Below are positions 1 through 64,000 of a stretch of 64,000 nt of DNA, piece by piece; the stretch's first letter is position 1, and each line of letters opens with the position of its first letter. The notes beneath the pieces are model-generated. The model was given only the letters and a program-made list of their open reading frames with translations. It was not told the DNA's origin and searched no databases. Source of the stretch: Methanomassiliicoccus sp. (GTDB lineage: Archaea; Thermoplasmatota; Thermoplasmata; Methanomassiliicoccales; Methanomassiliicoccaceae); the NCBI GenBank assembly GCA_018262895.1, contig JADFDJ010000005.1:1-64000 (forward strand), in the 5' to 3' direction. The translations under genes and the position numbers were made by a program.

Positions 1-1
1 C

Positions 2-526
2 CGGACCAACTTCTCTCAGAAGCACATCTCCTGGATGCGCTCTGTGGACGATTTCATACTGCATGAGAAGCTGGACGTTCTGGAACTGCTCATGACGAAG
101 ATCAGGAACATCGAGAGCAAGCTGGACGAGCTGTACGGAGAGGACGAGGACGTCCGCTTGATCAGGACGATACCAGGCATCGGCCTGGTCACGGCCTCGG
201 TCATCAAGGCCGAGGTCGGTGACGTTACCAGGTTCTCCTCGGCGGAGAACCTCGCCGCCTATGTGGGACTGACTCCGCTGACCTATCAGTCGGGAGAGAA
301 GGAATGGGGCGGACACACCAGGAACGGGAACAGTCGCATCAAGCACGTTCTGATCGAAGCGATGCTGTTCCACCTCCACCACTGTCCGGACTCCAGGATA
401 TCGCGGTACGATCGTAGGAAGAGGGAAGCGATCGGACGGCAGAAGGCCGTCGTAGCTACGGCCAGGAAGCTGATGGAGGCGATCTACTTCATGCTCGTTC
501 GGCGACAGGAATTTCAAGCTCACTGA
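2..526 (+). CDS. IS110/IS116/IS902-family transposase, C-terminal part (cut by window start)
   Basis: The reading frame is open from the first bases, so the N-terminal RuvC-like DEDD domain lies outside the window. What remains is the transposase_20 region: a helix-rich linker, then IRTIPGIGLVTASVIKAEVG, the helix-hairpin-helix-like core of IS110 transposases, followed by FSSAENLAAYVGLTP, a GHTRNGNSRIKHVLIEA segment and a basic C-terminus. These are the usual features of the family. IS110 elements normally lack terminal inverted repeats, and none was seen downstream. Whether the element is intact cannot be judged from here. Confidence 0.85.
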   Translation, partial: RTNFSQKHISWMRSVDDFILHEKLDVLELLMTKIRNIESKLDELYGEDEDVRLIRTIPGIGLVTASVIKAEVGDVTRFSSAENLAAYVGLTPLTYQSGEKEWGGHTRNGNSRIKHVLIEAMLFHLHHCPDSRISRYDRRKREAIGRQKAVVATARKLMEAIYFMLVRRQEFQAH

Positions 527-810
527 CTCGGACCACCAGTTCTTTCGAGCGTCAGCGAACGCCATAAAATGATCGTGGCAGGTCAATGAGGACAGGACGA
601 CGGACGTGTCATCATATGCCAGCGAGCATGGAAAGGTGGTTGTCATGACCGCGCGATCATCGATGGAGAACGGGGGAGCGCTCAAGAGGATACGTGTGAA
701 ATAACAAGTATGAAAAGAAAGAAGAGGCATCTCCATACGCGGAGACCTCTTTTAACAAAGGTGAAAGAAGTTTGAGGCCTTTAGGCCCATTTCTTTACCG
801 AGGTCGTTGC
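527..810. other. Intergenic region between transposase and sufB
   Basis: No supportable gene. It should contain the right end of the IS110 element, but the boundary is not visible. The only clear structure is the hairpin at 722-751. Confidence 0.5.
722..753. terminator. Hairpin with T-rich flanks, likely bidirectional terminator
   Basis: AAGAGG (722-727) and TCTCC (730-734) pair with GGAGA (741-745) and CCTCTT (746-751) around a six-base loop, with a two-base bulge. TTTT follows on the plus strand and a T-rich run on the minus strand. It lies about 60 bases beyond the sufB stop, so it can end the suf transcript and block read-through from the transposase. Confidence 0.55.
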
Positions 811-2037
811 TCATCCAGGCGCGAGGTCGCTCTGAGCGATGGTAGCGTCGATCTCCGCCTTCAGCTCCTCAGGGATGTTCCTGATGCCCACCTCCAGGAA
901 GCCCCTGACGATCATGCCCACCGCCTCATCCTCGGCCAGGCCGCGGGACATGATGTACTCCACCTGGTCCCTGGCTATCTTCCCTAGCGATGCTTCATGG
1001 GTCATCTCCACGTCCGGGACCCTGGCCTCCAGCTCTGGGATGGCGATGTTCACTCCCTTGTTGCCAAGGATGAGCCCGCGGCACTCAAGGTGAGCCTTGA
1101 TGTCGGGCGCCTCTCCCACGAGACGGCCGCGGTTGATGACCTCGCCGCCGGTGGTGATAGACCGGGATATTATCTCTGCCTTCGTTTCAGGTGCGCTCAG
1201 CACGACCCTGGACCCCAGGTCCAGCACGGCTCCTGGCTGGGCTACGGCCACGGTGTTGAAGTGGCCCACCGCTCCCTTGCCTACCAGCCGGGCGGTGGGA
1301 TACGTCTGCACGCTGCGGACCTTCTTCAGTATGACATAATTGTTGACGAAGGAACCGCCCTCCTCCACGATGATCCCCGTCCGAGGGCGTACACCGACCT
1401 GCTCCGCCCAGTTGTGGATCATGGTGAAAGTTAGGCTTCCTCCTTTCTTCACGTAGAACTCCGAGATACCCATGTGGATGGCCTTCTCCACCCCGGGCTT
1501 GGTGGTGCATCCTGTGACGACCTCCAGCGACGCCCCCTCCTCCACAATGATCACGTTGTGGATGGTCTGGGCCGTGCGCTCGCGGCCTACCATGAGGCAG
1601 GTCTGGATAGGCATCTTCACCTTATGGCCAGGCATGGCGCGGATGAAGTATCCGGGGGAGTCATTGAGGTAGGTGGTGGCCGTGTACTTATCAGCGTCCA
1701 CCTCCACCGCCTTCCAGGAATAGTCTTTTAGCCAGCTATACTTCTTGAGGGCGTCGCGGGTATCCATCAGCTCGAAACCCTTCCCTGTCTGGGTAGAGGC
1801 TACCACGGAGTTGTCCAGGACGACCATGCTGCCAACCCTGCCGGCCTCTGAGGGGACCACACCGCAGCGGAGCAGGGTTTCCTGCACATCATCAGAAAGC
1901 TCGTTGAGGCTAGAGGATTGGGGGATGTCCCGGGCTCCTTCATCATACTTGCTGAGGTCGAAATCCTCTCCTAGCTTGGCTTGCTTTTCCAAGGCGGATT
2001 CCGCGCGTTTTTTCAGTTCATCTTCACTAGCCGACAT
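811..2037 (-). CDS. sufB: SufB/SufD-family Fe-S cluster assembly protein
   Basis: Scaffold subunit of the SUF iron-sulfur assembly complex, which works with the SufC ATPase in the cytoplasm. The roughly 408-residue protein has the right-handed beta-helix core of the SufBD family, with repeated hydrophobic and Gly-rich strands (for example VEEGASLEVVTGCTT and ISRSITTGGEVINRGRLVG), and the C-terminal segment HEASLGKI..DQVEYIMSRGL, diagnostic of SufB/SufD. Archaea often carry one such protein and it is usually called SufB. The ATG at 2037 is preferred over the GTG at 2046 because GAGGAG stands eight bases before it. It overlaps the end of sufC, so the two are translationally coupled. No sufS or sufU gene is nearby. 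Confidence 0.9.
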   Translation of the reverse strand: MSASEDELKKRAESALEKQAKLGEDFDLSKYDEGARDIPQSSSLNELSDDVQETLLRCGVVPSEAGRVGSMVVLDNSVVASTQTGKGFELMDTRDALKKYSWLKDYSWKAVEVDADKYTATTYLNDSPGYFIRAMPGHKVKMPIQTCLMVGRERTAQTIHNVIIVEEGASLEVVTGCTTKPGVEKAIHMGISEFYVKKGGSLTFTMIHNWAEQVGVRPRTGIIVEEGGSFVNNYVILKKVRSVQTYPTARLVGKGAVGHFNTVAVAQPGAVLDLGSRVVLSAPETKAEIISRSITTGGEVINRGRLVGEAPDIKAHLECRGLILGNKGVNIAIPELEARVPDVEMTHEASLGKIARDQVEYIMSRGLAEDEAVGMIVRGFLEVGIRNIPEELKAEIDATIAQSDLAPG

Positions 2038-2762
2038 TGTATGCACTCCTCATAGCCCTTCGTTCGGATCTCTCTCAGCAATTCCCTTGGATTCCCGGAA
2101 CAGTACATCGTCCCGTCGCACATCACGTAGCCACGGTCCGCCTCGATGTAATCCAGGATCTGGCCCGTATGGGTGATGATGAGGGCGCTCTTACCCTCCC
2201 TCTCCCGCTTCCCGGCGCAGGCGATGCCGCCGGTGATGAGCTCATGTATCATCGTTCCGACCTTTTCGATGCTTTGAAGGTCCACGCCGGACTCGGGCTC
2301 GTCCAGCAGATAGATGCACGGGTTCTGAGCAGCAAGCTGGAGCAGCTCCGAACGCTTGATCTCCCCTCCTGAGAAACCAACATTGACGTCCCGTTCCAGA
2401 AAACGCTCCATTCCCAGGGTGCCCGCCAACTTCGCGGGGTCCACCTTACCGTGGCCGGTCACCTTGAGCATGGTCCGCAGCTGAACCCCGACGAGGTTGG
2501 GGGGTCGCTGGGACATCAGTCCGATACCCAGCTGAGCGCGCTCATGGATCGGCATGTATGTGATGTCCGTACCGTCCAGAATGATCTGGCCTTCGACCAC
2601 CTTATAGCTGCCAAGCCCCATTATGGTGGACAGCAGCGTTGACTTGCCGGAGCCGTTAGGCCCGAATAGCACACAGGTGGCGCCGGATGGTACAGACATG
2701 GAGACGTCATTAAGCACCCTCCTCTCGCCCACTTGCACCGTGAGATTCTTGATCTCTAGCAT
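2013..2762 (-). CDS. sufC: SufC, ABC-type ATPase of Fe-S cluster assembly
   Basis: Soluble ATPase partner of SufB/D. Walker A (LFGPNGSGKSTL, about residues 33-44), the Q-loop region MSQRPP, signature motif FSGGEIKRSELLQL, Walker B plus catalytic Glu (CIYLLDEPESGVD) and the switch His (ITHTG) are all present. The signature FSGGE and the D-E-P-E-S-G-V-D sequence are typical of SufC rather than a membrane ABC transporter. At 249 residues it has the usual length. It is the first gene of the sufC-sufB unit, with GGAGG three bases before the ATG and an AT-rich TATA-like element (AATATTATTA) about 35 bases upstream. Confidence 0.95.
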   Translation of the reverse strand: MLEIKNLTVQVGERRVLNDVSMSVPSGATCVLFGPNGSGKSTLLSTIMGLGSYKVVEGQIILDGTDITYMPIHERAQLGIGLMSQRPPNLVGVQLRTMLKVTGHGKVDPAKLAGTLGMERFLERDVNVGFSGGEIKRSELLQLAAQNPCIYLLDEPESGVDLQSIEKVGTMIHELITGGIACAGKREREGKSALIITHTGQILDYIEADRGYVMCDGTMYCSGNPRELLREIRTKGYEECIQCRLVKMN

Positions 2763-2964
2763 GGTCCTCCCGCTCTAACAATCAACTGGTCGTTAATAAT
2801 ATTTTCATAGGGATGACCACCTATGACGAACGTTCGGGCGAAGGTGAACGCAATAACAGGGTAGCCAGGCTGGCTCCGGACCGGTCGTAACGTGCAAGGG
2901 CCGTTATCGTTCCCGACCGCCGGTGACGGTCATCTATTTTAACGGAATCCGTCATTGGCGTTCC

Positions 2965-3687
2965 GTGCTCTTGATCGGACATCTGCTGATAGGGTGCATC
3001 CTCGGGCTCCTTGTTTACAATCGCTACAATCTTCGGTCAGCGGTCCCGGTGGCGGCCATCGGTGCCATCCTGCCCGACCTGATCGACAAGCCCCTAGGAC
3101 ACATCCTGCTCAAGGGCACGCTGGACTCGGGCCGCATCTATGCCCATACCCTGCTGTTCCTGGGAATCGCACTGGTTGCTGGTCTGCTCTACTGGAGGTC
3201 CCGGTCCTCGCCCCTGTTGCTCGTGCTCGCCGGAGGCATACTGACACATCTGATGCTGGATGGCATGTGGAACATGCCCAACACCCTGTTCTGGCCTGCC
3301 CTGGGAGACTTCCTTCCTCACTCATATCCAGACTATTTCGGCAACGCCCTCATCACTGAGGTCACCTCCCCCCTGGAGTGGTTGGCCGGCCTTTCCATCG
3401 TCATGATCGCGCTGGAGGTTTTCGGGGATTCGACCAACGGGTTGAGCGATAGGTTCCTGTCAAGCGTCACCACTCTGCGCCGTCCTCTCTATGTCCTTCT
3501 GGCTTCGGGTGGGGCATTGACCATCCTCAGCACCCTCCTTGCGACACCCATGGACCTGATAGACCTGGAGTCCAGACTTCTAACAGGCTCGAGTGCCCTT
3601 GTTGGAGGCATACTGTTGGTATATCGCGACATGGTCTCCGATCCGTCCATTAATCTAACTAAAGCAGGCGACCAGAGATCAACTTAG
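2965..3687 (+). CDS. Membrane-bound metal-dependent hydrolase-like protein (YdjM/DUF457 type)
   Basis: Integral membrane protein with about six hydrophobic segments. The sequence LIGHLLIGCILG, then AIGAILPDLIDKPLGHI, then YAHTLL and GGILTHLMLDGMWNMP places conserved His and Asp residues (GHLL, PDLIDK, HTL, THLMLD) as in the YdjM/DUF457 family, once predicted to be metal-dependent hydrolases. The substrate is unknown. The frame extends up to a GTG at 2923, but the GTG at 2965 is chosen: TATTTTAA at 2933-2940 lies about 28 bases before it, which suits a leaderless mRNA, and homologues usually begin close to the GHL motif. Confidence 0.7.
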   Translation: MLLIGHLLIGCILGLLVYNRYNLRSAVPVAAIGAILPDLIDKPLGHILLKGTLDSGRIYAHTLLFLGIALVAGLLYWRSRSSPLLLVLAGGILTHLMLDGMWNMPNTLFWPALGDFLPHSYPDYFGNALITEVTSPLEWLAGLSIVMIALEVFGDSTNGLSDRFLSSVTTLRRPLYVLLASGGALTILSTLLATPMDLIDLESRLLTGSSALVGGILLVYRDMVSDPSINLTKAGDQRST

Positions 3688-4540
3688 ACCTTAACGGTAT
3701 ACATTGGAATAATGCTGAGAACCTATGGACCAAAGCGAACAGCGGTCCGATGCGAGCTCGCTGCGGAGGTCTTAGCATTGATGGAACCATTTCTACATGG
3801 CAACAACGATCTGACCGACACTGATCTCTCAATCAACATAGGTCTACGATCATTCCGTTGATCTGGTGTTAGAATCTGTTGGCGGTATAAGCACGTACTC
3901 GATCGAACGTACCTTTTTCTTTTGCCCATTTAAATGGCCTAACACTACACCGAACAATATCATAGGGGCTGCAATAAGCAGACCGATCAATCCCAACAGA
4001 GACAGGCTTCGTGCAGGCGCTGTTTTGTTCATCATCCCTCCACTTGAGAGTTGTGAAGCACTTCACCCGATTTTTCCACAGGGGGTGAACGACCGGCCGT
4101 TTGTCGTGGGATAAGCAGGTTCGCGCCGAACCTCCAAGATCACTCAGGCATTCTAACTGGTCCCGTACTCCTTTGTAACTCGACCTAACTATATTGCGCT
4201 CATAGGACTAAATACCTTTGTTGATAACACTAATTTATCCGATTTTTCTTGAACATTAGCTCACATAATCGCTCATCCACAACCATACTGACCAGGGTTA
4301 TCCCAGTATGTCTGGACATTATGGCCAGCATGATTTTGTATTCCGAACAGAATATTTACTGGCTTGATTAAAATAAAAAATGCTCTTGAGAAATGGCCTT
4401 GTCGTCCTATTGGCTAATTTCTCATTTTTTTCCGCGGCATTATCCCATAATCTGGTTTGTTCGGGGACCGTCCCCTCGACCTACAACGATCCGGTCCTTC
4501 TCCGATAGCTTGATGAAATGCTCAGGTGTATCTTGGCTCA
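3688..4540. other. Gene-poor AT-rich intergenic region
   Basis: About 850 bases with lower GC than the surroundings. The only candidate gene is the 61-codon minus-strand frame at 3850-4035. A near-palindrome GTGAAG-CA-CTTCAC lies at 4053-4066. Nothing else could be supported. Confidence 0.5.
3850..4035 (-). CDS. Possible small membrane protein
   Basis: 61 codons. After a short polar N-terminus there is one hydrophobic segment of about 25 residues (LSLLGLIGLLIAAPMILFGV) followed by a QKKK positive cluster, consistent with a single-span membrane protein. GGAGG stands just before the double ATG, with short spacing to the second one. No TATA-like element was found and no family is recognised. 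It could be a chance frame, but the hydrophobic segment and stop-transfer charges favour a real gene slightly. Confidence 0.35.
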   Translation of the reverse strand: MMNKTAPARSLSLLGLIGLLIAAPMILFGVVLGHLNGQKKKVRSIEYVLIPPTDSNTRSTE

Positions 4541-5545
4541 ATGAGCGCAGGTCATCTCGTGGTCGTTGGCGGAGGGATCGCAGGCATGAGCGTTTCCAAC
4601 GCCCTATCGTTGCTCGGGTACCGAGCTACCATTGTGGAAAGGGAACCGGTGCTGGGCGGCAAGGTCTGCTCTCTACACCATCCCTTCCCCGGCCCCATAT
4701 CGGCCATGGACATCCTTGTTCCCTTGATCGACCGGGTCAGGGAAGACCCTCGCATTCGTGTTAACCTGTCCACAACGATCGAAAGCTGGAGATACAACGG
4801 TTCCGAAGGGGTTGCCGAGCTCTCCGACGGTACCACGGTAAGGGCTGACGCTCTGGTCCTGGCCACCGGGTTGGAGGAGGTGCCCCCCTCGCTGGTGCCT
4901 GAGTATGGGCACGGCACCAAGAAGGGCGTGATCACATCCCTGGAGCTGGAGGAGAGGCTGTCCAAAGGCCAGAGCCCCATCGGGAGAGAGATGCATTCCG
5001 TCGTTTTCATTCAGTGCGTTGGTTCCCGGACCGAGCGGAGGGGCGTTCCCCATTGCAGCACGTACTGCTGCACCAGCTCCGTCAAGAACGCCCTGCTCTT
5101 GAAGAGCGAGGACCCTTCGAGAGAGGTGACAGTGCTGTACATCGACATACGCACCGCCGGACCGGAGCAGGAGGCCCTCTACAGAGAGGCGCGCAGGAGG
5201 GGAGTAAGGTTCATCAGAGGACAGCCGTCCCTGGTGATGGAAAAGGAGGGAAAGCTCCTCGTGTGCGGCGAGAACACCCTGCTCCGGGAGCTATATGAGA
5301 TACCTGCCGATCTGGTCGTTCTGGCGACCGGCCTAAGGCCTTGCTCAACCAACTCCAGCATGTTCGATGGCCTGCAGATAGCGGCGGGGACGACCGGTTT
5401 TCCGGAGCTGTATGCTCCCGTTCGCAACGGGGTGTTCCTGGCAGGATCGGTCAAGTGGCCGATGACCATCGATGAAGCGACCAGGGACGCAAAGGCAGCG
5501 GCACTGGACGTCCACGAGAACTTGGTGGGAAGGCAGGACCGGTAA
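4541..5545 (+). CDS. HdrA-like FAD-dependent oxidoreductase without ferredoxin domains
   Basis: Related to the flavin-binding core of heterodisulfide reductase subunit A. It has an N-terminal dinucleotide fold (VVVGGGIAGMSVSNALSLLG, then VEREPVLGGK), the HdrA signature HCSTYCCTSSVKNALL near residue 175, and a second nucleotide-binding part ending in VFLAGSVKWPMTIDEA. At about 334 residues it is half the length of true HdrA and lacks the inserted and C-terminal 4Fe-4S ferredoxin motifs. It may pass electrons between flavin and an unknown partner. No hdrB/hdrC or mvhD is adjacent. The ATG at 4541 is preferred to the GTG at 4526. Confidence 0.75.
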   Translation: MSAGHLVVVGGGIAGMSVSNALSLLGYRATIVEREPVLGGKVCSLHHPFPGPISAMDILVPLIDRVREDPRIRVNLSTTIESWRYNGSEGVAELSDGTTVRADALVLATGLEEVPPSLVPEYGHGTKKGVITSLELEERLSKGQSPIGREMHSVVFIQCVGSRTERRGVPHCSTYCCTSSVKNALLLKSEDPSREVTVLYIDIRTAGPEQEALYREARRRGVRFIRGQPSLVMEKEGKLLVCGENTLLRELYEIPADLVVLATGLRPCSTNSSMFDGLQIAAGTTGFPELYAPVRNGVFLAGSVKWPMTIDEATRDAKAAALDVHENLVGRQDR

Positions 5546-5618
5546 CTGGGATGCTCAGTACCTCCCAAGGTCGTGTCCCCCTCCTCTAAACTCGTTGCTG
5601 AGCCCCCTGCATCCAGGT

Positions 5619-6974
5619 TCACCCCTTCTGCCCAAGGCATGAGGCCGCTAAACCTCGCGCGAACTCCAGGTCGCTCCCGAAGTGGAGGTGCAGGTACGAT
5701 GCCAGGGCGTTGTTCTTGGTGAAACCGTCCGCAACACCGTCGATGCCTTTGTCCTTCGAGAGCTTGTATGAGAACCTCTGCCCGCTATGGGACGCCACAC
5801 GGGAGTAGTGGAAGACGTGCCCCCTCACGGTCCCTCCGGCGGGGGACAGGACACAGTCGGACACGCAGGTCGCCTCCACGTATCCCAGGGCCTGCAGGCG
5901 GGGCGTCATCTCCACGGTAGCGTCGAAGACACCAGTCATGTCCCTGCTCAGACCGTCCTGTCCTTTCACGCTTTTGCACAGGTACATCATCCCTCCGCAT
6001 TCAGCATATGCTGGAACGTCCTCTCGCACCATCTCGTGAAGAGCTTCCTTCATGGGACCGTTCGCGGCCAGCTCGTCAAGGTGGAGCTCCGGGTATCCAC
6101 CGCCGAAGTAATAGCCGTCCGCGGCCGGCAGGTCTCCCGTGGTGGGTGAGAACTCTACGATGTCCGCCCCGAGAGATCTTAGGATGTCGAGGTTGTCCTG
6201 GTAGTAGAAGTTGAAGGAATCGTCCTTGGCCAGCCCCAACCGGAAATGCCCCATCCTATCGAGGGGGGGCTCAGGGACCTCCTCCCATCCCGGGGCGTTG
6301 GAAGCTATCTCCATCATCAGGTCAAGGTCGAGATTGTCCTCGACGAGGGCCCTGATGCCCTCGTACCTCGCAGTGTTGTCCATCTCCCTGGCCGGGACCA
6401 GCCCCAGGTGCCTGCTCTCCAGCATGATGTCCTTTTTCTTGGGCATGCCCCCGAGGCTGACCAGGCCGAGGCCGCTTATGGATTCTTCCACCATCTCCAG
6501 GTGCCTCTTCCCGCTGACCCTGTTGAAGATCACACCCATCACCTGGGTCTCCTCATCGAAGGTCTTGAACCCCTTGACGAGCGCGCCCGCGCTCCGGGAG
6601 GTGGCCGAGGCGTCGACGACCAGGATGACCGGACAACGGAGCACCTTCGACAGGTGCGCCGAGCTCCCCTCCTCGCTCCTCCCGTCGTAGCCGTCGAACA
6701 GCCCCATCACCCCCTCGATCAGGCTCACATCGGCGCCGGCGGAGGCCGTCTGGAACGAATACGGTACCCAGCCCGGGAACATCCATGTGTCCAGGTTCCT
6801 CGATCTCCGCTCGGTGACCTCGTTGTGGTGCATGGGGTCTAGGAAGTCCGGCCCGGCCTTGAACGGCTGGACATCAAGCCCTCGCGCCTTGAGGGCTGCG
6901 ATTATGCCCACGGTCAACGTCGACTTCCCCACCCCGCTCCTCTCCCCGGATATCATGATGCGGGGTCTGTTCAC
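5619..6974 (-). CDS. cbiA: Cobyrinate a,c-diamide synthase
   Basis: Catalyses ATP- and glutamine-dependent amidation of the a and c carboxylates of (cobalt-)sirohydrochlorin-derived cobyrinate. The N-terminal P-loop dethiobiotin-synthetase-like domain starts at ISGERSGVGKSTLTVG. FKAGPDFLDPMHH and LIEGVMGLFDGYDG are CbiA signatures. The C-terminal class-I glutamine amidotransferase-like domain carries AECGG (nucleophile Cys) and late His residues. The frame continues 52 codons upstream, but the GTG at 6974 gives the normal length of 451 residues. It overlaps the cbiE stop as GTGA and has AAAGGAGG seven bases before it. It is the last gene of the cbi operon. Confidence 0.95.
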   Translation of the reverse strand: MNRPRIMISGERSGVGKSTLTVGIIAALKARGLDVQPFKAGPDFLDPMHHNEVTERRSRNLDTWMFPGWVPYSFQTASAGADVSLIEGVMGLFDGYDGRSEEGSSAHLSKVLRCPVILVVDASATSRSAGALVKGFKTFDEETQVMGVIFNRVSGKRHLEMVEESISGLGLVSLGGMPKKKDIMLESRHLGLVPAREMDNTARYEGIRALVEDNLDLDLMMEIASNAPGWEEVPEPPLDRMGHFRLGLAKDDSFNFYYQDNLDILRSLGADIVEFSPTTGDLPAADGYYFGGGYPELHLDELAANGPMKEALHEMVREDVPAYAECGGMMYLCKSVKGQDGLSRDMTGVFDATVEMTPRLQALGYVEATCVSDCVLSPAGGTVRGHVFHYSRVASHSGQRFSYKLSKDKGIDGVADGFTKNNALASYLHLHFGSDLEFARGLAASCLGQKG

Positions 6975-7561
6975 CGGCACCCCTCCTTTACGATGATCAG
7001 GGAGAAGAGTTTGGATATGACAGCTGGGGGCTGTTCGGCATCGCCGAAGGATATCATCTCGTCCGCGTAGCCCAGGTTCTCGCAGGCGATGACCTTGCAG
7101 ATCAGGCCTTTTTCCTGCATCGTCCGGCACAGGGCAATGATATCGAAGCCTGGTTCTGTCAGGACGAAGGGGATCCTCCCTCTTTCCACTTCATCAAGCA
7201 TCTCCCTTCGGGCGGACTCCTCATCCTTCCCGTGGGCATCGACGACGACCGCCTTCGTCAGGGGGAGGCGAAGACGGGAGAACGCGCACTGCATCGACGA
7301 TATGCCGGGAACGACCTCCTCGCCCAGATGGCCTAGGCCTGCCAGCATGGGGTCCCCCGTGGAAAGGACCACGGAGTCCTCGGGAAGCTCGTTCAGTCGC
7401 GAGAAGTCCTTCAAGGTCACGGTCCTACAGCCCGCAGGGAGGTACTGGCGTACCATATCAAGGGCCCGGTCCGACCCGTAGACGCTCTTGGCCTTCTTCA
7501 GCCGGTCCATGGCATCCATGGTGAGCATGCCCGGACCGCACCCCACCCCCACGACGATCAT
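6971..7561 (-). CDS. cbiE: Cobalt-precorrin-7 C5-methyltransferase
   Basis: SAM-dependent corrin-ring methyltransferase of the tetrapyrrole methylase family. The N-terminal glycine motif VVGVGCGPGMLTMDA, the VLSTGDPMLAGLG loop and VPGISSMQCAF are the family motifs in order. The 196-residue length fits a stand-alone CbiE. In many organisms CbiE is fused to CbiT. Here cbiT is a separate gene at the other end of the operon. The start overlaps the end of cbiD by four bases. Confidence 0.92.
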   Translation of the reverse strand: MIVVGVGCGPGMLTMDAMDRLKKAKSVYGSDRALDMVRQYLPAGCRTVTLKDFSRLNELPEDSVVLSTGDPMLAGLGHLGEEVVPGISSMQCAFSRLRLPLTKAVVVDAHGKDEESARREMLDEVERGRIPFVLTEPGFDIIALCRTMQEKGLICKVIACENLGYADEMISFGDAEQPPAVISKLFSLIIVKEGCR

Positions 7562-8565
7562 GCTGAGGCCCCCAGCACCCTTCCCGTGCGGTCGATCAGG
7601 GCGATGCCGTGCCCGGGATACATGGACTTGAACTTCTCGATCGAGGAGCGCACCACCCTCGCCCCGTGCTCCGACCCCACTAGCTCCTCCACGGTCCTGT
7701 AACCGGACCCGACCAGGACCGAGGGCTCAATGAACTTGATGATAAGCGCGGGCAGGCCGAACAAAGTGAGCCCGTCGCCACGGGAGTCCAGGACCTGCTT
7801 CATCTTGGCGCCGACAAGGATGACCTCCTGGTCTGGATACTGCAGGCGGGCGTACCGAAGGCCTATCCTGCCAGTAGTTATAACGGCCCGCTCGGCCCTT
7901 TGTGCACGGTCTACCGAGTCCTGACCTAGGTGATCATCCCAGGGCTCGACGAGACCTGTGGACCCCAGGACCGATATGCCCCCCATCACCCCGATCCTCC
8001 CGTTGAGGGTGTTGCGCGCGATAACCTCGCCGTTGACGGCTTGGAGGCTTACCAGCGCCCCCTTCTTGCAATGGGAAAGGCACGCCGTAGAGATGGCCTC
8101 CAGAATGCACTCCATGGCCGTCCCGCTTATGGCCGGGGAGCCCTTGGCGTACCTGGGCGTATCCCGGTCCCACCGGCCGATGCCCGTGCCCACATCAAGT
8201 ATCGTTTGGTCGCGGAACTCGATGAACCGGGACCTGAACTCGATGCCCGCGGTGGCATCGCTGGGGTAGTCTCCCGAGTACTTGAAGCAGCTGGCCGTGC
8301 CATCTCGGGCCGTTACCTCAACCGGGAACGTCAGACCACAGGCCAGCCTGACATCGACGCTCCTTACCTCCCTTCCTCCAAGGGACATTATGGCCGCCAT
8401 GCACGCGGCGGCGGCCGTGGTTCCTGTGGTGAAACCTCTTCTCAACGCCCGGCCGCTGGAGGTGAGAACGGCGCGGCCGTCCTCGACCAGCTTTCTGTCC
8501 TCATCGCTCAGGCACAACGAGGACCATGCCTCGGGATACCTGAACCTGGTCACGGGGTCGATCAT
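7558..8565 (-). CDS. cbiD: Cobalt-precorrin-5B C1-methyltransferase
   Basis: Anaerobic-pathway enzyme methylating C1 during ring contraction. The signature RRGFTTGTTAAAACMAAI lies near residue 42. Later Gly-rich segments DVGTGIGRWDRDTPRYAKGSPAI, NGRIGVMGGISVLGSTGLVEPW and TTGRIGLRYAR are typical. CbiD is a diagnostic marker for the anaerobic, early-cobalt route. The 335-residue length is normal, although about 40 residues precede the signature, longer than in some homologues. Start ATG is two bases after the cbiC stop. Confidence 0.95.
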   Translation of the reverse strand: MIDPVTRFRYPEAWSSLCLSDEDRKLVEDGRAVLTSSGRALRRGFTTGTTAAAACMAAIMSLGGREVRSVDVRLACGLTFPVEVTARDGTASCFKYSGDYPSDATAGIEFRSRFIEFRDQTILDVGTGIGRWDRDTPRYAKGSPAISGTAMECILEAISTACLSHCKKGALVSLQAVNGEVIARNTLNGRIGVMGGISVLGSTGLVEPWDDHLGQDSVDRAQRAERAVITTGRIGLRYARLQYPDQEVILVGAKMKQVLDSRGDGLTLFGLPALIIKFIEPSVLVGSGYRTVEELVGSEHGARVVRSSIEKFKSMYPGHGIALIDRTGRVLGASA

Positions 8566-8566
8566 C

Positions 8567-9229
8567 TCAACCGCTCTTCTCGGCGAACATGGTTATGATC
8601 TCGTTCATTGCTGCCACCGCCACCGGCGTACCTCCCCTGGTCCCCACTGTGGAGATGGAGCTGATGTCCAGCTTCCGAAGCTCCTCCTTAGACTCCGCTG
8701 CGTTCACGAAGCCCACGGGGCAGCCGATCACCAGGGCAGGGGTTATGCCCCGCTCGTGCATCTTGCACAGGGACAAAAGGCAGGACGGCGCGTTGCCGAT
8801 GACCACAATGGAGCCGTTCAACTTCTCACCCAGGGCCAGCATGCCCGCGCTCGTCCTGGTGATGTCCTTTTGACCTGTACGCTCGGAGGCGTGGTCCAGG
8901 AGGCAGTCCACCTTGCACTCGTGCCCCTTCTTCTGGATGCCGATTTGGACCATGCGGATGTCAGCGTAAATCGTGGCCTTCGCCCGCAACGCGGCAAGTC
9001 CGGCAGCGATGGGGTCCTGACGGAAATTTATCAGATCGGCCATGGAGAAGTCCCCCACGGCTATGGAGCAGCGCTGCCTGATACGGTCCTCTGGCGTTTC
9101 GTTGCCCAAGGTCCTGCGGGCCAGCTGCCTGCTTCGGGTGGATATGCTGTACCCCTCGGCGGTGTCAGCTCCCAGGTCAATATACGTACTTTCGGTGGTA
9201 CCCTCTCGGTGTGATGATCCCTCTGACAT
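8567..9229 (-). CDS. cbiC: Cobalt-precorrin-8 methylmutase
   Basis: Moves the methyl group from C11 to C12 to give cobyrinate. CbiC/CobH hallmarks are visible: IRQRCSIAVGDFSMADLI, the DIRMVQIGI segment, SAGMLALGEKLNGSIVVIGNAPSCLL (active-site loop) and PALVIGCPVGFVNAAESKE. The catalytic His in other CbiC proteins lies in the KxxH-type region, which here would be near the HASERTGQKDITRTSAGM segment. 220 residues, normal length. Its first about 17 codons overlap cbiH in another frame. Confidence 0.95.
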   Translation of the reverse strand: MSEGSSHREGTTESTYIDLGADTAEGYSISTRSRQLARRTLGNETPEDRIRQRCSIAVGDFSMADLINFRQDPIAAGLAALRAKATIYADIRMVQIGIQKKGHECKVDCLLDHASERTGQKDITRTSAGMLALGEKLNGSIVVIGNAPSCLLSLCKMHERGITPALVIGCPVGFVNAAESKEELRKLDISSISTVGTRGGTPVAVAAMNEIITMFAEKSG

Positions 9230-9977
9230 TCTCTCCCTCCTTGAACAGTTCGGTGCTCTCCCCTCCGATTATGACCATGGAATGCATGTCCACAACGCTG
9301 TCGTCCTCGTAGAGCGATCCCAGGTCGGTGACCAGGAAGCTCTCCCCCTCGCCCCTGAACGCGTTCCTGACTATCCCGATGGGGGTGCTCGGCCTGGCAT
9401 GCCGGAGCCCTATCTCCAACGCCTTCTTCAGGTTCCCCGGGCGGTTGTGGCTGCGGGGGTTGTACACGGCCATGGGTATCCCCATCTGGAACCCCAGGTC
9501 CAGGCGCCTCTCGATGACCTCCCACGGGGTCAGCAGGTCGCTCAGCGATATCACCAGAAAATCGCTGGAAAGCGGTGAGCCGAGGATTGATGCTGCTGCC
9601 GTCGCCGCGGTCACTCCTGGTATGACCTTCACATCAAGCGTGGGAGCCTCGTGCTGTACCAGCTCCAGGACGATGCTGGCCATGCCATAGACCCCGGCAT
9701 CACCGCCGCTGACCATGGCCACCTTGGATGTCCTTGCCAGTCTAACGGCCTCGCGGGCGCGCTCCACCTCCTTTCCCATGGAGGAGTGGATTACGATCTT
9801 GCCCTCCAGCAGCGGCTCCATATGGTCCAGGTACAGCCTGTTCCCGATGACCACGTCCGACTCCCTGATAGCCCTCTGCGCCAACGGGGTCAGGTTCTCC
9901 AGGTCCCCCGGCCCGGTGCTTACCACATACAGTGTTCCGGCGATCTCATCTTGCGATCGCGATGGTGACGTTTCCAT
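9177..9977 (-). CDS. cbiH: Cobalt-precorrin-3B C17-methyltransferase (ring contraction)
   Basis: Tetrapyrrole methylase that methylates C17 and drives ring contraction. Motifs in order: YVVSTGPGDLENLTPLAQ, VIGNRLYLD, VAMVSGGDAGVYGMA, VIPGVTAATAAASILG and MAVYNPRSHNRPGNL, the last being characteristic of CbiH/CobJ. 266 residues. The ATG at 9977 has GGAGGAG upstream at good spacing and overlaps the end of cbiG by 32 bases. Confidence 0.95.
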   Translation of the reverse strand: METSPSRSQDEIAGTLYVVSTGPGDLENLTPLAQRAIRESDVVIGNRLYLDHMEPLLEGKIVIHSSMGKEVERAREAVRLARTSKVAMVSGGDAGVYGMASIVLELVQHEAPTLDVKVIPGVTAATAAASILGSPLSSDFLVISLSDLLTPWEVIERRLDLGFQMGIPMAVYNPRSHNRPGNLKKALEIGLRHARPSTPIGIVRNAFRGEGESFLVTDLGSLYEDDSVVDMHSMVIIGGESTELFKEGENVRGIITPRGYHRKYVY

Positions 9978-10812
9978 AAGCTCTCCTCCTCATCACTAGT
10001 TCCTTGTGCTTTGACAGGGCCAAGGCCGACGGTTCGGCCACCCCGATAAGACCGATCAGTTCCGCCCGGGACCTTGAGGCCACGGGCTGAGAGTTGATGG
10101 TGTCATCATCGAGGAAGTAAAGGCTGCCCCCGAGCTCGCGAACAGCGGCGGTAAGGCCCTCCTCATCCGCCTTCTTCATGGTGGTCGTGAAAGCTAGCAC
10201 CTCGTTCTCGGGAATGCTGAGCGTTCTCAGGGCATCACGGACCGCACCTACCACCTCCGCGGCGTCGGTCCCTCGGTTGCATCCGATGCCCACCACATAC
10301 TCTCCCGGCCGCGAGAGGATGGAAACTCCGGGAGCGATCAGCACCACCGCCGGACCATCGATCCTGTACACCGGAACATCGCCGTGGACGAAGGCGGTGT
10401 TGACCGCGACCGTCGAAAACTTGTTCATGACCTCCAGGCCAGAGCGGGCCGCGATCTCCTCCACCGAGTCCTTCCCCAGGGCGTCGGTGGCGGTGGATAT
10501 AACGGGCGTCAGACCACGGGAGGCCAGCTTCCTGGCTATATCGTTCCCTCCGTGATGCCCCCCCAGAATGGGGACGCAGTACCTCAGGTCGGGAGTGACC
10601 ACGACCACTGCGGGGTCCACCCATTTGTCGCGTATAAGTGACGACAGCTTCCGCACCACGATTCCGCTGGCCATAACAGCGACGATAGCCTCATAGCCCT
10701 GGAAAGCCCGCTCGAAGGCATCGTCCGAGTACTCCATAACATCAGCGCCAAGCCATTCCGCGAGCTGCTTGGCCTGAAGTGACCGGTCGATATGGATGAC
10801 GACGCACCTCAT
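9946..10812 (-). CDS. cbiG: Cobalt-precorrin-5A hydrolase
   Basis: Opens the delta-lactone and releases acetaldehyde during ring contraction. The N-terminal and central domain has VAVMASGIVVRKLSSLIRDKWVDPAVVVV and PILGGHHGGNDIARKLA, a highly specific CbiG motif. The C-terminal domain contains GIGCNRGTD, also conserved. 288 residues, slightly shorter than typical, but both domains are present. The ATG overlaps the cbiF stop as ATGA. Confidence 0.95.
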   Translation of the reverse strand: MRCVVIHIDRSLQAKQLAEWLGADVMEYSDDAFERAFQGYEAIVAVMASGIVVRKLSSLIRDKWVDPAVVVVTPDLRYCVPILGGHHGGNDIARKLASRGLTPVISTATDALGKDSVEEIAARSGLEVMNKFSTVAVNTAFVHGDVPVYRIDGPAVVLIAPGVSILSRPGEYVVGIGCNRGTDAAEVVGAVRDALRTLSIPENEVLAFTTTMKKADEEGLTAAVRELGGSLYFLDDDTINSQPVASRSRAELIGLIGVAEPSALALSKHKELVMRRRAYGNVTIAIAR

Positions 10813-11528
10813 GAGTACAGCACCGACCGGTGGTACCGCCCCATGGGATCCACGATGCCCCCGATTAGGATCAGGGCCGTCTTGTGGATCCCCGCCTCCT
10901 CAGCCTTCTGGACGATGTCTGACACGCACCCCTTAACGATCTTCTGGTCAGGCCAGGAGGCATGGTAGATGACCGCTGCAGGCGTGTCCCCCGGGCAGCG
11001 CAGCTTGCGCACTATCTCTCCCAGCTTGTCCGTGCCTAAGAAGATGACCATGGAGGAGCCCATCTCCGACAGCTTGGAGATGTCGTCCTCCTGCAGGGTC
11101 TCGCCAGCAGGCCTGGTGATTATCAGCGACTCCGAGACCCCTTTAAGGGTGTACTGGGTCTTCAAGGCCGCGGAGGCAGCGAACAGCGAGCTCACGCCGG
11201 GAACGATGCGCACCTCCACCCCCTGCTTTTCCAGCTCGGCGATCTGCTCCACGATGGAGCCGTAGAGGGCGGGATCTCCGCTGTGCAGCCTCACAACGCA
11301 CTTCCCTGCCTTGGCGGCCTCGGTCATGATGGGGACCATCTCCTCCACGGACATACCCCAGCTGTCCATCTTCACTCCTGCCCGGGAACGCTCCACGAGA
11401 GCAGGGTTCACCAATGAGCCGGCATAGATCAGAACATCCGCGCCGACGAGGATATCGTTCCCCTTCATGGTGATGAGGTCAGGGTCTCCCGGACCCGCTC
11501 CAACGAACCAGACCACGGGTGTGGACAT
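10809..11528 (-). CDS. cbiF: Cobalt-precorrin-4 C11-methyltransferase
   Basis: Tetrapyrrole methylase with FVGAGPGDPDLITMKG at the N-terminus, LIYAGSLVNPALV, VRLHSGDPALYGSIVEQI and VPGVSSLFAASAALKTQYTL, the order and wording specific for CbiF/CobM. 239 residues. GGAGG lies seven bases before the ATG. cbiF-cbiG-cbiH act consecutively in ring contraction and are consecutive here. Confidence 0.95.
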   Translation of the reverse strand: MSTPVVWFVGAGPGDPDLITMKGNDILVGADVLIYAGSLVNPALVERSRAGVKMDSWGMSVEEMVPIMTEAAKAGKCVVRLHSGDPALYGSIVEQIAELEKQGVEVRIVPGVSSLFAASAALKTQYTLKGVSESLIITRPAGETLQEDDISKLSEMGSSMVIFLGTDKLGEIVRKLRCPGDTPAAVIYHASWPDQKIVKGCVSDIVQKAEEAGIHKTALILIGGIVDPMGRYHRSVLYS

Positions 11529-11529
11529 C

Positions 11530-12138
11530 CTATGACCTCCGGGCGAACATGACGCTCATGTAATCACAGGTCTCCGGCATATCCTCGTCGCGGTACACCC
11601 TTTCACCGTCCATGTGCATCCTTTCCACAAGGTGGAACTCGTTGTAACCCTGGGAGCGGAGATCGTTCATCATCTCCCGTGGAGCGCGAACCTTAAGGTG
11701 CACCAGGCATCTCTGGTCCGAACCATCGGTGACCAGCAGACCGGAGTTGACAGAGATGTTCAGACGGGAGGCGATGGCCGTTATGGAGCTTATCCCCGGC
11801 TCCACCCTGAACTGGATGTCTGGATATTTGCCCCTCATGACATCACAAAGCCTGCCGAAGGTCGAGTAGAAACCTGGGTCCCCGAGTATGCCCAGGACGG
11901 CCGTTCCTTTACGCGCGATCGGGGCTATGGTATCACAGTTGCGCTCCATGGCAGCGCGGACCTTCGCCTCATCATCCGTCATGGGGAAATCAAGCATCTC
12001 CGCGTCCGCGTAAGGGGCGACGATGTCCTTGGCTATTCTTCCAGGGACGAACACCTTGTCCGCCTCCGCCAGGAGCTTAGCCCCCCGCACGGTGATAAGA
12101 TCGCTCTCCCCCGGCCCAATGCCTAACGCTATCAACAT
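11530..12138 (-). CDS. cbiL: Cobalt-factor II C20-methyltransferase
   Basis: First SAM-dependent C20 methylation of cobalt-sirohydrochlorin. ALGIGPGESDLITVRGAKLL, ADKVFVPGR, VLGILGDPGFYSTFGRL and VEPGISSITAIASRL are the family motifs. At 202 residues it is shorter than many CbiL proteins (about 230) but complete through the SAM-binding core. The ATG at 12138 overlaps the cbiT stop as TGATG, with AGGTG six bases before it, so it is preferred to the GTG-type start nine bases upstream. Confidence 0.92.
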   Translation of the reverse strand: MLIALGIGPGESDLITVRGAKLLAEADKVFVPGRIAKDIVAPYADAEMLDFPMTDDEAKVRAAMERNCDTIAPIARKGTAVLGILGDPGFYSTFGRLCDVMRGKYPDIQFRVEPGISSITAIASRLNISVNSGLLVTDGSDQRCLVHLKVRAPREMMNDLRSQGYNEFHLVERMHMDGERVYRDEDMPETCDYMSVMFARRS

Positions 12139-12689
12139 CACTTGCACCTTCCAATAATTATGTATACAGGATCTATAGGACGGAAAAGGAACGAGTCAGC
12201 GAGAGGGTAGGACCGGGACACCGAGACCTGAATGACCTCCTCGAAGATACCTAGGTCCTGCATCGTTGACACCGCCCGATGGAGCGTTCTAAGCAGTACA
12301 GCGTTCACCACTATCCTGCCCTTGACCTGTTCAGAGAGAATCCGAATTACCTCCTCCAGGTCCTGCGATCCGCCTATAAAAGCACCGTTCAATCCACCCA
12401 ATCCCGGGAGAACCTCTTTCGCGTTTCCTTTGACCACCTTCACATTATCAGCGCAGCTCTCTGCAACATTGTGGGTGGCGGCTACGATGGCCTCGTCCCT
12501 GACATCGATAGCGTAGACCCGTTCACATGTTCTTGAAGCCTCGATGGATACCTTCCCTGTACCGCAACCAACGTCAGCGATGATATCGCCTTCTTTCAAA
12601 GCCAGTTTAAACAGGGATATGGCCATCACCTCATCCTGCGTCGGTCCTCCGCTAACTTTCATGTTATCAGGGTTGGAGGAATCATCCAA
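12138..12689 (-). CDS. cbiT: Cobalt-precorrin-6B C15-methyltransferase (decarboxylating)
   Basis: Class-I SAM methyltransferase of the CbiT type: SGGPTQDEVMAISLFKL, then IADVGCGTGKVSIEAS (motif I) and VYAIDVRDEAIVAA. First gene of the cbi operon. The frame is open to 12911, but the upstream part holds promoter-like palindromes. A TTG at 12689 gives 183 residues, the usual CbiT length, and lies about 26 bases after the TATA-like centre of the palindrome at 12707-12723, consistent with a leaderless mRNA. An internal ATG at 12662 would also preserve the core. Confidence 0.88.
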   Translation of the reverse strand: MDDSSNPDNMKVSGGPTQDEVMAISLFKLALKEGDIIADVGCGTGKVSIEASRTCERVYAIDVRDEAIVAATHNVAESCADNVKVVKGNAKEVLPGLGGLNGAFIGGSQDLEEVIRILSEQVKGRIVVNAVLLRTLHRAVSTMQDLGIFEEVIQVSVSRSYPLADSFLFRPIDPVYIIIGRCK

Positions 12690-12723
12690 CTTAGTATTTA
12701 ACCGTGTTGGATGTATAATCCAA
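12673..12723 (-). promoter_or_regulatory. cbi operon promoter with two TTGGA-N7-TCCAA palindromes
   Basis: Palindrome 1 (12707-12723) reads TTGGATGTATAATCCAA on the plus strand and encloses a TATA-like TTATAC in the direction of cbiT. Palindrome 2 (12673-12689) is TTGGA-GGAATCA-TCCAA and overlaps the predicted start. Their centres are 34 bases apart, about three helical turns. A protein binding both would block TBP and RNA polymerase, so a repressor is inferred. The same 17-mer occurs at the adenosyltransferase promoter (26255-26271). Confidence 0.65.
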
Positions 12724-13004
12724 TTATTGCATGAAAAATTCGGATTTGCTCGCGTTTTAATTAGGTGCGAGACGTGCATAATCCGAATATCTAGAAGGTC
12801 TGGGGTTGCCGAATTCGGCTTTTTAACTGTCCATCCATCTCGATAGCCACCACCATGTTCAGTTCGAGATATCCTCGTTGAAGCCGTTTCACTTACCAAA
12901 GCAATCATCAAATGACCTCACCTAAAAAAAGTTGGAGGGAGCCGGGGTTGGAGGATCATATTGGCGATAGAACAAGGGTTCCCGTCTCCGGGTCGGGAAT
13001 AAAC

Positions 13005-13031
13005 GTATTACGATTTATAATTTCGTAATAC
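13005..13031. promoter_or_regulatory. 27-base palindrome, NikR-like dyad
   Basis: GTATTACGA (13005-13013) and TCGTAATAC (13023-13031) are perfect reverse complements separated by nine AT bases. Viewed as half-sites this is GTATTA-N15-TAATAC, close in geometry to NikR operators (GTATGA-N16-TCATAC in E. coli, known). The AT core contains TTATAAAT on the minus strand and could itself be a promoter directed toward cbiT. Confidence 0.45.
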
Positions 13032-13203
13032 TAACAGAAAATTATCGATCGACGAAAGTGGCATCTTGGGAAGGTAACCTGAACGGTCGATGTTGTTCAA
13101 GCAACTAACACTCTAACTCCTGGTTTTTTTAAAAAAATATTAATAAATAATTCTCAATTTAACCCATTATACATTGTGAGTCTGATCTTAAGAAAAGATT
13201 GAT

Positions 13204-13241
13204 CAATGATGGCATATCGGACTCTTCATATGCCATCATTG
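13204..13241 (-). terminator. 14-bp perfect hairpin after the small membrane-protein genes
   Basis: CAATGATGGCATAT (13204-13217) pairs exactly with ATATGCCATCATTG (13228-13241) around a ten-base loop. It starts six bases beyond the stop of the gene ending at 13248 and is followed on the minus strand by TCTTTTCTT. It is a likely terminator or 3'-end stabiliser. Confidence 0.55.
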
Positions 13242-13247
13242 AACGGC

Positions 13248-13586
13248 TTATGTCATCTGGACGGTCTCTGCCTTCTTTTCGGTATCCGCGTATCGGTTGT
13301 AAACGAATACCATCACTAACCACACAGCCACACATGCCAGGAGCATTGTGGTTCCGATCGTTGCCATCTCCCCCAGCATGGTGGCGGTGTCCGCAGGGTC
13401 GCTCATCGCCGAAAGGAACGGGAAGTAGGGGACTATCTCCTCATGAGCCACATGCTCAAGGGCCAGAGCGACCACCCCTCCCCATAGTAATACGTTCAAC
13501 CACATAATGTGGAGCTTCTCCGGTATCTTTTTTCTGAACACTGTCGTCACTACGGCAACAGCCGTCGGTACTAGAAAGCACGCCAT
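13248..13586 (-). CDS. Small membrane protein B of a paralogous pair, function unknown
   Basis: 112 residues with about three membrane segments. The middle contains LLWGGVVALALEHVAHEEIVPYF, with an Glu-His pair at the membrane edge, and aligns with the neighbouring gene product (LMLWGLAVMILVDHI...PFL). No family is recognised. The ATG at 13586 is chosen because GAGGTG stands five to six bases upstream, giving a four-base gap after the previous gene. The location between cobalt transport, a metal-type transporter and corrin synthesis suggests, but does not show, a metal-related role. Confidence 0.7.
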   Translation of the reverse strand: MACFLVPTAVAVVTTVFRKKIPEKLHIMWLNVLLWGGVVALALEHVAHEEIVPYFPFLSAMSDPADTATMLGEMATIGTTMLLACVAVWLVMVFVYNRYADTEKKAETVQMT

Positions 13587-13590
13587 TTTT

Positions 13591-13893
13591 TCACCTCGCA
13601 CTCGCCTCTCCCATTTTTCCCTTAATCTTGGACATCGTCAATACTATCTCCCAGATGGTGAAGATAGGGACCAGCATGGCGATCCCCAGCACGGTCCCGT
13701 TCTCTATTAGGCCGTCCGTCTCCATCTCCAGGAACGGTCCGCTTCCACCATAGCCCATGATGTGATCGACCAGAATCATAACTGCCAACCCCCACAGCAT
13801 AAGAGCTAGCAGACCGAGCTGGTACTTTTTAGGGGCGATGAACCAAACCGCGGTCACCGCCAGAGCGGCAATTAAAGTAGTTATCAGCCACAT
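13591..13893 (-). CDS. Small membrane protein A of a paralogous pair, function unknown
   Basis: 100 residues with an N-terminal hydrophobic segment, then APKKYQLGLLALMLWGLAVMILVDHIMGYG and a C-terminal membrane segment ending in KIKGKMGEA. It shares the pattern P-K-x(8-9)-LWG-x(6)-L-(D/E)-H-(I/V) with the downstream gene, so the two are probably old duplicates. First gene of a two-gene unit. GGTGA lies about eight bases before the ATG, and a TATA-like TTTATAC about 60 bases upstream. Confidence 0.7.
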   Translation of the reverse strand: MWLITTLIAALAVTAVWFIAPKKYQLGLLALMLWGLAVMILVDHIMGYGGSGPFLEMETDGLIENGTVLGIAMLVPIFTIWEIVLTMSKIKGKMGEASAR

Positions 13894-14183
13894 TTATTTT
13901 CACCGTAATACAAATTTTTATTTCGTAATATCCGTATCAAAATGAAGTATAAAGTAATTATCTATGGTCAAAGTCGATCATCGAAACGGTCCATGATCGG
14001 CTGATTATTTTTCGCTCAAGAAGCCGAATTATTATGGCAATGGCCTTTTTCGGTGATTATTTGTTCACAGACCTATCAGATAACAGGAGGATATATCGTC
14101 GGAAAGATGACCAGTTATTAAAAAGACACATCTTTTTAAGGATTATTGATGGTTTATCCAAGCACATTGAGATGGGAGGTTGT
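13894..14183. other. Divergent promoter region with direct GTAATA motifs
   Basis: Shared upstream region of the membrane-protein pair (minus) and the His-rich transporter (plus). It contains the operator-like element 13904-13931 and AT-rich promoter sequence on both strands, including TTATTAAAAAG at about 14113. No gene is supported here. The in-frame extension of the transporter from 14034 lacks protein-like features. Confidence 0.45.
13904..13931 (-). promoter_or_regulatory. Operator-like dyad at the small membrane-protein promoter
   Basis: GTAATA (13904-13909) and TAATAT (13926-13931) frame an AT-rich 16-base spacer. The right part, TTTCGTAATA, is identical to the right part of the palindrome at 13005-13031. 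It lies where transcription should start, about 25 bases after TTTATAC, which suits a repressor site. Left half-site is imperfect. Confidence 0.4.
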
Positions 14184-15236
14184 ATGGACAAGAGGCCCCT
14201 ATTTTGCATAATATTCTCCGCTGCCCTGTTCGGCATTAGTACTCCCATAGCAAAACTTTTGGTCGAGGACATTCCCCCTCTAGCGTTAGCAGGGCTCCTG
14301 TACCTAGGTGCTTTCCTAGGTCTTTTTACTTACACAATTATCCGCAGGATGCACAGCCCTGGACATGATGAGAGGGAGCCCCCACTGGAGGCAGGGGACC
14401 TATCATGGTTAGCAGGGGCCATCCTCGCAGGGGGGATCATCGCCCCGGTAGCGTTGATGTATGGCCTGGTGTTCGTCTCCGGTTTTGCCTCCTCTCTACT
14501 TCTGAACCTCGAGGGCGTGGCAACTGCTATCATCGCGGTCGTCGTGTTCAAGGAGCATGCAGGCAAACGGATCTGGTCCGCGCTCCTCCTCATGACCTTG
14601 GCGGGTGCTTCCCTCAGCTGGGATCCCAGCCAGGGAAAGCTGGACCTCGCTGGTCCCCTGCTTATCGTTCTGGCGATGATATGCTGGGGGATCGACAACA
14701 ACCTGACCCAGCACATCTCCAACAAGGAACCTACCCAGATAGTGCAGTTGAAGGGCATCATAGCTGGAACAGCATCTCTCAGCCTAGCGGCACTGCTCGG
14801 GCTTCAGGTACCGCTCGATGCGTCCATCCTTTACGCGCTCGTCCTCGGCTCGCTGAGCTACGGCCTTAGTCTGATATTGTTCATCAAAGCCCTGGAAGGT
14901 CTCGGATCATCCAGAACGGGCTCGTTCTTCAGCTTCGGGCCGTTCATCGGGGCGGTGGTCTCCATCCCGCTCCTAGGGGAGACGATCACCTGGCATCTGA
15001 TCGCGGCAACGATCCTCATGCTCCTAGGCGTTTGGATGATGATCACCGAGCATCATGGTCATGTGCATCGCCATGAACACATCGTCCACACGCATATGCA
15101 TGAGCTGGACATGCACCATCAGCACACACATCCCAATGGACAAAAGGGACCGCATGCTCATGTGCATGCTCATGAACCAATGACTCACAGCCATGTGCAT
15201 TGGCCCGACCAACATCACAGACATGAGCATAAGTGA
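14184..15236 (+). CDS. EamA/DMT-family transporter with His-rich C-terminal tail
   Basis: About ten membrane segments in two EamA repeats (ALFGISTPIAKLLV... and LAMICWGIDNNLTQHIS...), the fold of drug/metabolite transporters. The last about 60 residues contain 24 histidines in HxH and HH runs, a metal-binding tail not usual for the family. Between cbi genes and cbiMNQO, a role in cobalt or nickel handling is a reasonable inference. The ATG at 14184 is chosen because GGGAGG stands four bases upstream and the membrane domain starts right after it. The upstream 50 codons are rejected. Confidence 0.85.
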   Translation: MDKRPLFCIIFSAALFGISTPIAKLLVEDIPPLALAGLLYLGAFLGLFTYTIIRRMHSPGHDEREPPLEAGDLSWLAGAILAGGIIAPVALMYGLVFVSGFASSLLLNLEGVATAIIAVVVFKEHAGKRIWSALLLMTLAGASLSWDPSQGKLDLAGPLLIVLAMICWGIDNNLTQHISNKEPTQIVQLKGIIAGTASLSLAALLGLQVPLDASILYALVLGSLSYGLSLILFIKALEGLGSSRTGSFFSFGPFIGAVVSIPLLGETITWHLIAATILMLLGVWMMITEHHGHVHRHEHIVHTHMHELDMHHQHTHPNGQKGPHAHVHAHEPMTHSHVHWPDQHHRHEHK

Positions 15237-15333
15237 CCCGATCTTCGAGATAATGCATTGAAGCAAGATCTCCCGACATGATCAGGAATCCTGCACCGAG
15301 GGTCTTCTCTTATGGGTACCCAGGGTAAAAACC

Positions 15334-16149
15334 TCATCCATCCATCTCGCGCTCCAGGGTATCGAGAGCTTCTTCCAATGTCAGGGGTATCTCGTTTTTC
15401 CTACCGGTCCGGGCGTTCCACTCGGAGAACAACCGAGGTATTGATGGAAGCTCCAGGCTGGCCTCAGTTAGAATGTCGGGACGGCGCAGTAGGCCGTGGA
15501 AGTCCCCATCGTAGAGGACCTTGCGCTTGAGGACCACCACCCTCTTAGTCAGCTCCATCGCCACCGTGAGATCATGGGTCGCCAGGACCATGCTCTTGTC
15601 CAGAGACTGGAGCACGTTCACCAATGCCCTCCTGCCGAGGGGGTCGAGGTTCGCCGTAGGCTCATCCAATAGCAAGATCTCCGGGTCCATGGCCAGAAGT
15701 CCGGCGATGGCCACCCTCTTCTTCTCTCCGAAGCTGAGGTGGTGAGGGACCCTGTCTGCATACTCCGTCACTCCGGCGAGGGAGAGGCTGGTCTCCACCC
15801 GGCGGCTCACCTCCAGCTCGTCTAACATCATGTTGATAGGGCCGAAGGCCACATCATCCCACACCCGAGGCATGAATATCTGGTCATCAGGGTCCTGGAA
15901 CAGGAGGCCCGCCCGCATCGTCGCTTGACGGGCGGTCTTTTTGTTCACGATGATGCCTGCGATCTCCATCTCCCCCTCCGTTGGCAGGTACAAGGAGTCC
16001 AGAATGTGCAGTAGCGTGCTCTTACCGGCGCCGTTGGGACCTACCAGGGACACCCTCTCACCCTGCATCACGGTAAGGTCTATTCCTTCCAGAGCCTTGA
16101 TGCCGTCCTCGTACGCATACCCCACGCCCTTCAGCTTAATGGCGACCAT
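15334..16149 (-). CDS. cbiO: Cobalt ECF transporter ATPase CbiO
   Basis: ATP-binding subunit of the cobalt energy-coupling-factor importer. Walker A LVGPNGAGKSTLLHIL, Q-loop LFQDPDDQIFMPRVWDDVAFGPINMML (the QDPDDQIF wording is typical of ECF ATPases), signature LSFGEKKRVAIAGLLAMDPEILLLDEPTANLDPLGR, and switch ATHDL are all present. One ATPase probably forms a homodimer. ATG at 16149 begins at MVAIKLKG and overlaps the end of cbiQ. An ATG five codons upstream is also possible. Confidence 0.93.
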   Translation of the reverse strand: MVAIKLKGVGYAYEDGIKALEGIDLTVMQGERVSLVGPNGAGKSTLLHILDSLYLPTEGEMEIAGIIVNKKTARQATMRAGLLFQDPDDQIFMPRVWDDVAFGPINMMLDELEVSRRVETSLSLAGVTEYADRVPHHLSFGEKKRVAIAGLLAMDPEILLLDEPTANLDPLGRRALVNVLQSLDKSMVLATHDLTVAMELTKRVVVLKRKVLYDGDFHGLLRRPDILTEASLELPSIPRLFSEWNARTGRKNEIPLTLEEALDTLEREMDG

Positions 16150-16871
16150 TGGACCAACCCCCATTGCATGGATATTATTAGCATTATGACCCCAAAGAAC
16201 AGCAGGAGCAGGAGGGCGTCGCCGGGCCCCACCTTTGGCCTCCTGAGTATCCGTATATCCCCGTGGTATCCCCTAGCCACCAGTCCGTCGTAGATGGCCT
16301 TGGAGCGAACGTGCGAGCGGACGAGCACCATACCCGCGGTGAAGGAGATGGTCTTGAAGACATCCTTGGAGAGCAGGCTCCCCTTCAGTGAGAAGCCTCG
16401 TGAACGCCTCGCCATGTTCATCAGTCCCAGCTCCTCCATCATCACGAAGATGTAGCGGTAGGTGAGGAGGAGCAGGGAGCAGATCACATAGGGCACGCGG
16501 AACCACCGCAGACCCCACAGGACATCGAAGAAGGGAGTGGTGGAGATCAGCAGAATGAGGGCTAGTACCGAAGAGGTGATGCGCAAGGCCATGGCCAGGG
16601 CTGGCACCCATCCCGAGGTCAACAGTAAGGCTCCTGAGGCCACCACTATGAAGGGGAGGCTGAGGGCGAAGATGCGAGCGGTGTGCTTGATAGGGATACG
16701 CGAGGTCATCTGAAGCAGGGCGATGAAAACTAGGGCGATCACCAATGGCAGAAGTCCCCTCATGAAGGACAAGGCCACGATCAACGAGATGATGGCCACC
16801 AGTTTGACACGAGGATCGAACTTGAAGAAGGGGCTGCTACGACAATACCGATCGATCTCGATAGTATCCAT
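16131..16871 (-). CDS. cbiQ: Cobalt ECF transporter transmembrane subunit CbiQ
   Basis: T-component coupling CbiO to the substrate subunits. It starts with a cytosolic segment FFKFDPRVKLVAIISLIVALSF, has five or so membrane helices, and the coupling motif region MARRSRGFSL (A-R-G type) followed by SHVRSKAIYDGLVARGYHGD (second coupling helix). These two Ala-Arg-Gly-like motifs define EcfT/CbiQ. 246 residues. It is separated from cbiN by 91 bases. Confidence 0.93.
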   Translation of the reverse strand: MDTIEIDRYCRSSPFFKFDPRVKLVAIISLIVALSFMRGLLPLVIALVFIALLQMTSRIPIKHTARIFALSLPFIVVASGALLLTSGWVPALAMALRITSSVLALILLISTTPFFDVLWGLRWFRVPYVICSLLLLTYRYIFVMMEELGLMNMARRSRGFSLKGSLLSKDVFKTISFTAGMVLVRSHVRSKAIYDGLVARGYHGDIRILRRPKVGPGDALLLLLFFGVIMLIISMQWGLVQWSPLS

Positions 16872-16962
16872 GGTGCCTGCCGAACTTAATGGACCTGCTA
16901 GCTCCAGAATGTCAAATAAATGGAAGGGGAAGGGGTTATTGAAACCTTCGCAGGGTTCAGGT

Positions 16963-17244
16963 TCAGGGCGAGCGTACGCTCTTCCGCAGCTTAACTATGC
17001 CGTACATCACGGCCATGGTTATGAAGAACCCTACTATGCCCATCACCAGTGATGACAGGTAGTTTGACCCGTAGTCGAGGGGGGCGGTGTACACCGGCTC
17101 GCTCTCGGCGAACCCGGTCTCCTCCATGGTCTTGTCCAGGCCGTCAGGGACGCCGTCGGACACCAGAAAGAAGCCCACCAACCCGATTGCGAAGGCGATC
17201 AATATCGCCGACGTTCCGAAGATGTATCTATTGTCCATGTTCAC
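16963..17244 (-). CDS. cbiN: CbiN-like (PDGLE-type) cobalt transporter subunit
   Basis: 93 residues with one membrane helix near each end and an extracytoplasmic loop between them containing GVPDGLDKTMEETGFAESEP, the PDGLE-type motif. This fits CbiN or the PDGLE subunit of archaeal ECF cobalt/nickel importers. The ATG overlaps the cbiM stop by four bases. CbiM and CbiN together form the metal-specific substrate unit. Confidence 0.85.
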   Translation of the reverse strand: MNMDNRYIFGTSAILIAFAIGLVGFFLVSDGVPDGLDKTMEETGFAESEPVYTAPLDYGSNYLSSLVMGIVGFFITMAVMYGIVKLRKSVRSP

Positions 17245-17891
17245 ACCTTCGCTGCCATGGGGGTCTTGAGCATTCCCGGCGAGACCTTGGCGAGGAACAG
17301 CACGACCCCGCTGGTTATGGCGGCCTCACCGATGCCTATGAGCAGGTGGAAACCCATCATGGAGGGGAAGGCTAGCACACCGTCTATACCGTACGCGCCG
17401 CCAGAGATGGAGTAGCTCAGGGCCAGCTCCGATGCACAAACGGTCGCGGCCACAAACACCGAGGCCCATGCTGCTAAGGGTATGCCCACCAGGCGGTACC
17501 TCTCCCCGAAGAGCCTGAGGGCCCCATAGGTCACCAGAGGCGCGACAATGGCCATGTTGAGGACGTTCAATCCCAGAGCGGTGATGCCGCCGTCCCCGAA
17601 GACCAGCCCCTGTACGATCAGTATCACCGTGATGATGAGCATTGCCGCCCATGGTCCCAGCAGAACTGTCGCCAGCGCAGCCCCTATGAGGTGGCCTGTG
17701 GTCCCCCCTCCGATTGGAAAGTTCAGCATCTGGGCAACGAATATCCCGGCTGCAAGTACAGCCATCATTGGCATGGTCCGATCATCAATATTTTTCCCGT
17801 ATCTCCATAGGACCAGGCCAATCACCACCAAGGTAATTAGCCATCCAGCGGTCCAAACGACCGGGTCCATCAAACCATCTGGAATGTGCAA
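17241..17891 (-). CDS. cbiM: Cobalt ECF transporter substrate-binding subunit CbiM
   Basis: S-component that binds Co2+. It begins HIPDGLMDPVVW right after the initiator residue: in CbiM/NikM the free N-terminus and His2 coordinate the metal, so the start is fixed by function at the TTG codon at 17891 (GGGGG stands eight bases before it). FPIGGGTTGHLIGAALATVLLGPWAA (conserved His) and LVFGDGGITALGLNVLNMA are family motifs. First gene of cbiM-N-Q-O. A TATA-like element (GATTTATAC) is near 17955. Confidence 0.95.
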   Translation of the reverse strand: MHIPDGLMDPVVWTAGWLITLVVIGLVLWRYGKNIDDRTMPMMAVLAAGIFVAQMLNFPIGGGTTGHLIGAALATVLLGPWAAMLIITVILIVQGLVFGDGGITALGLNVLNMAIVAPLVTYGALRLFGERYRLVGIPLAAWASVFVAATVCASELALSYSISGGAYGIDGVLAFPSMMGFHLLIGIGEAAITSGVVLFLAKVSPGMLKTPMAAKV

Positions 17892-18065
17892 ACCAGTATC
17901 CCCCTTAATACGTTTTTCTTGTTCGTGTTAAGGCATAGGAGGTTGAGTATAAATCATTTATTCAAATTGGATTAGGTCGCACGAGGCGATCGTCCAGTGT
18001 ATCTGGTCGATTGGGCAGATATGGGTGAATTCCATCCTCAATTTGACGTATATGAAAAGGGACCT

Positions 18066-18848
18066 TCAGTCCTGGAAGCCCCTACCGTCCCTGAGGCTTG
18101 CGACGAACCTACGGGTATCCTCAAGAGTGGCCCCATCGATAATGTTCTTCAAGAGTGCGCTGCCCACAATGGCGGCGTCCGCCCCTTCCCGGTAAAGCTG
18201 CCCCGTCTGCTCGCTCTGCGATATTCCGAAGCCAACCCCCACAGGCAACGAGCCTGCAGCCTTCTTGGCACGCCGTATCAAGGGGCCGACATCGGATGAA
18301 AGGGATGTCCGCGCACCCGTGGTCCCCAGGGCGCTCACGACATAGAGGAAACCCATCGACGCCCGGGCGATCTTGATCATCCGCTCCTCCGAGGTCGTGG
18401 GGCTGACCAGCTGCACAAGGTCGATCTCATTTCTTATGCACGCCTCTCTAAGCTCCTCCGATTCCTCGAGGGGAAGGTCGGGCACGATGAGGCCGTCAGC
18501 CCCCGATTCATGGGCGAACTGTGCATAGCGTCCCTCTCCTATCTGGAAGATTGGGTTGTAGTAGCCCATCAGTACCAGCGGCACGTTGGTCAATGCCCGC
18601 AGCTTTCGAGTCAGCTCGAACACCCTCGGAGGCGTGATGCCGTTATCAAGCGCCTTCTGCGATGTCATCTGTATGACCTTCCCGTCGGCCACCGGGTCTG
18701 TGAACGGGACACCTATCTCCAGCACGTCCGCGCCCCCCTCCACGCTGGCCATCGCGTGCTCGATGAACAGCTCCTCCGACGGAAATCCCGCCGTCAGGTA
18801 GCATATGAGGCCACGCCCCCTGCTCAGTGTGTCCGATATCCTGCTCAA
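18066..18848 (-). CDS. trpA: Tryptophan synthase alpha chain
   Basis: Cleaves indole-3-glycerol phosphate to indole and glyceraldehyde 3-phosphate. [33 protein letters not shown] (catalytic Glu and substrate Asp), [27 protein letters not shown], and [12 protein letters not shown] then [10 protein letters not shown] follow the TIM-barrel order. 260 residues. Last gene of the trp operon; its ATG overlaps the trpB stop by four bases. Confidence 0.96.
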
Positions 18849-20032
18849 TCGTCCACCCCCATCAGGTCGATGACGGTCTCCAGGTCCTTGTCCCCCCGGC
18901 CGGACACGGTGATGACGATGACCTGGTCCTTTGACATCTCGGCAGCACGCTCCATGCCAGCGGCGACCGCGTGCGATGACTCCAGGGCCGGTATGATCCC
19001 TTCCACCTCGCTCAACGTCCGGAACGCGAGCAGGGCCTGCTGGTCCGTGATGCCGGTGTACTGCGCCCTGTGGATGTCGTTAAGAAGCGAGTGCTCCGGT
19101 CCCACCCCTGGATAGTCCAATCCTGCGGCCACGGAGTGCGTCTGCGATATCATTCCGTTCCCGTCCTGCAGGAGGTATGACTTGCATCCGTGCAGGACTC
19201 CCACCTTCCCGCCGCTGATGGATGCCGCATGCTTCCCGGTATCCAGCCCCTTACCTGCCGCCTCCGCCCCCAGGAACCCCACGCCGGGGTCGTTGAGGAA
19301 CGGGTGGAAGGTGCCTATGGCGTTGGAGCCGCCGCCGACGCAAGCGACCAGGAGGTCCGGAAGCCTCCCTTCCTGGCTGAGGATCTGCCTTCTGATCTCC
19401 TTGCCGATGACGCTCTGGAAGTCCCTTACCATCGCGGGGTAGGGATGAGGTCCCGCCGCCGTGCCCATGAGATAGTAGGTGCTCTCCACGGTGGCCGCCC
19501 AGTCGCGGAAGGCCTCGTTCAAAGCGTCCTTGAGGGTGCATGACCCGGAATCCACCGGGTGTACCTTGGCCCCCATGAGCTTCATCCGGAAGACGTTCAT
19601 ACGCTGCCGGGCGATGTCCTCCGTCCCCATGTAGATCTCCGCCTTGAGACCCAGCACCGCCGCCGCCATGGCCGTTGCCGTTCCATGCTGGCCGGCGCCG
19701 GTCTCGGCGATGACCCTTTCCTTTCCCATGCGCTTGCACAGAAGCGCCTGGCCCATGACATTGTTGAACTTATGGGCCCCGCCGTGGCAGAGGTCCTCCC
19801 GCTTGAGGTATATCCTCGCGCCGCCGCATCTCTCGGTGAGCCTGCGAGCGAAGTACAGGGGGGTGGGGCGTCCGCCATAGTGCCTCATGTACTCGCGCAG
19901 CTCAGCCTGGAAGATGCTGTCGACCTTCACACTGTCATACTCCCTTTCCAGCTCCTCCAGCGCGGGCATGAGGATCTCAGGAACGTATCTGCCGCCGTAC
20001 TGCCCGAAGCGGGTCCTGTCCTTCATTGGCAT
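18845..20032 (-). CDS. trpB: Tryptophan synthase beta chain
   Basis: PLP enzyme condensing indole and serine. [20 protein letters not shown] is the N-terminal TrpB signature. [17 protein letters not shown] carries the PLP-binding Lys (HKxN), and [12 protein letters not shown] and [11 protein letters not shown] bind substrate and the PLP phosphate. This is the canonical TrpB1 type rather than TrpB2, as expected next to trpA. 395 residues. It overlaps trpF by ten bases; a second ATG lies two codons inside. Confidence 0.97.
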
Positions 20033-20643
20033 GTTCTCACCGTTTCAATGAACCTATCGATCTTCGAAGAGTCTTTGGAGCCGTTGGTCTCCACGCCGGA
20101 AGAGACATCCACGATGTCCGGACGGACCACGGCTATGGCCTTAGCTACGTTCTCCGGCGTGAGGCCTCCCGCCAGGGCGCAGCGGGTCGGCCGGAGCTCA
20201 CGGCACAGGCGGGCGCTCACGGCATGGTCATGGACGATCCCTGCCCCCCCTCCTTGATGGGTAGCGGTGTCCAGGACCACGCAGTCCGCTTCACGCGCAA
20301 GCCCAAGCTCCGGATCTCCCGCCTCCAGTCCCACGTGGACGGCCACCCACACCTCGCTTTCCGCTTCCCTGCGGACCCTGCGCAGCGTCCCCAAGCTTAC
20401 GGGGCCGTTGAGCTGTACCGCATGGGGGCGGACCTTCCTGACGATGTCCACGATGAGCTGGGCGTCCGCGGATGTGGTCACGGCCACGCTGGGTCGCTCC
20501 GCGAGGGCCGCGAGGTATCTGGCGGCCTCGATGCTCAGGGAACGGCGGGTCCCCGTCTCCACCACGAAGCCCTGGTAGTCCGCCCTCGACGATGCTATCA
20601 CATCGGTCTCGCTCATCAGGCCGCAGATCTTGACCAGGGTCAT
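20023..20643 (-). CDS. trpF: Phosphoribosylanthranilate isomerase
   Basis: Amadori rearrangement of PRA to Cd[15 protein letters not shown] contains the conserved catalytic Cys (KICG), and [19 protein letters not shown] carries the general-acid Asp and phosphate-binding residues. [15 protein letters not shown] is the standard C-terminal phosphate loop and [14 protein letters not shown] the family end motif. 206 residues. Overlaps trpC by four bases. Confidence 0.95.
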
Positions 20644-21410
20644 CTCGGCACCTCCAGTGCCCGCAGGGCCTCCTCCGCATCCTTCGAGGAGGAGAGATGT
20701 CCTCCTACCAGCACGGCGTCACCGCCGTGATCGCGGATGCCCTCGATGACCGCTCGGCTTCCGATCCCGCTCATTATGACCACAGGGCGTTCCTCCTCCG
20801 AGAGCAGGGGGAGGAAGGCCATGGCCTTGGTGAGGTCCAACCTTAGGGTCCTCAGGTCCCTCTGGTTGATGCCCAGGAGGTCGGCCTCGCTCTCCCTGGC
20901 CCTGGCCAATCCCTCCTCGGATGTGGCCTCCAGAACGACCTCCAGGCCCCAGTTGTGCGCACAGTCGATAAGGTCGTCACGACGTCCAGGGGAGATGACG
21001 TGGTCGAAGACCTCCTGTATCAGGAGCACCGCGCCGGCGCCGTGCAGCGAGGCCGCCCTGACCTGGTCCTCGTTGATAACAATATCCTTCATGAGCATAG
21101 GCAGCCCGCTCTGCCTCCCCAGCTCCAGGTTCTTCAGGGAGCCGTGGAAGAAATGGGGCTCGGTGAGCACTGACAGGGCCGCAGCCCCTCCCTTCACGTA
21201 ATCGTCGATGAGCTTCCGGGGCCCGTGGGGGCTGAGGCGCCCCATTGAAGGAGAGGCCAGCTTGACCTCGGCGATCACGGGGAACGTGGGATGGGCGGTC
21301 AGCGTTGTTGATAAGCGAGCTCCCTCGTAGCGCCTGGCGCCATGCCCGTAGTATCCGCTGGACACCAGGGCCTCGGCGTTCATGACCAGCTCCGTCAGCT
21401 TGTCCTGCAT
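20640..21410 (-). CDS. trpC: Indole-3-glycerol-phosphate synthase
   Basis: Ring closure of CdRP to indole-3-glycerol phosphate. PVIAEVKLASPSMGRLSP contains the catalytic Lys (variant of the usual EIKxxSPS), followed by AAALSVLTEPHFFHGSL, PMLMKDIVINEDQV, LEVVLEATSEEGL, LLGINQRDLRTL and MSGIGSRAVI. 256 residues. Its ATG is 13 bases after the trpD stop. Confidence 0.95.
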   Translation of the reverse strand: MQDKLTELVMNAEALVSSGYYGHGARRYEGARLSTTLTAHPTFPVIAEVKLASPSMGRLSPHGPRKLIDDYVKGGAAALSVLTEPHFFHGSLKNLELGRQSGLPMLMKDIVINEDQVRAASLHGAGAVLLIQEVFDHVISPGRRDDLIDCAHNWGLEVVLEATSEEGLARARESEADLLGINQRDLRTLRLDLTKAMAFLPLLSEEERPVVIMSGIGSRAVIEGIRDHGGDAVLVGGHLSSSKDAEEALRALEVPR

Positions 21411-21423
21411 GGTATCAGCAACT

Positions 21424-22329
21424 CTACGCGGAACGGAAGTGGCTGACGTATTCGTTAAGCTTTGCCAGTGCCCTCCCCGTATCGATAGCGGCCTCGCACT
21501 TCCTTATGCCGCGGTCCAGATCGTCCACTGCCCCATAAGCCAACAGGCCGCATGCGGCGTTGAGCACCACCATGTCCCGGCGGGCACCGACCATACCTCC
21601 AAGTATATCCCGTGTGGCGGCGGCGGACATGGAGGGGTCGAGCTCGCAGATGTCCGAGGGGTCCGGATGATAGAGGCCGAGCTCCCGGGGGTCGATGAGG
21701 AACCTCTCCTCCCTATCGCTGGTGACCAGGACGGCGGAGGTGGGACCGACCACCGATACCTCGTCCATGCCCGGGCGACCATGGACCAACAAAGCCCTCT
21801 CCGTCCCGATGTCCCGAACCACCTTGGGAAGGAGGTCCAGCAGCTTAGGGGAATAGACGCCCATCAGCTGCCGGCGGCGGGACCTGACCGGGTTGAGCAG
21901 AGGCCCCAGCATGTTGAACACCGTGCGCGTCGATATCTCCTTTCTGATAGGCACCGCGTACCTCATGGCAGGGTGGAAACCTGGAGCGAACAGGAAGGCG
22001 AAGCCCATGGAGTCAAGGGAGGACCCAGCCTCCTCAGGCGAGAGCATGAGCCTGGTACCGAGGGCCTCGAACAGGTCAGCGCTGCCGCAGCCGCGGTTGG
22101 AACGGTTACCGTGCTTCGCCACCGGGACGCCCAGGGAGGACACCACGATGGAGGCTATGGATGAGACGTTGAAGGTCCGGAACCTCGCCCCTCCGGTACC
22201 GCACATGTCCAGTACCACCGGGTGCGCTGTCTTGACAGGAACCGAAGCATCGCGGAAGGCCGCCGCGAGTACGCTGACCTCCCGCGGCGTCTCCCCCCTC
22301 CGCGCCATCTCGGTGAGGGATGAAACCAT
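21424..22329 (-). CDS. trpD: Anthranilate phosphoribosyltransferase (true start probably upstream)
   Basis: Transfers phosphoribosyl to anthranilate. LDMCGTGGARFRTFNVSSIASIVVSSLGVPVAKHGNRSNRGCGSADLFEALG holds the PRPP-binding loop and substrate residues. RTVFNMLGPLLNPV is also diagnostic. The given start is the first ATG in frame (301 residues), but homology clearly continues upstream: the frame reads ELLAHQLITGTFEGPEM, matching the N-terminal helical domain, up to a TGA at 22456-22458. No ATG, GTG or TTG exists in that stretch. A CTG at 22395 overlapping the trpG stop (CTGA) is the best candidate and would give 323 residues. Confidence 0.88.
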   Translation of the reverse strand: MVSSLTEMARRGETPREVSVLAAAFRDASVPVKTAHPVVLDMCGTGGARFRTFNVSSIASIVVSSLGVPVAKHGNRSNRGCGSADLFEALGTRLMLSPEEAGSSLDSMGFAFLFAPGFHPAMRYAVPIRKEISTRTVFNMLGPLLNPVRSRRRQLMGVYSPKLLDLLPKVVRDIGTERALLVHGRPGMDEVSVVGPTSAVLVTSDREERFLIDPRELGLYHPDPSDICELDPSMSAAATRDILGGMVGARRDMVVLNAACGLLAYGAVDDLDRGIRKCEAAIDTGRALAKLNEYVSHFRSA

Positions 22330-22391
22330 CTCCGGCCCCTCGAACGTGCCCGTTATGAGCTGATGGGCCAGAAGCTCAGGGGAAGCTGCTA

Positions 22392-22973
22392 TCAGGACCT
22401 CACCCCCCGCAGGAAGTTCGACATTATCCTCGTTCCCTGAGGTGTGAGAATGGATTCAGGGTGGAACTGTACGCCCTCTATGGGATAGCGCCGGTGGCGT
22501 ATGCCCATGATAGTTCCCTCGGGGGTGGTCGCGGTGACCTGCAGTTCCTGCGGCAGGTCCGGAGATACCACAAAGGAGTGGTACCTTCCCGCGGGGAATG
22601 GGTTGGGCAAGCTGTCGTACAGTCCACCGTCATCATGACTTACCAGCGATATCTTCCCGTGGACCAGGCGGTCAGCGCCGATCACCTTGCCGCCGTAGAA
22701 GTGGGCTATGCCCTGATGGCCGAGGCACACTCCGAGCGTCGGTATCTCCTGGGAGAGGGTGGTGAGGACGTCGCCGCAGATACCGAAGTCCCGTCGATCC
22801 GACGGTCTCCCCGGTCCTGGAGATATGATGATGGCGTCCGGGTCCATCATTTCTATGTCCTTTAAGGAGAGGGAATCGTTGCGCGCGACCACGCACTCCG
22901 CACCCAGGTCCTCGAAGCCCTGATGCAGGTTGTAGACGAAGGAGTCGTAGTTGTCGAGGATGAGCAGCTTCAT
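22392..22973 (-). CDS. trpG: Anthranilate synthase glutamine amidotransferase subunit
   Basis: Supplies ammonia from glutamine to TrpE. LILDNYDSFVYNL at the N-terminus, ISPGPGRPSD, TLGVCLGHQGIAHFYGG (nucleophile Cys in GVCLGHQ) and VQFHPESILTPQG (His and Glu of the triad) are all present. 193 residues. The ATG overlaps the trpE stop as ATGA. Confidence 0.96.
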   Translation of the reverse strand: MKLLILDNYDSFVYNLHQGFEDLGAECVVARNDSLSLKDIEMMDPDAIIISPGPGRPSDRRDFGICGDVLTTLSQEIPTLGVCLGHQGIAHFYGGKVIGADRLVHGKISLVSHDDGGLYDSLPNPFPAGRYHSFVVSPDLPQELQVTATTPEGTIMGIRHRRYPIEGVQFHPESILTPQGTRIMSNFLRGVRS

Positions 22974-24331
22974 GCCATCACCTCGGTGGCGTGGCGCAAG
23001 GCTTCCTTCATAGCCCCCAGCTTGTGCTCCGTCTCATCGAACTCCCGGGAGGGGTCGGAGTCGGCCACGATGCCTGCGCCAGACTGGAAGTAGAGCTTCC
23101 CATTGCTGGCGAAGGCGGAGCGGATGGTGATGGCGGAGTCCAGGTTCCCGTTGAAGGAAACGTAGCCAACGCCTCCGGCGTATGGGCCGCGGCTGCTCCC
23201 CTCCACCTCCCCGATGATCTCCATGGCGCGGGGCTTGGGTGCACCAGACACCGTTCCCGCGGGGAACACCGCCTGGAGGGCCTCAACGGAGGAGCAACCC
23301 TCCCGCAGGGTCCCCTGTACCTTGGACACAATGTGCTGGACATGTGAGAACTCCTCGACCCGCATGTACTCAGGGACTGAAACCGAGCCCCCTGTGCACA
23401 CCCGGGAGAGGTCGTTGCGGGCAAGGTCCACGAGCATGGCATGCTCGGCCCTCTCCTTCTCGTCCTGCAGCAGGTCCTCGCGGAACCGCTTTCGGTCGGT
23501 GGCGTTCTGGCCCAGCGGCCTGGTCCCGGCGATGGGGTAGGTAGTGGCCTCCCGCCCCCTGACGGTCAGAAGGGTCTCCGGGCTGCTGCCCAGCACGGTC
23601 CTCTCTCCAAAGTCCAGGAAGAACATGTAGGGGGAGGGGTTGAGCGCGCGGAGGGACTGGTACAGGTTGAGGAGGTCACCGCGATACCGACAGGAGAGCC
23701 TTCGTGACAACACCGTCTGGAAGGTCTCACCGTTGGTGATGCGTCCTTTCACAGCGCGCACACCTTCCTCGAAATCCTTCCGTCCCCGCTCCGCCACCAG
23801 GTCATCGACGATGAGCTCACGTCGATCGGTGCGTTCGGGCAAGGAGCCTATGATCTCCTCGAGCGGTCCTGCCTCACCTAGGGAGAGAAGGTAGACCTGA
23901 AAGCTGGAATGATCGTAGATGAGGCACTCCCGGTACAAGCCCAGCTCGAACTCCGGGAACTCCGAGGGGAAGTTCCTTACCGCGGACGGCTCGGCCCGCC
24001 CAGCGAACTCGTAGGAGAAGTAGCCCACCAGGCCGCCCACGAAGGGGAACCTTGTGCAGGGGTGGCCGAACCCTTCTGTGAATTTGCGGAGGTAGCCTCC
24101 CGGGTCCTCCCGAAGGTGGTCGAGGCCTATGCCGCCCTCGACCCTGCCCTCCATGCAGGTAAGCAACTCACCTGGTCCGAAGCCCAGGAAGGAGTAGGCA
24201 ACGGTCCTGCTGCCCCCCACCGCCGATTCCAGCATGAAGGAGGTGTCGAACTCTGGGCGTAGGCGGCGATAAACCTCGAAAGGAGGGAGGGTGAGGTCGA
24301 GCCTCTTGAGAGTGATGTTCGTCTGATGCAT
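22970..24331 (-). CDS. trpE: Anthranilate synthase component I
   Basis: Chorismate-utilising subunit. SFMLESAVGG near the N-terminus matches the LLES element of the tryptophan feedback site, so product inhibition is expected. The catalytic C-terminal domain contains GETFQTVLSRR, NPSPYMFFLDFGERTVLGSSPETL, YPIAGTRPLG, DEKERAEHAMLVDLARNDLSRVC and FPAGTVSGAPKPRAMEII. About 453 residues from the ATG at 24331. TTAAATAT (24353-24360) is centred about 25 bases before it with no Shine-Dalgarno, so the message is probably leaderless. The frame extends 21 codons further but this part is the promoter. Confidence 0.95.
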   Translation of the reverse strand: MHQTNITLKRLDLTLPPFEVYRRLRPEFDTSFMLESAVGGSRTVAYSFLGFGPGELLTCMEGRVEGGIGLDHLREDPGGYLRKFTEGFGHPCTRFPFVGGLVGYFSYEFAGRAEPSAVRNFPSEFPEFELGLYRECLIYDHSSFQVYLLSLGEAGPLEEIIGSLPERTDRRELIVDDLVAERGRKDFEEGVRAVKGRITNGETFQTVLSRRLSCRYRGDLLNLYQSLRALNPSPYMFFLDFGERTVLGSSPETLLTVRGREATTYPIAGTRPLGQNATDRKRFREDLLQDEKERAEHAMLVDLARNDLSRVCTGGSVSVPEYMRVEEFSHVQHIVSKVQGTLREGCSSVEALQAVFPAGTVSGAPKPRAMEIIGEVEGSSRGPYAGGVGYVSFNGNLDSAITIRSAFASNGKLYFQSGAGIVADSDPSREFDETEHKLGAMKEALRHATEVMA

Positions 24332-24337
24332 ATTTGG

Positions 24338-24383
24338 GGTACAATAATACACATATTTAATCATAGTTGTATTGATATGTACA
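24338..24383 (-). promoter_or_regulatory. trp operon promoter with TGTACA-like boxes
   Basis: TATA-like TTAAATAT at 24353-24360. TGTACA at 24378-24383 upstream and a one-mismatch TGTACC (minus strand) at 24338-24343 near the start site resemble the TRP box TGTACA bound by TrpY in Methanothermobacter (known). Regulation by a TrpY-like repressor is inferred only. Confidence 0.4.
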
Positions 24384-24431
24384 TTAGATAACATGATTAC
24401 TCATATAGCCTTGGCTCCTTTTCAGTCAATT

Positions 24432-25010
24432 ATGAAGGTCATAGCGTTCAACGGCAGTCCGCGCAAGAACGGGAACACCAACAGGGCTCTGGAGGTGGTC
24501 CTGCAGGAGATCGCCAAGGAAGGCATCGACACCGAGCTGGTGCAGATGGGTTGCGAGGACCTCGCCCCCTGCCAGGCATGTAATGTGTGCGTGCAGAAGA
24601 AGGACAGGAAATGCAAGCGAAAGGACGATAAGGTCAACGAGTGGATCCAGAAGATGATCGAGGCGGACGGGATCATCATCGGGTCCCCTGTGTACTTCGG
24701 CTCCATGACCGCACAGACCAAGGCCTTCGTCGACCGTGTGGGGTACGTTAACCGGGCAAACGGCAACCTTTTCCGGAGAAAGGTGGGCGCAGCGGTCACC
24801 GTCAACCGCCGCGCTGGGGCCCTGGCCACCTTCCAATCTATAAACGATTTCTTCCTGATAGGGGAGATGGTAGTGGTCGGCTCCTCCTACTGGAACGTTA
24901 TCAACGCATTGAAACCTGGTGAAATTGAGCAGGACGAGGAAGGGCTGCGGACGATGAAGGACCTGGGGCGGAACATGGCGTGGCTGATCAAGAAGATCAA
25001 CGCGCCCTGA
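24432..25010 (+). CDS. Iron-sulfur flavoprotein (NADPH-dependent FMN reductase fold)
   Basis: Flavodoxin-like electron-transfer protein. VIAFNGSPRKNGNTNRAL binds FMN phosphate, and PCQACNVCVQKKDRKC gives four Cys (47, 50, 53, 61) in the compact CX2CX2CX7C arrangement of methanogen iron-sulfur flavoproteins, which bind a 4Fe-4S cluster. GSPVYFGSMTAQTKAFVDR is a further family motif. 192 residues from the ATG at 24432. The frame is open back to 24372 through the trp promoter, so the upstream codons are rejected. TCATATAG lies about 26 bases before the ATG. Confidence 0.9.
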   Translation: MKVIAFNGSPRKNGNTNRALEVVLQEIAKEGIDTELVQMGCEDLAPCQACNVCVQKKDRKCKRKDDKVNEWIQKMIEADGIIIGSPVYFGSMTAQTKAFVDRVGYVNRANGNLFRRKVGAAVTVNRRAGALATFQSINDFFLIGEMVVVGSSYWNVINALKPGEIEQDEEGLRTMKDLGRNMAWLIKKINAP

Positions 25011-25144
25011 GGGTCCCTCGGACCAAATGGGGGTGACAATCCTCGGGTATGCGTTGATGTTCGACCTTCCGCTCTTCAAGGAAATGATGCCATGATGTCC
25101 GGACACATCATTGACACTATGGAACTGGTTGGAGCTTAGATCGC

Positions 25145-26209
25145 ATGGCCATAGGAGTGGAGCAGAGGGATGTGGTCGTTGTGGGGGCGGGTCCCGCGGG
25201 TGCGGCGGCCGCGCTCTTTCTGAAGAGGGCGGACCAGGAGAGGGACGTCCTAGTTCTGGACCGGCTCACAGGCGAGAAGTACTCCAGATATCACCGCATG
25301 TGCGGCCAGGCAATATCCAGAGCAGCGTTCCGGGACCTGAGCCCCCTGAAGCCCCAGAACATCCTGCACCGGATCACCCACCTCAGGGACGAATGGTCCG
25401 ATGGCAACTTCATCGAGTTCAGAAGCCACGGTTATATACTCGACCGCCCCAGCTTTCTAAGAGGCATGCTGGACCGTTTCCGCTCACTGGGTGGGGAGAT
25501 GAGGGCGGCAGCGCTGGGTTCCGTCGCCCGGGATGATGAGGGATTGCTGCTCTACCTTTCTGACGGAAGGGTCGTCCGAGCCCGCAAACTGATAGCAGCT
25601 GACGGCTCGAGATCGCTGGTGAGGAAGGCGCTGTTCAAAGAAGAGCCTCCGGCGATGCTCAGGATGGAGCAATGTCTCGTTCAGAAGGAGGTGCGTGAGG
25701 ACACCCTCACCTTCATCCAGGAGGAGAGGTACCAGGGAGGCTACCGCTGGGAGTTCCCGGCAGGGGACCTGTGCTGTGTGGGATTCCCTCGGGGCACCGA
25801 CACCGTGGAAGGGGAGATCATGGAGCGCCATCGCAGGAACATACCTATCGGAGGGGTGAGATGCGTGGAACGGGATGGAGTGTACCTCGTCGGGGACGCT
25901 GCGGCCATGGCCAACCCCGTGACCTGGGGCGGGATCAGGGTATCCATGATCTCCGGGCGCAAGGCCGCCGAGGCCGTCGCCTCCGGAAGCCCTCAGGTCT
26001 ATCAGCAGTGGTGGGAAAGGACCCCCTTGTCCCCGGCAAGGTTCATGGAAGCATATGCTAGCCTGGGGAAAATGACCGATGACGATTACCGGAAGGCGTC
26101 CAAAGGCATTAACCGCAACCCCTTATCGTGGCTGCGAGCATACCTCACCAGGGGCGAGTACAGGCACCTCTACGATGCCCTCCTGCTTTGCCTGAGGTAT
26201 GGATGGTGA
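25145..26209 (+). CDS. Geranylgeranyl reductase family flavoprotein
   Basis: FAD-dependent oxidoreductase related to archaeal digeranylgeranylglycerophospholipid reductases that saturate isoprenoid chains. VVVVGAGPAGAAAALFLKRA is the FAD-binding motif, YHRMCGQAIS is the conserved Cys-containing segment, YRWEFPAGDLCCVGF matches the YxWxFP substrate motif, and VYLVGDAAAMANPVTWGGI is the second FAD motif. 354 residues. Whether it acts on membrane lipids or another isoprenoid is not clear from sequence. Confidence 0.85.
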   Translation: MAIGVEQRDVVVVGAGPAGAAAALFLKRADQERDVLVLDRLTGEKYSRYHRMCGQAISRAAFRDLSPLKPQNILHRITHLRDEWSDGNFIEFRSHGYILDRPSFLRGMLDRFRSLGGEMRAAALGSVARDDEGLLLYLSDGRVVRARKLIAADGSRSLVRKALFKEEPPAMLRMEQCLVQKEVREDTLTFIQEERYQGGYRWEFPAGDLCCVGFPRGTDTVEGEIMERHRRNIPIGGVRCVERDGVYLVGDAAAMANPVTWGGIRVSMISGRKAAEAVASGSPQVYQQWWERTPLSPARFMEAYASLGKMTDDDYRKASKGINRNPLSWLRAYLTRGEYRHLYDALLLCLRYGW

Positions 26210-26254
26210 TCTACAATGGGACCTTCTCCGACCGGTAAGCTTTTAGCGGTTGTG

Positions 26255-26271
26255 TTGGATGTATAATCCAA
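26255..26271. promoter_or_regulatory. Operator-like palindrome TTGGA-N7-TCCAA before the adenosyltransferase gene
   Basis: TTGGATGTATAATCCAA, identical to the copy at 12707-12723; the identity extends three bases further upstream (20 bases in all). GTATAA inside it lies about 22-28 bases before the possible starts at 26285 and 26291, so it probably contains the TATA box. Confidence 0.65.
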
Positions 26272-26284
26272 GAGTTCGTTGATC

Positions 26285-26830
26285 ATGACAGTGAAGGAAG
26301 ACATACGGCAGAAGCTGGGGCTTGTTCACGTTTACACCGGGAACGGTAAGGGCAAGACCACCGCGGCCTTGGGCCTGGCATTACGGGCCATGGGCAACGA
26401 CCTGAACGTTGCCATGGTGCAGTTCATGAAGTGCCCGCAGTACTACGGAGAGTACGAGATCTCGAAATCTTTGCCCAACTTCACCCTGCTGCCCATGGGC
26501 AGGGACTGCCTGGTACACGCAGATAAACCACTTCCCGAGGACAAAGAGGCCGCCGAGGCCGCGCTTCGAAAGTCAGAGGAGCTCATTCACTCTGGCAAGT
26601 ATGACATGGTGATCATGGACGAGGTGAACGTTTCCATCAAGTTCGACCTCGTCAACGTCGACGATGTTATTAATGTTGTCAAGAACCGCCCTCCGCGCGT
26701 GGAGGTGGTCCTGACCGGTCGCTATGCACCCCCGCAGCTGGTGGAGATCGCGGACCTGGTTACAGAGATGAAGTGCATCAAGCATCCCTTCACCAAGGGC
26801 ATTCCCGCCCGAGATGGGATAGAGCGTTGA
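26285..26830 (+). CDS. cobA: Cob(I)alamin adenosyltransferase (CobA/CobO/BtuR type)
   Basis: Transfers the adenosyl group of ATP to reduced corrinoid, making adenosylcobamide. GLVHVYTGNGKGKTTAALGLALRAMG is the P-loop typical of BtuR/CobA. Downstream VAMVQFMK, MVIMDEVNVSIKFDLV (Walker B) and VEVVLTGRYAPPQLVEIADLVTEMKCIKHPFTKGIPARDGIE are diagnostic. About 181 residues. The ATG at 26285 is given; a GTG at 26291 is also possible and suits a leaderless mRNA better. It stands alone, but its promoter carries the same palindrome as the cbi operon. Confidence 0.93.
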   Translation: MTVKEDIRQKLGLVHVYTGNGKGKTTAALGLALRAMGNDLNVAMVQFMKCPQYYGEYEISKSLPNFTLLPMGRDCLVHADKPLPEDKEAAEAALRKSEELIHSGKYDMVIMDEVNVSIKFDLVNVDDVINVVKNRPPRVEVVLTGRYAPPQLVEIADLVTEMKCIKHPFTKGIPARDGIER

Positions 26831-26984
26831 TCGGCCCCAGCTGGACAACCTCTTAGTAACACTAGGTCATCGGCGGCGCCCATGCTGTGCCCCTGTTCCT
26901 TGAGCACGTAAATATGCGAGCAGGAGACTTAGCCCATGATACCCAATGCCAAAGAGGTCGGACGGCCTCCGGAAACGAATCTTA

Positions 26985-27263
26985 TCAGGGGTTTGTCTGG
27001 ACCATCCTGGTCAAGGTTGTCATATCAATGTTTAGCTGGGCCACATCCGACATGTTCTTTATTGAGGAGGTAGGCAGCGAAATCTTGGCGGTGCGGAGTA
27101 TGGGCTTCTTAAGATTGAGCTCGTCCACCACGTTCTTATCCAGGTCTATGACGAGGGCGGTCACGTTCCAGCTTCTAACGTCGATCCATCCACCGCTCAG
27201 GACCCCGACCTTACGGCCGTCGGTGGTGATGACATCCCTGGCCTTGATGCACCCCATCTCCAT
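26985..27263 (-). CDS. PRC-barrel domain protein
   Basis: 92 residues forming one PRC-barrel: IKARDVITTDGRKVGVLSGGWIDVRSWNVTALVIDLDK, then TAKISLPTSSIKNMSDVAQLNIDM. Such stand-alone barrels occur in many methanogens and are thought to bind RNA or protein partners; no role is known here. GAGAGG lies three bases before the ATG. It is convergent with cobA. Confidence 0.85.
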   Translation of the reverse strand: MEMGCIKARDVITTDGRKVGVLSGGWIDVRSWNVTALVIDLDKNVVDELNLKKPILRTAKISLPTSSIKNMSDVAQLNIDMTTLTRMVQTNP

Positions 27264-27408
27264 TATCCTCTCGTTCCCTGGACCAATTATTATTGGATCA
27301 CCGTCCTTTTCATGAAAAAAAGGCTACTCCGGTCTTATATACACTTTCGCCGAAACCACGCTCCGCGATCTAACGGAGCTGTGAATGTGGCTTGACCGAA
27401 GAGTAAGC

Positions 27409-27621
27409 TCATCTCCGGAGAACGAGCATCAGGAACACCACGACAATGAAAGCTATCCCGGTAAGGGTAAGATCGGACGTTAAGTAGTAAACGGCCAGGG
27501 CCACTATGGCAGGAGGAAGGAAGAACAGAAGGCTCTTGATGATGAACACCAAGATGCCCACCCCTACGATCAACAACAGCAGGAGAACGAGCCACGACAG
27601 ACCAGCGCCCAAAATGAACAT
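27409..27621 (-). CDS. Small membrane protein of unknown function
   Basis: 70 residues, almost entirely hydrophobic, with two to three membrane segments (LSWLVLLLLLIVGVGILVFI, then SLLFFLPPAIVALAVYYL, and FIVVVFLMLVLRR). AGGAT lies upstream of the ATG. No family recognised. The Leu/Val-rich composition over the full frame makes a chance ORF unlikely. Confidence 0.65.
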   Translation of the reverse strand: MFILGAGLSWLVLLLLLIVGVGILVFIIKSLLFFLPPAIVALAVYYLTSDLTLTGIAFIVVVFLMLVLRR

Positions 27622-27751
27622 TTTTCGATCCTGAAGGTCAAAGCATCATGGAGCTCTTCAATCTTATCGATGGGCCCTCCTCTCTGATCCTTACCAAAAG
27701 TTCGTTGCCATCGCCAAAGAAATATAGATTGGCACATCTTTGAGCCGGTCC

Positions 27752-28645
27752 GTGAACGTACTGATCACAGGTGCTTCAGGGCAGCTAAGCTCATATCTTT
27801 TCGAGGAAATGGCATCAATGCATGAGGCATGGGGAGTTGATATCCGCCAGCCCGAATTCTCCAGCGCGATCGGTAAGGTCACCATCGCCGACATCAGGGA
27901 CCCTGCGGCCATGCTGCAGGCATGCAAGGGCGCGGATGCCGTGATCCATACAGCGGCCCAGGTCTCCGTCCAGCGTTCCACGGAGGACCCCGCCTTCGAC
28001 GTGGAGACCAATGTCCTGGGGACCGTCCGAACGCTGAAGGCGGCCAAGGATGCTGGCGTGTCCAAGTTCGTGTTCATTTCCAGCGCCGCCGTTTACGGGA
28101 ACCCCCATTACATACCGGTGGATGAGGACCATCCCGTGGCACCCCTCTCCATATACGGTTCCAGCAAGCTATCGGCGGAACATTTCGTGCAGGCCTTCGG
28201 TTCGTCGTACGGTCTGCGCTGGGCCATTATCCGTCCGTTCAACTTCTACTCCCCGCGGGCCGATCCCAAGAGCCCGTACTCGGGAGTGATAACAAAATTC
28301 ACCCAGAACGCCAACGCCGGCCTTCCTCTGAGGGTCGAAGGGGACGGGTCCCAGACGAGGGACTTCCTCCATGCTGCAGACGTTGCTCGGCTGGTACGGC
28401 TGACCATGGAGGCCGAGAACAGCGGTATGGTATTGAACGGTGGTTCCGGTCAGGCAACAAGCATCCTGGACCTGGCAGAGGTGATAAAAAAAGTATGTCC
28501 CAGCGAGGTCCGGGTTGAGCACATAGCCCCCCGCACAGCAGATATCAAGAACTCAGTTGCCAAAGTGGATCGTGCCAAGGAGATGGTGGGCTTCAGCACA
28601 CGCATCTCCCTGGAGGAAGGACTCAAGGCTTTCTTTCGGACCTAA
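27752..28645 (+). CDS. NAD-dependent epimerase/dehydratase (nucleotide-sugar type)
   Basis: Extended short-chain dehydrogenase. LITGASGQLSSYLFEEM binds NAD, FVFISSAAVYG supplies Ser, and ISIYGSSKLSAEHF gives the catalytic Tyr-x3-Lys (YGSSK). PFNFYSPRADP and GDGSQTRDFLHAADVARL are typical of UDP-glucose 4-epimerase and related enzymes. The substrate cannot be assigned. GTG at 27752 is preferred to TTG at 27740 because AATATAG at about 27720 sits 30 bases upstream. A flippase gene lies 3 kb away, so surface glycan synthesis is possible. Confidence 0.88.
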   Translation: MNVLITGASGQLSSYLFEEMASMHEAWGVDIRQPEFSSAIGKVTIADIRDPAAMLQACKGADAVIHTAAQVSVQRSTEDPAFDVETNVLGTVRTLKAAKDAGVSKFVFISSAAVYGNPHYIPVDEDHPVAPLSIYGSSKLSAEHFVQAFGSSYGLRWAIIRPFNFYSPRADPKSPYSGVITKFTQNANAGLPLRVEGDGSQTRDFLHAADVARLVRLTMEAENSGMVLNGGSGQATSILDLAEVIKKVCPSEVRVEHIAPRTADIKNSVAKVDRAKEMVGFSTRISLEEGLKAFFRT

Positions 28646-28650
28646 GGGTT

Positions 28651-29019
28651 TTACAGATCGATTATATTCTGGCCCTCTTTTATGAAGACGGTCATGTCGA
28701 TGTTGTAGTTGTAGTCCTCGGTGGTGCCGTCGATCATCTCGATCTTCGCTTTGATCTTGTTCTTCTCGAAGGTGATCTGGGCGTTCTTTACACGAGCTTT
28801 GTAAAGGTTTATCCTCTTACCTGCCTGGGTCAGCTTTCTCTCGTCGCAGTATATGAGGCCGGCAGACTCGAGCAGATTGATCTTACGATAGCACGCAGCG
28901 ATGGGAATGCCAAGCTTCTCAGAAAGCTCGAACGCGCTCTTCGCCTTACCCATTGTGGCCAGCAGGATCTTCGCCGAATATTCTTCCGTCAAGAGCCTTG
29001 ATGTCTCCAAAGCGTGCAA
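28651..29019 (-). CDS. Winged-helix (ArsR-like) transcriptional regulator
   Basis: 122 residues. The N-terminal winged helix reads SAKILLATMGKAKSAFELSEKLGIPIAACYRKINLLESAGLIYCDE, a typical HTH with recognition helix AACYRKINLLESAGLI, followed by a charged beta segment (KNAQITFEKNKIKAKIEMID). No metal-binding Cys pattern is apparent. A TTG start with AGGTGA five bases upstream is used. Target genes unknown. It ends five bases from the convergent epimerase. Confidence 0.8.
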   Translation of the reverse strand: MHALETSRLLTEEYSAKILLATMGKAKSAFELSEKLGIPIAACYRKINLLESAGLIYCDERKLTQAGKRINLYKARVKNAQITFEKNKIKAKIEMIDGTTEDYNYNIDMTVFIKEGQNIIDL

Positions 29020-29238
29020 CTAATTCACCTAATGGTTTAACCGTCTAGTGAGATATATAAAATATCTCCATAGATTATCACTTTTGAATTGCTGATTCCA
29101 TCACTGGCCAGTGGGTTATTATCGAAAAAGAAACGACCTCCGCTCTCGGTATCGGGACTCGGAATACGTTCGGATTTCCTCACCGTTCCGACCTTTCATA
29201 AAGTGATAAATTTGTATTTAATTATCAATATAAAAACA

Positions 29239-29337
29239 ATGGACAGCTCCAAAGCAGACGCCAAAGACATATGGCGCAAGGGCTTCCTGATCGAATTGTC
29301 CTTTTCTTTCCGGCCAACCCTTCACTTACGTTCGTAA
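29239..29337 (+). CDS. Possible 32-residue microprotein
   Basis: ATG at 29239 lies about 24 bases after a TATA-like TATTTAATTA (29212-29221), as for leaderless genes here. The product begins MDSSKADAKDIWRKGF and ends in HLRS. The stop codon falls inside a 9-bp hairpin (29314-29344). No family. It might instead be a short non-coding RNA ending at the hairpin. Confidence 0.3.
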   Translation: MDSSKADAKDIWRKGFLIELSFSFRPTLHLRS

Positions 29338-29344
29338 GGGTTGG
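29314..29344 (+). terminator. 9-bp hairpin, terminator-like
   Basis: CCAACCCTT (29314-29322) pairs with AAGGGTTGG (29336-29344) around a 13-base loop that itself can form CTTACG/CGTAAG. No strong T-run follows, so the terminator role is uncertain. Confidence 0.4.
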
Positions 29345-29431
29345 TTCAGAGGGTTGTCTCAGTTCGGTTTGTCGTTATTTATAGCGATAACGATATAAAC
29401 AGCCAGCAAGATTTCCGGCGGAGGCTTCAAA

Positions 29432-29497
29432 ATGGGCTGTGGAAAGTGCGCAACCGACAAGAAGAAGGACGCCAAGGTAGAGAAGAAGAAAAAGTGA
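29432..29497 (+). CDS. 21-residue Cys/Lys-rich microprotein
   Basis: Product MGCGKCATDKKK..., a CxxC (Cys3, Cys6) followed by a lysine-rich tail ending in KKKK. GGAGG at 29420-29424 is seven bases before the ATG, and TTTATAG near 29389 supplies a promoter with a short leader. The good spacing, charged composition and CxxC support a real gene too short for usual gene finders. It could bind a metal or nucleic acid. No known family is claimed. Confidence 0.55.
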   Translation: MGCGKCATDKKKDAKVEKKKK

Positions 29498-29533
29498 GCT
29501 CTTCTTGACGCTCCGACGTCCGAAACCCTTTCC

Positions 29534-30436
29534 CTACCTCTTCTGAGCCACTGTTCTTGACACTGTGAAGATCGCGAGGAACACAAGGACCGCTCCCAGT
29601 ACCGTCATTGTGTCCAAAGGCTCGCTCAGCAGCACGACCCCAAGGAGAACGGCGAAAGCAGATTCTGACAGCAGCACTGTGGCCGAAGTGGTCATGGACA
29701 AGGACCGTAGGCCTATGGCCCACAGCAAGGTCGGCACCGAGGTGCAGAACAGGCCAACGAACAGCACCGCCGGGATGGACAGATCGCCTAGCTCTCCCGG
29801 GCCGCCGATGAAAAGGCTGAGGACGAGGAGGAAGAAAGCGCTCAGAAGGTGAAAGGACATGACCCACTCATCATTGCCCATCACCTTGACGGCGAACTTG
29901 GTCAAAGGATAGTTGGCCGCGATAGAGAAGGAAGCGATAAGTAAGAGGATATCTCCCAGGAAGACGTTGGTGCCCAGGAAGCTGAGGTCCCAACCAGTGG
30001 TGATGGTCATGAGCCCCAGCAGGCCCACGGCCACTCCCAGCGCCTGAACCCTTCCGATGACCTCCCGGAAGATGATGGCAGAAAGGGGTGCCACAAAGAT
30101 CACGTTGCTGCCCACTATCAGACCACCAACGGAAGCGGTGGAGAGGGTGAGCCCGATATACTGGCAGGCTATCATCGCGGTCGCGAAAAAGGTCCCCGCC
30201 CATACCTCCCACCGTTTGAATATGGACAGGTTCAACCTCTTCCTCCTGCGGACCAGGAGCATTGCCAAGAGGCCGCCGGTCCCCATGGTGGCGGCACCGA
30301 AAAGGAGGGGATTGATGCCGCCCATGCCGTCCTTTATGACCACATACTGCGAGCCGTACAGGAGGCTGGCCACCAACGACAGCATCAGTGCGGAGCGTGC
30401 GCTCCTCTCCTCGATGCTCAATGTGGTGACCCTCAT
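29534..30436 (-). CDS. EamA/DMT-family transporter
   Basis: Ten predicted membrane segments in two EamA repeats: SALMLSLVASLLYGSQYVVIKDG at the start of the first, and LLLIASFSIAANYPLTKFAV at the start of the second, with SVPTLLWAIGLRSLSMTTSATVLLSESAFAVLLGVVLLSEPL near the end as typical of the RhaT/EamA group. About 300 residues from the ATG at 30436. Substrate unknown. Unlike the transporter at 14184-15236 it has no His-rich tail. Confidence 0.85.
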   Translation of the reverse strand: MRVTTLSIEERSARSALMLSLVASLLYGSQYVVIKDGMGGINPLLFGAATMGTGGLLAMLLVRRRKRLNLSIFKRWEVWAGTFFATAMIACQYIGLTLSTASVGGLIVGSNVIFVAPLSAIIFREVIGRVQALGVAVGLLGLMTITTGWDLSFLGTNVFLGDILLLIASFSIAANYPLTKFAVKVMGNDEWVMSFHLLSAFFLLVLSLFIGGPGELGDLSIPAVLFVGLFCTSVPTLLWAIGLRSLSMTTSATVLLSESAFAVLLGVVLLSEPLDTMTVLGAVLVFLAIFTVSRTVAQKR

Positions 30437-30669
30437 CTGTACACTTCCCAGACCGGGGAGAACCCCTTCCAGCACATATCCTTTCGCATTGCTTGAATGC
30501 TGCCCTTGCATCACCCAATACGCCTGGCGATGTTACCGACATACTATGAAAAGGCGCAGCTGCCTGATGGAGCGTGCCTGCGCTGCCAAGCACATTCCCT
30601 CGTGTTCGTCAGGACTGGGTTTCATTGGAAAAATATTTTGGGCTACGAGGACCTTTACTATCTTCAGCT

Positions 30670-31509
30670 ATGTTCGAGCGAATATTGTTCCCTCTGGATT
30701 TCTCCGAGCCCTCCCTTAGGATGCTCAAGTGCGTGAAAGAGCTGAAGGGCTTCGGTCTCAAGGAGGTGGTCCTCTGCCACGTTGCCGCCTCAGGCATCTC
30801 CCTGACTTCCGATCATAGAGAGACCCTCGAGGGTATTAAAGAGAGCATCCGCCAGGTGGGTTGCGAGGTCCGGGAGGTCGTAACGGAGGGAGACCCCGTG
30901 GAGCAGGTCCTGGATATCGCCGAATCCGAGGACGTGTCCCTTATCGCCATGGCATCCAGCGGAAAAGGCAGGACGCAGGAACTGCTCATCGGCTCCACGT
31001 CTTTCGGGATCCTCCGCTCCACATCTCGGCCGGTGCTGATAAACAAATTCCCTGAGGTGGAAGATGAACTGCGAAGCGCAGAACCGTCGCCCATTTTCCA
31101 GAAAGCGTTGGTTCCGATCGATTTCTCCTCCTGCACAGATATGTGCATGATGCTGCTGCCAGAGCTCTCCAGCCGTGGCCTCAGGGAGGCGGTCCTATTC
31201 AATGTCGTGGAGAGCGGTAGCTCCAACATCCAGGAGGGGAAGCGTTTCCAGAAGGTGCTGAACAAGGTGATGCTGGACCTGGATGAGATGAGGAGCAAGC
31301 TGGAAGGTCGGGGCTGTCGAGTGTCCACCCACGTTCACTTCGGCACGGTCCCGTACAACATCCTCGAAGCCTCCAGGGAGCTTGATGCCTCTGTCATCAT
31401 ACTCGGGGCCCATCGCAAGAGCCTCCTGCGCGAAATAACTCTGGGGGGCAACTCCGAGACCGTGGTGCGCAGGTCCACAATACCCCTGCTGGTCATCCCC
31501 TGCGATTAA
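30670..31509 (+). CDS. Universal stress protein with two Usp domains
   Basis: Tandem UspA folds: domain 1 starts FERILFPLDFSEPS and ends near TSFGILRSTSRPVLI; domain 2 starts FQKALVPIDFSSCTDM and ends SETVVRRSTIPLLVI. The second domain keeps a G-x2-R-x9-G-x(9)-S/T-like ATP loop (GAHRKSLLREITLGGNSETV), so it may bind ATP. Domain 1 has the related ASSGKGRTQELLIGSTS. 279 residues from the ATG at 30670. An AT-rich element AAAATATTTT lies about 35 bases upstream. Confidence 0.88.
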   Translation: MFERILFPLDFSEPSLRMLKCVKELKGFGLKEVVLCHVAASGISLTSDHRETLEGIKESIRQVGCEVREVVTEGDPVEQVLDIAESEDVSLIAMASSGKGRTQELLIGSTSFGILRSTSRPVLINKFPEVEDELRSAEPSPIFQKALVPIDFSSCTDMCMMLLPELSSRGLREAVLFNVVESGSSNIQEGKRFQKVLNKVMLDLDEMRSKLEGRGCRVSTHVHFGTVPYNILEASRELDASVIILGAHRKSLLREITLGGNSETVVRRSTIPLLVIPCD

Positions 31510-31579
31510 GGAAGATCGAGGCACAGCTGTCCTGGGAACGAAGGCACAGCACCACGACCTATAAGCAAAAAAAGGATTG

Positions 31580-31696
31580 CTAGCCTGCCGCGGCGTCCAC
31601 ATCCACATTGTCATCCTTAGGGGCCTGACGCGGGGGTCCTGCACGAGAGAACCCAGATGGTGGATTCATAGCCCTCTTTCGAAGGTTCCCATGCAT
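31580..31696 (-). CDS. Possible 38-residue microprotein or small RNA unit
   Basis: On the minus strand ATG at 31696 lies about 23 bases after a TATA-like element (31714-31723), and the TAG stop at 31580-31582 is followed by T7 (31567-31573). The product ends APKDDNVDVDAAAG. Promoter, frame and terminator-like T-run form a compact unit inside an otherwise empty 285-base gap. It could equally be an antisense or small RNA. Confidence 0.3.
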   Translation of the reverse strand: MHGNLRKRAMNPPSGFSRAGPPRQAPKDDNVDVDAAAG

Positions 31697-31794
31697 CGGA
31701 CCGTCGGCAGCCCATGTATAATGGAACTACCGGAGGACGTAACTACGGCCCGAGGTAACCATTAATATAGAGGTCGTCATGGCCTTCGTGACCG

Positions 31795-33102
31795 ATGTTC
31801 GAAAGATCAGCTCGCTTTCTGAGCGCTGGAGGGATGGCCGGGGCAGCATTCATAATGCTCATCGCCACCGTTGCCGGAGGAGGGTGCAACTTCATCTATC
31901 AGGTCATGATGGCGAACCTGATCCCTGATGACCTGGCAGAGCTCAACACCTTACTGGCTATTCTCTACATCGTCACGGTCCCCGCGTCAGCTGTCCAGAA
32001 CGTGCTCATTCGCTACGTTTCCAAGTTCAACGCTCTGGACAAGCCGGATGTTATCTCCTGGCTGATGAAGAGAATATTCATACTCACAACATCAGCGGGG
32101 GTAGCTCTGGCCATAGTGATAGTATTGGTCCTGAGCATCCCTGAGGTCGCCTCAACCCTAAAGATCTCATCGAACTTGGGAGTCCTCCTGCTGGGCATAG
32201 CGGTCCTCTTCGCCATGCTGTCCCCTGTGGGGCATGGCCCTCTGCAGGCCTTCCAACGCTTCGTTGCCTTTGGGACCCTGACCGTAGGTAACTTTGTCCT
32301 GAAGCTGTCAATGGGGGTGGGCTTGGTACTGCTGGGCTATGGTGTAGCGGGAGGCATAGGCGGAGTGCTCATAGGTCTGGCGTTCTCCAGCGGGCTCTCC
32401 CTTTTCTTGGTCAGGAAATACCTTCTGCGCAAGGGCACTCCCATAGACAGCGGTGAGATCTGGTGGTATACCGTCCCCGCCACGGTCGCTCAGCTCTGCT
32501 TCACCATCCTGACGATGGTGGACGTGATATTCGCTACCAGCCTATTGCCCAAGGACCAGGCCAGCTACTACGCTGCCGCGTCCTCTCTGGCCAAGATAAT
32601 TCTGTTCCTGCCAGGAGCGGTCTCCACGGTGATGTTCCCCAAGATCTCTCGGGCACATGCTGTGAAGGGCGAGACCTCGCGGATACTGACAACGGCCTTC
32701 TTCATGACCCTGGCATTGTCCGGACTAGTAGTGGCAGCTTACTTCCTGCTGCCTGATTTCATCCTCAACATCCTCATACCTGCCAACCCGTACAGGGAGC
32801 TGATCGCCCCATTGCTCCAGGGTCTGGGGGTTGCGTACCTGCTTCTGGGTCTTGCCAACCTGTTCATGCTATACGGTCTGGCCACAGACGGTCATGCCTA
32901 TGTCACCATACTGGGAATGTCGGTCATCATGCTAATGGCCATGATCTTCGCGTTAGTTGCAGGCGGCATATCCTTCACCCCCATGATTGTGGTTCTGGTG
33001 ATGGTGGCAACGGGCATGTTCATCGTGGTGCTGAGCGCTATATACCTGATAATCGTGGAAAGGGAATGGCGCCCCATGAAGAAGAACGGATCCTCCAACT
33101 AG
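31795..33102 (+). CDS. Polysaccharide flippase-like membrane protein (MATE/Wzx superfamily)
   Basis: 435 residues with about 12-14 membrane segments. The start GGMAGAAFIMLIATVAGGGCNFIYQVMMANLIPDDLAELNTLLAI matches the oligosaccharide flippase fold, as do later DVIFATSLLPKDQASYYAAASSLAKIILFLPGAVSTVMFPKISRAHA. Probably moves lipid-linked glycans across the membrane, but the substrate is not known. TTAATATAG about 30 bases before the ATG suggests a leaderless mRNA. Its end overlaps the convergent kinase gene by four bases. Confidence 0.85.
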   Translation: MFERSARFLSAGGMAGAAFIMLIATVAGGGCNFIYQVMMANLIPDDLAELNTLLAILYIVTVPASAVQNVLIRYVSKFNALDKPDVISWLMKRIFILTTSAGVALAIVIVLVLSIPEVASTLKISSNLGVLLLGIAVLFAMLSPVGHGPLQAFQRFVAFGTLTVGNFVLKLSMGVGLVLLGYGVAGGIGGVLIGLAFSSGLSLFLVRKYLLRKGTPIDSGEIWWYTVPATVAQLCFTILTMVDVIFATSLLPKDQASYYAAASSLAKIILFLPGAVSTVMFPKISRAHAVKGETSRILTTAFFMTLALSGLVVAAYFLLPDFILNILIPANPYRELIAPLLQGLGVAYLLLGLANLFMLYGLATDGHAYVTILGMSVIMLMAMIFALVAGGISFTPMIVVLVMVATGMFIVVLSAIYLIIVEREWRPMKKNGSSN

Positions 33103-34160
33103 GCCTTGGGCAGTGCCACCACGAACACGCTCCCCTTCGTGTGGTCCCCGGGCACCGCGTCCTCCACCCAGATCCTACCTCCCTGCCTCTCAGTTAGTAC
33201 CTTGGCCAGGGATAGGCTGATGCCGCTCCCCCTGATCTTTCTCTCCTTGTTGAGGCAGTGGAATCGCAGGAACAGGAACTCTTTCTTATCGTCAGGTATG
33301 CCCCGCCCATTGTCCTTGAACCTTATGTTCCAGTACTCCCCTCCGTCCTGGACGGAGACGGAGATCACCGGCCGCTCAGAATAGGCGATGCCGTTGTTCA
33401 GTATGATACGGAAGGTCTCGGTGAACTGCTCCTCCACCATCACCCTGTGCGCGCCCGCAGGTACGTCGCTCCTGATCTCCGCTGGTTTGGCCTTGGGCGA
33501 GGCCTGTACTGCGGAGATGGCCTTGCCGATGGCGGCCCCTAGGTCCATGGGGATGACCATGCTCCGGGGCATGGTCTCCATCTGCCGGATGTTGCGGGTG
33601 TTGTCGATCAGATGGTTGAGTGACTCCACCTGGCGGATGGAGGTGTCCACGTACTTCTGTATCTTCTCCCGGGGCAGGTCCTGGCCCTGCATCATCTGGA
33701 GGTAGCCGTAGATGGCGGTGAGGTAGTTGGGCGCATCGTGCGTGAAAAGCTCGTGGTAGACCTCAAGACGGTCGTCCCGAGAGCGGATGACCTCCTCCTG
33801 AGCCACAGCGACCTGGTATAGGCGAACGTAGTCCCGCACCCCGCACGCGCCTTCGGGGGCAAGGCACACGAGGGTGCTACCTTCGTTCAGCTCCAGCATT
33901 ACTGCCTCTGGCATCTTGCCGTTGGAAGTTACCTCGTGCAACTTCTGGTCACTATCTCCCCTGCGCTCTAAGATCGGGAGAAGGCCCCCGTTGCGAGAGA
34001 TCCATGCCTCCCCTTCTCGGTTGGCCCTGATCAACTGGTGGGCGCTGCTGATAACAAAGGCGGGGAACTTTGCCTCAGCGAACGCCTTTGTCCACAGCTC
34101 CCCATTACCATCGGATGCTGGCATGTTCATCGGATCTAATCCCGCGAACATGGCCTTCAA
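33099..34160 (-). CDS. Sensor histidine kinase, probably cytoplasmic
   Basis: 353 residues. A PAS-like N-terminal part (FPAFVISSAHQLIRANREGEAW), a coiled stretch, the H-box VYHELFTHDAPNYLTAIYGYLQMM with His in THDAPN, and a C-terminal HATPase_c with FRIILNNGIAYS (N-box), FKDNGRGIPDD (G1) and GSGISLSLAKVLTERQGG (G2). No membrane segment or receiver domain. Start may be TTG at 34160 or ATG at 34151; a TATAAAGG element lies near 34192. Partner regulator unknown. Confidence 0.82.
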   Translation of the reverse strand: MKAMFAGLDPMNMPASDGNGELWTKAFAEAKFPAFVISSAHQLIRANREGEAWISRNGGLLPILERRGDSDQKLHEVTSNGKMPEAVMLELNEGSTLVCLAPEGACGVRDYVRLYQVAVAQEEVIRSRDDRLEVYHELFTHDAPNYLTAIYGYLQMMQGQDLPREKIQKYVDTSIRQVESLNHLIDNTRNIRQMETMPRSMVIPMDLGAAIGKAISAVQASPKAKPAEIRSDVPAGAHRVMVEEQFTETFRIILNNGIAYSERPVISVSVQDGGEYWNIRFKDNGRGIPDDKKEFLFLRFHCLNKERKIRGSGISLSLAKVLTERQGGRIWVEDAVPGDHTKGSVFVVALPKA

Positions 34161-34225
34161 GCCATATACCTATCGATTCCAACAACCTTTATAGATACTG
34201 AGCGACCCTGTTAGGAGGGAGGTGT

Positions 34226-35806
34226 ATGACCTACAAGAACGAGAACACCCTCCATCGCCTGGAATCCCAGGGGAACGGCGAATGCTTCCACACATCCTAT
34301 GAGAGAGAGGTGGAGAGACTGCTGGGCGAGGTCAGGGAGTCCCCGATCAACTACCCGGACCATATTGATGGCAAGGAGAGGCTCTCGGCACATCGCTTCC
34401 GTGATGTAAGCCCCGGGGACGAGCGCATCCTGGTGGGGGTCTTCCAGCGGGGGCACTCCGGTGACGTCAACGATGCCGTGAGGGCCTCCCGGAACGCCTT
34501 CCCCATGTGGTCGAAGATGGATTGGACGGACCGGATGCGCTTCTTCACGGAGGCTGCGGACATAATGAGGAGGAGGAAGTACGAGCTCGCGGCCGCCATA
34601 TCCCTGGACAATGGGAAGAACCGCTACGAGGCCGTGGCGGACGTGGACGAGGCCATCGATTTCATCAACTACTATTGCTCGGAGATGCGGCGGAACCAGG
34701 GCTTCGAGAGGGTGGGGGACCCACCTTACCCTGAGGAGGAGGTCAGGGTGCTGCTGCGGCCGTACGGCGTGTGGGCGGTCATCTGTCCCTTCAACTTCCC
34801 TCTGGCCATCACGACAGGGATGACGGTGGGCGCCCTCCTGACCGGTAACACCGCGGTGTTGAAACCCTCCTCCTCCGCGCCCCTGCCCGTGCACCTGTTC
34901 TATGATGTCCTGGACCAGGCAGGATTGCCCGACGGCGTGCTGAACCTGGTGTCTGGCTACGGCACCGAGGTGGGCGACCCCCTGGCCAACCATCCGACCA
35001 TTGATGGCGTTGCGTTCACAGGGTCATTGCAGGTGGGGCAGGAGATCATGAGGTCGGCCCCCCTCGGCCGGCCGAGGCCGGTGATCGCGGAGCTGGGAAG
35101 CAAGAACCCCATCATCGTCTCCCTATCAGCGGACCTGGAGAAGGCAGCCCAGGGGGTGACCTCCTCCGCTTTCGGGTTCTCCGGGCAGAAATGCTCGGCA
35201 TGTTCTCGCCTTTACGTCCACGAGGCGGTCTTCGACGAATTCATGGGAATGATGGTGGATATGGCAGAAGGCCTTACGGTAGGTTCTCCCTTCGAGAGGG
35301 AGACCGCGGTGGGCCCGCTGATCACCAAGACGTCGATGGACAACTACATCCGTTGGACTAAGAAGGCCGCTCGGGACGGAAAGGTCCTGACGGGGGGAGC
35401 CCGGGACCGGACCGGAGAGCTTGCCCATGGACACTACGCCCGGCCGACCATAGTGACCGGCCTGCCTGACGCTCATGAGCTGATGAAGAGGGAGCTGTTC
35501 GCACCCCTGCTATGCGCCCAACCCTACTCATCCTTGCCGGAGGCCCTGAACAAGGCCAACTCCACAGAGTTCGGGCTGACCGCGGGTCTGTTCTCTCGGG
35601 ACCAATCGGAGATCTCAGAGTTCCTGGAGGAGATCCAGTTCGGCGTGGTCTATGTGAACAGGGAACGGGGCGGCTCCACCGGGGCCATGGTGGGAGGGCA
35701 GGCGTTCACGGGATGGAAGATCTCGGGGTCCACAGGCAAGGGGACGGGCTCGGTCCACTATCTGCCTCAGTTCATGCGTGAGCAGAGCCGGACAGTATGC
35801 CGTTGA
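34226..35806 (+). CDS. Aldehyde dehydrogenase, delta-1-pyrroline-5-carboxylate-dehydrogenase-like
   Basis: NAD(P)-dependent oxidation of an aldehyde, most like glutamate-semialdehyde dehydrogenases (RocA/PutA group) by overall length (526) and by GVWAVICPFNFPLAI, FTGSLQVGQEI and FGFSGQKCSACSRLYV, where QKC holds the catalytic Cys. The usual ELGGKNP reads ELGSKNP here; the general-base Glu is kept. No proline dehydrogenase is adjacent, so the physiological substrate is uncertain. GGGAGG lies five bases before the ATG. Confidence 0.88.
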   Translation: MTYKNENTLHRLESQGNGECFHTSYEREVERLLGEVRESPINYPDHIDGKERLSAHRFRDVSPGDERILVGVFQRGHSGDVNDAVRASRNAFPMWSKMDWTDRMRFFTEAADIMRRRKYELAAAISLDNGKNRYEAVADVDEAIDFINYYCSEMRRNQGFERVGDPPYPEEEVRVLLRPYGVWAVICPFNFPLAITTGMTVGALLTGNTAVLKPSSSAPLPVHLFYDVLDQAGLPDGVLNLVSGYGTEVGDPLANHPTIDGVAFTGSLQVGQEIMRSAPLGRPRPVIAELGSKNPIIVSLSADLEKAAQGVTSSAFGFSGQKCSACSRLYVHEAVFDEFMGMMVDMAEGLTVGSPFERETAVGPLITKTSMDNYIRWTKKAARDGKVLTGGARDRTGELAHGHYARPTIVTGLPDAHELMKRELFAPLLCAQPYSSLPEALNKANSTEFGLTAGLFSRDQSEISEFLEEIQFGVVYVNRERGGSTGAMVGGQAFTGWKISGSTGKGTGSVHYLPQFMREQSRTVCR

Positions 35807-35894
35807 TCGCGGACATTGGCAGCATGCAGTTCATCTCGGCGGAGGGGCTTCGTTGAACGAGCTTTTTTATGGGGATGGCAGCGTACCTCTCACG

Positions 35895-36488
35895 ATGCAA
35901 GGCCTCGAGGAGCTGGTAGGGTTGGAGCTTATCAGCTCGGACGCCAGGGCCATCGGCACCGTGGAGGGTGCGGCCATCGACGCCTCGGCATGGACGGTGA
36001 AGGCCATCAGGGTGGGGCTGCGGCGGGGCATCGAGAAGCTGATCGACCGCCAGAAGAGATTGTTCACTTTGGACAGGATCCTCATCAGTACCGAAAACCT
36101 TGGCCGGGTGTCGGACGCGGTCATCATGAGGCAGCCTCTGACGGCCTTGAAGGACCAGGTGCTGACCGAGGATGAGAAGATGATGCCCGCGGGAGCGTTC
36201 ATCGGGATGAGGGTCATGTGCGACGACGCTGTCTTCCTGGGACATGTCGACAACATCCTGATCGAGACCGGCGGGGGATGGCGCATACCATTCATCCAGG
36301 TGAAGCTCTCCCGGGAGGCTAAGGGCCTGTGGGAGAGGGGCGGCTTAGCGGCCCCCACACTGGTGAACGTATCGACCCAGGCGATAGGGGCCTTGGGGGA
36401 CATGGTGATCTTGACGCTCTCCATCGATCAGGTCCGGGAGGGGAGCGAGAGGGAAGGGGTTAACGCCTTGAACGCAGGCGTTGCATGA
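35895..36488 (+). CDS. Two-domain PRC-barrel protein
   Basis: Two PRC-barrel-like halves: LEELVGLELISSDARAIGTVEGAAIDASAWTVKAIRVGL, and FIGMRVMCDDAVFLGHVDNILIETGGGWRIPFIQVKLS. Role unknown; PRC barrels often interact with RNA or protein complexes. ATG at 35895 is used because CTTTTTTATG lies about 28 bases upstream. A TTG at 35853 with GGAGG seven bases before it is an equally serious alternative and would add 14 residues. Confidence 0.75.
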   Translation: MQGLEELVGLELISSDARAIGTVEGAAIDASAWTVKAIRVGLRRGIEKLIDRQKRLFTLDRILISTENLGRVSDAVIMRQPLTALKDQVLTEDEKMMPAGAFIGMRVMCDDAVFLGHVDNILIETGGGWRIPFIQVKLSREAKGLWERGGLAAPTLVNVSTQAIGALGDMVILTLSIDQVREGSEREGVNALNAGVA

Positions 36489-36632
36489 GGGAGAGACGTC
36501 CAAACATTTCATGACGGACGGACACAGCTTCATGCCTTTAGCTTGCAGAATGGACCTTGTCCCGGTCCAGTTCTCCTACGGTAGACAACTCAGGACAATC
36601 CTTTTTTAACTCTTTCCTCCATCTATCCGGGC

Positions 36633-36815
36633 ATGCGGGACCAGGGGCAGGACCTATGGGAGAGGGGAAGCCATGTACTGCTCCATGAAGCAACCTTGGT
36701 CCGGAAGACGCTGATGGCCGGGAAGGGAGCGCAGGCAGGTCCTTGCCCGTTATTCACCAGGATGATGAAAATGCCGTTCCTGCAGCAGGCCGGACAAATG
36801 ATGGGGGATGATTGA
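36633..36815 (+). CDS. Possible 60-residue protein leading an ABC exporter unit
   Basis: Unrecognised product starting MRDQGQDLWERGSH. Two facts support it: CTTTTTTAACT is centred about 28 bases before the ATG, and its TGA overlaps the ABC ATPase ATG as TGATG, the overlap expected for translational coupling. Codon third positions are moderately GC-rich, like neighbours. It may be only a translated leader. Confidence 0.4.
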   Translation: MRDQGQDLWERGSHVLLHEATLVRKTLMAGKGAQAGPCPLFTRMMKMPFLQQAGQMMGDD

Positions 36816-37738
36816 TGATCGAGCTGCGGGACCTTACCCGAAGGTTCAACGGCAACGTGGCGGTGGACTCGCTCAACCTGACGATCGAGGACGGTAAGGT
36901 GTTTGGCTTCATAGGCCCCAACGGCGCAGGGAAGACCACCACCATACGGATGATCACCACCCTCATATCCCCGACCAGCGGGACGGTTCACGTCAACGGC
37001 CTCGATGCTTCAGACCCGGAGGAGGCCCTGCAGATACGGTCGCATGTCGGTCTGCTGCCGGAGATTCCCGGCCTGTACGAGACCCTCTCTGCCTATCGTA
37101 ACCTGGATTTCTACGCCGCTCTCTATGGCGTCCCCATCGATCGCCGGAAGGACCGCATCAAGGAGCTGTTGGAGATGCTGGAGATATGGGACCGCCGCGA
37201 TGACATCGTGGGAAAGTTCTCCAAGGGCATGAAGCAAAAGATAGCCATCGCCAGGGCGCTGGTCCACGAGCCTGAGCTGCTGTTCCTGGACGAGCCCACG
37301 TCTGGCCTGGACCCCGAGGCCGCCCTCACCGTTCGCAACTTCCTCCTGGAGCTGAAGAAGGAGGGCAGGACCATCTTCCTCAACACCCACAACCTCGACG
37401 ATGCGGAACGCTTGTGCGATACCGTCGGTGTAATGAGGACCCGCCTCCTGGCGAAAGGCTCCCCTTCAGAGCTGTCGCAGCAGTTCTGGGGGCGCACCAC
37501 CGTGGTGCATCTGCACAGCATCAGCCCTGCCATGATCAGCGGGGTACGGGGCCTGAGCGGGGTGACCGGTGTCCAGCAGGATGGAGACCATCTGCTGGTG
37601 GATGTCACCGATCCCGCCTCCGTGAACCCTGACATCGTCAGGGAGCTGGTCCGTCAGGGAGGTCAGGTGGAGTCCGTCAACGAGCTGAAGCGCAGCCTAG
37701 AGGACGTGTACCTTAGGCTTCTGGGAGGTGGAAAATGA
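36815..37738 (+). CDS. ABC transporter ATP-binding protein (ABC-2/NatA type)
   Basis: 307 residues. Walker A FIGPNGAGKTTTIRMI, Q-loop region LLPEIPGLYETLSAYRNLDFYAALYG, signature FSKGMKQKIAIARALVHEPELLFLDEPTSGLDPEA, and switch His in LNTHNLDDAE. A C-terminal DrrA-like extension of about 80 residues follows. It powers the permease encoded next, with which it overlaps by four bases. Probable exporter; substrate unknown. Confidence 0.93.
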   Translation: MIELRDLTRRFNGNVAVDSLNLTIEDGKVFGFIGPNGAGKTTTIRMITTLISPTSGTVHVNGLDASDPEEALQIRSHVGLLPEIPGLYETLSAYRNLDFYAALYGVPIDRRKDRIKELLEMLEIWDRRDDIVGKFSKGMKQKIAIARALVHEPELLFLDEPTSGLDPEAALTVRNFLLELKKEGRTIFLNTHNLDDAERLCDTVGVMRTRLLAKGSPSELSQQFWGRTTVVHLHSISPAMISGVRGLSGVTGVQQDGDHLLVDVTDPASVNPDIVRELVRQGGQVESVNELKRSLEDVYLRLLGGGK

Positions 37739-38760
37739 GGCTGGACAAGCTGTGGGTGGTGGCAAAGAAGGACCTTGCCGAGTTTCGCACCAACAAATAC
37801 GTGATGTACTCCATTCTTCTTATGCCACTGATGCTGGCGACCGTCCTCCCGGTGATCTACCTCAGCGCCTTCGTGATGATGCCGCCGGCCACTCAGGCAC
37901 TGGACGTTGGTAACGAGGGCATCTCCATGGAGATCATCGACCAGGTGGTGGTCAACGGGACGTATGAGGACACATCCTTCCTGCGATGCGAGCTCCGCGA
38001 TGTGGTCGCGAGCAACTGCAGATTCGAGGCGTCTAACCTCACCAATTGCCTGGTCAGGGACTCCTACATTGGTAACTCTACCTTGAACGGCTCAGCCCTT
38101 TTCCACTCCAACTATCAAGGTCTTACGACATCGGGTTCCACGCTAAGCGGCTCGGTCGATGTGAGCGGGGTCAATGAGGACATAGAGTTCCTGAAGCAGT
38201 TCATAAGCTTCCTTCTAATCTTCTTCATCATGATCCCGGTGGTGCTGCCCACGGTCATGGCCTCCTATTCCTTCGTGGGCGAGAAGTTGAACCGCAGCCT
38301 GGAGCCTCTGCTGGCCACTCCTACGACGGATTCCGAGCTCCTCCTCGGGAAGGCCGCGGCCATCTTCATACCCTGCATGCTAGCGACCTGGCTCTCTTTC
38401 ATACCCTTCACCATCATCGTGGACTTCATGGTCTCCGGGATACTGGGCTACGCTCCTCTTCCTGACCCGGTGTGGATCATAGGCGTCTTCATTATTGCGC
38501 CTCTGTTCTGCATAATGAGCATCTGCCTGAACGTGATCATATCCTCCAAGGTGAACGACGTCCGGGCCTCGCAGCAGCTGGGATCGCTGGTGGTCCTACC
38601 GCTGGTGGTGTTCTTCATCGTCGCCCTGGCGGGGGTGTTCACGCTCGGCCCCGAGATCATGCTGCTGCTGTCGGGGGCGGTGCTCCTGGTGGACCTAGCC
38701 ATCATCTACTTCAGCCTCAAGACCTTCCAGCGGGAATCCATCCTGGTACGATGGAAGTGA
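37735..38760 (+). CDS. ABC-2 type permease with pentapeptide-repeat extracytoplasmic loop
   Basis: 341 residues. One N-terminal membrane segment (YSILLMPLMLATVLPVIYLSA), a large external region of about residues 50-150, then five membrane segments. FVGEKLNRSLEPLLATPTTDSELLLGKAAAI is the ABC-2/NatB motif. Residues about 81-145 divide into consecutive five-residue units with a hydrophobic second position (SFLRC, ELRDV, RFEAS, NLTNC, TLNGS, ALFHS), the pattern of pentapeptide-repeat beta-helices. This insert is unusual for the family and may bind substrate or cell-surface partners. Confidence 0.85.
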   Translation: MRLDKLWVVAKKDLAEFRTNKYVMYSILLMPLMLATVLPVIYLSAFVMMPPATQALDVGNEGISMEIIDQVVVNGTYEDTSFLRCELRDVVASNCRFEASNLTNCLVRDSYIGNSTLNGSALFHSNYQGLTTSGSTLSGSVDVSGVNEDIEFLKQFISFLLIFFIMIPVVLPTVMASYSFVGEKLNRSLEPLLATPTTDSELLLGKAAAIFIPCMLATWLSFIPFTIIVDFMVSGILGYAPLPDPVWIIGVFIIAPLFCIMSICLNVIISSKVNDVRASQQLGSLVVLPLVVFFIVALAGVFTLGPEIMLLLSGAVLLVDLAIIYFSLKTFQRESILVRWK

Positions 38761-38784
38761 GGGCTCCGCGGATGCCCCCCCCCC

Positions 38785-38810
38785 GCTGAGGCCCTCTCAG
38801 GGAGCTCAGC
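38785..38810. terminator. Nested hairpin between convergent exporter genes
   Basis: GCTGAG (38785-38790) pairs with CTCAGC (38805-38810), and inside it CCCT pairs with AGGG around CTC. It is in the 61-base gap between two convergent permease genes, next to a run of ten C at 38775-38784, so a shared terminator is likely. Confidence 0.45.
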
Positions 38811-38821
38811 GAAGACCCGGC

Positions 38822-39937
38822 TCACTCCTGCTTCCAGGTGGAAATGGCCGCACCCACAACCATGAACACCACCGTCAGCATCGCCACTATCAGAAGGTTA
38901 TTGATGGCGCCGGCGGTGTTGGCGTAGATCATGGAATCCCTGAGCCCGTTGTTCACGTAGGTGAGGGGCATGGCCTTGGCTATCGCGGCCAGGTAAGGAG
39001 GCATTGACTCCAGCGGGAAGAAGCTCCCCGCCAGGAACATCATGGGAAAGGTGATGGCCCCCGCCGCCGCCCCCGCTGTCTCCTCATCCTTCACGAACCT
39101 GGCGATGATCAGGCCCATGGCCGAGAACAAGGCGCTGGATAGGACGATGATGCCGATCGATATGGGGTCCAATGTGAGGTGGACATCGAAGGCCAGGATA
39201 CCCACCGCGAGGATGATGACGACCGACATGAACACGGTCGCTATCTGCCACAGGATCAGGGACACCAGCCAGTCCATCTGCGTTATGGGCGTGGTGGCCA
39301 GCTTCTTGAAGATGCCGTTCTGCCGGTAGCGGGTCTGCAGCCCCACCATCCAGTTCACCGTGGAGGTCATGGCCGTAAGGCCGATGACGCCGGGAAGGAA
39401 GAAGTCGATGAAGTTGTACTGGGCGGTGTTCGATATGCCCAGTATGGCGGTGCTGACGACAATGGACCCTCCGGCCAGCTCCAGGTTGATGCTCTGGGAG
39501 GCCGCGTTCACAATCGTCGCGACCGTTCCCGAGGAGGAACTGGAATTATCGATCCTCAGCAACAGCGTGGAGTTCTGACGTTCAGGCTCTGGCAGGAACG
39601 AGGAGCTGAAACCTTGCGGTATCGTTAGAAAACTAGCTATGGAATTATCCTTGATATACTGATCAGAATCTATCCCCGGGTCCACCTTATTGATTATGAG
39701 CACACCGGTACTGTTGAGAGCATCCACGAACTCCTCTGATATCGGCGAGCCGTCGAGGTCCTGGACGTAAAGGCTGTACTTGGTGCTCCCGGTGCCGCTG
39801 AAGATGGCCCCGAAGAGCAGGATCAGGAGGACAGGGAAAGCTACCGTCCAGAACACCGAGCCCGGGCTCCGGAAGAACATCTTGATCTGTGCGATAAGGT
39901 TGATCATCACCTTGCTGGACATCAGCCGGCCGGTCAT
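38822..39937 (-). CDS. ABC-2 type permease
   Basis: 371 residues. N-terminal membrane segment SPGSVFWTVAFPVLLILLFGAIFSG, an external domain of about 130 residues (SLYVQDLDGSPISEEFVDAL...), then five to six segments with FFLPGVIGLTAMTSTVNWMVGLQTRYRQNGIFKKLATTPITQMDWLVSLILWQ, the ABC-2 membrane-domain motif. Lacks the pentapeptide insert of the convergent permease. It overlaps the ATPase gene by four bases, so the two form one exporter. Confidence 0.9.
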   Translation of the reverse strand: MTGRLMSSKVMINLIAQIKMFFRSPGSVFWTVAFPVLLILLFGAIFSGTGSTKYSLYVQDLDGSPISEEFVDALNSTGVLIINKVDPGIDSDQYIKDNSIASFLTIPQGFSSSFLPEPERQNSTLLLRIDNSSSSSGTVATIVNAASQSINLELAGGSIVVSTAILGISNTAQYNFIDFFLPGVIGLTAMTSTVNWMVGLQTRYRQNGIFKKLATTPITQMDWLVSLILWQIATVFMSVVIILAVGILAFDVHLTLDPISIGIIVLSSALFSAMGLIIARFVKDEETAGAAAGAITFPMMFLAGSFFPLESMPPYLAAIAKAMPLTYVNNGLRDSMIYANTAGAINNLLIVAMLTVVFMVVGAAISTWKQE

Positions 39938-40881
39938 TTCTTCACCCTCTTCCCCTTCTTTACTTCCTCCCCGTTCTCAAGCCTCTTGCCAGTGAGGGTC
40001 AGGAAGACGTCCTCTAGGGTCGACCGCCTCATCTGTACCTCTTCGTAATGGACACCCTCCTCGTGGATGCGCATGATCGCCTCAGGGAGCACATCCTTGG
40101 AGTCCAGCCTGACCACGATATCGTTCCCCTTTCGCTCCACCTTGCTGGAGAGCCCTTGCAGCCTCTGAAGGGCGGTGTCGTCCCCGCCCCGGACGATCAT
40201 GGTGGTGCCAGTGCCGTAACGGTCTATGATGTCATTGGGGCTGCCCATGGTGATGAACTTGCCCCTGTCTATGATGCCCACTCTGTCAGAGAGCACCTCG
40301 GCCTCCTCCATATAGTGGGTGGTGAGGATGATGGTCTTACCCTTGGACTTGAGGTCCTTTATAACCTCCCACACCTCCCGCCTGGCCACGGGGTCGAGGC
40401 CGGTGGTGGGCTCGTCCAGGAATATGATATCGGGATCGTTCACCATGGATATGGCGACCCCCACGCGCTGCTTAAGCCCCCCGGACAGGTTCTTGAAGTA
40501 TACGTCCCTCTTCTCCCCCAGGTTCACAGTCTCGATGAGGTCATCGGCCGGGAGCTGGTGCTTGAACATCCCTCCGAAGTACTCGATGTTCTCCTTGACG
40601 GTCAGGAGGTCGAAGGCGTTGAAGTCCTGCGGAAGCACCCCGATGCGTTTCTTAATGTCCCGGACCTTCCTCTCGATATCCATCCCCAGGATCGTGACGT
40701 CCCCTTCGGTCTTGGTCCGCAGGCATTCCATGATCTCAACGGTGGTGGTCTTGCCCGCACCGTTAGGGCCCAGCATGGAGAAGACCTCGCCCCGGTAGAC
40801 CTCAAAATCGATGTGGTCCACGGCGGTGAGGTCACCATATCTCTTCACAAGACCCTGAACTGTGATGACGCTCTCAGCCAT
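39934..40881 (-). CDS. ABC transporter ATP-binding protein (DrrA/CcmA type)
   Basis: 315 residues. Walker A LGPNGAGKTTTVEIM, Q-loop GVLPQDFNAFDLLTVKENIEYFGGMF, signature LSGGLKQRVGVAISMVNDPDIIFLDEPTTGLDP, and switch TTHYMEEAE. The C-terminal about 85 residues form the DrrA-like extension ending in a Lys-rich tail. First gene of a two-gene exporter unit. Confidence 0.93.
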   Translation of the reverse strand: MAESVITVQGLVKRYGDLTAVDHIDFEVYRGEVFSMLGPNGAGKTTTVEIMECLRTKTEGDVTILGMDIERKVRDIKKRIGVLPQDFNAFDLLTVKENIEYFGGMFKHQLPADDLIETVNLGEKRDVYFKNLSGGLKQRVGVAISMVNDPDIIFLDEPTTGLDPVARREVWEVIKDLKSKGKTIILTTHYMEEAEVLSDRVGIIDRGKFITMGSPNDIIDRYGTGTTMIVRGGDDTALQRLQGLSSKVERKGNDIVVRLDSKDVLPEAIMRIHEEGVHYEEVQMRRSTLEDVFLTLTGKRLENGEEVKKGKRVKK

Positions 40882-41000
40882 TATTTCCCGAGATGTGATA
40901 GAAACCGGACGTATAATAAGTCTGACCTACGGGTGTTGGCCATCGACATCTACTATTTTTTAAATATATATTCATTATATGTAAGAATGGGCGGAGGAGG

Positions 41001-41729
41001 ATGTCGAGAGAGCGCTACAGCAGGCAGATTGCCCTCCCAGGATTTGGCGAGAAGGCCCAGGAACAGCTGATGGACAGCGCCGTAGGCATACTGGGCGTGG
41101 GCGGCCTGGGCAGTCCGGCCGCGTACTATCTGGCCGCGGCAGGTGTGGGCCACTTGATCCTTGCAGACTATCAGAGGCCGGACGTTACCAATCTCAACCG
41201 TCAGATCCTCCACTGGGTCGAGGACATCGATCAGCGCTCCAAGCCAGCATCGGCCGCCTGGAAGCTGAAGAGGTTCAACCCGGAGATCACGATCGAGGTG
41301 AGGGAGGAGGAGGTCAGCTCCTGCAACATCGGGAAGGTCTTCGAGGGTGTGGACGTCATTCTTGATTGCTTGGACAGCTTCGCCCCTCGCTTTATCCTCA
41401 ACGAACACTCCCTGAGCGAAGGGGTCCCCTTCGTGCATGCGGCCGTGGAGGGTCTCCACGGGCAGATCACGGACATCGAGCCCGGTCTGACGCCCTGCCT
41501 GAGGTGCCTGGTACCTGATATGCCGCCCAAAAAGGAGTCGTTTCCGATCCTTGGGGCAGCGGCTGGGGTGTTCGGAAGCCTGCAGGCGGCAGAGGCGGTG
41601 AAGCTAATAACCGGGGCAGGTGAGCCCCTGCTTTCCAAGCTCCTCGTGGGCGATCTGCAGTATAACAGCTGGGAGACCATAGACATCTCCCGCTCACGGC
41701 ATTGCCCGGCCTGCGGTAGGAAGAAGTGA
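41001..41729 (+). CDS. ThiF/MoeB/HesA-family adenylyltransferase
   Basis: E1-like enzyme that adenylates the C-terminus of a ubiquitin-like sulfur-carrier protein (MoaD, ThiS or SAMP type). RYSRQIALPGFGEKAQEQLMDSAVGILGVGGLGSPAAYYLAAAG gives the conserved N-terminus and nucleotide fold; VTNLNRQILH and DCLDSFAPRFILNEH bind ATP. Zn-binding CLRC (about residue 170) pairs with CPAC near the end. The usual catalytic Cys loop is not obvious. No rhodanese domain. The ATG follows GGAGGAGG directly, and an AT-rich TTTAAATATAT lies about 33 bases upstream. Confidence 0.88.
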   Translation: MSRERYSRQIALPGFGEKAQEQLMDSAVGILGVGGLGSPAAYYLAAAGVGHLILADYQRPDVTNLNRQILHWVEDIDQRSKPASAAWKLKRFNPEITIEVREEEVSSCNIGKVFEGVDVILDCLDSFAPRFILNEHSLSEGVPFVHAAVEGLHGQITDIEPGLTPCLRCLVPDMPPKKESFPILGAAAGVFGSLQAAEAVKLITGAGEPLLSKLLVGDLQYNSWETIDISRSRHCPACGRKK

Positions 41730-41731
41730 GC

Positions 41732-42100
41732 TCACTCATCCAGCGGCTGATAGTCCAGTAGGTTCTGCAGGCTCCGGATGCCGTTCTGAGTGTGCAGTAC
41801 AGCGTCGGCGAGCACATTCTCCCCCTCGGACGTGAGGCGGTAGACCCTCTTGCGGCCGACCGCCTCCTGGGCGATGAGACCCGATGACTGCAGCTCCCTG
41901 AGAGCGGGGTAGACCGAGCCCGGGCTGGGCTTCCAGGTGTGGTCCGACAGCCGGTCTATGTCCTTCATGAGGGCGTAGCCGTGCATTGGCCGCACGGACA
42001 CCAGCTTCAGGATGGCCAACTTCAAGAACCCGGAGTGAAAGGTCGTGAGATTGAAGGTCTCCTTCAACCCATCCCTGCATGGGAACCTCGGGTCAGCCAA
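41732..42100 (-). CDS. PadR-family transcriptional regulator
   Basis: 122 residues. Winged-helix domain with LKLAILKLVSVRPMHGYALMKDIDR, PSPGSVYPALRELQSSGLI and GRKRVYRLTSEGE, the standard PadR order, then a short C-terminal helix. Start is TTG at 42100 or TTG at 42067 (which would remove an atypical N-terminus). It follows the unknown gene 42110-42835 by nine bases, so they are probably co-transcribed. Target and effector unknown. Confidence 0.85.
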   Translation of the reverse strand: MADPRFPCRDGLKETFNLTTFHSGFLKLAILKLVSVRPMHGYALMKDIDRLSDHTWKPSPGSVYPALRELQSSGLIAQEAVGRKRVYRLTSEGENVLADAVLHTQNGIRSLQNLLDYQPLDE

Positions 42101-42109
42101 TCTCAGCCC

Positions 42110-42835
42110 TCACAGGAAGTAGAACCTCATGCCGTTCTGCGCGCAAAGGCTGGCCATGGCCTCCATGCGCTCCACCACCCCGCCGTACCTGCGGGCGGGG
42201 CCCTTGCCCTCTACCTCGAGCTTCTCCCTGAGGACCTTGCACTCTCTCACCAGCTCCGCGGCGTCCTGCGCCGAGAGCTTCTCCCGGGTCCTGGCCAGCT
42301 CTGGCACCCTGGCGACGATGGAGCAGCCATACTTCTTGGCGATCTCAGGCAGCTGGGAGTTCTCCGGGCCGAAGGATCCGATGCATCCGCGGCCCTTGTC
42401 CCAGGACATGCCGCACTTGCCGCAGATCACATTGGTCTCGTCCAGGGGGATGGTGTCCCACTTTGTCAGTAGATTATCGGGACCGGCGTTCTTGATAGCA
42501 TCGCTGGCCTGGGCCTGTGACATCTTCGATAGATCGAGCCATCCGGAGTATTCCTTCTTGGCGACCGGCCGCAGCTTGGCCACATCCTCCTCCTTCTTGA
42601 CCTTGTCCAGGAGGAAGCTCTCCCTGTCCCCGTCCAGGCGGTTCCTCTTCAGGAAGCCCTCCCAGTCCGGGCCGAAGACCCTCTTGGCATCCTCGCTCGA
42701 AATCATCTCATCGTAATCGGCGAAGGCCTCCAAGCCCTGCACCGAATCCACGCGAGCCTTAACGACGGTCTCCTTACCGGTCTTGCACAGAGAGTTCACG
42801 CTGTCCAGCTCACAAATTGCCATGCTGATTCCCAT
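42110..42835 (-). CDS. Unknown protein with a Cys-rich (possible metal-binding) motif
   Basis: 241 residues, soluble, charged. It has no domain I recognise. The central segment VICGKCGMSWDKGRGCIGSFGPENS contains CxxC and a third Cys in a Gly-rich loop, with a fourth Cys at YGCSIVARV, suggesting Zn or Fe-S binding. The ends are helical and rich in Lys/Glu. An ATG at 42823 is an alternative start. It is co-oriented with and just upstream of the PadR gene. Confidence 0.65.
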   Translation of the reverse strand: MGISMAICELDSVNSLCKTGKETVVKARVDSVQGLEAFADYDEMISSEDAKRVFGPDWEGFLKRNRLDGDRESFLLDKVKKEEDVAKLRPVAKKEYSGWLDLSKMSQAQASDAIKNAGPDNLLTKWDTIPLDETNVICGKCGMSWDKGRGCIGSFGPENSQLPEIAKKYGCSIVARVPELARTREKLSAQDAAELVRECKVLREKLEVEGKGPARRYGGVVERMEAMASLCAQNGMRFYFL

Positions 42836-42929
42836 AATGGTTCCCCGATTTGGGGCATTAGCTGCGAGATGCTATTTATGGGTTCCCTTGCACGAGGAGC
42901 GAGACGAAGGCCTTACTAAGCTCTTACGC

Positions 42930-43433
42930 TCAGGGGACAATCTGAGATCCGACCACAGGGGCGACCTTCTGGGATCCGAGCCACTCCTGGCGGTAGGAGA
43001 GCATCTCCGCGAGGTAGAACACACCCTTAAGGGCCGCTGCCAGTACGAACAGCAGCACCAGCCCGGTGAAGTTGAGGGTCAGACCGAACTGCTCGAAATC
43101 CAGGGTCAGGTTGCCACCCATGGTCACCATCCATATCCATAGGCAGACCAGGACGGTGACGATGACCCCGAAGGTGAAGCGGGAGACCGAGCCCTTCGGG
43201 TAGAACCCGCGGAAGAAGTTGAGGACGGTAATGGGGATGCCCAGCACAAGTAGGACGTATTTGATGTCCTCCAATCTCAGCTGTTCCGCCACCTCCCCCC
43301 CTCCTCCCTTGACCAGCAGGGAGGTGGCGCTCATGAGTATGAGCAGCGGAAATATCAGGTACTTCACGGCCGAGATGATGGAGGCCGCGATGCCCTTTCC
43401 CACGTTGCCTTCGTTCAGAGAGAACTCGTTCAT
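42930..43433 (-). CDS. Membrane protein of unknown function (four segments)
   Basis: 167 residues, with hydrophobic segments at about 20-40, 60-75, 85-105 and 120-140. SAVKYLIFPLLILMSATSLLV and TFGVIVTVLVCLWIWMVTMGG are examples. No motif recognised. It starts one base after the stop of the upstream membrane-anchored protein, so the two are one operon and their products may interact. Confidence 0.65.
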   Translation of the reverse strand: MNEFSLNEGNVGKGIAASIISAVKYLIFPLLILMSATSLLVKGGGGEVAEQLRLEDIKYVLLVLGIPITVLNFFRGFYPKGSVSRFTFGVIVTVLVCLWIWMVTMGGNLTLDFEQFGLTLNFTGLVLLFVLAAALKGVFYLAEMLSYRQEWLGSQKVAPVVGSQIVP

Positions 43434-43434
43434 A

Positions 43435-44280
43435 TCAACCCCCCCAGTGTATGACGGCCTCCTGATGCATGGTGGCCCCCTCGAAGTCCAGGTCCACCAG
43501 CAGGCGGAGGTCCTCGGGATGGCCCATGTACCACATGGCGGCCTCTTGGGATATCACAAATGTGATCTGCCCGGCGTTGTGCTGCTCCATCACCACGGTG
43601 TTGTCGGTTGTGCCCATAACACCCGTGCTGTTGACGAGCTGCGAATGAATGTTCAGGGTCCGTCCGTTGATAAGTTCGGAGGCGCTGAAGGAGTAGGGGA
43701 CCAACACATTGTAGTTGGAGCCGTTGGCAATCGTCTGCACGTTATAGACATCTAGGTTGAAGTCGCTGATCAGGGGGTCCCACTCCATGCTCTCCTGGAC
43801 GTTCACCGATGCCTTGACCAGGCTCAGGGAGTAACCAGCCTCCACGCCCAGACTCATCATGAGCACTGTGCGATTGAAGACCATGTCTTTAAGGGCCTCA
43901 TCGGATATGGAGCCCAGGTCCATGGTCAGGGCAAGGTTGACCCGGGTGGTGCCTCCACTGGGAATGTCCACTGGCTGGGACCTCTGGTCCGTTATAACCA
44001 GGTCCCCGTTGCTAACCCTCAGCATGAGCGTGAGGTCGTCGATGCTGAAGTAGCCGTAGTTGCTGACATCGATAGGCAACGACATAGTGATCCTGTCACC
44101 TTCCATGGTAGGTTCATTATCCTGGTTATCAGGGATGCTGACGCTGAGGTCCCCGGTGGCCAGGGGCAGGATGCTAAGCACTATGATGGCTGCGATGATC
44201 AGGTCGACCGCGATGATGGCCGATCTGACGGCCCAAAGGCTCCAGCGCATGATTGTGCGTACCCATAAGGGTATTTTCAT
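43435..44280 (-). CDS. Membrane-anchored extracytoplasmic protein, LEA/NDR1-like fold possible
   Basis: 281 residues. One membrane anchor near the N-terminus (AIIAVDLIIAAIIVLSILPLATG), then an all-beta external region with LPIDVSNYGYFSIDDLTLMLRVSNGDLVI and DIPSGGTTRVNLALTMDLGSI, patterns seen in LEA_2/water-stress-type beta sandwiches that have two repeats. The second half shows similar spacing. Function unknown. It heads a two-gene unit with 42930-43433. Confidence 0.65.
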   Translation of the reverse strand: MKIPLWVRTIMRWSLWAVRSAIIAVDLIIAAIIVLSILPLATGDLSVSIPDNQDNEPTMEGDRITMSLPIDVSNYGYFSIDDLTLMLRVSNGDLVITDQRSQPVDIPSGGTTRVNLALTMDLGSISDEALKDMVFNRTVLMMSLGVEAGYSLSLVKASVNVQESMEWDPLISDFNLDVYNVQTIANGSNYNVLVPYSFSASELINGRTLNIHSQLVNSTGVMGTTDNTVVMEQHNAGQITFVISQEAAMWYMGHPEDLRLLVDLDFEGATMHQEAVIHWGG

Positions 44281-44395
44281 CTTTGCGCCATCAAGGACAT
44301 GATTTGAGAATCAGGACAAGGTCGTGATATCGTCATCGCCAAGGGAGACCAGTAATTTTATATCGGCGCTAAGGATAAGAATTTCGGGTTGAGAG

Positions 44396-44677
44396 ATGGT
44401 ATCAGAAACATTAGAGGTCGAGTGTCCGGTTTGCGATCATAAGGTGCCCTCGGACGCGACCAAGTGCCCCAACTGCGGGGCGGAGTTCACCTTTTCAGGC
44501 GTAGATGAACTGAAGAAGGTCGCCCAGGAGATCAACGACCCCGAGGCCGAAGAAAGGGCACCTATCACCAAGGAGGTCGTGGAACAGGCGCCAGCGGCCG
44601 CCCCCCCTCCGGAATCGGCCGGGGAGGAAAGGCGCAAGGACGGCCTGTTCGGAAAGCTGTTCAAGAAGAAGCGGTAG
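44396..44677 (+). CDS. Zinc-ribbon protein
   Basis: 93 residues. N-terminal zinc ribbon CPVCDHKVPSDATKCPNCGAEF (CxxC-x9-10-CxxC), then an acidic helix and a Pro/Ala-rich linker, with a basic end KLFKKKR. The shape suits an adaptor or nucleic-acid-contacting protein. TTTTATATC lies about 35 bases before the ATG. Confidence 0.75.
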   Translation: MVSETLEVECPVCDHKVPSDATKCPNCGAEFTFSGVDELKKVAQEINDPEAEERAPITKEVVEQAPAAAPPPESAGEERRKDGLFGKLFKKKR

Positions 44678-44721
44678 GGCGGCTTGAAAAGGTTATTATC
44701 TGGTAGGCGAATGAGCGACCG

Positions 44722-45219
44722 ATGAGCGATATAAGGATCAGGAAACGCCATCGCCTTCGGGAGAAGGAGATCAAGGTCTTGGACGAGGAGCTCCGTTCCC
44801 GCCTGGGCGTAGAGGTGTTCGTCCCCGGGGAGGCGGTGGACAGGGCGGAGAGCACCGAGTTCGATGTCCTGTTCATCAACAACCAGGTCCAGGGGATCAT
44901 CTACCAAGGAAAGGCATTCTTAACGGTCAGAGGGCTCCTGAAGCACCCCGCTTCCAAGGCCTATGTGGTCGTGGACATGGGGGCGGTGCCGTTCGTGACC
45001 AAGGGCGCGGATGTCATGGGGCCGGGGATAGTAGACGCAGATCCCGCCATAGCCCCAGGGGACCTCGTGTGGATAAAGGACGTGAAGAACGGCCGTCCTC
45101 TTGCCATAGGCGAGGCGCTGATATCCGGGGATCAGATGAGGACACGGTCCCCGGGCAAGGCCATCAACAGCATACACCATGTAGCTGACAAGCTGTGGAA
45201 GGTCGATGAGGACCAGTGA
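44722..45219 (+). CDS. PUA-domain RNA-binding protein (MCT-1/Tma20-like)
   Basis: 165 residues. The N-terminus RIRKRHRLREKEIKVLDEELRSRLG is the standard start of archaeal PUA proteins of this group. The PUA domain covers the C-terminal 80 residues (KAYVVVDMGAVPFVTKGADVMGPGIVDADPAIAPGDLVWI...GRPLAIGEAL). Probable role in translation or rRNA/tRNA interaction. GGTTATTATC about 28 bases before the ATG suggests a leaderless message. Confidence 0.88.
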   Translation: MSDIRIRKRHRLREKEIKVLDEELRSRLGVEVFVPGEAVDRAESTEFDVLFINNQVQGIIYQGKAFLTVRGLLKHPASKAYVVVDMGAVPFVTKGADVMGPGIVDADPAIAPGDLVWIKDVKNGRPLAIGEALISGDQMRTRSPGKAINSIHHVADKLWKVDEDQ

Positions 45220-45259
45220 TGGTCCCTTAGATTAATACCTGCCCCTGCGATACAGTTGC

Positions 45260-46240
45260 GTGAAGGCGAACGACGCCACCGAGGAATGGTTGAAGGAGGA
45301 CCCGGTGGTAGGCTTCCTCATGGCCGTCGACTCCAGGATGAACGCCAAGGGTCGGGAGAAGCGCACGAAGAGGATGCTCGCCCTGCCTGCGGTCCAGGCG
45401 CTCGTGCGTGACGTCTCGACCGATCCCTGGCCTCCGATCAACAGCCATCGCAGCGCCCAGCACCCCCTGCACAAGCTCTCCTTCCTGGCGGAGCTGGGGG
45501 CCAGCGGCGAGGAGCTGGGTGTGGAGGGGGTCTTGGACCGCATCATCGCCTCGGTGGGCGAGGAGGGTGTGCCCAGGCTGCCCATGTCCATCTCACGCTC
45601 TCACGGCGGCTCCGGTGAGGCCAACCTCAGCTGGGCGCTATGCGACACCCCCACTCTGGTCTACTCCGCCATCAAGCTGGGCAGAGGGGACGATCCCGCG
45701 ATCAGGTCGGCGTTCCGCCATCTGACATCCCTCGCAAGCCCCAACGGGTACCGGTGCGTGACCTCGCCGTCGCTGGGAGGCTTCCGCGGCCCCGGCAGGA
45801 AGGAAGACCCCTGCCCGTATGCCACCCTGCTCATGCTGAAGCTGCTGTCCCTGGCCGCTCCCTCATCAGTTGAGGCGGATAGAGCAGCGGAGTGCCTCCT
45901 GGACCTGTGGGAGAACAGCCTGACCAAGCATCCATACATATTCTACATGGGCACTGACTTCAGGAAGCTGAAGTATCCAATGATATGGTACGACATCGTT
46001 CATGTGGCCGACGTCCTGACCAGGTCTGGCCGGTATCGCGACGACCCTCGCCTCCAAGATATGGTCGGCGTGATAGCAGCACAGGGCGATGAAAGGGGCC
46101 GTTACACGCCGGGTTCGGTGTGGTTACCATGGAAGGACTGGGACTTCGGGCAGAGGAAGGTGCCCTCCCGCCTCCTTACCTTCGCAGTTCACCGGATATT
46201 GTCCAGATACGATAGTCTTGATATTTCGGATGGTGTGTGA
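45260..46240 (+). CDS. Prenyltransferase/squalene-oxidase-repeat-like protein
   Basis: 326 residues, helical. WPPINSHRSAQHPLHKLSFLAELGASGEE and LSWALCDTPTLVYSAIKLG with NGYRCVTSPSLGGFRGPGRKEDPCPYATLLMLKLLSL resemble the alpha/alpha-toroid repeats found in archaeal proteins annotated by this fold. No catalytic DxDD or prenyltransferase metal site is seen, so enzymatic activity is not claimed. GTG start at 45260 is about 28 bases after GATTAATAC. Confidence 0.6.
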   Translation: MKANDATEEWLKEDPVVGFLMAVDSRMNAKGREKRTKRMLALPAVQALVRDVSTDPWPPINSHRSAQHPLHKLSFLAELGASGEELGVEGVLDRIIASVGEEGVPRLPMSISRSHGGSGEANLSWALCDTPTLVYSAIKLGRGDDPAIRSAFRHLTSLASPNGYRCVTSPSLGGFRGPGRKEDPCPYATLLMLKLLSLAAPSSVEADRAAECLLDLWENSLTKHPYIFYMGTDFRKLKYPMIWYDIVHVADVLTRSGRYRDDPRLQDMVGVIAAQGDERGRYTPGSVWLPWKDWDFGQRKVPSRLLTFAVHRILSRYDSLDISDGV

Positions 46241-46285
46241 AAAGGATATATAGGCACCCGCTTATTCCTAAAAAGTAGGGATGCC

Positions 46286-46669
46286 ATGCCTTTGCTAGGT
46301 AGAAGGAATTTTATTACGAAGAAGGAGGACGTTCAGACCGTGGAGACGGACCAGTACATAGACCTTGGGGCCATGTACTTCGAGGAGGAGGCCGCCACGG
46401 CCGGAAAGGGAATGGTCAAGCTTGCGGAGATCTATCGCTATGAGGACCTTTCCGATCTTACCCAGCCTGTGTACGACGGGAACGTTCTGATACTCGATTA
46501 TGCCAACATCGCCAACGACACTGACACGCTCAGAAGGATCACCAGCGAGCTGAAGGCGGTCGCCAGGGACACCAACGGGGATGTGGCGGCCATCGGGCAC
46601 GATCTCATCGTTGTGACGCCACGGGGTTACAAGATCGACCGCAACAAGATGCGCGGCGGATTCAAGTAG
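46286..46669 (+). CDS. sepF: SepF-like cell division protein
   Basis: 127 residues. Archaeal SepF anchors FtsZ to the membrane. The N-terminus is short and amphipathic (PLLGRRNFITKKE), and the C-terminal domain contains YRYEDLSDLTQPVYDGNVLILDYANIANDTDTLRRITSELKAVARDTNGDVAAIGHDLIVVTPRGYKI, the SepF/DUF552 fold. AGTAGGGA is near the start. ftsZ is not in the window. Confidence 0.85.
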   Translation: MPLLGRRNFITKKEDVQTVETDQYIDLGAMYFEEEAATAGKGMVKLAEIYRYEDLSDLTQPVYDGNVLILDYANIANDTDTLRRITSELKAVARDTNGDVAAIGHDLIVVTPRGYKIDRNKMRGGFK

Positions 46670-46748
46670 ATCGCCCCATCTTCTCATCCTTTGTCCACAT
46701 CAGCTAGTCGGACCAAGGATTATTATATTTCTGTCCGTTTTATAGTTC

Positions 46749-48059
46749 GTGCCTGGTTCCAAGATAATCCACGATTGCGTGCATGGCAGCGTGAAGGTCG
46801 AGGGCCTAGTTCTGGAGCTTCTGGAGAGGCCGGAGATGCAGCGCCTCCATGGGGTGCACCAGCTCGGCCTGGCCCACTATGTGTTCCCCGGGGCCAACCA
46901 CACGCGCCTGGAGCACTCCCTGGGCACCTGCCACATGGCCCATCTCATGAGCCAGTCCCTCCAGCTCCCCGATGACGAGAGGAGGACCCTGCTCGTGGCG
47001 GCGCTGCTGCACGATATCGGGCACCCTCCATTCTCCCACACCCTGGAGGAGGTCCTGCAGGACCGGATCGGCAAGGACCATATGGACGTGACCACGGACA
47101 TCATACGCGGTAGGACGCGGTTGATGAAGGACAACGTGGCCGAGGTCCTCGGCCCCCTCCCGCCCATCTGCGAGCTCCTGGAGGAGAACGATGTCAACGT
47201 GGACGAGGTATGCGAGCTCATCGCCTCCTCGAGGAAGGACCTGCGATCGGGCCAGACCCTACTTGTGGAGGAGGGGCAGGCCCACTTCGGCACCAAGCGG
47301 TACCTGGGGCAGATGATCTCCGGGCCCCTGGACGTGGACCAGATGGACTACCTCAAGAGGGACGCATACTACACCGGGGTGGCCCACGGGACCATCGACG
47401 TGGACCGCCTCCTGCAGACGGTGGCGTTGTTCCACGGGGACCTTGTCATAAACAAGGGCGGCCTGGTGGCGGCCGAGGGCCTGATGGTGGCCAGGGCCCT
47501 GATGTACACCTCGGTGTACTATCACAAGACCGCGCGCATAGCGGAGCAGATGCTGTGCAAGGCGGTGGAGAACGCACCCTCAGAGATGCTGGTGGACCTC
47601 CAACTGGAGACCGATTGCTCGCTGGCGTCGCTGCTCCGTTCCTGCCCCGGACCGACCTCGGTCCTCATGATCAAGCTCGATTACCGGAGGCTGTACAAGA
47701 GAGCGCTGATGCTCCCCATCTCCTCCCTCTCCGAAGAAAAGCTGGACCAGCTGATAGAGCTCTCGGATTACAGGATGAGGAAGGCCAAGGAGAAGGAGAT
47801 AGCTTCGCGTGCGGGCGTGCCCGACACCGCCGTCCTCCTGGATATCCCCGACCGCTCCCTCCTTCTCTCCGAGCTCCGCATCGGAAAGACAGACGTTCCC
47901 ATACTGGATGGTGACAGGGTGAGACCGCTTTCGCGGTATAGCCCCTTGGCCAAGGCCATCCAGGCCCGTGGGGTCCATGACTGGGCGGTCATGGTCTCCA
48001 CCCTCCCGGAGCACCGGGAGGAAGTGGAGAGGGCGACCATGAAGGTGTTGTTCGATTAG
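46749..48059 (+). CDS. HD-domain phosphohydrolase (dNTPase/SAMHD1-like superfamily)
   Basis: 436 residues. HGVHQLGLAHYVFPGANHTRLEHSLGTCHMAHLM provides the first metal His, LLVAALLHDIGHPPFSHTLEE the HD pair and following His, and LDVDQMDYLKRDAYYTGV the distal Asp. This matches the HD-superfamily phosphohydrolases related to SAMHD1/YdhJ. Nucleotide substrate is inferred only. GTG start at 46749, with ATTATTATATT about 26 bases upstream, suggests leaderless mRNA. Its stop overlaps the rtcB end by four bases (convergent). Confidence 0.85.
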   Translation: MPGSKIIHDCVHGSVKVEGLVLELLERPEMQRLHGVHQLGLAHYVFPGANHTRLEHSLGTCHMAHLMSQSLQLPDDERRTLLVAALLHDIGHPPFSHTLEEVLQDRIGKDHMDVTTDIIRGRTRLMKDNVAEVLGPLPPICELLEENDVNVDEVCELIASSRKDLRSGQTLLVEEGQAHFGTKRYLGQMISGPLDVDQMDYLKRDAYYTGVAHGTIDVDRLLQTVALFHGDLVINKGGLVAAEGLMVARALMYTSVYYHKTARIAEQMLCKAVENAPSEMLVDLQLETDCSLASLLRSCPGPTSVLMIKLDYRRLYKRALMLPISSLSEEKLDQLIELSDYRMRKAKEKEIASRAGVPDTAVLLDIPDRSLLLSELRIGKTDVPILDGDRVRPLSRYSPLAKAIQARGVHDWAVMVSTLPEHREEVERATMKVLFD

Positions 48060-50929
48060 CCCTTCATGACCCCGATGGGGGTGAGCTTGGCAACCTTTCG
48101 GGACAGACCGGCGCCGGCGACCACGTCGATCACGGACTCTATGTTCTTGTAGGCCTCGGGCGCCTCCTCGAGTATCCCGTCCTTGGTGGCGGACTTGAGG
48201 AAGATCCCCTTTCCAGCCAGGTCCTCCCTGATCCCCTGGACCGTGAACTTGCGCAGGGCCTCGTTGCGGGACATCACCCTTCCCGCCCCGTGGCATGTGG
48301 AGCCGAAGGCTTCCTCCATGACCCGGTCCGTTCCCACCAGCACGTAGCTGCCGTGCCCCATGTCCCCGGGGATGAGCACCGGCTGCCCCACCGAGCGGTA
48401 CTGCGGCGGGACCTCAGGACGATCGCGGGGGAAGGCCCTGGTCGCGCCCTTGCGGTGCACGTAGACCTTCCTGCTCCTCCCCTCCACATTGTGCTCCTCG
48501 AGCTTGGCGATATTGTGAGCCACATCGTACACCTGGTGCATCCCCATGCTCTCGGCATCGCGCTTGAAGTGCTCCTCGAAGGACTCGCGGATCCAGTGGA
48601 GGATCATCTGGCGGTTGGCCCAGGCGTAGTTGGCCCCGCAGGACATGGCCTGGAAATAGTCCTGCCCCTCCCTCGATCGGACCGGGGCGCAGGCCAGCTG
48701 CCGGTCGGGAAGGACGATGTTGCTCTGTCTGATGGAACGCTCCATGACCTGGAGGTAATCGGTGGCTATCTGGTGCCCGCAACCGCGGGAGCCGCAATGG
48801 ACCATCACCGTGACCTGCCCCTCCCGCAGTCCGAAGGCCTCAGCCGCCTCCTGGTCGAATATCTTCTCCACCACGTCCACCTCCAGGAAGTGGTTCCCCG
48901 AGCCCAGGGAGCCGACCTGGGGAATACCCCGCTGCTTAGCCTTGGCGCTCACCTTGGCGGGGTCCGCGGTCTTCATGCGGCCCCCCTCCTCCGTGCTCTG
49001 CAGGTCCTCGTCCCAGCCGTAGCCGTTCTCGACGGCCCACTCCGCCCCTGACAAGAGGATGTCCTCGATCTGAGAGGACACAACATCGACGATGCCCTTG
49101 GAGCCCACTCCGGCCGGGACGTTCTTGAACAGCGTGCCGATCAGGTCCTTGATGCCCGGGCGGACGTCCTTCTCCTCCAGATCAGTGCGCACCAGGCGGA
49201 CGCCGCAATTGGAGACTATCATCCCGTTCGCAATGAAATTGTGGGTCTCAGGAACCGTGAGATCGTAGACCTGACCTTCATACGGGACTCTCTCTATTGA
49301 GATGATGTCGTCATACAGGAAACCAGTCGATTCTATCTGCTCGAGCTCTCTATCCAGGAACTCCTTGAAAGAGACGAAGTCCAACGTTATGCGCTGTCCC
49401 GCCTCCTCGTAGTAGTGCCTTTCGATGAAGCGCACGTTGATGTCATCGCACTTTAGGAGCTCCTGCACCTCCTTCAGCTTCAGCCCCCTCTCCTTCAGGT
49501 CCCTGGCCCTCTTGGCGGCCGCGACCCTTCTCGCGTGGAGCTCCTTCTTGAGGAGGATGTATCTGGTAGCGATCTCCGCCATCCTGCTCTTCCTTCCGGA
49601 GTACTCGTAGCCGATGGTCCTATAGAGCCTTACCAGATTCTCTTCTTCCGAGCTTATCAGGAGCCTAAGCCTGGAGGTGCTTCCATGCTGGTTGAAATGC
49701 TCTTTCCGCTCGCTGATCTTGGTCGTCTTTATGCCAAGGTCCTCAAGCAGATGCATGAGATCGATGAAGAACCACCTTGCCGCCTCCAAGTGATCATCAT
49801 TCTTGTTTTGGGCGAAGATCGGACAGTTAAAACCAGTTTTGGTACTGGTGCAAGGGGCCGTGAGCTCGGCACCGAAGAGGCCTGCCAGGAATGCTCTTTT
49901 TATTACGAGCGGTGCCGTCATTATCCAATCAGGAACCCTGTGGTCAGAGACGGTCTTCCTCCCGACGGGCATCCCCCTCTCGATAAGCAATCGTGAGAGA
50001 TCCGCTGAGCGTATGTGAAGTTCGTAGTTGGTCGAGCTGAACTCTACCAGACCATACTGTTTGGGGATGTGATGATCCTTCTTTCTCCGATAGATCTTGG
50101 AGCTGTAGCCGAGCTCATGGAGGTCCTTCTGCATTCTCTCCATATCCGCTAGCTCACCGTAGGCACAAGTTCGGATCCTTTCCCCCGTCGCATGTAGAGA
50201 GCCATCGCCCAGGAGGTAGCCGAAAATTTTGGCTAGAATGATCTCCCGCCTATCTACCGAGGGGTCGAGTTCCAAACCTTGGAAGTAGGTCACCGCCACC
50301 CGGTCCCCTCGGCGTAAAGACGCAGTCTCCCTCATCCCCATGCTTGTGAGCACGGGATGGTCCTCTGAGCACAGAAGCTCCAGGCCGGTCCTCGTCTTGA
50401 CCCTGAAGACCTTCTTGTCGCTGGCCTTTTTCATGAAGGCAGATGGCCTCTTCTCGGTGGGGCCAGCACCATGCGTCCTTATCCATGTCTTCCCACCCTG
50501 GATGCCCAGCGAGTATTCGCTCGCCTGGATGATCGTCCTGAACTCCTGCTCAAAGTCCTCTATCCTCATCCATCCACCGAGGTCAGTGCTAACCCTCGAG
50601 CCCTCGCAGAGGCAATTGATATCGAAGCCAATTCCGCCCGGGGAGATCACACCCTCCTCGGCGTCCATGGCCGCGACCCCTCCGATGGGGAAGCCGTAGC
50701 CCCAGTGGATGTCGGGCATGGCCAGGGAGTTGCCCACTATTCCCGGCAGGAAGGCCACGTTGGCGGCCTGCTCGGGGGCGTTGTCCTCCCTCAGGCTGGG
50801 CACCATTTTCTCGCTGGCGTAGATTATTGCATCGGTCCTCATCCCGCTCTTGTACTCCCTAGGTATCTTCCAGCGATAATCGTCCACCTTTTCCAGCGGT
50901 CCGTTGTAGCCCATGGTGCTCTCCGTCAT
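48056..50929 (-). CDS. rtcB: RtcB RNA-splicing ligase with in-frame intein
   Basis: GTP-dependent 3'-phosphate/5'-OH RNA ligase that seals tRNA exons in archaea. The 957-residue precursor consists of an N-extein (residues 1-105, ending ISPGGIGFDIN), an intein (106-574) and a C-extein starting CGVRLVRTDL. After splicing the protein is about 488 residues, the normal size. The C-extein contains GSLGSGNHFLEV, MVHCGSRGCGHQI and GDMGHGSYVLVG, RtcB metal and guanylate-binding motifs with conserved His residues, and SCHGAGRVMSR near the end. ATG at 50929 is about 22 bases after a TATA-like GATTATATC; an ATG at 50914 with GGAGAG is possible. Confidence 0.95.
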   Translation of the reverse strand: MTESTMGYNGPLEKVDDYRWKIPREYKSGMRTDAIIYASEKMVPSLREDNAPEQAANVAFLPGIVGNSLAMPDIHWGYGFPIGGVAAMDAEEGVISPGGIGFDINCLCEGSRVSTDLGGWMRIEDFEQEFRTIIQASEYSLGIQGGKTWIRTHGAGPTEKRPSAFMKKASDKKVFRVKTRTGLELLCSEDHPVLTSMGMRETASLRRGDRVAVTYFQGLELDPSVDRREIILAKIFGYLLGDGSLHATGERIRTCAYGELADMERMQKDLHELGYSSKIYRRKKDHHIPKQYGLVEFSSTNYELHIRSADLSRLLIERGMPVGRKTVSDHRVPDWIMTAPLVIKRAFLAGLFGAELTAPCTSTKTGFNCPIFAQNKNDDHLEAARWFFIDLMHLLEDLGIKTTKISERKEHFNQHGSTSRLRLLISSEEENLVRLYRTIGYEYSGRKSRMAEIATRYILLKKELHARRVAAAKRARDLKERGLKLKEVQELLKCDDINVRFIERHYYEEAGQRITLDFVSFKEFLDRELEQIESTGFLYDDIISIERVPYEGQVYDLTVPETHNFIANGMIVSNCGVRLVRTDLEEKDVRPGIKDLIGTLFKNVPAGVGSKGIVDVVSSQIEDILLSGAEWAVENGYGWDEDLQSTEEGGRMKTADPAKVSAKAKQRGIPQVGSLGSGNHFLEVDVVEKIFDQEAAEAFGLREGQVTVMVHCGSRGCGHQIATDYLQVMERSIRQSNIVLPDRQLACAPVRSREGQDYFQAMSCGANYAWANRQMILHWIRESFEEHFKRDAESMGMHQVYDVAHNIAKLEEHNVEGRSRKVYVHRKGATRAFPRDRPEVPPQYRSVGQPVLIPGDMGHGSYVLVGTDRVMEEAFGSTCHGAGRVMSRNEALRKFTVQGIREDLAGKGIFLKSATKDGILEEAPEAYKNIESVIDVVAGAGLSRKVAKLTPIGVMKG
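49208..50614 (-). mobile_element. Intein with LAGLIDADG homing endonuclease in rtcB
   Basis: 469 residues from Cys106 (CLCEGSRVSTDLGG, block A) to Asn574 (HNFIANGMIVSN, blocks F and G), followed by Cys+1 of the C-extein. Block B is LLCSEDHPVLT. Two dodecapeptides are visible: IFGYLLGDGSL (with acidic Asp) and AFLAGLFGAEL (Glu in the acidic position, then Leu instead of Gly). The residue before the terminal Asn is Ser, not the more common His. Insertion is in GFDIN/CGVR, so the +1 Cys is the metal-ligand Cys of RtcB. Confidence 0.93.
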
Positions 50930-51050
50930 TGTCTATGGGTAACTATGATATAATCCCTTCCAGCAATGCCATCTTACCATCGTTGGGCCTTCTGGGCGGA
51001 AGGTTCTTAATCCCCGTTACATTTTCACCTGGCATCTGGGGTCGAAGACT

Positions 51051-52175
51051 TTGTCATCATCCATTTCCGAGGGGGACCCGACCGGGGATGTCCACGTCCA
51101 TAGGTATGTGGACGGGGACGAGAACAGGATCGTGCCCTTCCTGGAGCGGCACATGGGATGGCCATCCGTGGTCTCCTCCGTTCCCCACCTGGACCACTGG
51201 CGGTGGAAGTTCCTCGGCAACCCGCTGGGGTTCCACCTGGTTTGCGTTGCCGAGCGCAACGGTGAGATCATCTCGCACTCGGCATCGCTTCCAGCTCGCA
51301 TGAAGGTCGGTCAGGAGACGGTCATTGCATCTCAGGGCGTGGACCTGGTGACCGATCCCGCCTTCCGTGGTCATGGCCTTATCGGCCAGACGATGAAGTG
51401 CCGCAACAGGATCAAGGACGATCACTCTGTGGCGCTGGACTTCGGCTTTCCCAACCACGCGGCTTACCAGCTGAGCCTGGTGAAGCAAGGCTTCCAAGAT
51501 CTGAACATAACGATGCTACAGCACCGATTCATCGTCGACACCGAGCTGTTCTTCAGCAAGGTGCGCTTTGGCTCCATAAAAAGACTTGGCTACGGCTACA
51601 TGGAGGCTGTAAGGAGGTCCTTGAGCAGGCCCGTCGACCTGGGAGAGGGTGTCGTGGTGGAGGAGGCTACGAGCATCGGCGCGGATTTCGATCGCCTCTA
51701 TGAGAGGGCGAGCAGGGACTTCGACATGATGATGGTCAGGGACAGCGGCCACCTAGCATGGCGCTACGGGGACCCCCGCGCCGGCCGCTTCATCGTACGC
51801 ACCATCCGGTGCGACGGTCAGCTAGCTGGCTACATGGTGCATAAGGAGGAGGAACGGGATGGGACGCGCTTCCTGAACATCGTGGACTATCTCGTCGATC
51901 CCGATCTGCCTCATCTCCAATCCGGGCTCATTACCGATAGCATAGCCCTTGCCAAAGGCCTCAGGATCGAGACCATTCTCTGCTGCCTGCCTCAGGGCCA
52001 TCCCTATTCGAAGAGCCTCTATGAGGCCGGCTTCCGCTCCGAGGTGAGGTACACGGGAGAGCGCCCGATGAGCGTGATCGCCTTGGAAAGGAGCGGAGGA
52101 AACGATCTCATGGACACCTTGAGGATGGAGGACCTAAGGGCCCATATCATGCTAGGGGACACCGACTGGGTATGA
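51051..52175 (+). CDS. GNAT-family N-acetyltransferase (large, two-part)
   Basis: 374 residues. The N-terminal GNAT domain has VCVAERNGEIISHSASLP and VDLVTDPAFRGHGLIGQTMKCRNR (the acetyl-CoA-binding RGHGxxG motif, about residue 105). The second half, VVEEATSIGADFDRLYERA...WRYGDPRAGRFIVRTI, resembles a further acetyltransferase-like domain with DYLVDPD. Substrate unknown. The start is TTG at 51051; this is less certain than the rest. Confidence 0.78.
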   Translation: MSSSISEGDPTGDVHVHRYVDGDENRIVPFLERHMGWPSVVSSVPHLDHWRWKFLGNPLGFHLVCVAERNGEIISHSASLPARMKVGQETVIASQGVDLVTDPAFRGHGLIGQTMKCRNRIKDDHSVALDFGFPNHAAYQLSLVKQGFQDLNITMLQHRFIVDTELFFSKVRFGSIKRLGYGYMEAVRRSLSRPVDLGEGVVVEEATSIGADFDRLYERASRDFDMMMVRDSGHLAWRYGDPRAGRFIVRTIRCDGQLAGYMVHKEEERDGTRFLNIVDYLVDPDLPHLQSGLITDSIALAKGLRIETILCCLPQGHPYSKSLYEAGFRSEVRYTGERPMSVIALERSGGNDLMDTLRMEDLRAHIMLGDTDWV

Positions 52176-52239
52176 ACGGTAGATAATGTCCTAGATGATA
52201 TTATAAAGGAAAAAGAAGTGCCTACTAGAGGTATCTGGC

Positions 52240-53427
52240 GTGCTAGGCTTCGATTCAGTGGTGCTCGGGACCACAGGGGTCCTGTTCTTGGCTCTGGGGG
52301 TCTACGTACTCATAAAGAACCATCGCCAAAAATCCTCCCTATACTTCGCCATCGCCGCCTTCTCCCTCACAGCGATCACAGAGCTGGAGGTGATCATCGA
52401 GAACTTGTCCCAGGTCGACATCATAAACCTGGCCATCCGCCTGCACGCGCTGGCGAGCATGGTATGCTTCGGCACCATGCTGGCCCTGTCGTTGGAGCTG
52501 GACACGAGCATGGACGTCACCAGGAGGATGAACGGTCGGAAGGCCATAGTGATAGGCGTATCCATCGCCGGCGTGATCATCGCGTTGATGATGGACGGAA
52601 GGCCCAGCAGCTGGTCTGGTTTCAGCACTACCGGCGGTCTGAGCGTGATGGTCCTTATATCGTCCATCTCCCTTCTTGCCGGGACCTCGATAAAGAGCTA
52701 CTTCCAGGCAAGGGCCGCGTCCACCGACGAGACCTTCCGCTCCCATTGCATAATACTCTCTTTGGGTCTCCTGCTGACCCTGGCCGGGGTGGAATCGATA
52801 TACATGGGCCTGGGCCTTGGGGGCATGACAGCGGCATCGGCCATCTGCTTCCTGGCCACCGAAGGTGTCCTCATACACCTCGTGGTCGTCCACAAGCTCT
52901 TCCAGCTTCCGGACATGGATGGCCGGGGCATGCAGGTCGATGACAACATCATCGATCCCGCGCTCACCGGCTCCACCCTGCTTGTAGAGAGCAAGGACAG
53001 CAGGCCGGCGTACGAGATGTTCATTCAGGAGCTGGCCAAGGGCAGGGAGGGAATGATAGTGACCCGGACCCATCCCGACCAGGTGAAGGAAACATATGAT
53101 GTCGGCAGCTCCCGCACTTTGTGGCTCTGCAGCCAGCCGGGCGTGGACAGGGTGGACCCGCTCGGCCTGTCCATCCTTCAGAACATCCTCCTGGAGCACA
53201 TGAGGGACAAGAAGAACGGCGTCATACTGTTGGAGGGAGTGGAGTACCTGGTCTCGGAGAACAGCATCGACAAGGTGCTGCGCCTCATCTACACCCTCAG
53301 GGACGCTGCGGTCATATCCGGGGCGAAGCTCATAATGCCATTGGACACGAGCACGCTGTCGATCAAGGACCAAGCCCTCATCGAGAGGGAGTTCACGGTA
53401 ATGAGCGGTTACTCCGTTTCAGATTAG
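52240..53427 (+). CDS. 7TM protein with C-terminal DUF835 domain (first of a tandem pair)
   Basis: 395 residues. Seven hydrophobic segments fill the first about 210 residues (VVLGTTGVLFLALGVYVLI to SAICFLATEGVLIHLVVVHKLF). The soluble C-terminal part is a DUF835 domain: STLLVESKDSRPAYEMFIQELAKGREGMIVTRTHPDQVKETY..., LWLCSQPGVDRVDPLGLSILQNIL, and GVILLEGVEYLVSENSIDKVLRLIYTLRDAAVISGAKLIMPLD. The architecture suits a membrane sensor whose output domain is unknown. GTG start. Confidence 0.82.
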   Translation: MLGFDSVVLGTTGVLFLALGVYVLIKNHRQKSSLYFAIAAFSLTAITELEVIIENLSQVDIINLAIRLHALASMVCFGTMLALSLELDTSMDVTRRMNGRKAIVIGVSIAGVIIALMMDGRPSSWSGFSTTGGLSVMVLISSISLLAGTSIKSYFQARAASTDETFRSHCIILSLGLLLTLAGVESIYMGLGLGGMTAASAICFLATEGVLIHLVVVHKLFQLPDMDGRGMQVDDNIIDPALTGSTLLVESKDSRPAYEMFIQELAKGREGMIVTRTHPDQVKETYDVGSSRTLWLCSQPGVDRVDPLGLSILQNILLEHMRDKKNGVILLEGVEYLVSENSIDKVLRLIYTLRDAAVISGAKLIMPLDTSTLSIKDQALIEREFTVMSGYSVSD

Positions 53428-53478
53428 TGTCCTTACATGCGTTAATTTTTTTACATAGATGAATATCTTGACACGTTT

Positions 53479-54684
53479 ATGGTAGACCCAGCCTTAACCT
53501 ATTCACTGATGCCCCTATCGATAGGGCTCGTGTGTCTGTGTTTAGGCGTCTACGTTCTCACAAGGAGAGAAGACCAACGTATCTCCCAGGCGTTCATGAT
53601 CTCCATGTGCATGGTCCTCATGAACTGCGCTGCCCAGTTCTTGCTGGCCAATGCCCCTGACGTGCAGTCGGCCGCATCCTTCGGAAGGGTGATGTACTTC
53701 ACCGGCGTGCTCGTCTTCACCTCGTTCATGTACCTGGCCCTGGACCTGGTGTTCGATTCCAAAAAGAAGCGTATACTGGAGAAGAAGTACCACTCCATCG
53801 CGGTGATCTTCGCCATGGCATTGGCATCCGCCATCATCGCCGGTCCCTTCGAATCAGGTAACTTCGGCTACTGGCCCGAGCCCAGCTACAGTCTATTGGC
53901 ATGGCTGGTGATACTGGGGGTCCTGTCTGTGATACCCCTGGTGATGCTCATCGGCCTTTCCGAGAGGTCCGATGACAACATCACGCAGCAGAGGGCCTCC
54001 TTGGTCACGCTAGGGGTCATCGTTCCATTCCTTCTCGTCTGCTTTGATATGTTCATGGTCTGGTCAGGGATCGAGATCGTTCACCTCACCTCCCTGGGAA
54101 TGCTGTTGTCAGCTATCATATTCGCCTTCGAGATACGCTCCAATCCCCGCAGCCTATCCAAGCCTGTGGAGATGATCGTTGATAGCGAGCCAACGAAGGA
54201 GTTGAACATCAAGCTGGTCCCCGGACGCTGCGATCTGGTCAAGAGCAAGAAAGTGGACCTCTCGTACCGCATGTTCGTTTCGGAGATCGCTGCCGGCAAC
54301 AAGGGCCTGCTGATCACCAGGGTGCATCCTGATCAGATCCGGGAGAGGTACGGCCTCGTCAAGACCCCCATACTGTGGCTCTCTGGACAGCCGGGCCCCG
54401 ATCGCCTGGACCCAGCCTCGCTGTCCATCGTTCAGCACACCATGATCGACTTCCTGCAGAAGAGCCCCCAGTCCGTCATACTGCTGGATGGCCTGGAGTA
54501 CCTTGCCACGGAGAACCAGGTGGATAAGGTCCTGAGGCTCATCTACTCGGTCCATGATGCTGTTGTCATAACAGGCTCCAAGCTCATAGTGCCCATCGAT
54601 CCTAATATAATGACCACAAAGGACATGGCTTTCTTCGAGAGGGAGTTCTTTGTCATCGAGGATGTTACACCAAGGATCGAATGA
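53479..54684 (+). CDS. 7TM protein with C-terminal DUF835 domain (second of a tandem pair)
   Basis: 401 residues, a paralogue of the preceding protein with the same order: seven N-terminal membrane segments (LMPLSIGLVCLCLGVYVLT to MLLSAIIFAFEI) and a DUF835 domain (GLLITRVHPDQIRERYGLVKTPILWLSGQPGPDRLDPASLSIVQHTMI, then VILLDGLEYLATENQVDKVLRLIYSVHDAVVITGSKLIVPID). It has its own AT-rich promoter about 30 bases upstream. The two probably arose by duplication and may heterodimerise. Confidence 0.82.
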   Translation: MVDPALTYSLMPLSIGLVCLCLGVYVLTRREDQRISQAFMISMCMVLMNCAAQFLLANAPDVQSAASFGRVMYFTGVLVFTSFMYLALDLVFDSKKKRILEKKYHSIAVIFAMALASAIIAGPFESGNFGYWPEPSYSLLAWLVILGVLSVIPLVMLIGLSERSDDNITQQRASLVTLGVIVPFLLVCFDMFMVWSGIEIVHLTSLGMLLSAIIFAFEIRSNPRSLSKPVEMIVDSEPTKELNIKLVPGRCDLVKSKKVDLSYRMFVSEIAAGNKGLLITRVHPDQIRERYGLVKTPILWLSGQPGPDRLDPASLSIVQHTMIDFLQKSPQSVILLDGLEYLATENQVDKVLRLIYSVHDAVVITGSKLIVPIDPNIMTTKDMAFFEREFFVIEDVTPRIE

Positions 54685-55217
54685 TGCCTTGTTCCGGACC
54701 CGTCAGGCCTCCGATACCGTCATAGAAAGGGCCGGAAGGTCCGTTGCGGGCTCGGCCCTGACAATAATGCTCTGGTCGAAGGATTAACCGCGATAAGTGA
54801 GAGAAGGATCTCACAAGGCAGTAAAGAAGTCCGATGAGGCTCAGAACAATGAGGGGGCCGGGTCCGAGATTTGAACTCGAGTCTAGGGATCCACAGTCCC
54901 ACAGGATGCCAGGCTACCCCAACCCGGCCATAATGGCATCTCCTCAATGCCTTAATCTAATTAAATCTTTCTTTGATATTGTAAGGAGCGGCACCTTTTC
55001 GGGAGAGCATTGTGATGGTGAATATGACCAGGATGAGCAGGGAGCGAGTGTGGTGGCTCCTGACCATCGACAGATAACCCTATTGTGCCTACCTAAGATA
55101 CTTCCTTGGAGCATCAAGGGGGCATGTGGGCGACCATCCTGAGACAAAAGAACGGACCGGGTGTGCGATTCACTACATAACCGTTATAATTACCCCCCAT
55201 CTTCACACCTCGAAAAC
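54685..55217. other. Intergenic region containing tRNA-His
   Basis: Apart from the tRNA, no gene is supported. AGGGCCG and CGGCCCT near 54728-54764 can form a hairpin after the DUF835 gene. The rest, 54930-55217, holds the tRNA promoter and the argF promoter (GTTATAATT at about 55188). Confidence 0.5.
54856..54929 (-). tRNA. tRNA-His (anticodon GUG)
   Basis: The minus strand folds as a cloverleaf: acceptor GCCGGGT with ACCCGGC, anticodon stem GGGA/TCCC around loop CTGTGGA (anticodon GTG), and T arm TCGAG-TTCAAAT-CTCGG. The extra G before the acceptor (G-1, 54929) opposite discriminator C73 (54856) is specific to tRNA-His. The terminal CCA is not encoded and no intron is seen. Confidence 0.92.
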
Positions 55218-56129
55218 ATGAAGAAGGACCTAATCTCTTTGCTGGACGTACGGGACGATATCTTCGACCTCCTTTCCTTGGCCAGTGAGCTGAAGAACGA
55301 GAGACAGAGGAACGGCCGGCAACTTCAGGGTCAGACCCTGGCAATGATATTCGAGAAGTCGAGCACGCGTACCCGGGTGTCTTTCGAGACCGGGATGTTC
55401 CAGCTCGGAGGTAATACAATCTACCTCAGTCAGCATGATTCCCAGTTGGGGAGAGGGGAGACCGTGGCCGACACCGCCCGGGTCCTCAGCCGTTATGTGG
55501 ATGGCATCGTGTATCGTGCCTTCGAACATCAGAACATGTTGGACCTGGCCAAGCATTCCACGGTTCCCGTGATCAATGCCCTCGACAACCTTGAGCATCC
55601 CTGCCAGGTCATGGCCGACCTTCTCACCATAATGGAAAGGAAGAAGGTGCTGGAAGGACTGAAGCTGGCGTACATAGGCGACGGCAACAACGTGTGCAAC
55701 TCCCTGGCCTTGGGAGCTGCCCTAGTGGGGATGGACTTTGTAGCTGCCACCCCGAAGGAGTACAGCCCGAGCACCCCCATCATGGAGAAGGCGGTGTCTA
55801 TCGCCAGGACCAAGGGTCGCACCTCCGAGTGTGTCATCGACCCTAACGTAGCTGCAAGGGATGCAGATATCCTGTATACGGATACCTGGGTGTCCATGGG
55901 CCAGGAGCGTGAGGCCAAACGCAAGGAGGAGGTGATGAGGCCTTACCAGATCAACAAGGCCATTATGTCCCTCACAAAAAAGGACAGCCTGTTCATGCAT
56001 TGCCTACCAGCGCACCGCGGACACGAGGTGACCGATGAGGTTATAGATGGCAAGCACAGCGTGGTCTTCGACCAGGCAGAGAACAGGCTGCATGCCCAGA
56101 AGGCCATACTGATCAAGCTGATGGGCTGA
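55218..56129 (+). CDS. argF: Ornithine carbamoyltransferase
   Basis: Makes citrulline from ornithine and carbamoyl phosphate. MIFEKSSTRTRVSFETGMFQLGG contains the STRTR carbamoyl-phosphate loop, RGETVADTARVLSRYVDGIVYR, HPCQVMADLLT, the DTWVSMGQE ornithine motif and FMHCLPAHRGHEVTDEV (HCLP) are all present. About 303 residues from the ATG at 55218; the frame extends back to 55161 but GTTATAATT about 30 bases before 55218 marks a leaderless start. Overlaps the convergent recJ-like gene by 17 bases. Confidence 0.96.
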   Translation: MKKDLISLLDVRDDIFDLLSLASELKNERQRNGRQLQGQTLAMIFEKSSTRTRVSFETGMFQLGGNTIYLSQHDSQLGRGETVADTARVLSRYVDGIVYRAFEHQNMLDLAKHSTVPVINALDNLEHPCQVMADLLTIMERKKVLEGLKLAYIGDGNNVCNSLALGAALVGMDFVAATPKEYSPSTPIMEKAVSIARTKGRTSECVIDPNVAARDADILYTDTWVSMGQEREAKRKEEVMRPYQINKAIMSLTKKDSLFMHCLPAHRGHEVTDEVIDGKHSVVFDQAENRLHAQKAILIKLMG

Positions 56130-57714
56130 GCTGACCGTTGACCAGCCTATCGATGACGAGAAGGAACTCTTCTTCCTTCCCCTCAGGGATGGTTGCACCT
56201 GCGGCCACATTGTGGCCGCCCCCCGCCCCGCCCACAGAGGTGGAGGCCTCCCGCATCGCCGATGCCAGGTCCAATCCCATGGCGGTCAGGACCGGTGTCC
56301 CCCTGCCCGAGACCTTTATGGTGCAGGTGCCATCGCCGGATAGGGCAAAGCCGATGAGGGGGCGGTCCGCCGGAATCCCAGCGGTCCCGATGAGGATACC
56401 AGCGACCGTTCCCAATATGGTGTCCTCGATGCGGTCTCTCGCATTGAAGTAACGAACTGAGCTTAAGGCCGTTCCGCCCCTGGTGACGGTCATGGTGCCG
56501 AACTCCGGATCGCACCTTATCAGATCGATGGCCCTCCTCAAGCTCTGACGATGGTCCTCTTGCTGGCGTAAGGCCTCCTCCAGCCCCTTCCCCCGGTCCC
56601 CCAGGCAAACGGCCAACCCTACCTCGGGGCGATCATGACGGCCACAGGCGTTCAGCAACGTGGCGAACTCCTTGGCGTCCAGGACCGCCCTCATGGCCAG
56701 AGGAGGAACCCTTTCATCGGCCTTTCCTGCATCGTTCTCTGTGCTCGCCGTCAACCAGCCAGGCGGTGAACCGGGAAGGTCCGGAGACAGGGAATACACC
56801 TCACCAATAAGACGCCTCACCGTCGCCACGCCCTTTCCGGCTTCTATGATTCGCTCTACCACAGCGCTCACGACGCGCCTTTTCTCATCCCGGGTGAGCT
56901 GGCTCCAGGTCCTCAAGCTACCCCCGTCTACGATCTCCACGCCTGCTTTCCGCACCAGGTCTATGCACTCCATATGGTCCTCATCGTGAGCTGTCCGGTC
57001 CTCGTTGATAATGTCCACGATGGACATGCGCCGGCGGTGGGTGATGAACGGCAGCAGGGCGGGGTCGCTGGAATACTGCAGGAAGGCAGGAAGGGGCCTC
57101 GTCTCGCGGCCGAACAATCTAACGTCCTTCTCCGCTCTGATAAGTCCCAGGGCCACGGCATCGTCCAGGATGCTCCTGTTGTATCCGATCAGGCGTCCCT
57201 CTGCAGACTCCTGGAAGTCCCCCACCGCACCCACCACGGCCATCGCGGAGAGGTCCTGGTTCTGGGGGTTCATCTTCTTCGCCACCATGTACGTCACTCC
57301 TGAGGCCGAGACCTCTGTGGAGCCGTCTATGCGGAAGAGATGGGGGTTGACATGCCCCTCTCTGTAAAGAACCTCCTCCTTCAAAGGCTCAGGACGGTGG
57401 TGGTCGGTTATGATGCATCTGTCCTCGTCGAGCTTGGACAACATAGCACTGCCCAGGTCGACGAACCAGAAGGTGTCCGCAGGATGGGCATGAACTTTCT
57501 TTATAGCGGCCTCGTCCAGCTTCTTTACGAAGTGAACACTGTTCTCGATCCTCGCCCGCCGAAGGGAGACGGAGGCGATGGAGGAGGCGGTGATGCCATC
57601 GGCATCGATGTGGCCTATGATCAGGACGGACCCCGCCCGCTTCAACCTCTCCGCCGCGACCTCTCCGGACCGCTCGAAACCGTTAACATCCCTCATCATC
57701 CGCTCACCCTTCAT
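56113..57714 (-). CDS. RecJ-like DHH-family phosphoesterase/exonuclease
   Basis: 533 residues. VLIIGHIDADGITASSIA (DADG motif), TFWFVDLGS, CIITDHHRPEP (DHH) and AVVGAVGDFQES are the catalytic motifs of the DHH domain. The C-terminal DHHA1 domain ends in GGAGGGHNVAAGATIP (GGGH). This organisation matches archaeal RecJ/GAN proteins, some of which bind the GINS complex. Also possible is an nRNase-like activity. It overlaps the downstream exonuclease gene at its start by four bases. Confidence 0.88.
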   Translation of the reverse strand: MKGERMMRDVNGFERSGEVAAERLKRAGSVLIIGHIDADGITASSIASVSLRRARIENSVHFVKKLDEAAIKKVHAHPADTFWFVDLGSAMLSKLDEDRCIITDHHRPEPLKEEVLYREGHVNPHLFRIDGSTEVSASGVTYMVAKKMNPQNQDLSAMAVVGAVGDFQESAEGRLIGYNRSILDDAVALGLIRAEKDVRLFGRETRPLPAFLQYSSDPALLPFITHRRRMSIVDIINEDRTAHDEDHMECIDLVRKAGVEIVDGGSLRTWSQLTRDEKRRVVSAVVERIIEAGKGVATVRRLIGEVYSLSPDLPGSPPGWLTASTENDAGKADERVPPLAMRAVLDAKEFATLLNACGRHDRPEVGLAVCLGDRGKGLEEALRQQEDHRQSLRRAIDLIRCDPEFGTMTVTRGGTALSSVRYFNARDRIEDTILGTVAGILIGTAGIPADRPLIGFALSGDGTCTIKVSGRGTPVLTAMGLDLASAMREASTSVGGAGGGHNVAAGATIPEGKEEEFLLVIDRLVNGQLSPSA

Positions 57715-58517
57715 ACGTCAAGGTCCAGGGTCCTTTCCTGGAGGGTTGTGTACACATGCTCTGCGATGGGCTCGAGGTTCACGGTGTCCTCCTCGTTGTA
57801 CCTCTTCAACATCCTCAAGGCGTTCTCCCTGCCGGACCTCTCCCATGCCCGCCATAGGTAGACCGCTTCCTCCCCTGTCATGCACTCCACCTCCCTCGCC
57901 CTAGCGATGCCCATCTGCTTCTCCACCGTCTTCAGGCCTCCACGGAGGCCAACCCGGCGGCAGCCGTGAAGGAGGTCGAAGTGAGGCACACGGGGTAATG
58001 TCAGTGGGAAATGGTACTCCAGAATGGGAAGGTCGAAGGAGCTGCCGTTGAAGGTGACCAGCAACTTCACGCCTTCCAGCGCCTCTTTGACGCTGGCCGC
58101 GTTCAGGTCCTGCCCCCTCACGAGCGTACGCCCCCTGCCGTCCATGCGGTGGATGCCCACCACGGTGACGTTGGAGTACGCTGAGCGACCATCGGTCTCT
58201 ATGTCCAGAAAGGCCGTATCCGAACGGAACCTATCGTAAAGCCGCCAGTGCTCCACCGAAGGCAGGATCTTGCAGAAGTACTCTGTGTTCCCTTTATCAA
58301 GGAAGGTCTCTGCCCGCTCTATGTGCCTATCGAGGCCGGCCTTCCGCTCGGCCGATATGCCCTTGACCTTCCCCAAGGACATGAAGTCGTCCCAGGTGGA
58401 GACCCCGTTCTTCCACAGGTTCCTCTCCTTGCCGCGCCCAACCGATGGAAGTATCTGAAAGGTCCTCCTTATCACGACCCACCAACACTCGCCCGGGTTC
58501 ATACAATTTTCGGGCAC
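57711..58517 (-). CDS. Ribonuclease H-like 3'-5' exonuclease (YprB/RNase_H_2 type)
   Basis: 268 residues. The exonuclease domain has DTAFLDIETDGRS (first acidic pair), LLVTFNGSSFDLPILEYHF (second), HFDLLHGCRRVG and ALRMLKRYNEEDTVNLEPI (final Asp in YNEED). The N-terminal about 90 residues carry a helix-hairpin-helix-like stretch (FMSLGKVKGISAERKAGLDRHI). This is the YprB/uridine-binding-like family. Adjacent to the RecJ-like gene with a four-base overlap, so a joint role in nucleic-acid processing is likely. Start is GTG at 58517 or ATG at 58502. Confidence 0.82.
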   Translation of the reverse strand: MPENCMNPGECWWVVIRRTFQILPSVGRGKERNLWKNGVSTWDDFMSLGKVKGISAERKAGLDRHIERAETFLDKGNTEYFCKILPSVEHWRLYDRFRSDTAFLDIETDGRSAYSNVTVVGIHRMDGRGRTLVRGQDLNAASVKEALEGVKLLVTFNGSSFDLPILEYHFPLTLPRVPHFDLLHGCRRVGLRGGLKTVEKQMGIARAREVECMTGEEAVYLWRAWERSGRENALRMLKRYNEEDTVNLEPIAEHVYTTLQERTLDLDV

Positions 58518-58594
58518 CGGTCCGAAGATGGGCCGGAGGCCGGGAGTAATTTGAAATAGGGCGCTCTGCTTGGAAACGTACTACCATACAGCGG

Positions 58595-59326
58595 GTGGCT
58601 ATGGACGAGATAGAGGTATTCGACGGCGCACGAATAACATCGGACCTGTGCCTGCACCTTCCTGACGAGCGAACGGTGGTTGTGGCAGATCTACACCTGG
58701 GCTACGAATCGGCGCTGGAGGCTGAAGGGATCCACATTCCGCGGGTACAGACAAAGACCGTTAAGGAGGCCCTGGCCCGTTTGATCGAGAGATATGAAGC
58801 GGAGCGCGTGGTCCTACTGGGCGATGTGAAGCACGAGTTCTCCAGGAACCTGGGACAGGAGGTGAGGGACGTACGCTCGGTACTGGACAGCATCTCAGAA
58901 CTGGTAGACATCGTGATCGTGAAGGGCAACCATGATAATTTCATCGAGAACATCGTCTCCCGCATCCAGATACCGGTGGTTGACAAGTACTCCCTCGGCG
59001 GCATAACCTTCGTTCACGGGCACCAGCCCTGTGATTCCAGGCCTCTGACCATCGGGCATGAGCACCCCTCGGTGAAGATCGTGGACCGGGTGGGGGCCTA
59101 TATAAAGCTGCCCTGCCATGTTTTCCTGAGGGAAGAGAACGTCCTGGTGATACCGGCCTTCAGTCCCCTGGCCTCGGGAACGGACATCACGGGAGTTCAG
59201 CCGTCGGACTGCCTCTCCCCGATCCTGAGCAATGCTGACATCAACAACGGAGAGGTCTTTGCCTGCAGCGACATCGGCATACTGCCCCTAGGAAAGGTAT
59301 CATCGCTCGGCGATCTAAGGTTGTGA
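58595..59326 (+). CDS. Metallophosphoesterase (archaeal ICC/SbcD-like)
   Basis: 243 residues. TVVVADLHLGYESALEAEG (DxH), VVLLGDVKHEFS (GDxxH), IVKGNHDNFIENI (GNHD), ITFVHGHQPC and TIGHEHPSV (GHxH) supply the complete dinuclear metal site. Archaeal members often lie next to helicase genes; here it diverges from the exonuclease gene. An ATG at 58601, two codons inside, is an equally good start. Confidence 0.88.
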   Translation: MAMDEIEVFDGARITSDLCLHLPDERTVVVADLHLGYESALEAEGIHIPRVQTKTVKEALARLIERYEAERVVLLGDVKHEFSRNLGQEVRDVRSVLDSISELVDIVIVKGNHDNFIENIVSRIQIPVVDKYSLGGITFVHGHQPCDSRPLTIGHEHPSVKIVDRVGAYIKLPCHVFLREENVLVIPAFSPLASGTDITGVQPSDCLSPILSNADINNGEVFACSDIGILPLGKVSSLGDLRL

Positions 59327-59551
59327 TGCAGGAGGCCAAGAATTGAAAATAATATTACTTATATAGTATATATTTACTTACATTGAAAATTTTGATAAGA
59401 GGTTCGAAATCGTCTAAGCCAGCATGATAATATCAAATTAAATAGGGCTTAAAAGTTGGTTTCCTTTTGTTGACCTCGGGGCCATAAAAGACTATATAAT
59501 CATGCTGTATTACCAATGTAAATCTCAATTCCTATCATTGGAGGGAATCGT
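59327..59551 (+). promoter_or_regulatory. AT-rich promoter region of the corrinoid protein gene
   Basis: About 225 bases, far more AT-rich than the surroundings. ACTATATAATC near 59492 is the likely TATA box, giving a leader of about 30 bases with GGAGGG six bases before the TTG start. A direct repeat ATTGAAAAT occurs twice about 40 bases apart (from about 59343 and 59383). Confidence 0.5.
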
Positions 59552-60196
59552 TTGAACAACGAGATACTTGATAAGTTGGCGGATGTCGTTGTAAAGGGCA
59601 AGATCAAGGAAGCGAAGCCCCTTGCGGAGCAGGCTTTGGCGGCCGGGGTCGATCCCAAAGTGATAATCTTTGACAGTTTGAGCAAGGCCATGGGTTCGGT
59701 GGGGCAGAAGTACGAGACCAAGCAGTACTTCCTTCCCCAGGTTCTACTCGCTGCCCAGACCATGTATCAGGCCTTGGACGTGGTACTTCCCAAGATGAAG
59801 GTGGATACCAAGGCCAAGACCCCCGGCAAAGTGGTCCTGGCGGTCGTCGAGGGAGACGTGCATGACATCGGCAAGAACATCGTCAAGGCCATGCTGACAG
59901 GAGCAGGCCTCACCATTTTCGATATGGGCCGAGATGTGCCCGTAAAGAACATCATCGACAAGTGCAAGGCAGAGAGCGCCGAAGTGCTGGCCACCTCTAC
60001 CCTCATGACCCCAACCCTGGCAGTTATGAAGGAGATAGAGAAGGTTCTGAAGGAAGAGAACCTAAAGAGTAAGATAAAGACCATCATCGGCGGAGGGGCG
60101 ACCACAAAGGAGTTCGCGGACCAGATAGGCTGCGATGCCTGGGCGTACGATGCCGTCGAGGCCGTTCAGGTCGTGGACGCGTTGCTTGCCGAATAA
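59552..60196 (+). CDS. Methyltransferase corrinoid protein (MtbC/MttC/MtmC-like)
   Basis: Carries a cobamide cofactor and shuttles methyl groups from a substrate-specific methyltransferase to a CoM methyltransferase. The N-terminal four-helix cap (about residues 1-85) is followed by the B12-binding Rossmann domain with GDVHDIGKNIVKAML (DxHxxG, His ligand to Co), LATSTLMTPT (SxL) and IIGGGATTKEFA (GG). 214 residues, as usual. The start is TTG with GGAGGG six bases upstream. No cognate substrate methyltransferase (MtmB, MtbB, MttB, MtaB) is next to it, so the substrate is open. Confidence 0.92.
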   Translation: MNNEILDKLADVVVKGKIKEAKPLAEQALAAGVDPKVIIFDSLSKAMGSVGQKYETKQYFLPQVLLAAQTMYQALDVVLPKMKVDTKAKTPGKVVLAVVEGDVHDIGKNIVKAMLTGAGLTIFDMGRDVPVKNIIDKCKAESAEVLATSTLMTPTLAVMKEIEKVLKEENLKSKIKTIIGGGATTKEFADQIGCDAWAYDAVEAVQVVDALLAE

Positions 60197-60566
60197 GGAA
60201 CGATGCGGAGCTTCGTCCTCCCATCCGCTTCATTTTCATTTTCCTTCGAATAAAGCTCATTTCTTAAAACTCTATTATTCCACAAAGGCGGCGGCCTCGT
60301 CGTGCCGATCGACCCTTTCCGACCAACGAGGATGCGCGATCTCTTATGAATGGGAATAGCCAGCACATAAAAAGAGGAGGAAGGGTAACCTGTCCATCCT
60401 GCGGCCGATGAACGGCAACACCGGGGTGAAAAAGGAGGTGGTCTAATCATCCTCAGCCAGAGGGACCGGGGGGCACATCTTCAAAGATGCAAAATTAATT
60501 TATACGGTGGTTTCATTCGGAAATAACGTACCTTATATTAGGTAACACAAGAAGGAGATGAATTTT
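60197..60566. other. Intergenic region before the CoM methyltransferase gene
   Basis: About 370 bases. It contains a possible tiny frame at 60346-60411 (21 codons, ending VTCPSCGR), a TATA-like AATTTATAC near 60501 and the palindrome 60529-60544. Otherwise no gene is supported. Confidence 0.5.
60529..60544 (+). promoter_or_regulatory. TACCT-N6-AGGTA palindrome at the mtbA transcription start
   Basis: TACCT (60529-60533) and AGGTA (60540-60544) flank six AT bases, about 28 bases after the TATA-like element near 60501, so it lies at the predicted start site. It is unlike the cobalamin palindrome. A repressor site is inferred. Confidence 0.4.
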
Positions 60567-61559
60567 GTGACTCCAAGAGAGAGAGTATTGGCAGCCCTTA
60601 ACCTTGAGAAGTTGGACAGGCCTCCAGTAGGCATCGTCACTCAGAGCGCGACCATTGACCAGATGAACGCAGTTGGTGTATCTTGGCCCGAGGCCCACAG
60701 CGACCCCCAGCTCATGGCCAAGCTCGCTGCTGCCGCCACCGAACTAGGTCTGGAGACCATCAGGATCCCCTTCGACCTTACCGCTGAGGCCGAGCTGTTC
60801 GGCGCCACCGTCGATCTGGGAAAGGTAGACAGGACCCCTATGCTGAAGGCCCACCCCTTCGATTCCGAGAGCGAGCCCGTCATCCCCGACGACCCCCACA
60901 AGGGAAGGCCCGGCGTCATTATCGAGGCCACCAAGATATTGAAGGAGCAGTACGGCAAGGAGTACCCCATCGTCGTAGGCATCGCGGGACCCTTCACCCT
61001 AGCAGGTCACCTCGTCGAGACCGGCAACCTCCTGCTCTGGTGCATCACCGAGCCGGACACCGTCAAGAAGTTCGTTCAGGCGGCCACCGACTTCGAGGTC
61101 AAGTACGTGAAGGCCCTCATCGAGGCTGGCGCTGACGTGATCGTCATCGTTGACCCCTCCGCCTCCACCGACATGATGCACCCCGACATGTTCAATGTCT
61201 TCGCTGCGCCCTACATCAAGCAGATCGTCGAGGCTTGCGGCACCACCAAGAACATCCTGCACATCTGCGGGAACACCACCGCCCTCCTCGAGAACATGAT
61301 CGCGACCGGCACCAGCGCAGTCAGCATCGAGGAGAAGGTCTCACCTGGTTCAGCTGTCAGCATCGTAGCGGGGAGAGTTGCCCTGGTCGGAAATGTCGGT
61401 GTCGTCAAGCCCCTGTTCATGGGCAACGCCGAGCAGTCCTTCGAGGAGACCAAGAAGGTCGTGGAAGCAGGGTTCAACCTCATTGCTCCCGGCTGCGGCC
61501 TCGCCGCCAAGGTCCCCAAGGCCAACCTCGAGGCGATGGTCAAGGCAGTCAAGGGCTGA
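60567..61559 (+). CDS. mtbA: Methylcobamide:CoM methyltransferase (MtbA/MtaA family)
   Basis: Transfers methyl from the corrinoid protein to coenzyme M, yielding methyl-CoM for methanogenesis. 330 residues with a uroporphyrinogen-decarboxylase fold. The Zn site is His232 and Cys234 (ILHICGN) plus Cys310 (IAPGCGL). TPRERVLAALNLEKLDRPPVG is the typical start. GTG at 60567 is preferred over ATG at 60558 because AAGGAG lies directly before the ATG but nine bases before the GTG. Separating MtbA (methylamines) from MtaA (methanol) by eye is not safe, though MtbA fits better with RamA nearby. Codon use appears strongly biased, as in highly expressed genes. Confidence 0.9.
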   Translation: MTPRERVLAALNLEKLDRPPVGIVTQSATIDQMNAVGVSWPEAHSDPQLMAKLAAAATELGLETIRIPFDLTAEAELFGATVDLGKVDRTPMLKAHPFDSESEPVIPDDPHKGRPGVIIEATKILKEQYGKEYPIVVGIAGPFTLAGHLVETGNLLLWCITEPDTVKKFVQAATDFEVKYVKALIEAGADVIVIVDPSASTDMMHPDMFNVFAAPYIKQIVEACGTTKNILHICGNTTALLENMIATGTSAVSIEEKVSPGSAVSIVAGRVALVGNVGVVKPLFMGNAEQSFEETKKVVEAGFNLIAPGCGLAAKVPKANLEAMVKAVKG

Positions 61560-61770
61560 ACAGGTCCCATGATTGGATCTGACAGACCAAAACCCCTTCA
61601 TACTTCTATTTTTCTTACTAAGAATCCCCATTAGATGTCTGGCCTCTTCAGACCTTTTCACCATGCCCGAACATGATCCTCTGTAATGGCCGTTCATACG
61701 GCCTGGCCCATCGTCCGTGCCCGCTGTCTCGAGCAGATTAATATAACGTCAAGACGTTCCCTCCCGAGGG

Positions 61771-63417
61771 ATGACCTTGTCCTATGGAATAGCGCTTGAC
61801 GTGGGTACCAGCGGGTACAGGTCTCAGCTGGTCGATCTCTCAAGGAACGGTAAAATCATCTCCACGGCGATCACCATGAGGCACCCTTTACCGGGGGCCA
61901 ACATCATGGACCATCTGCACTTCTGGCTGGAGAACGGGTCCGAGGTAGGCCATAGAATAATCATGGACACGGTCGCCAGCCTCATCCAGGCCCATGGGGC
62001 AGAGATCGAAAAAATAATCCGTCTGGCAGTGTGCGGCAACCCTGCCCAAGTGTCGATGTTCGAGGGCATCGAGGTTAGGGACCTCGCATATGCTGGTCAA
62101 TCCATGCTGAGGCGGTTAAACGTCAAGGTGCCGGACCGGAGGGGTCAGACCCTGACCGCAGGAGATATAGGTCTGACGGCCTTAAGGCCTGAATCCGAGG
62201 TGGTCATACCTCCGGCCATACGCCACGAGGTCGGAGCCGATGCTCTGGCCATGGTCATGAAATCAGGTCTACTGGAGTCTAAGGAGACGTGCATGGTGAC
62301 GGACTATGGCACCAATGCCGAGATGGGGCTGTACCATGACGGAGAGTTGTACACCGGATCGGCCGCGGCCGGGCCGGCGATGGAGGGGCAGGCCATCAGG
62401 CATGGGATGCTGGCAGCACCCTTTGCGATATCAGACCTCAACCTGGGAGAGGACGGCCGGTGGGACAACGTGGTCCTGGATGAGGCCCTCAAGCCGGTCC
62501 TAGCCTCAAGGGTGGATCCTTCCAATGGTGCCGGCCAGGACAGCGGTGGCTGTAAGGCCAGGGGAATAACCGGAACGGGGGTGGTCGCGGCCGTGGCCTT
62601 GGGTCTCGAGTCCGGGCTCGTCAAGCTGCCTCGCATCTTGACGCGGGACAGGATGCTGCACCTTCAGGACGGCCTGACCTTCAGCGAGAAGGACCTGGGA
62701 GAGGCCGGTAAGGCCATGGGGGCCATCCGCGCTGGCCATCGAACGCTCATCGAGGAGGTCGGCATCGATGACGAGGAAATCAGGACCATGTACCTGGCCG
62801 GGGCCTCGGGCACCTATGTGGACCCGTTGAAGGCCCAGACCGTGGGAATGGTCCCCCGGGTGGTGGAAAGGACCGTGCAGGTGGGGAACACCTCGCTGAT
62901 GATGGCCTATGACCTCCTGGTCAAGGATGAGATGCTGGACGAGATGCAGCAGGTGGCGGACTCCATAGCATCCAAGCACATCATGTTCGCGATGAGCAAG
63001 GTGTTCGAGGAGATGTACGTGAACGAGATCGCCTACTGGGGAGAGGGGATGCCGATCGAGATGTACAACGTCTCCCTCAAGAACGCCGGCCTCAGGCAGC
63101 TCCCGGCCATAGTGCGTCCACGCTCGACCACGCGCATCGTCAGCTCCGACATACCTGTGCTCGGCGACAATGGACTGAGGGTCCTGGATAACATCGGAGT
63201 GTATCTGACCGGGAACTTTCCGGGCTGCGTCGGCTGCGGGACATGCGCCCAGGAGTGCCCAGAGGATGCATTGGAGGTCATGGATGCAGGACCGGGACGA
63301 TACCTCATAAGGGTCGCTACGGAGCACTGCCTGGGAACGGCATGCAAGCACTGCGAGGAAGTATGCCCTCAGGGTGTGTACGTGTTCAGTGACCTCAAGG
63401 TCACCAAGCGCTCTTGA
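61771..63417 (+). CDS. ramA: RamA-like reductive activator of corrinoid methyltransferases
   Basis: ATP-dependent reactivation of Co(II)-corrinoid protein to Co(I). The first about 470 residues form the ASKHA-type ATPase/activator domain (GIALDVGTSGYRSQLVDL, TDYGTNAEMGLY, LAGASGTYVDP). The C-terminus holds two 4Fe-4S ferredoxin motifs: CVGCGTCAQECP, and CLGTACKHCEEVCP with an unusual C-x4-C at its start. 548 residues, the size of Methanosarcina RamA. ATG at 61771 is about 29 bases after TTAATATAA, hence probably leaderless and transcribed separately from mtbA. Confidence 0.94.
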   Translation: MTLSYGIALDVGTSGYRSQLVDLSRNGKIISTAITMRHPLPGANIMDHLHFWLENGSEVGHRIIMDTVASLIQAHGAEIEKIIRLAVCGNPAQVSMFEGIEVRDLAYAGQSMLRRLNVKVPDRRGQTLTAGDIGLTALRPESEVVIPPAIRHEVGADALAMVMKSGLLESKETCMVTDYGTNAEMGLYHDGELYTGSAAAGPAMEGQAIRHGMLAAPFAISDLNLGEDGRWDNVVLDEALKPVLASRVDPSNGAGQDSGGCKARGITGTGVVAAVALGLESGLVKLPRILTRDRMLHLQDGLTFSEKDLGEAGKAMGAIRAGHRTLIEEVGIDDEEIRTMYLAGASGTYVDPLKAQTVGMVPRVVERTVQVGNTSLMMAYDLLVKDEMLDEMQQVADSIASKHIMFAMSKVFEEMYVNEIAYWGEGMPIEMYNVSLKNAGLRQLPAIVRPRSTTRIVSSDIPVLGDNGLRVLDNIGVYLTGNFPGCVGCGTCAQECPEDALEVMDAGPGRYLIRVATEHCLGTACKHCEEVCPQGVYVFSDLKVTKRS

Positions 63418-63440
63418 AATATATCTGATGATGGCTCGCA

Positions 63441-63456
63441 CCCGCTCGAGAGCGGG
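63441..63456. terminator. GC-rich hairpin between ramA and the methyltransferase gene
   Basis: CCCGCTC (63441-63447) pairs with GAGCGGG (63450-63456) around GA. It lies in the 45-base gap between two convergent genes and can serve both strands. Confidence 0.4.
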
Positions 63457-63462
63457 CGGGGC

Positions 63463-64000
63463 TCACTCCTCGATGAGACATATCCAGCGGTCGTAGAACG
63501 CATCGTTCAGGTTCTCAAGGACACGAGCCCTTCTGCCCGCGCCCAGCGCCCACAGTCGCACCAGGTCGGCCTCCTTCTGGCTCTCGACCGTCACCATCGT
63601 CTCCCTGCACAGGTCCATGAGCTCCTTCAGGATGCCCTTCCAAACAAGGGTGGTGTATTCGTTTATGGTACCGGCCATCAGGGCCAGCCCATATTCCGAG
63701 GGACGCACGTAGTGTGTGGCCAGGGAGGCGTCGATGAGCATGGTCTCTTCCGGCAGGAGCCGCCCCTTGCTGAGCCCCAGGCTTAGGAGGGAGGGATCGT
63801 TGTCGTATGCTAGCGAGCTGAAACCCAGGTCTCGGAGGACCGCTGCGCCCATTCCCGATCCGCACCCGCAGTCCAGGCACACCTCCCCATCCGCCTCCCC
63901 CCATGTTTTCTTTATCAATCTCTTGACGAGGGATGCCCTCTCCGGCGAGAAGTCCTCCATGGAAGGGGGCGTGGCCCGTTGCAGGGCGAGCGAGTAGTGC
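63463..64000 (-). CDS. SAM-dependent methyltransferase (5' end beyond the window)
   Basis: Class-I methyltransferase core: VCLDCGCGSGMGAAVLRDLG (motif I) and LAYDNDPSLLSLGLSKG (acidic loop), followed by a helical C-terminus LKELMDLCRETMVTVESQKEADLVRLWALGAGRRARVLE. The frame is open past the internal ATG at 63960 to the end of the window, with HYSLALQRATPPS in phase, so the true start lies outside. Substrate unknown. Being next to ramA hints at corrinoid or methanogenesis-related chemistry but does not prove it. Confidence 0.75.
   Translation of the reverse strand, partial: HYSLALQRATPPSMEDFSPERASLVKRLIKKTWGEADGEVCLDCGCGSGMGAAVLRDLGFSSLAYDNDPSLLSLGLSKGRLLPEETMLIDASLATHYVRPSEYGLALMAGTINEYTTLVWKGILKELMDLCRETMVTVESQKEADLVRLWALGAGRRARVLENLNDAFYDRWICLIEE

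Follow-up and report, generated by a model that had tools for sequence, protein, structure and literature searches.

Members of the Methanomassiliicoccales, an order of gut and wetland methanogens, depend on corrinoid enzymes, and we know of no account of how archaea sense vitamin B12. This question is raised directly by the cobalamin biosynthesis (cbi) operon of a Methanomassiliicoccus species, in front of which two palindromes with the same arms are found: which protein might bind them, and which signal might it follow? The operon lies in the window, i.e. the whole stretch of 64,000 nucleotides that was analyzed (positions 1 to 64,000 of contig JADFDJ010000005.1, assembly GCA_018262895.1); the genome, referred to as G000, is 99.66% complete. 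The motif, its enrichment, the genes behind it, its place in promoters and its recurrent adjacency to DUF4443 genes in three archaeal lineages were established computationally. With a probability of about 0.74, the palindromes serve as operators in a cobamide/cobalt regulon shared throughout the order and are bound by a winged-helix repressor, most likely a DUF4443 protein.

Palindromes at the cbiT Promoter

The first gene of the operon, cbiT (12138..12662, minus strand), scores above the cut-off of the CbiT model TIGR02469 and is followed by cbiL-F-G-H-C-D-E-A (5619..12147, minus strand). These assignments derive from the open reading frames and, for CbiF and CbiD, from models; all names other than CbiT, CbiF and CbiD are based on sequence and gene order. 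Upstream of cbiT, the two TTGGA-N7-TCCAA palindromes of the original prediction are indeed present, with identical arms, an N7 spacing and centers 34 bp apart. The proximal (TTGGAGGAATCATCCAA, 12673..12689) and distal (TTGGATGTATAATCCAA, 12707..12723) copies, neither of which has a strand, reach scores of 24.4 and 29.8 with the position weight matrix (PWM), and the distal palindrome recurs identically at five other places in the genome.

Their arrangement relative to the promoter differs from what had been proposed. The TATA-like element had been placed inside one palindrome, but the best TATA box (TTAAATAC, 12701-12694, minus strand) sits between both. Likewise, the second palindrome was thought to cover the start of cbiT, whereas the ATG occupies 12662-12660 (minus strand), with the proximal palindrome 11-27 bp further upstream. 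The assignment of 12694..12701 (minus strand) as the likely TATA box of the operon was made from sequence and fits the order-wide TATA profile described below. With the usual archaeal spacing, transcription would start at about 12672, the edge of the proximal palindrome. Since the TATA box is located between the two palindromes, both its flanks are covered. A pair of dimers bound at these bracketing sites would block TBP/TFB and RNA polymerase.

A second, putatively controlled unit in the window is cobA/cobO (26285..26830, plus strand; TIGR00708 above cut-off), which encodes a corrinoid adenosyltransferase. A single strandless palindrome, identified by its sequence at 26255..26271, ends 14 bp before its start codon and is identical to the copy at 12707 (TTGGATGTATAATCCAA). 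In total, three exact TTGGAN7TCCAA matches occur in the window, while 0.04 would be expected for its base composition. Unlike the cobalt and B12 genes, a second CbiMNQO-type uptake set (15334-17891, minus strand; CbiM and CbiQ confirmed) carries no operator; it may encode a nickel transporter.

A Probable Order-Wide Cobamide and Cobalt Regulon

Throughout the 2.34 Mb genome, TTGGAN7TCCAA is found exactly at 18 places, compared to 2 for the reversed control, and the longer TTGGATN5ATCCAA at 11 (0 for the reversed control; 0.06 expected). With up to three mismatches, TTGGATGTATAATCCAA yields 25 matches in this genome and its reversed control none. Among 81 Methanomassiliicoccales genomes, TTGGATN5ATCCAA adds up to 379 occurrences versus 1 for the control, and 72 of the 81 carry at least one site. 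In 21 genomes, 145 exact sites yield the extended consensus aRTTGGATGWWWCATCCAAYt, whose inner base pair is frequently mismatched (GTATA core).

A scan of this genome and of the order bears out the expectation that the motif is enriched before cobalamin, cobalt and corrinoid genes rather than scattered at random. Gene names were taken from family searches where these were run and otherwise from the sequence itself. In G000, sites precede btuF/C/D together with chelatase-like genes (C5:521), cbiM with cbiN and cobB/cobQ-type genes (C5:24917), btuFCD-cbiB-cbiZ (C11:153909), cbiQO (C25:37509) and a DUF4430 protein gene with an ECF transporter (C30:65331/65361), and weak sites were detected before cobN (L029 4065) and cobT (C11:143954). 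Another operator (C25:46611; L025 17612) is situated between a cbiX/cfb-like set that includes F430-type genes and divergent hem/siroheme genes, and the regulon may thus reach into the coenzyme F430 branch. Two further sites (C24:133713/133785; L024 6714-8981) accompany a TDH-like dehydrogenase and a second TrpD-like phosphoribosyltransferase, a pair that could possibly supply aminopropanol or lower ligands for cobamides. Regulon genes of this genome without a known role in B12 metabolism encode SatP-like, fasciclin and PQQ/PKD proteins as well as a 186-aa protein. Among the relatives, the first gene after the site most commonly encodes BtuF (15 genomes), a TDH-like protein (10), surface proteins (7) or CobT (7); in six genomes, it is a cysteine-rich CobB-like protein.

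Several sites stand out individually. A corrinoid protein of G017 with two B12-binding domains (L081 3976-4695) has an operator at its start. A perfect operator of G000 (L023 7031; G000:C24:120530) has no obvious coding gene downstream, where a small RNA or a tiny ORF is possible. Where sites overlap ORF starts, e.g. L191 1939 and L081 4683, ORF calls may begin inside the palindrome, with spurious N-termini such as MDDTSN, MIHPT, MYHPT and MDVSSN resulting from translation begun within it.

Promoter Geometry

The positions of TATA-like octamers were profiled around 75 sites of Methanomassiliicoccales, each of them proximal or single and oriented by its gene. The octamers are strongly concentrated 25-42 bp (27 seen, about 4.6 expected) and 13-18 bp (14 seen, 1.4 expected) upstream of the site center, and a smaller peak follows 12-17 bp downstream. 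At -40..-18, 25 TATA-like boxes are on the gene strand versus 4 on the other. As archaeal TATA boxes precede the transcription start by about 25 bp, the sites lie over the start itself, over the stretch that separates it from the TATA box, or over the upstream border of the latter. Repression would be expected of a protein bound at any of these three positions. The TATA positions across these 75 sites hence support the repressor-type geometry that had originally been suggested for this archaeal promoter. In a likely scenario, the repressor is a homodimeric winged-helix protein that occupies the 17-21 bp palindrome, either over the TATA box and transcription start or next to them, and is released when cobamide (or cobalt) becomes scarce.

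A Candidate Regulator

The most likely candidate for this repressor is DUF4443 (PF14544), which combines a CggR-like winged helix with a small C-terminal domain. The representative of G000 (194 aa; G000:C29:93215-93793) matches the Pfam model with 112.1 bits (cut-off 27), and protein searches found DUF4443-A to be encoded in 80 of the 81 genomes of the order, including G000. Its confident AlphaFold2 model (pLDDT 87.7) matches Pyrococcus PH0730 (2p8t) far better than any other entry of the PDB. The operator-bound DNA-binding domain of CggR is also among the top structure matches (rmsd 1.2-1.3 over about 62 residues), and the search additionally returns GAD-containing aspartyl-tRNA synthetases, which do not represent a cobamide-binding fold. 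No recognizable cobamide-binding motif was seen in the C-terminal domain.

Within the order, DUF4443 mostly sits with metK and not with B12 genes. It adjoins the motif in G017, G028, G031 and G040. In two genomes devoid of an exact site, G022 and G025, a one-mismatch site is located between DUF4443 and a DUF4430-like surface gene, and G080 retains one in a cbi promoter region. No motif was found near the DUF4443 gene of G000, and G069 and G072 possess DUF4443 and show no site even at two mismatches. As only 4 of 30 copies from the order adjoin a site, DUF4443 was at first set aside, a decision that was reversed by loci from distant archaea. As a side observation from coordinates, extra DUF4443 copies are encoded near expanded zinc-ribbon/HTH genes in G029, G043, G055, G073 and G007.

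A search for the strict motif in 84,980 species genomes returned 114 stretches, many of which stem from Methanomassiliicoccales. Many of the remaining stretches outside the order are apparently chance matches in bacteria, and two archaeal matches inside genes (L267, L320) were also taken as chance. In Nitrosopumilus-like Thaumarchaeota (L223, L258, L310), the palindrome is located between a DUF4443 winged-helix gene and divergent cbtB-cbtA, a predicted cobalt transporter whose two genes were both called above the Pfam cut-offs. In L304, it also adjoins DUF4443, with the contig ending before any transporter. Micrarchaeota-type genomes (L233, L242, L335) harbor it between DUF4443 and genes for secreted alpha/alpha-toroid or DUF4430-like proteins, and in L286 a DUF4443 domain is encoded about 0.4 kb from the site. 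The presence of the same motif beside DUF4443 elsewhere in archaea makes this family the likely missing B12 regulator.

The association was also recovered in a motif-blind manner, i.e. by fetching DUF4443 loci through a family search around a Nitrosopumilus genome. The motif was present at a score of at least 17 in 10 of the 28 previously unseen loci, compared to none for the reversed matrix and none for twelve symmetric permutations; in the Nitrosopumilus-like genomes, the site is mostly found 30-48 bp before the DUF4443 start. In a second motif-blind set, taken from Micrarchaeota relatives, the motif is present in L431 and L432, replaced by variants in L433-L435, L437 and L438, and absent from L430 and L436. 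The DUF4443 proteins of L433-L435 and L438 have an altered recognition helix (GEWSTR), and the palindrome paired with them is changed as well (TTGGCGAATCCATCCAA or similar), which suggests co-variation of protein and DNA. Other DUF4443 neighbors are cobB/cbiA (L384, L393), cobO (L407, L410) and DUF4430/ECF genes (L403, L408, L409). The proteins of Methanomassiliicoccus (194 aa) and Nitrosopumilus (213 aa) would be predicted to bind the operator TTGGATGATACATCCAA.

Alternatively, the regulon may be real and its regulator another transcription factor of the order, with DUF4443 being merely a frequent neighbor of B12 transport genes that regulates something else. This would agree with the lack of a motif near DUF4443 in G000, with the occurrence of DUF4443 in genomes with few sites, and with the many Thermoproteota DUF4443 genes in unrelated contexts. 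For instance, among Thermoproteota related to 'Benthortus', 73 of 81 genomes encode DUF4443, and most of the genes sampled from them are found beside ftsY or other unrelated genes in the absence of the motif, so that the family is not uniformly linked to B12. However, the partners vary from cbtBA in Thaumarchaeota to toroid or DUF4430-like genes in Micrarchaeota and DUF4430/ECF genes in the Methanomassiliicoccales, while motif and DUF4443 remain constant. Moreover, a phylogeny of 92 DUF4443 proteins distributes the members with the motif over separate deep clades, with at least five changes being forced (starred branches). A different factor is thus considered unlikely. A zinc-ribbon/HTH protein seen beside sites in some genomes (G015, G063) was rejected; it occurs in 34 of the 81 genomes, mainly of some families, and is absent from G000.

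A Nur-like regulator of the Fur family that senses cobalt or nickel would be another conceivable binder of the palindrome. Nur boxes are organized as 6-N5-6, a layout that the palindrome shares. In addition, a Fur gene adjoins cbiM with a site nearby in G001, G002 and G006, and the site lies between Fur and a divergent cysteine-rich CobB-like gene in G008, G012 and G013. Yet the site-rich genomes G000, G003, G010 and G014 have no Fur gene, merely 41 of 81 genomes show a match to PF01475, and Fur loci outside the family are mostly devoid of the motif. Its absence from G000 and other site-rich genomes refutes Fur as a universal regulator and renders this explanation very improbable, even though Fur may co-regulate cbiM in some species. 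Least credible of all is an action of the palindromes at the RNA level, as hairpins of a riboswitch, a terminator or a processing signal: the sites are inverted repeats and some are downstream of the predicted transcription start, but several lie upstream of the TATA box (the peak at +12..+17), the inner base pair is often mismatched in the GTATA core, the sequence preference concerns the half-sites of the DNA and holds for either strand, and no Rfam family was detected in the promoter, as covariance models matched nothing between 12400 and 13300 up to E=1 and just a tRNA in the whole window.

A DUF4443 repressor with cobamide or cobalt as its probable signal hence remains the preferred reading. 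Beyond the order, we lean slightly towards the view that DUF4443 and TTGGATGWWWCATCCAA form an ancient pair that serves as B12/cobalt repressor system in Thermoplasmatota, Nitrososphaerota and Micrarchaeota and that would, via PH0730, also explain the predicted CblR regulon of Thermococcales.

Comparison with Known Systems

A palindromic site for a hypothetical archaeal B12 regulator, the CBL-box, was reportedly proposed by Rodionov in 2003. This proposal predates the description of the Methanomassiliicoccales, through which the regulon is traced here and for which a regulator is put forward. In Pyrococcus furiosus, the predicted regulator of the cobalamin biosynthesis regulon, CblR, was still given as 'unknown' in 2023 (PMC10746257), and RegPrecise 3.0 makes no mention of CblR. 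The CBL-box/CblR regulon as described and the present one are alike in having a conserved palindrome upstream of several archaeal operons for B12 synthesis and transport. Pyrococcus itself encodes a DUF4443 protein, PH0730.

By Pfam and fold, the candidate belongs to the DUF4443/PH0730-like family (PF14544, PF22167; PDB 2p8t), to which no function is assigned. No mention of DUF4443 was found in the literature searched, and PH0730 is named once, as the name of a winged-helix family (PMC6316755). The N-terminal winged helix resembles that of CggR from the SorC family, whereas its effector domain shows no relation to that of CggR, be it in sequence or in length. This uncharacterized family with a solved structure (2p8t) receives a functional hypothesis. 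The findings also concern marine Thaumarchaeota, a group implicated in the global production of cobalamin (PMC4303638).

Taken together, the analysis provides a defined 21-bp operator, a list of genes in a methanogen order and one named protein family as candidate regulator. Bacterial B12 riboswitch regulons include cbtAB, btuFCD, cobT and cbi genes as well as cobalt transporters. The gene set described here is similar, but a DNA operator and a proposed protein regulator replace the riboswitch, of which none was found at the promoter or in the window. If the proposal holds true, DUF4443 and TTGGATGWWWCATCCAA would play the part in Thermoplasmatota, Nitrososphaerota and Micrarchaeota that the B12 riboswitch has in bacteria.
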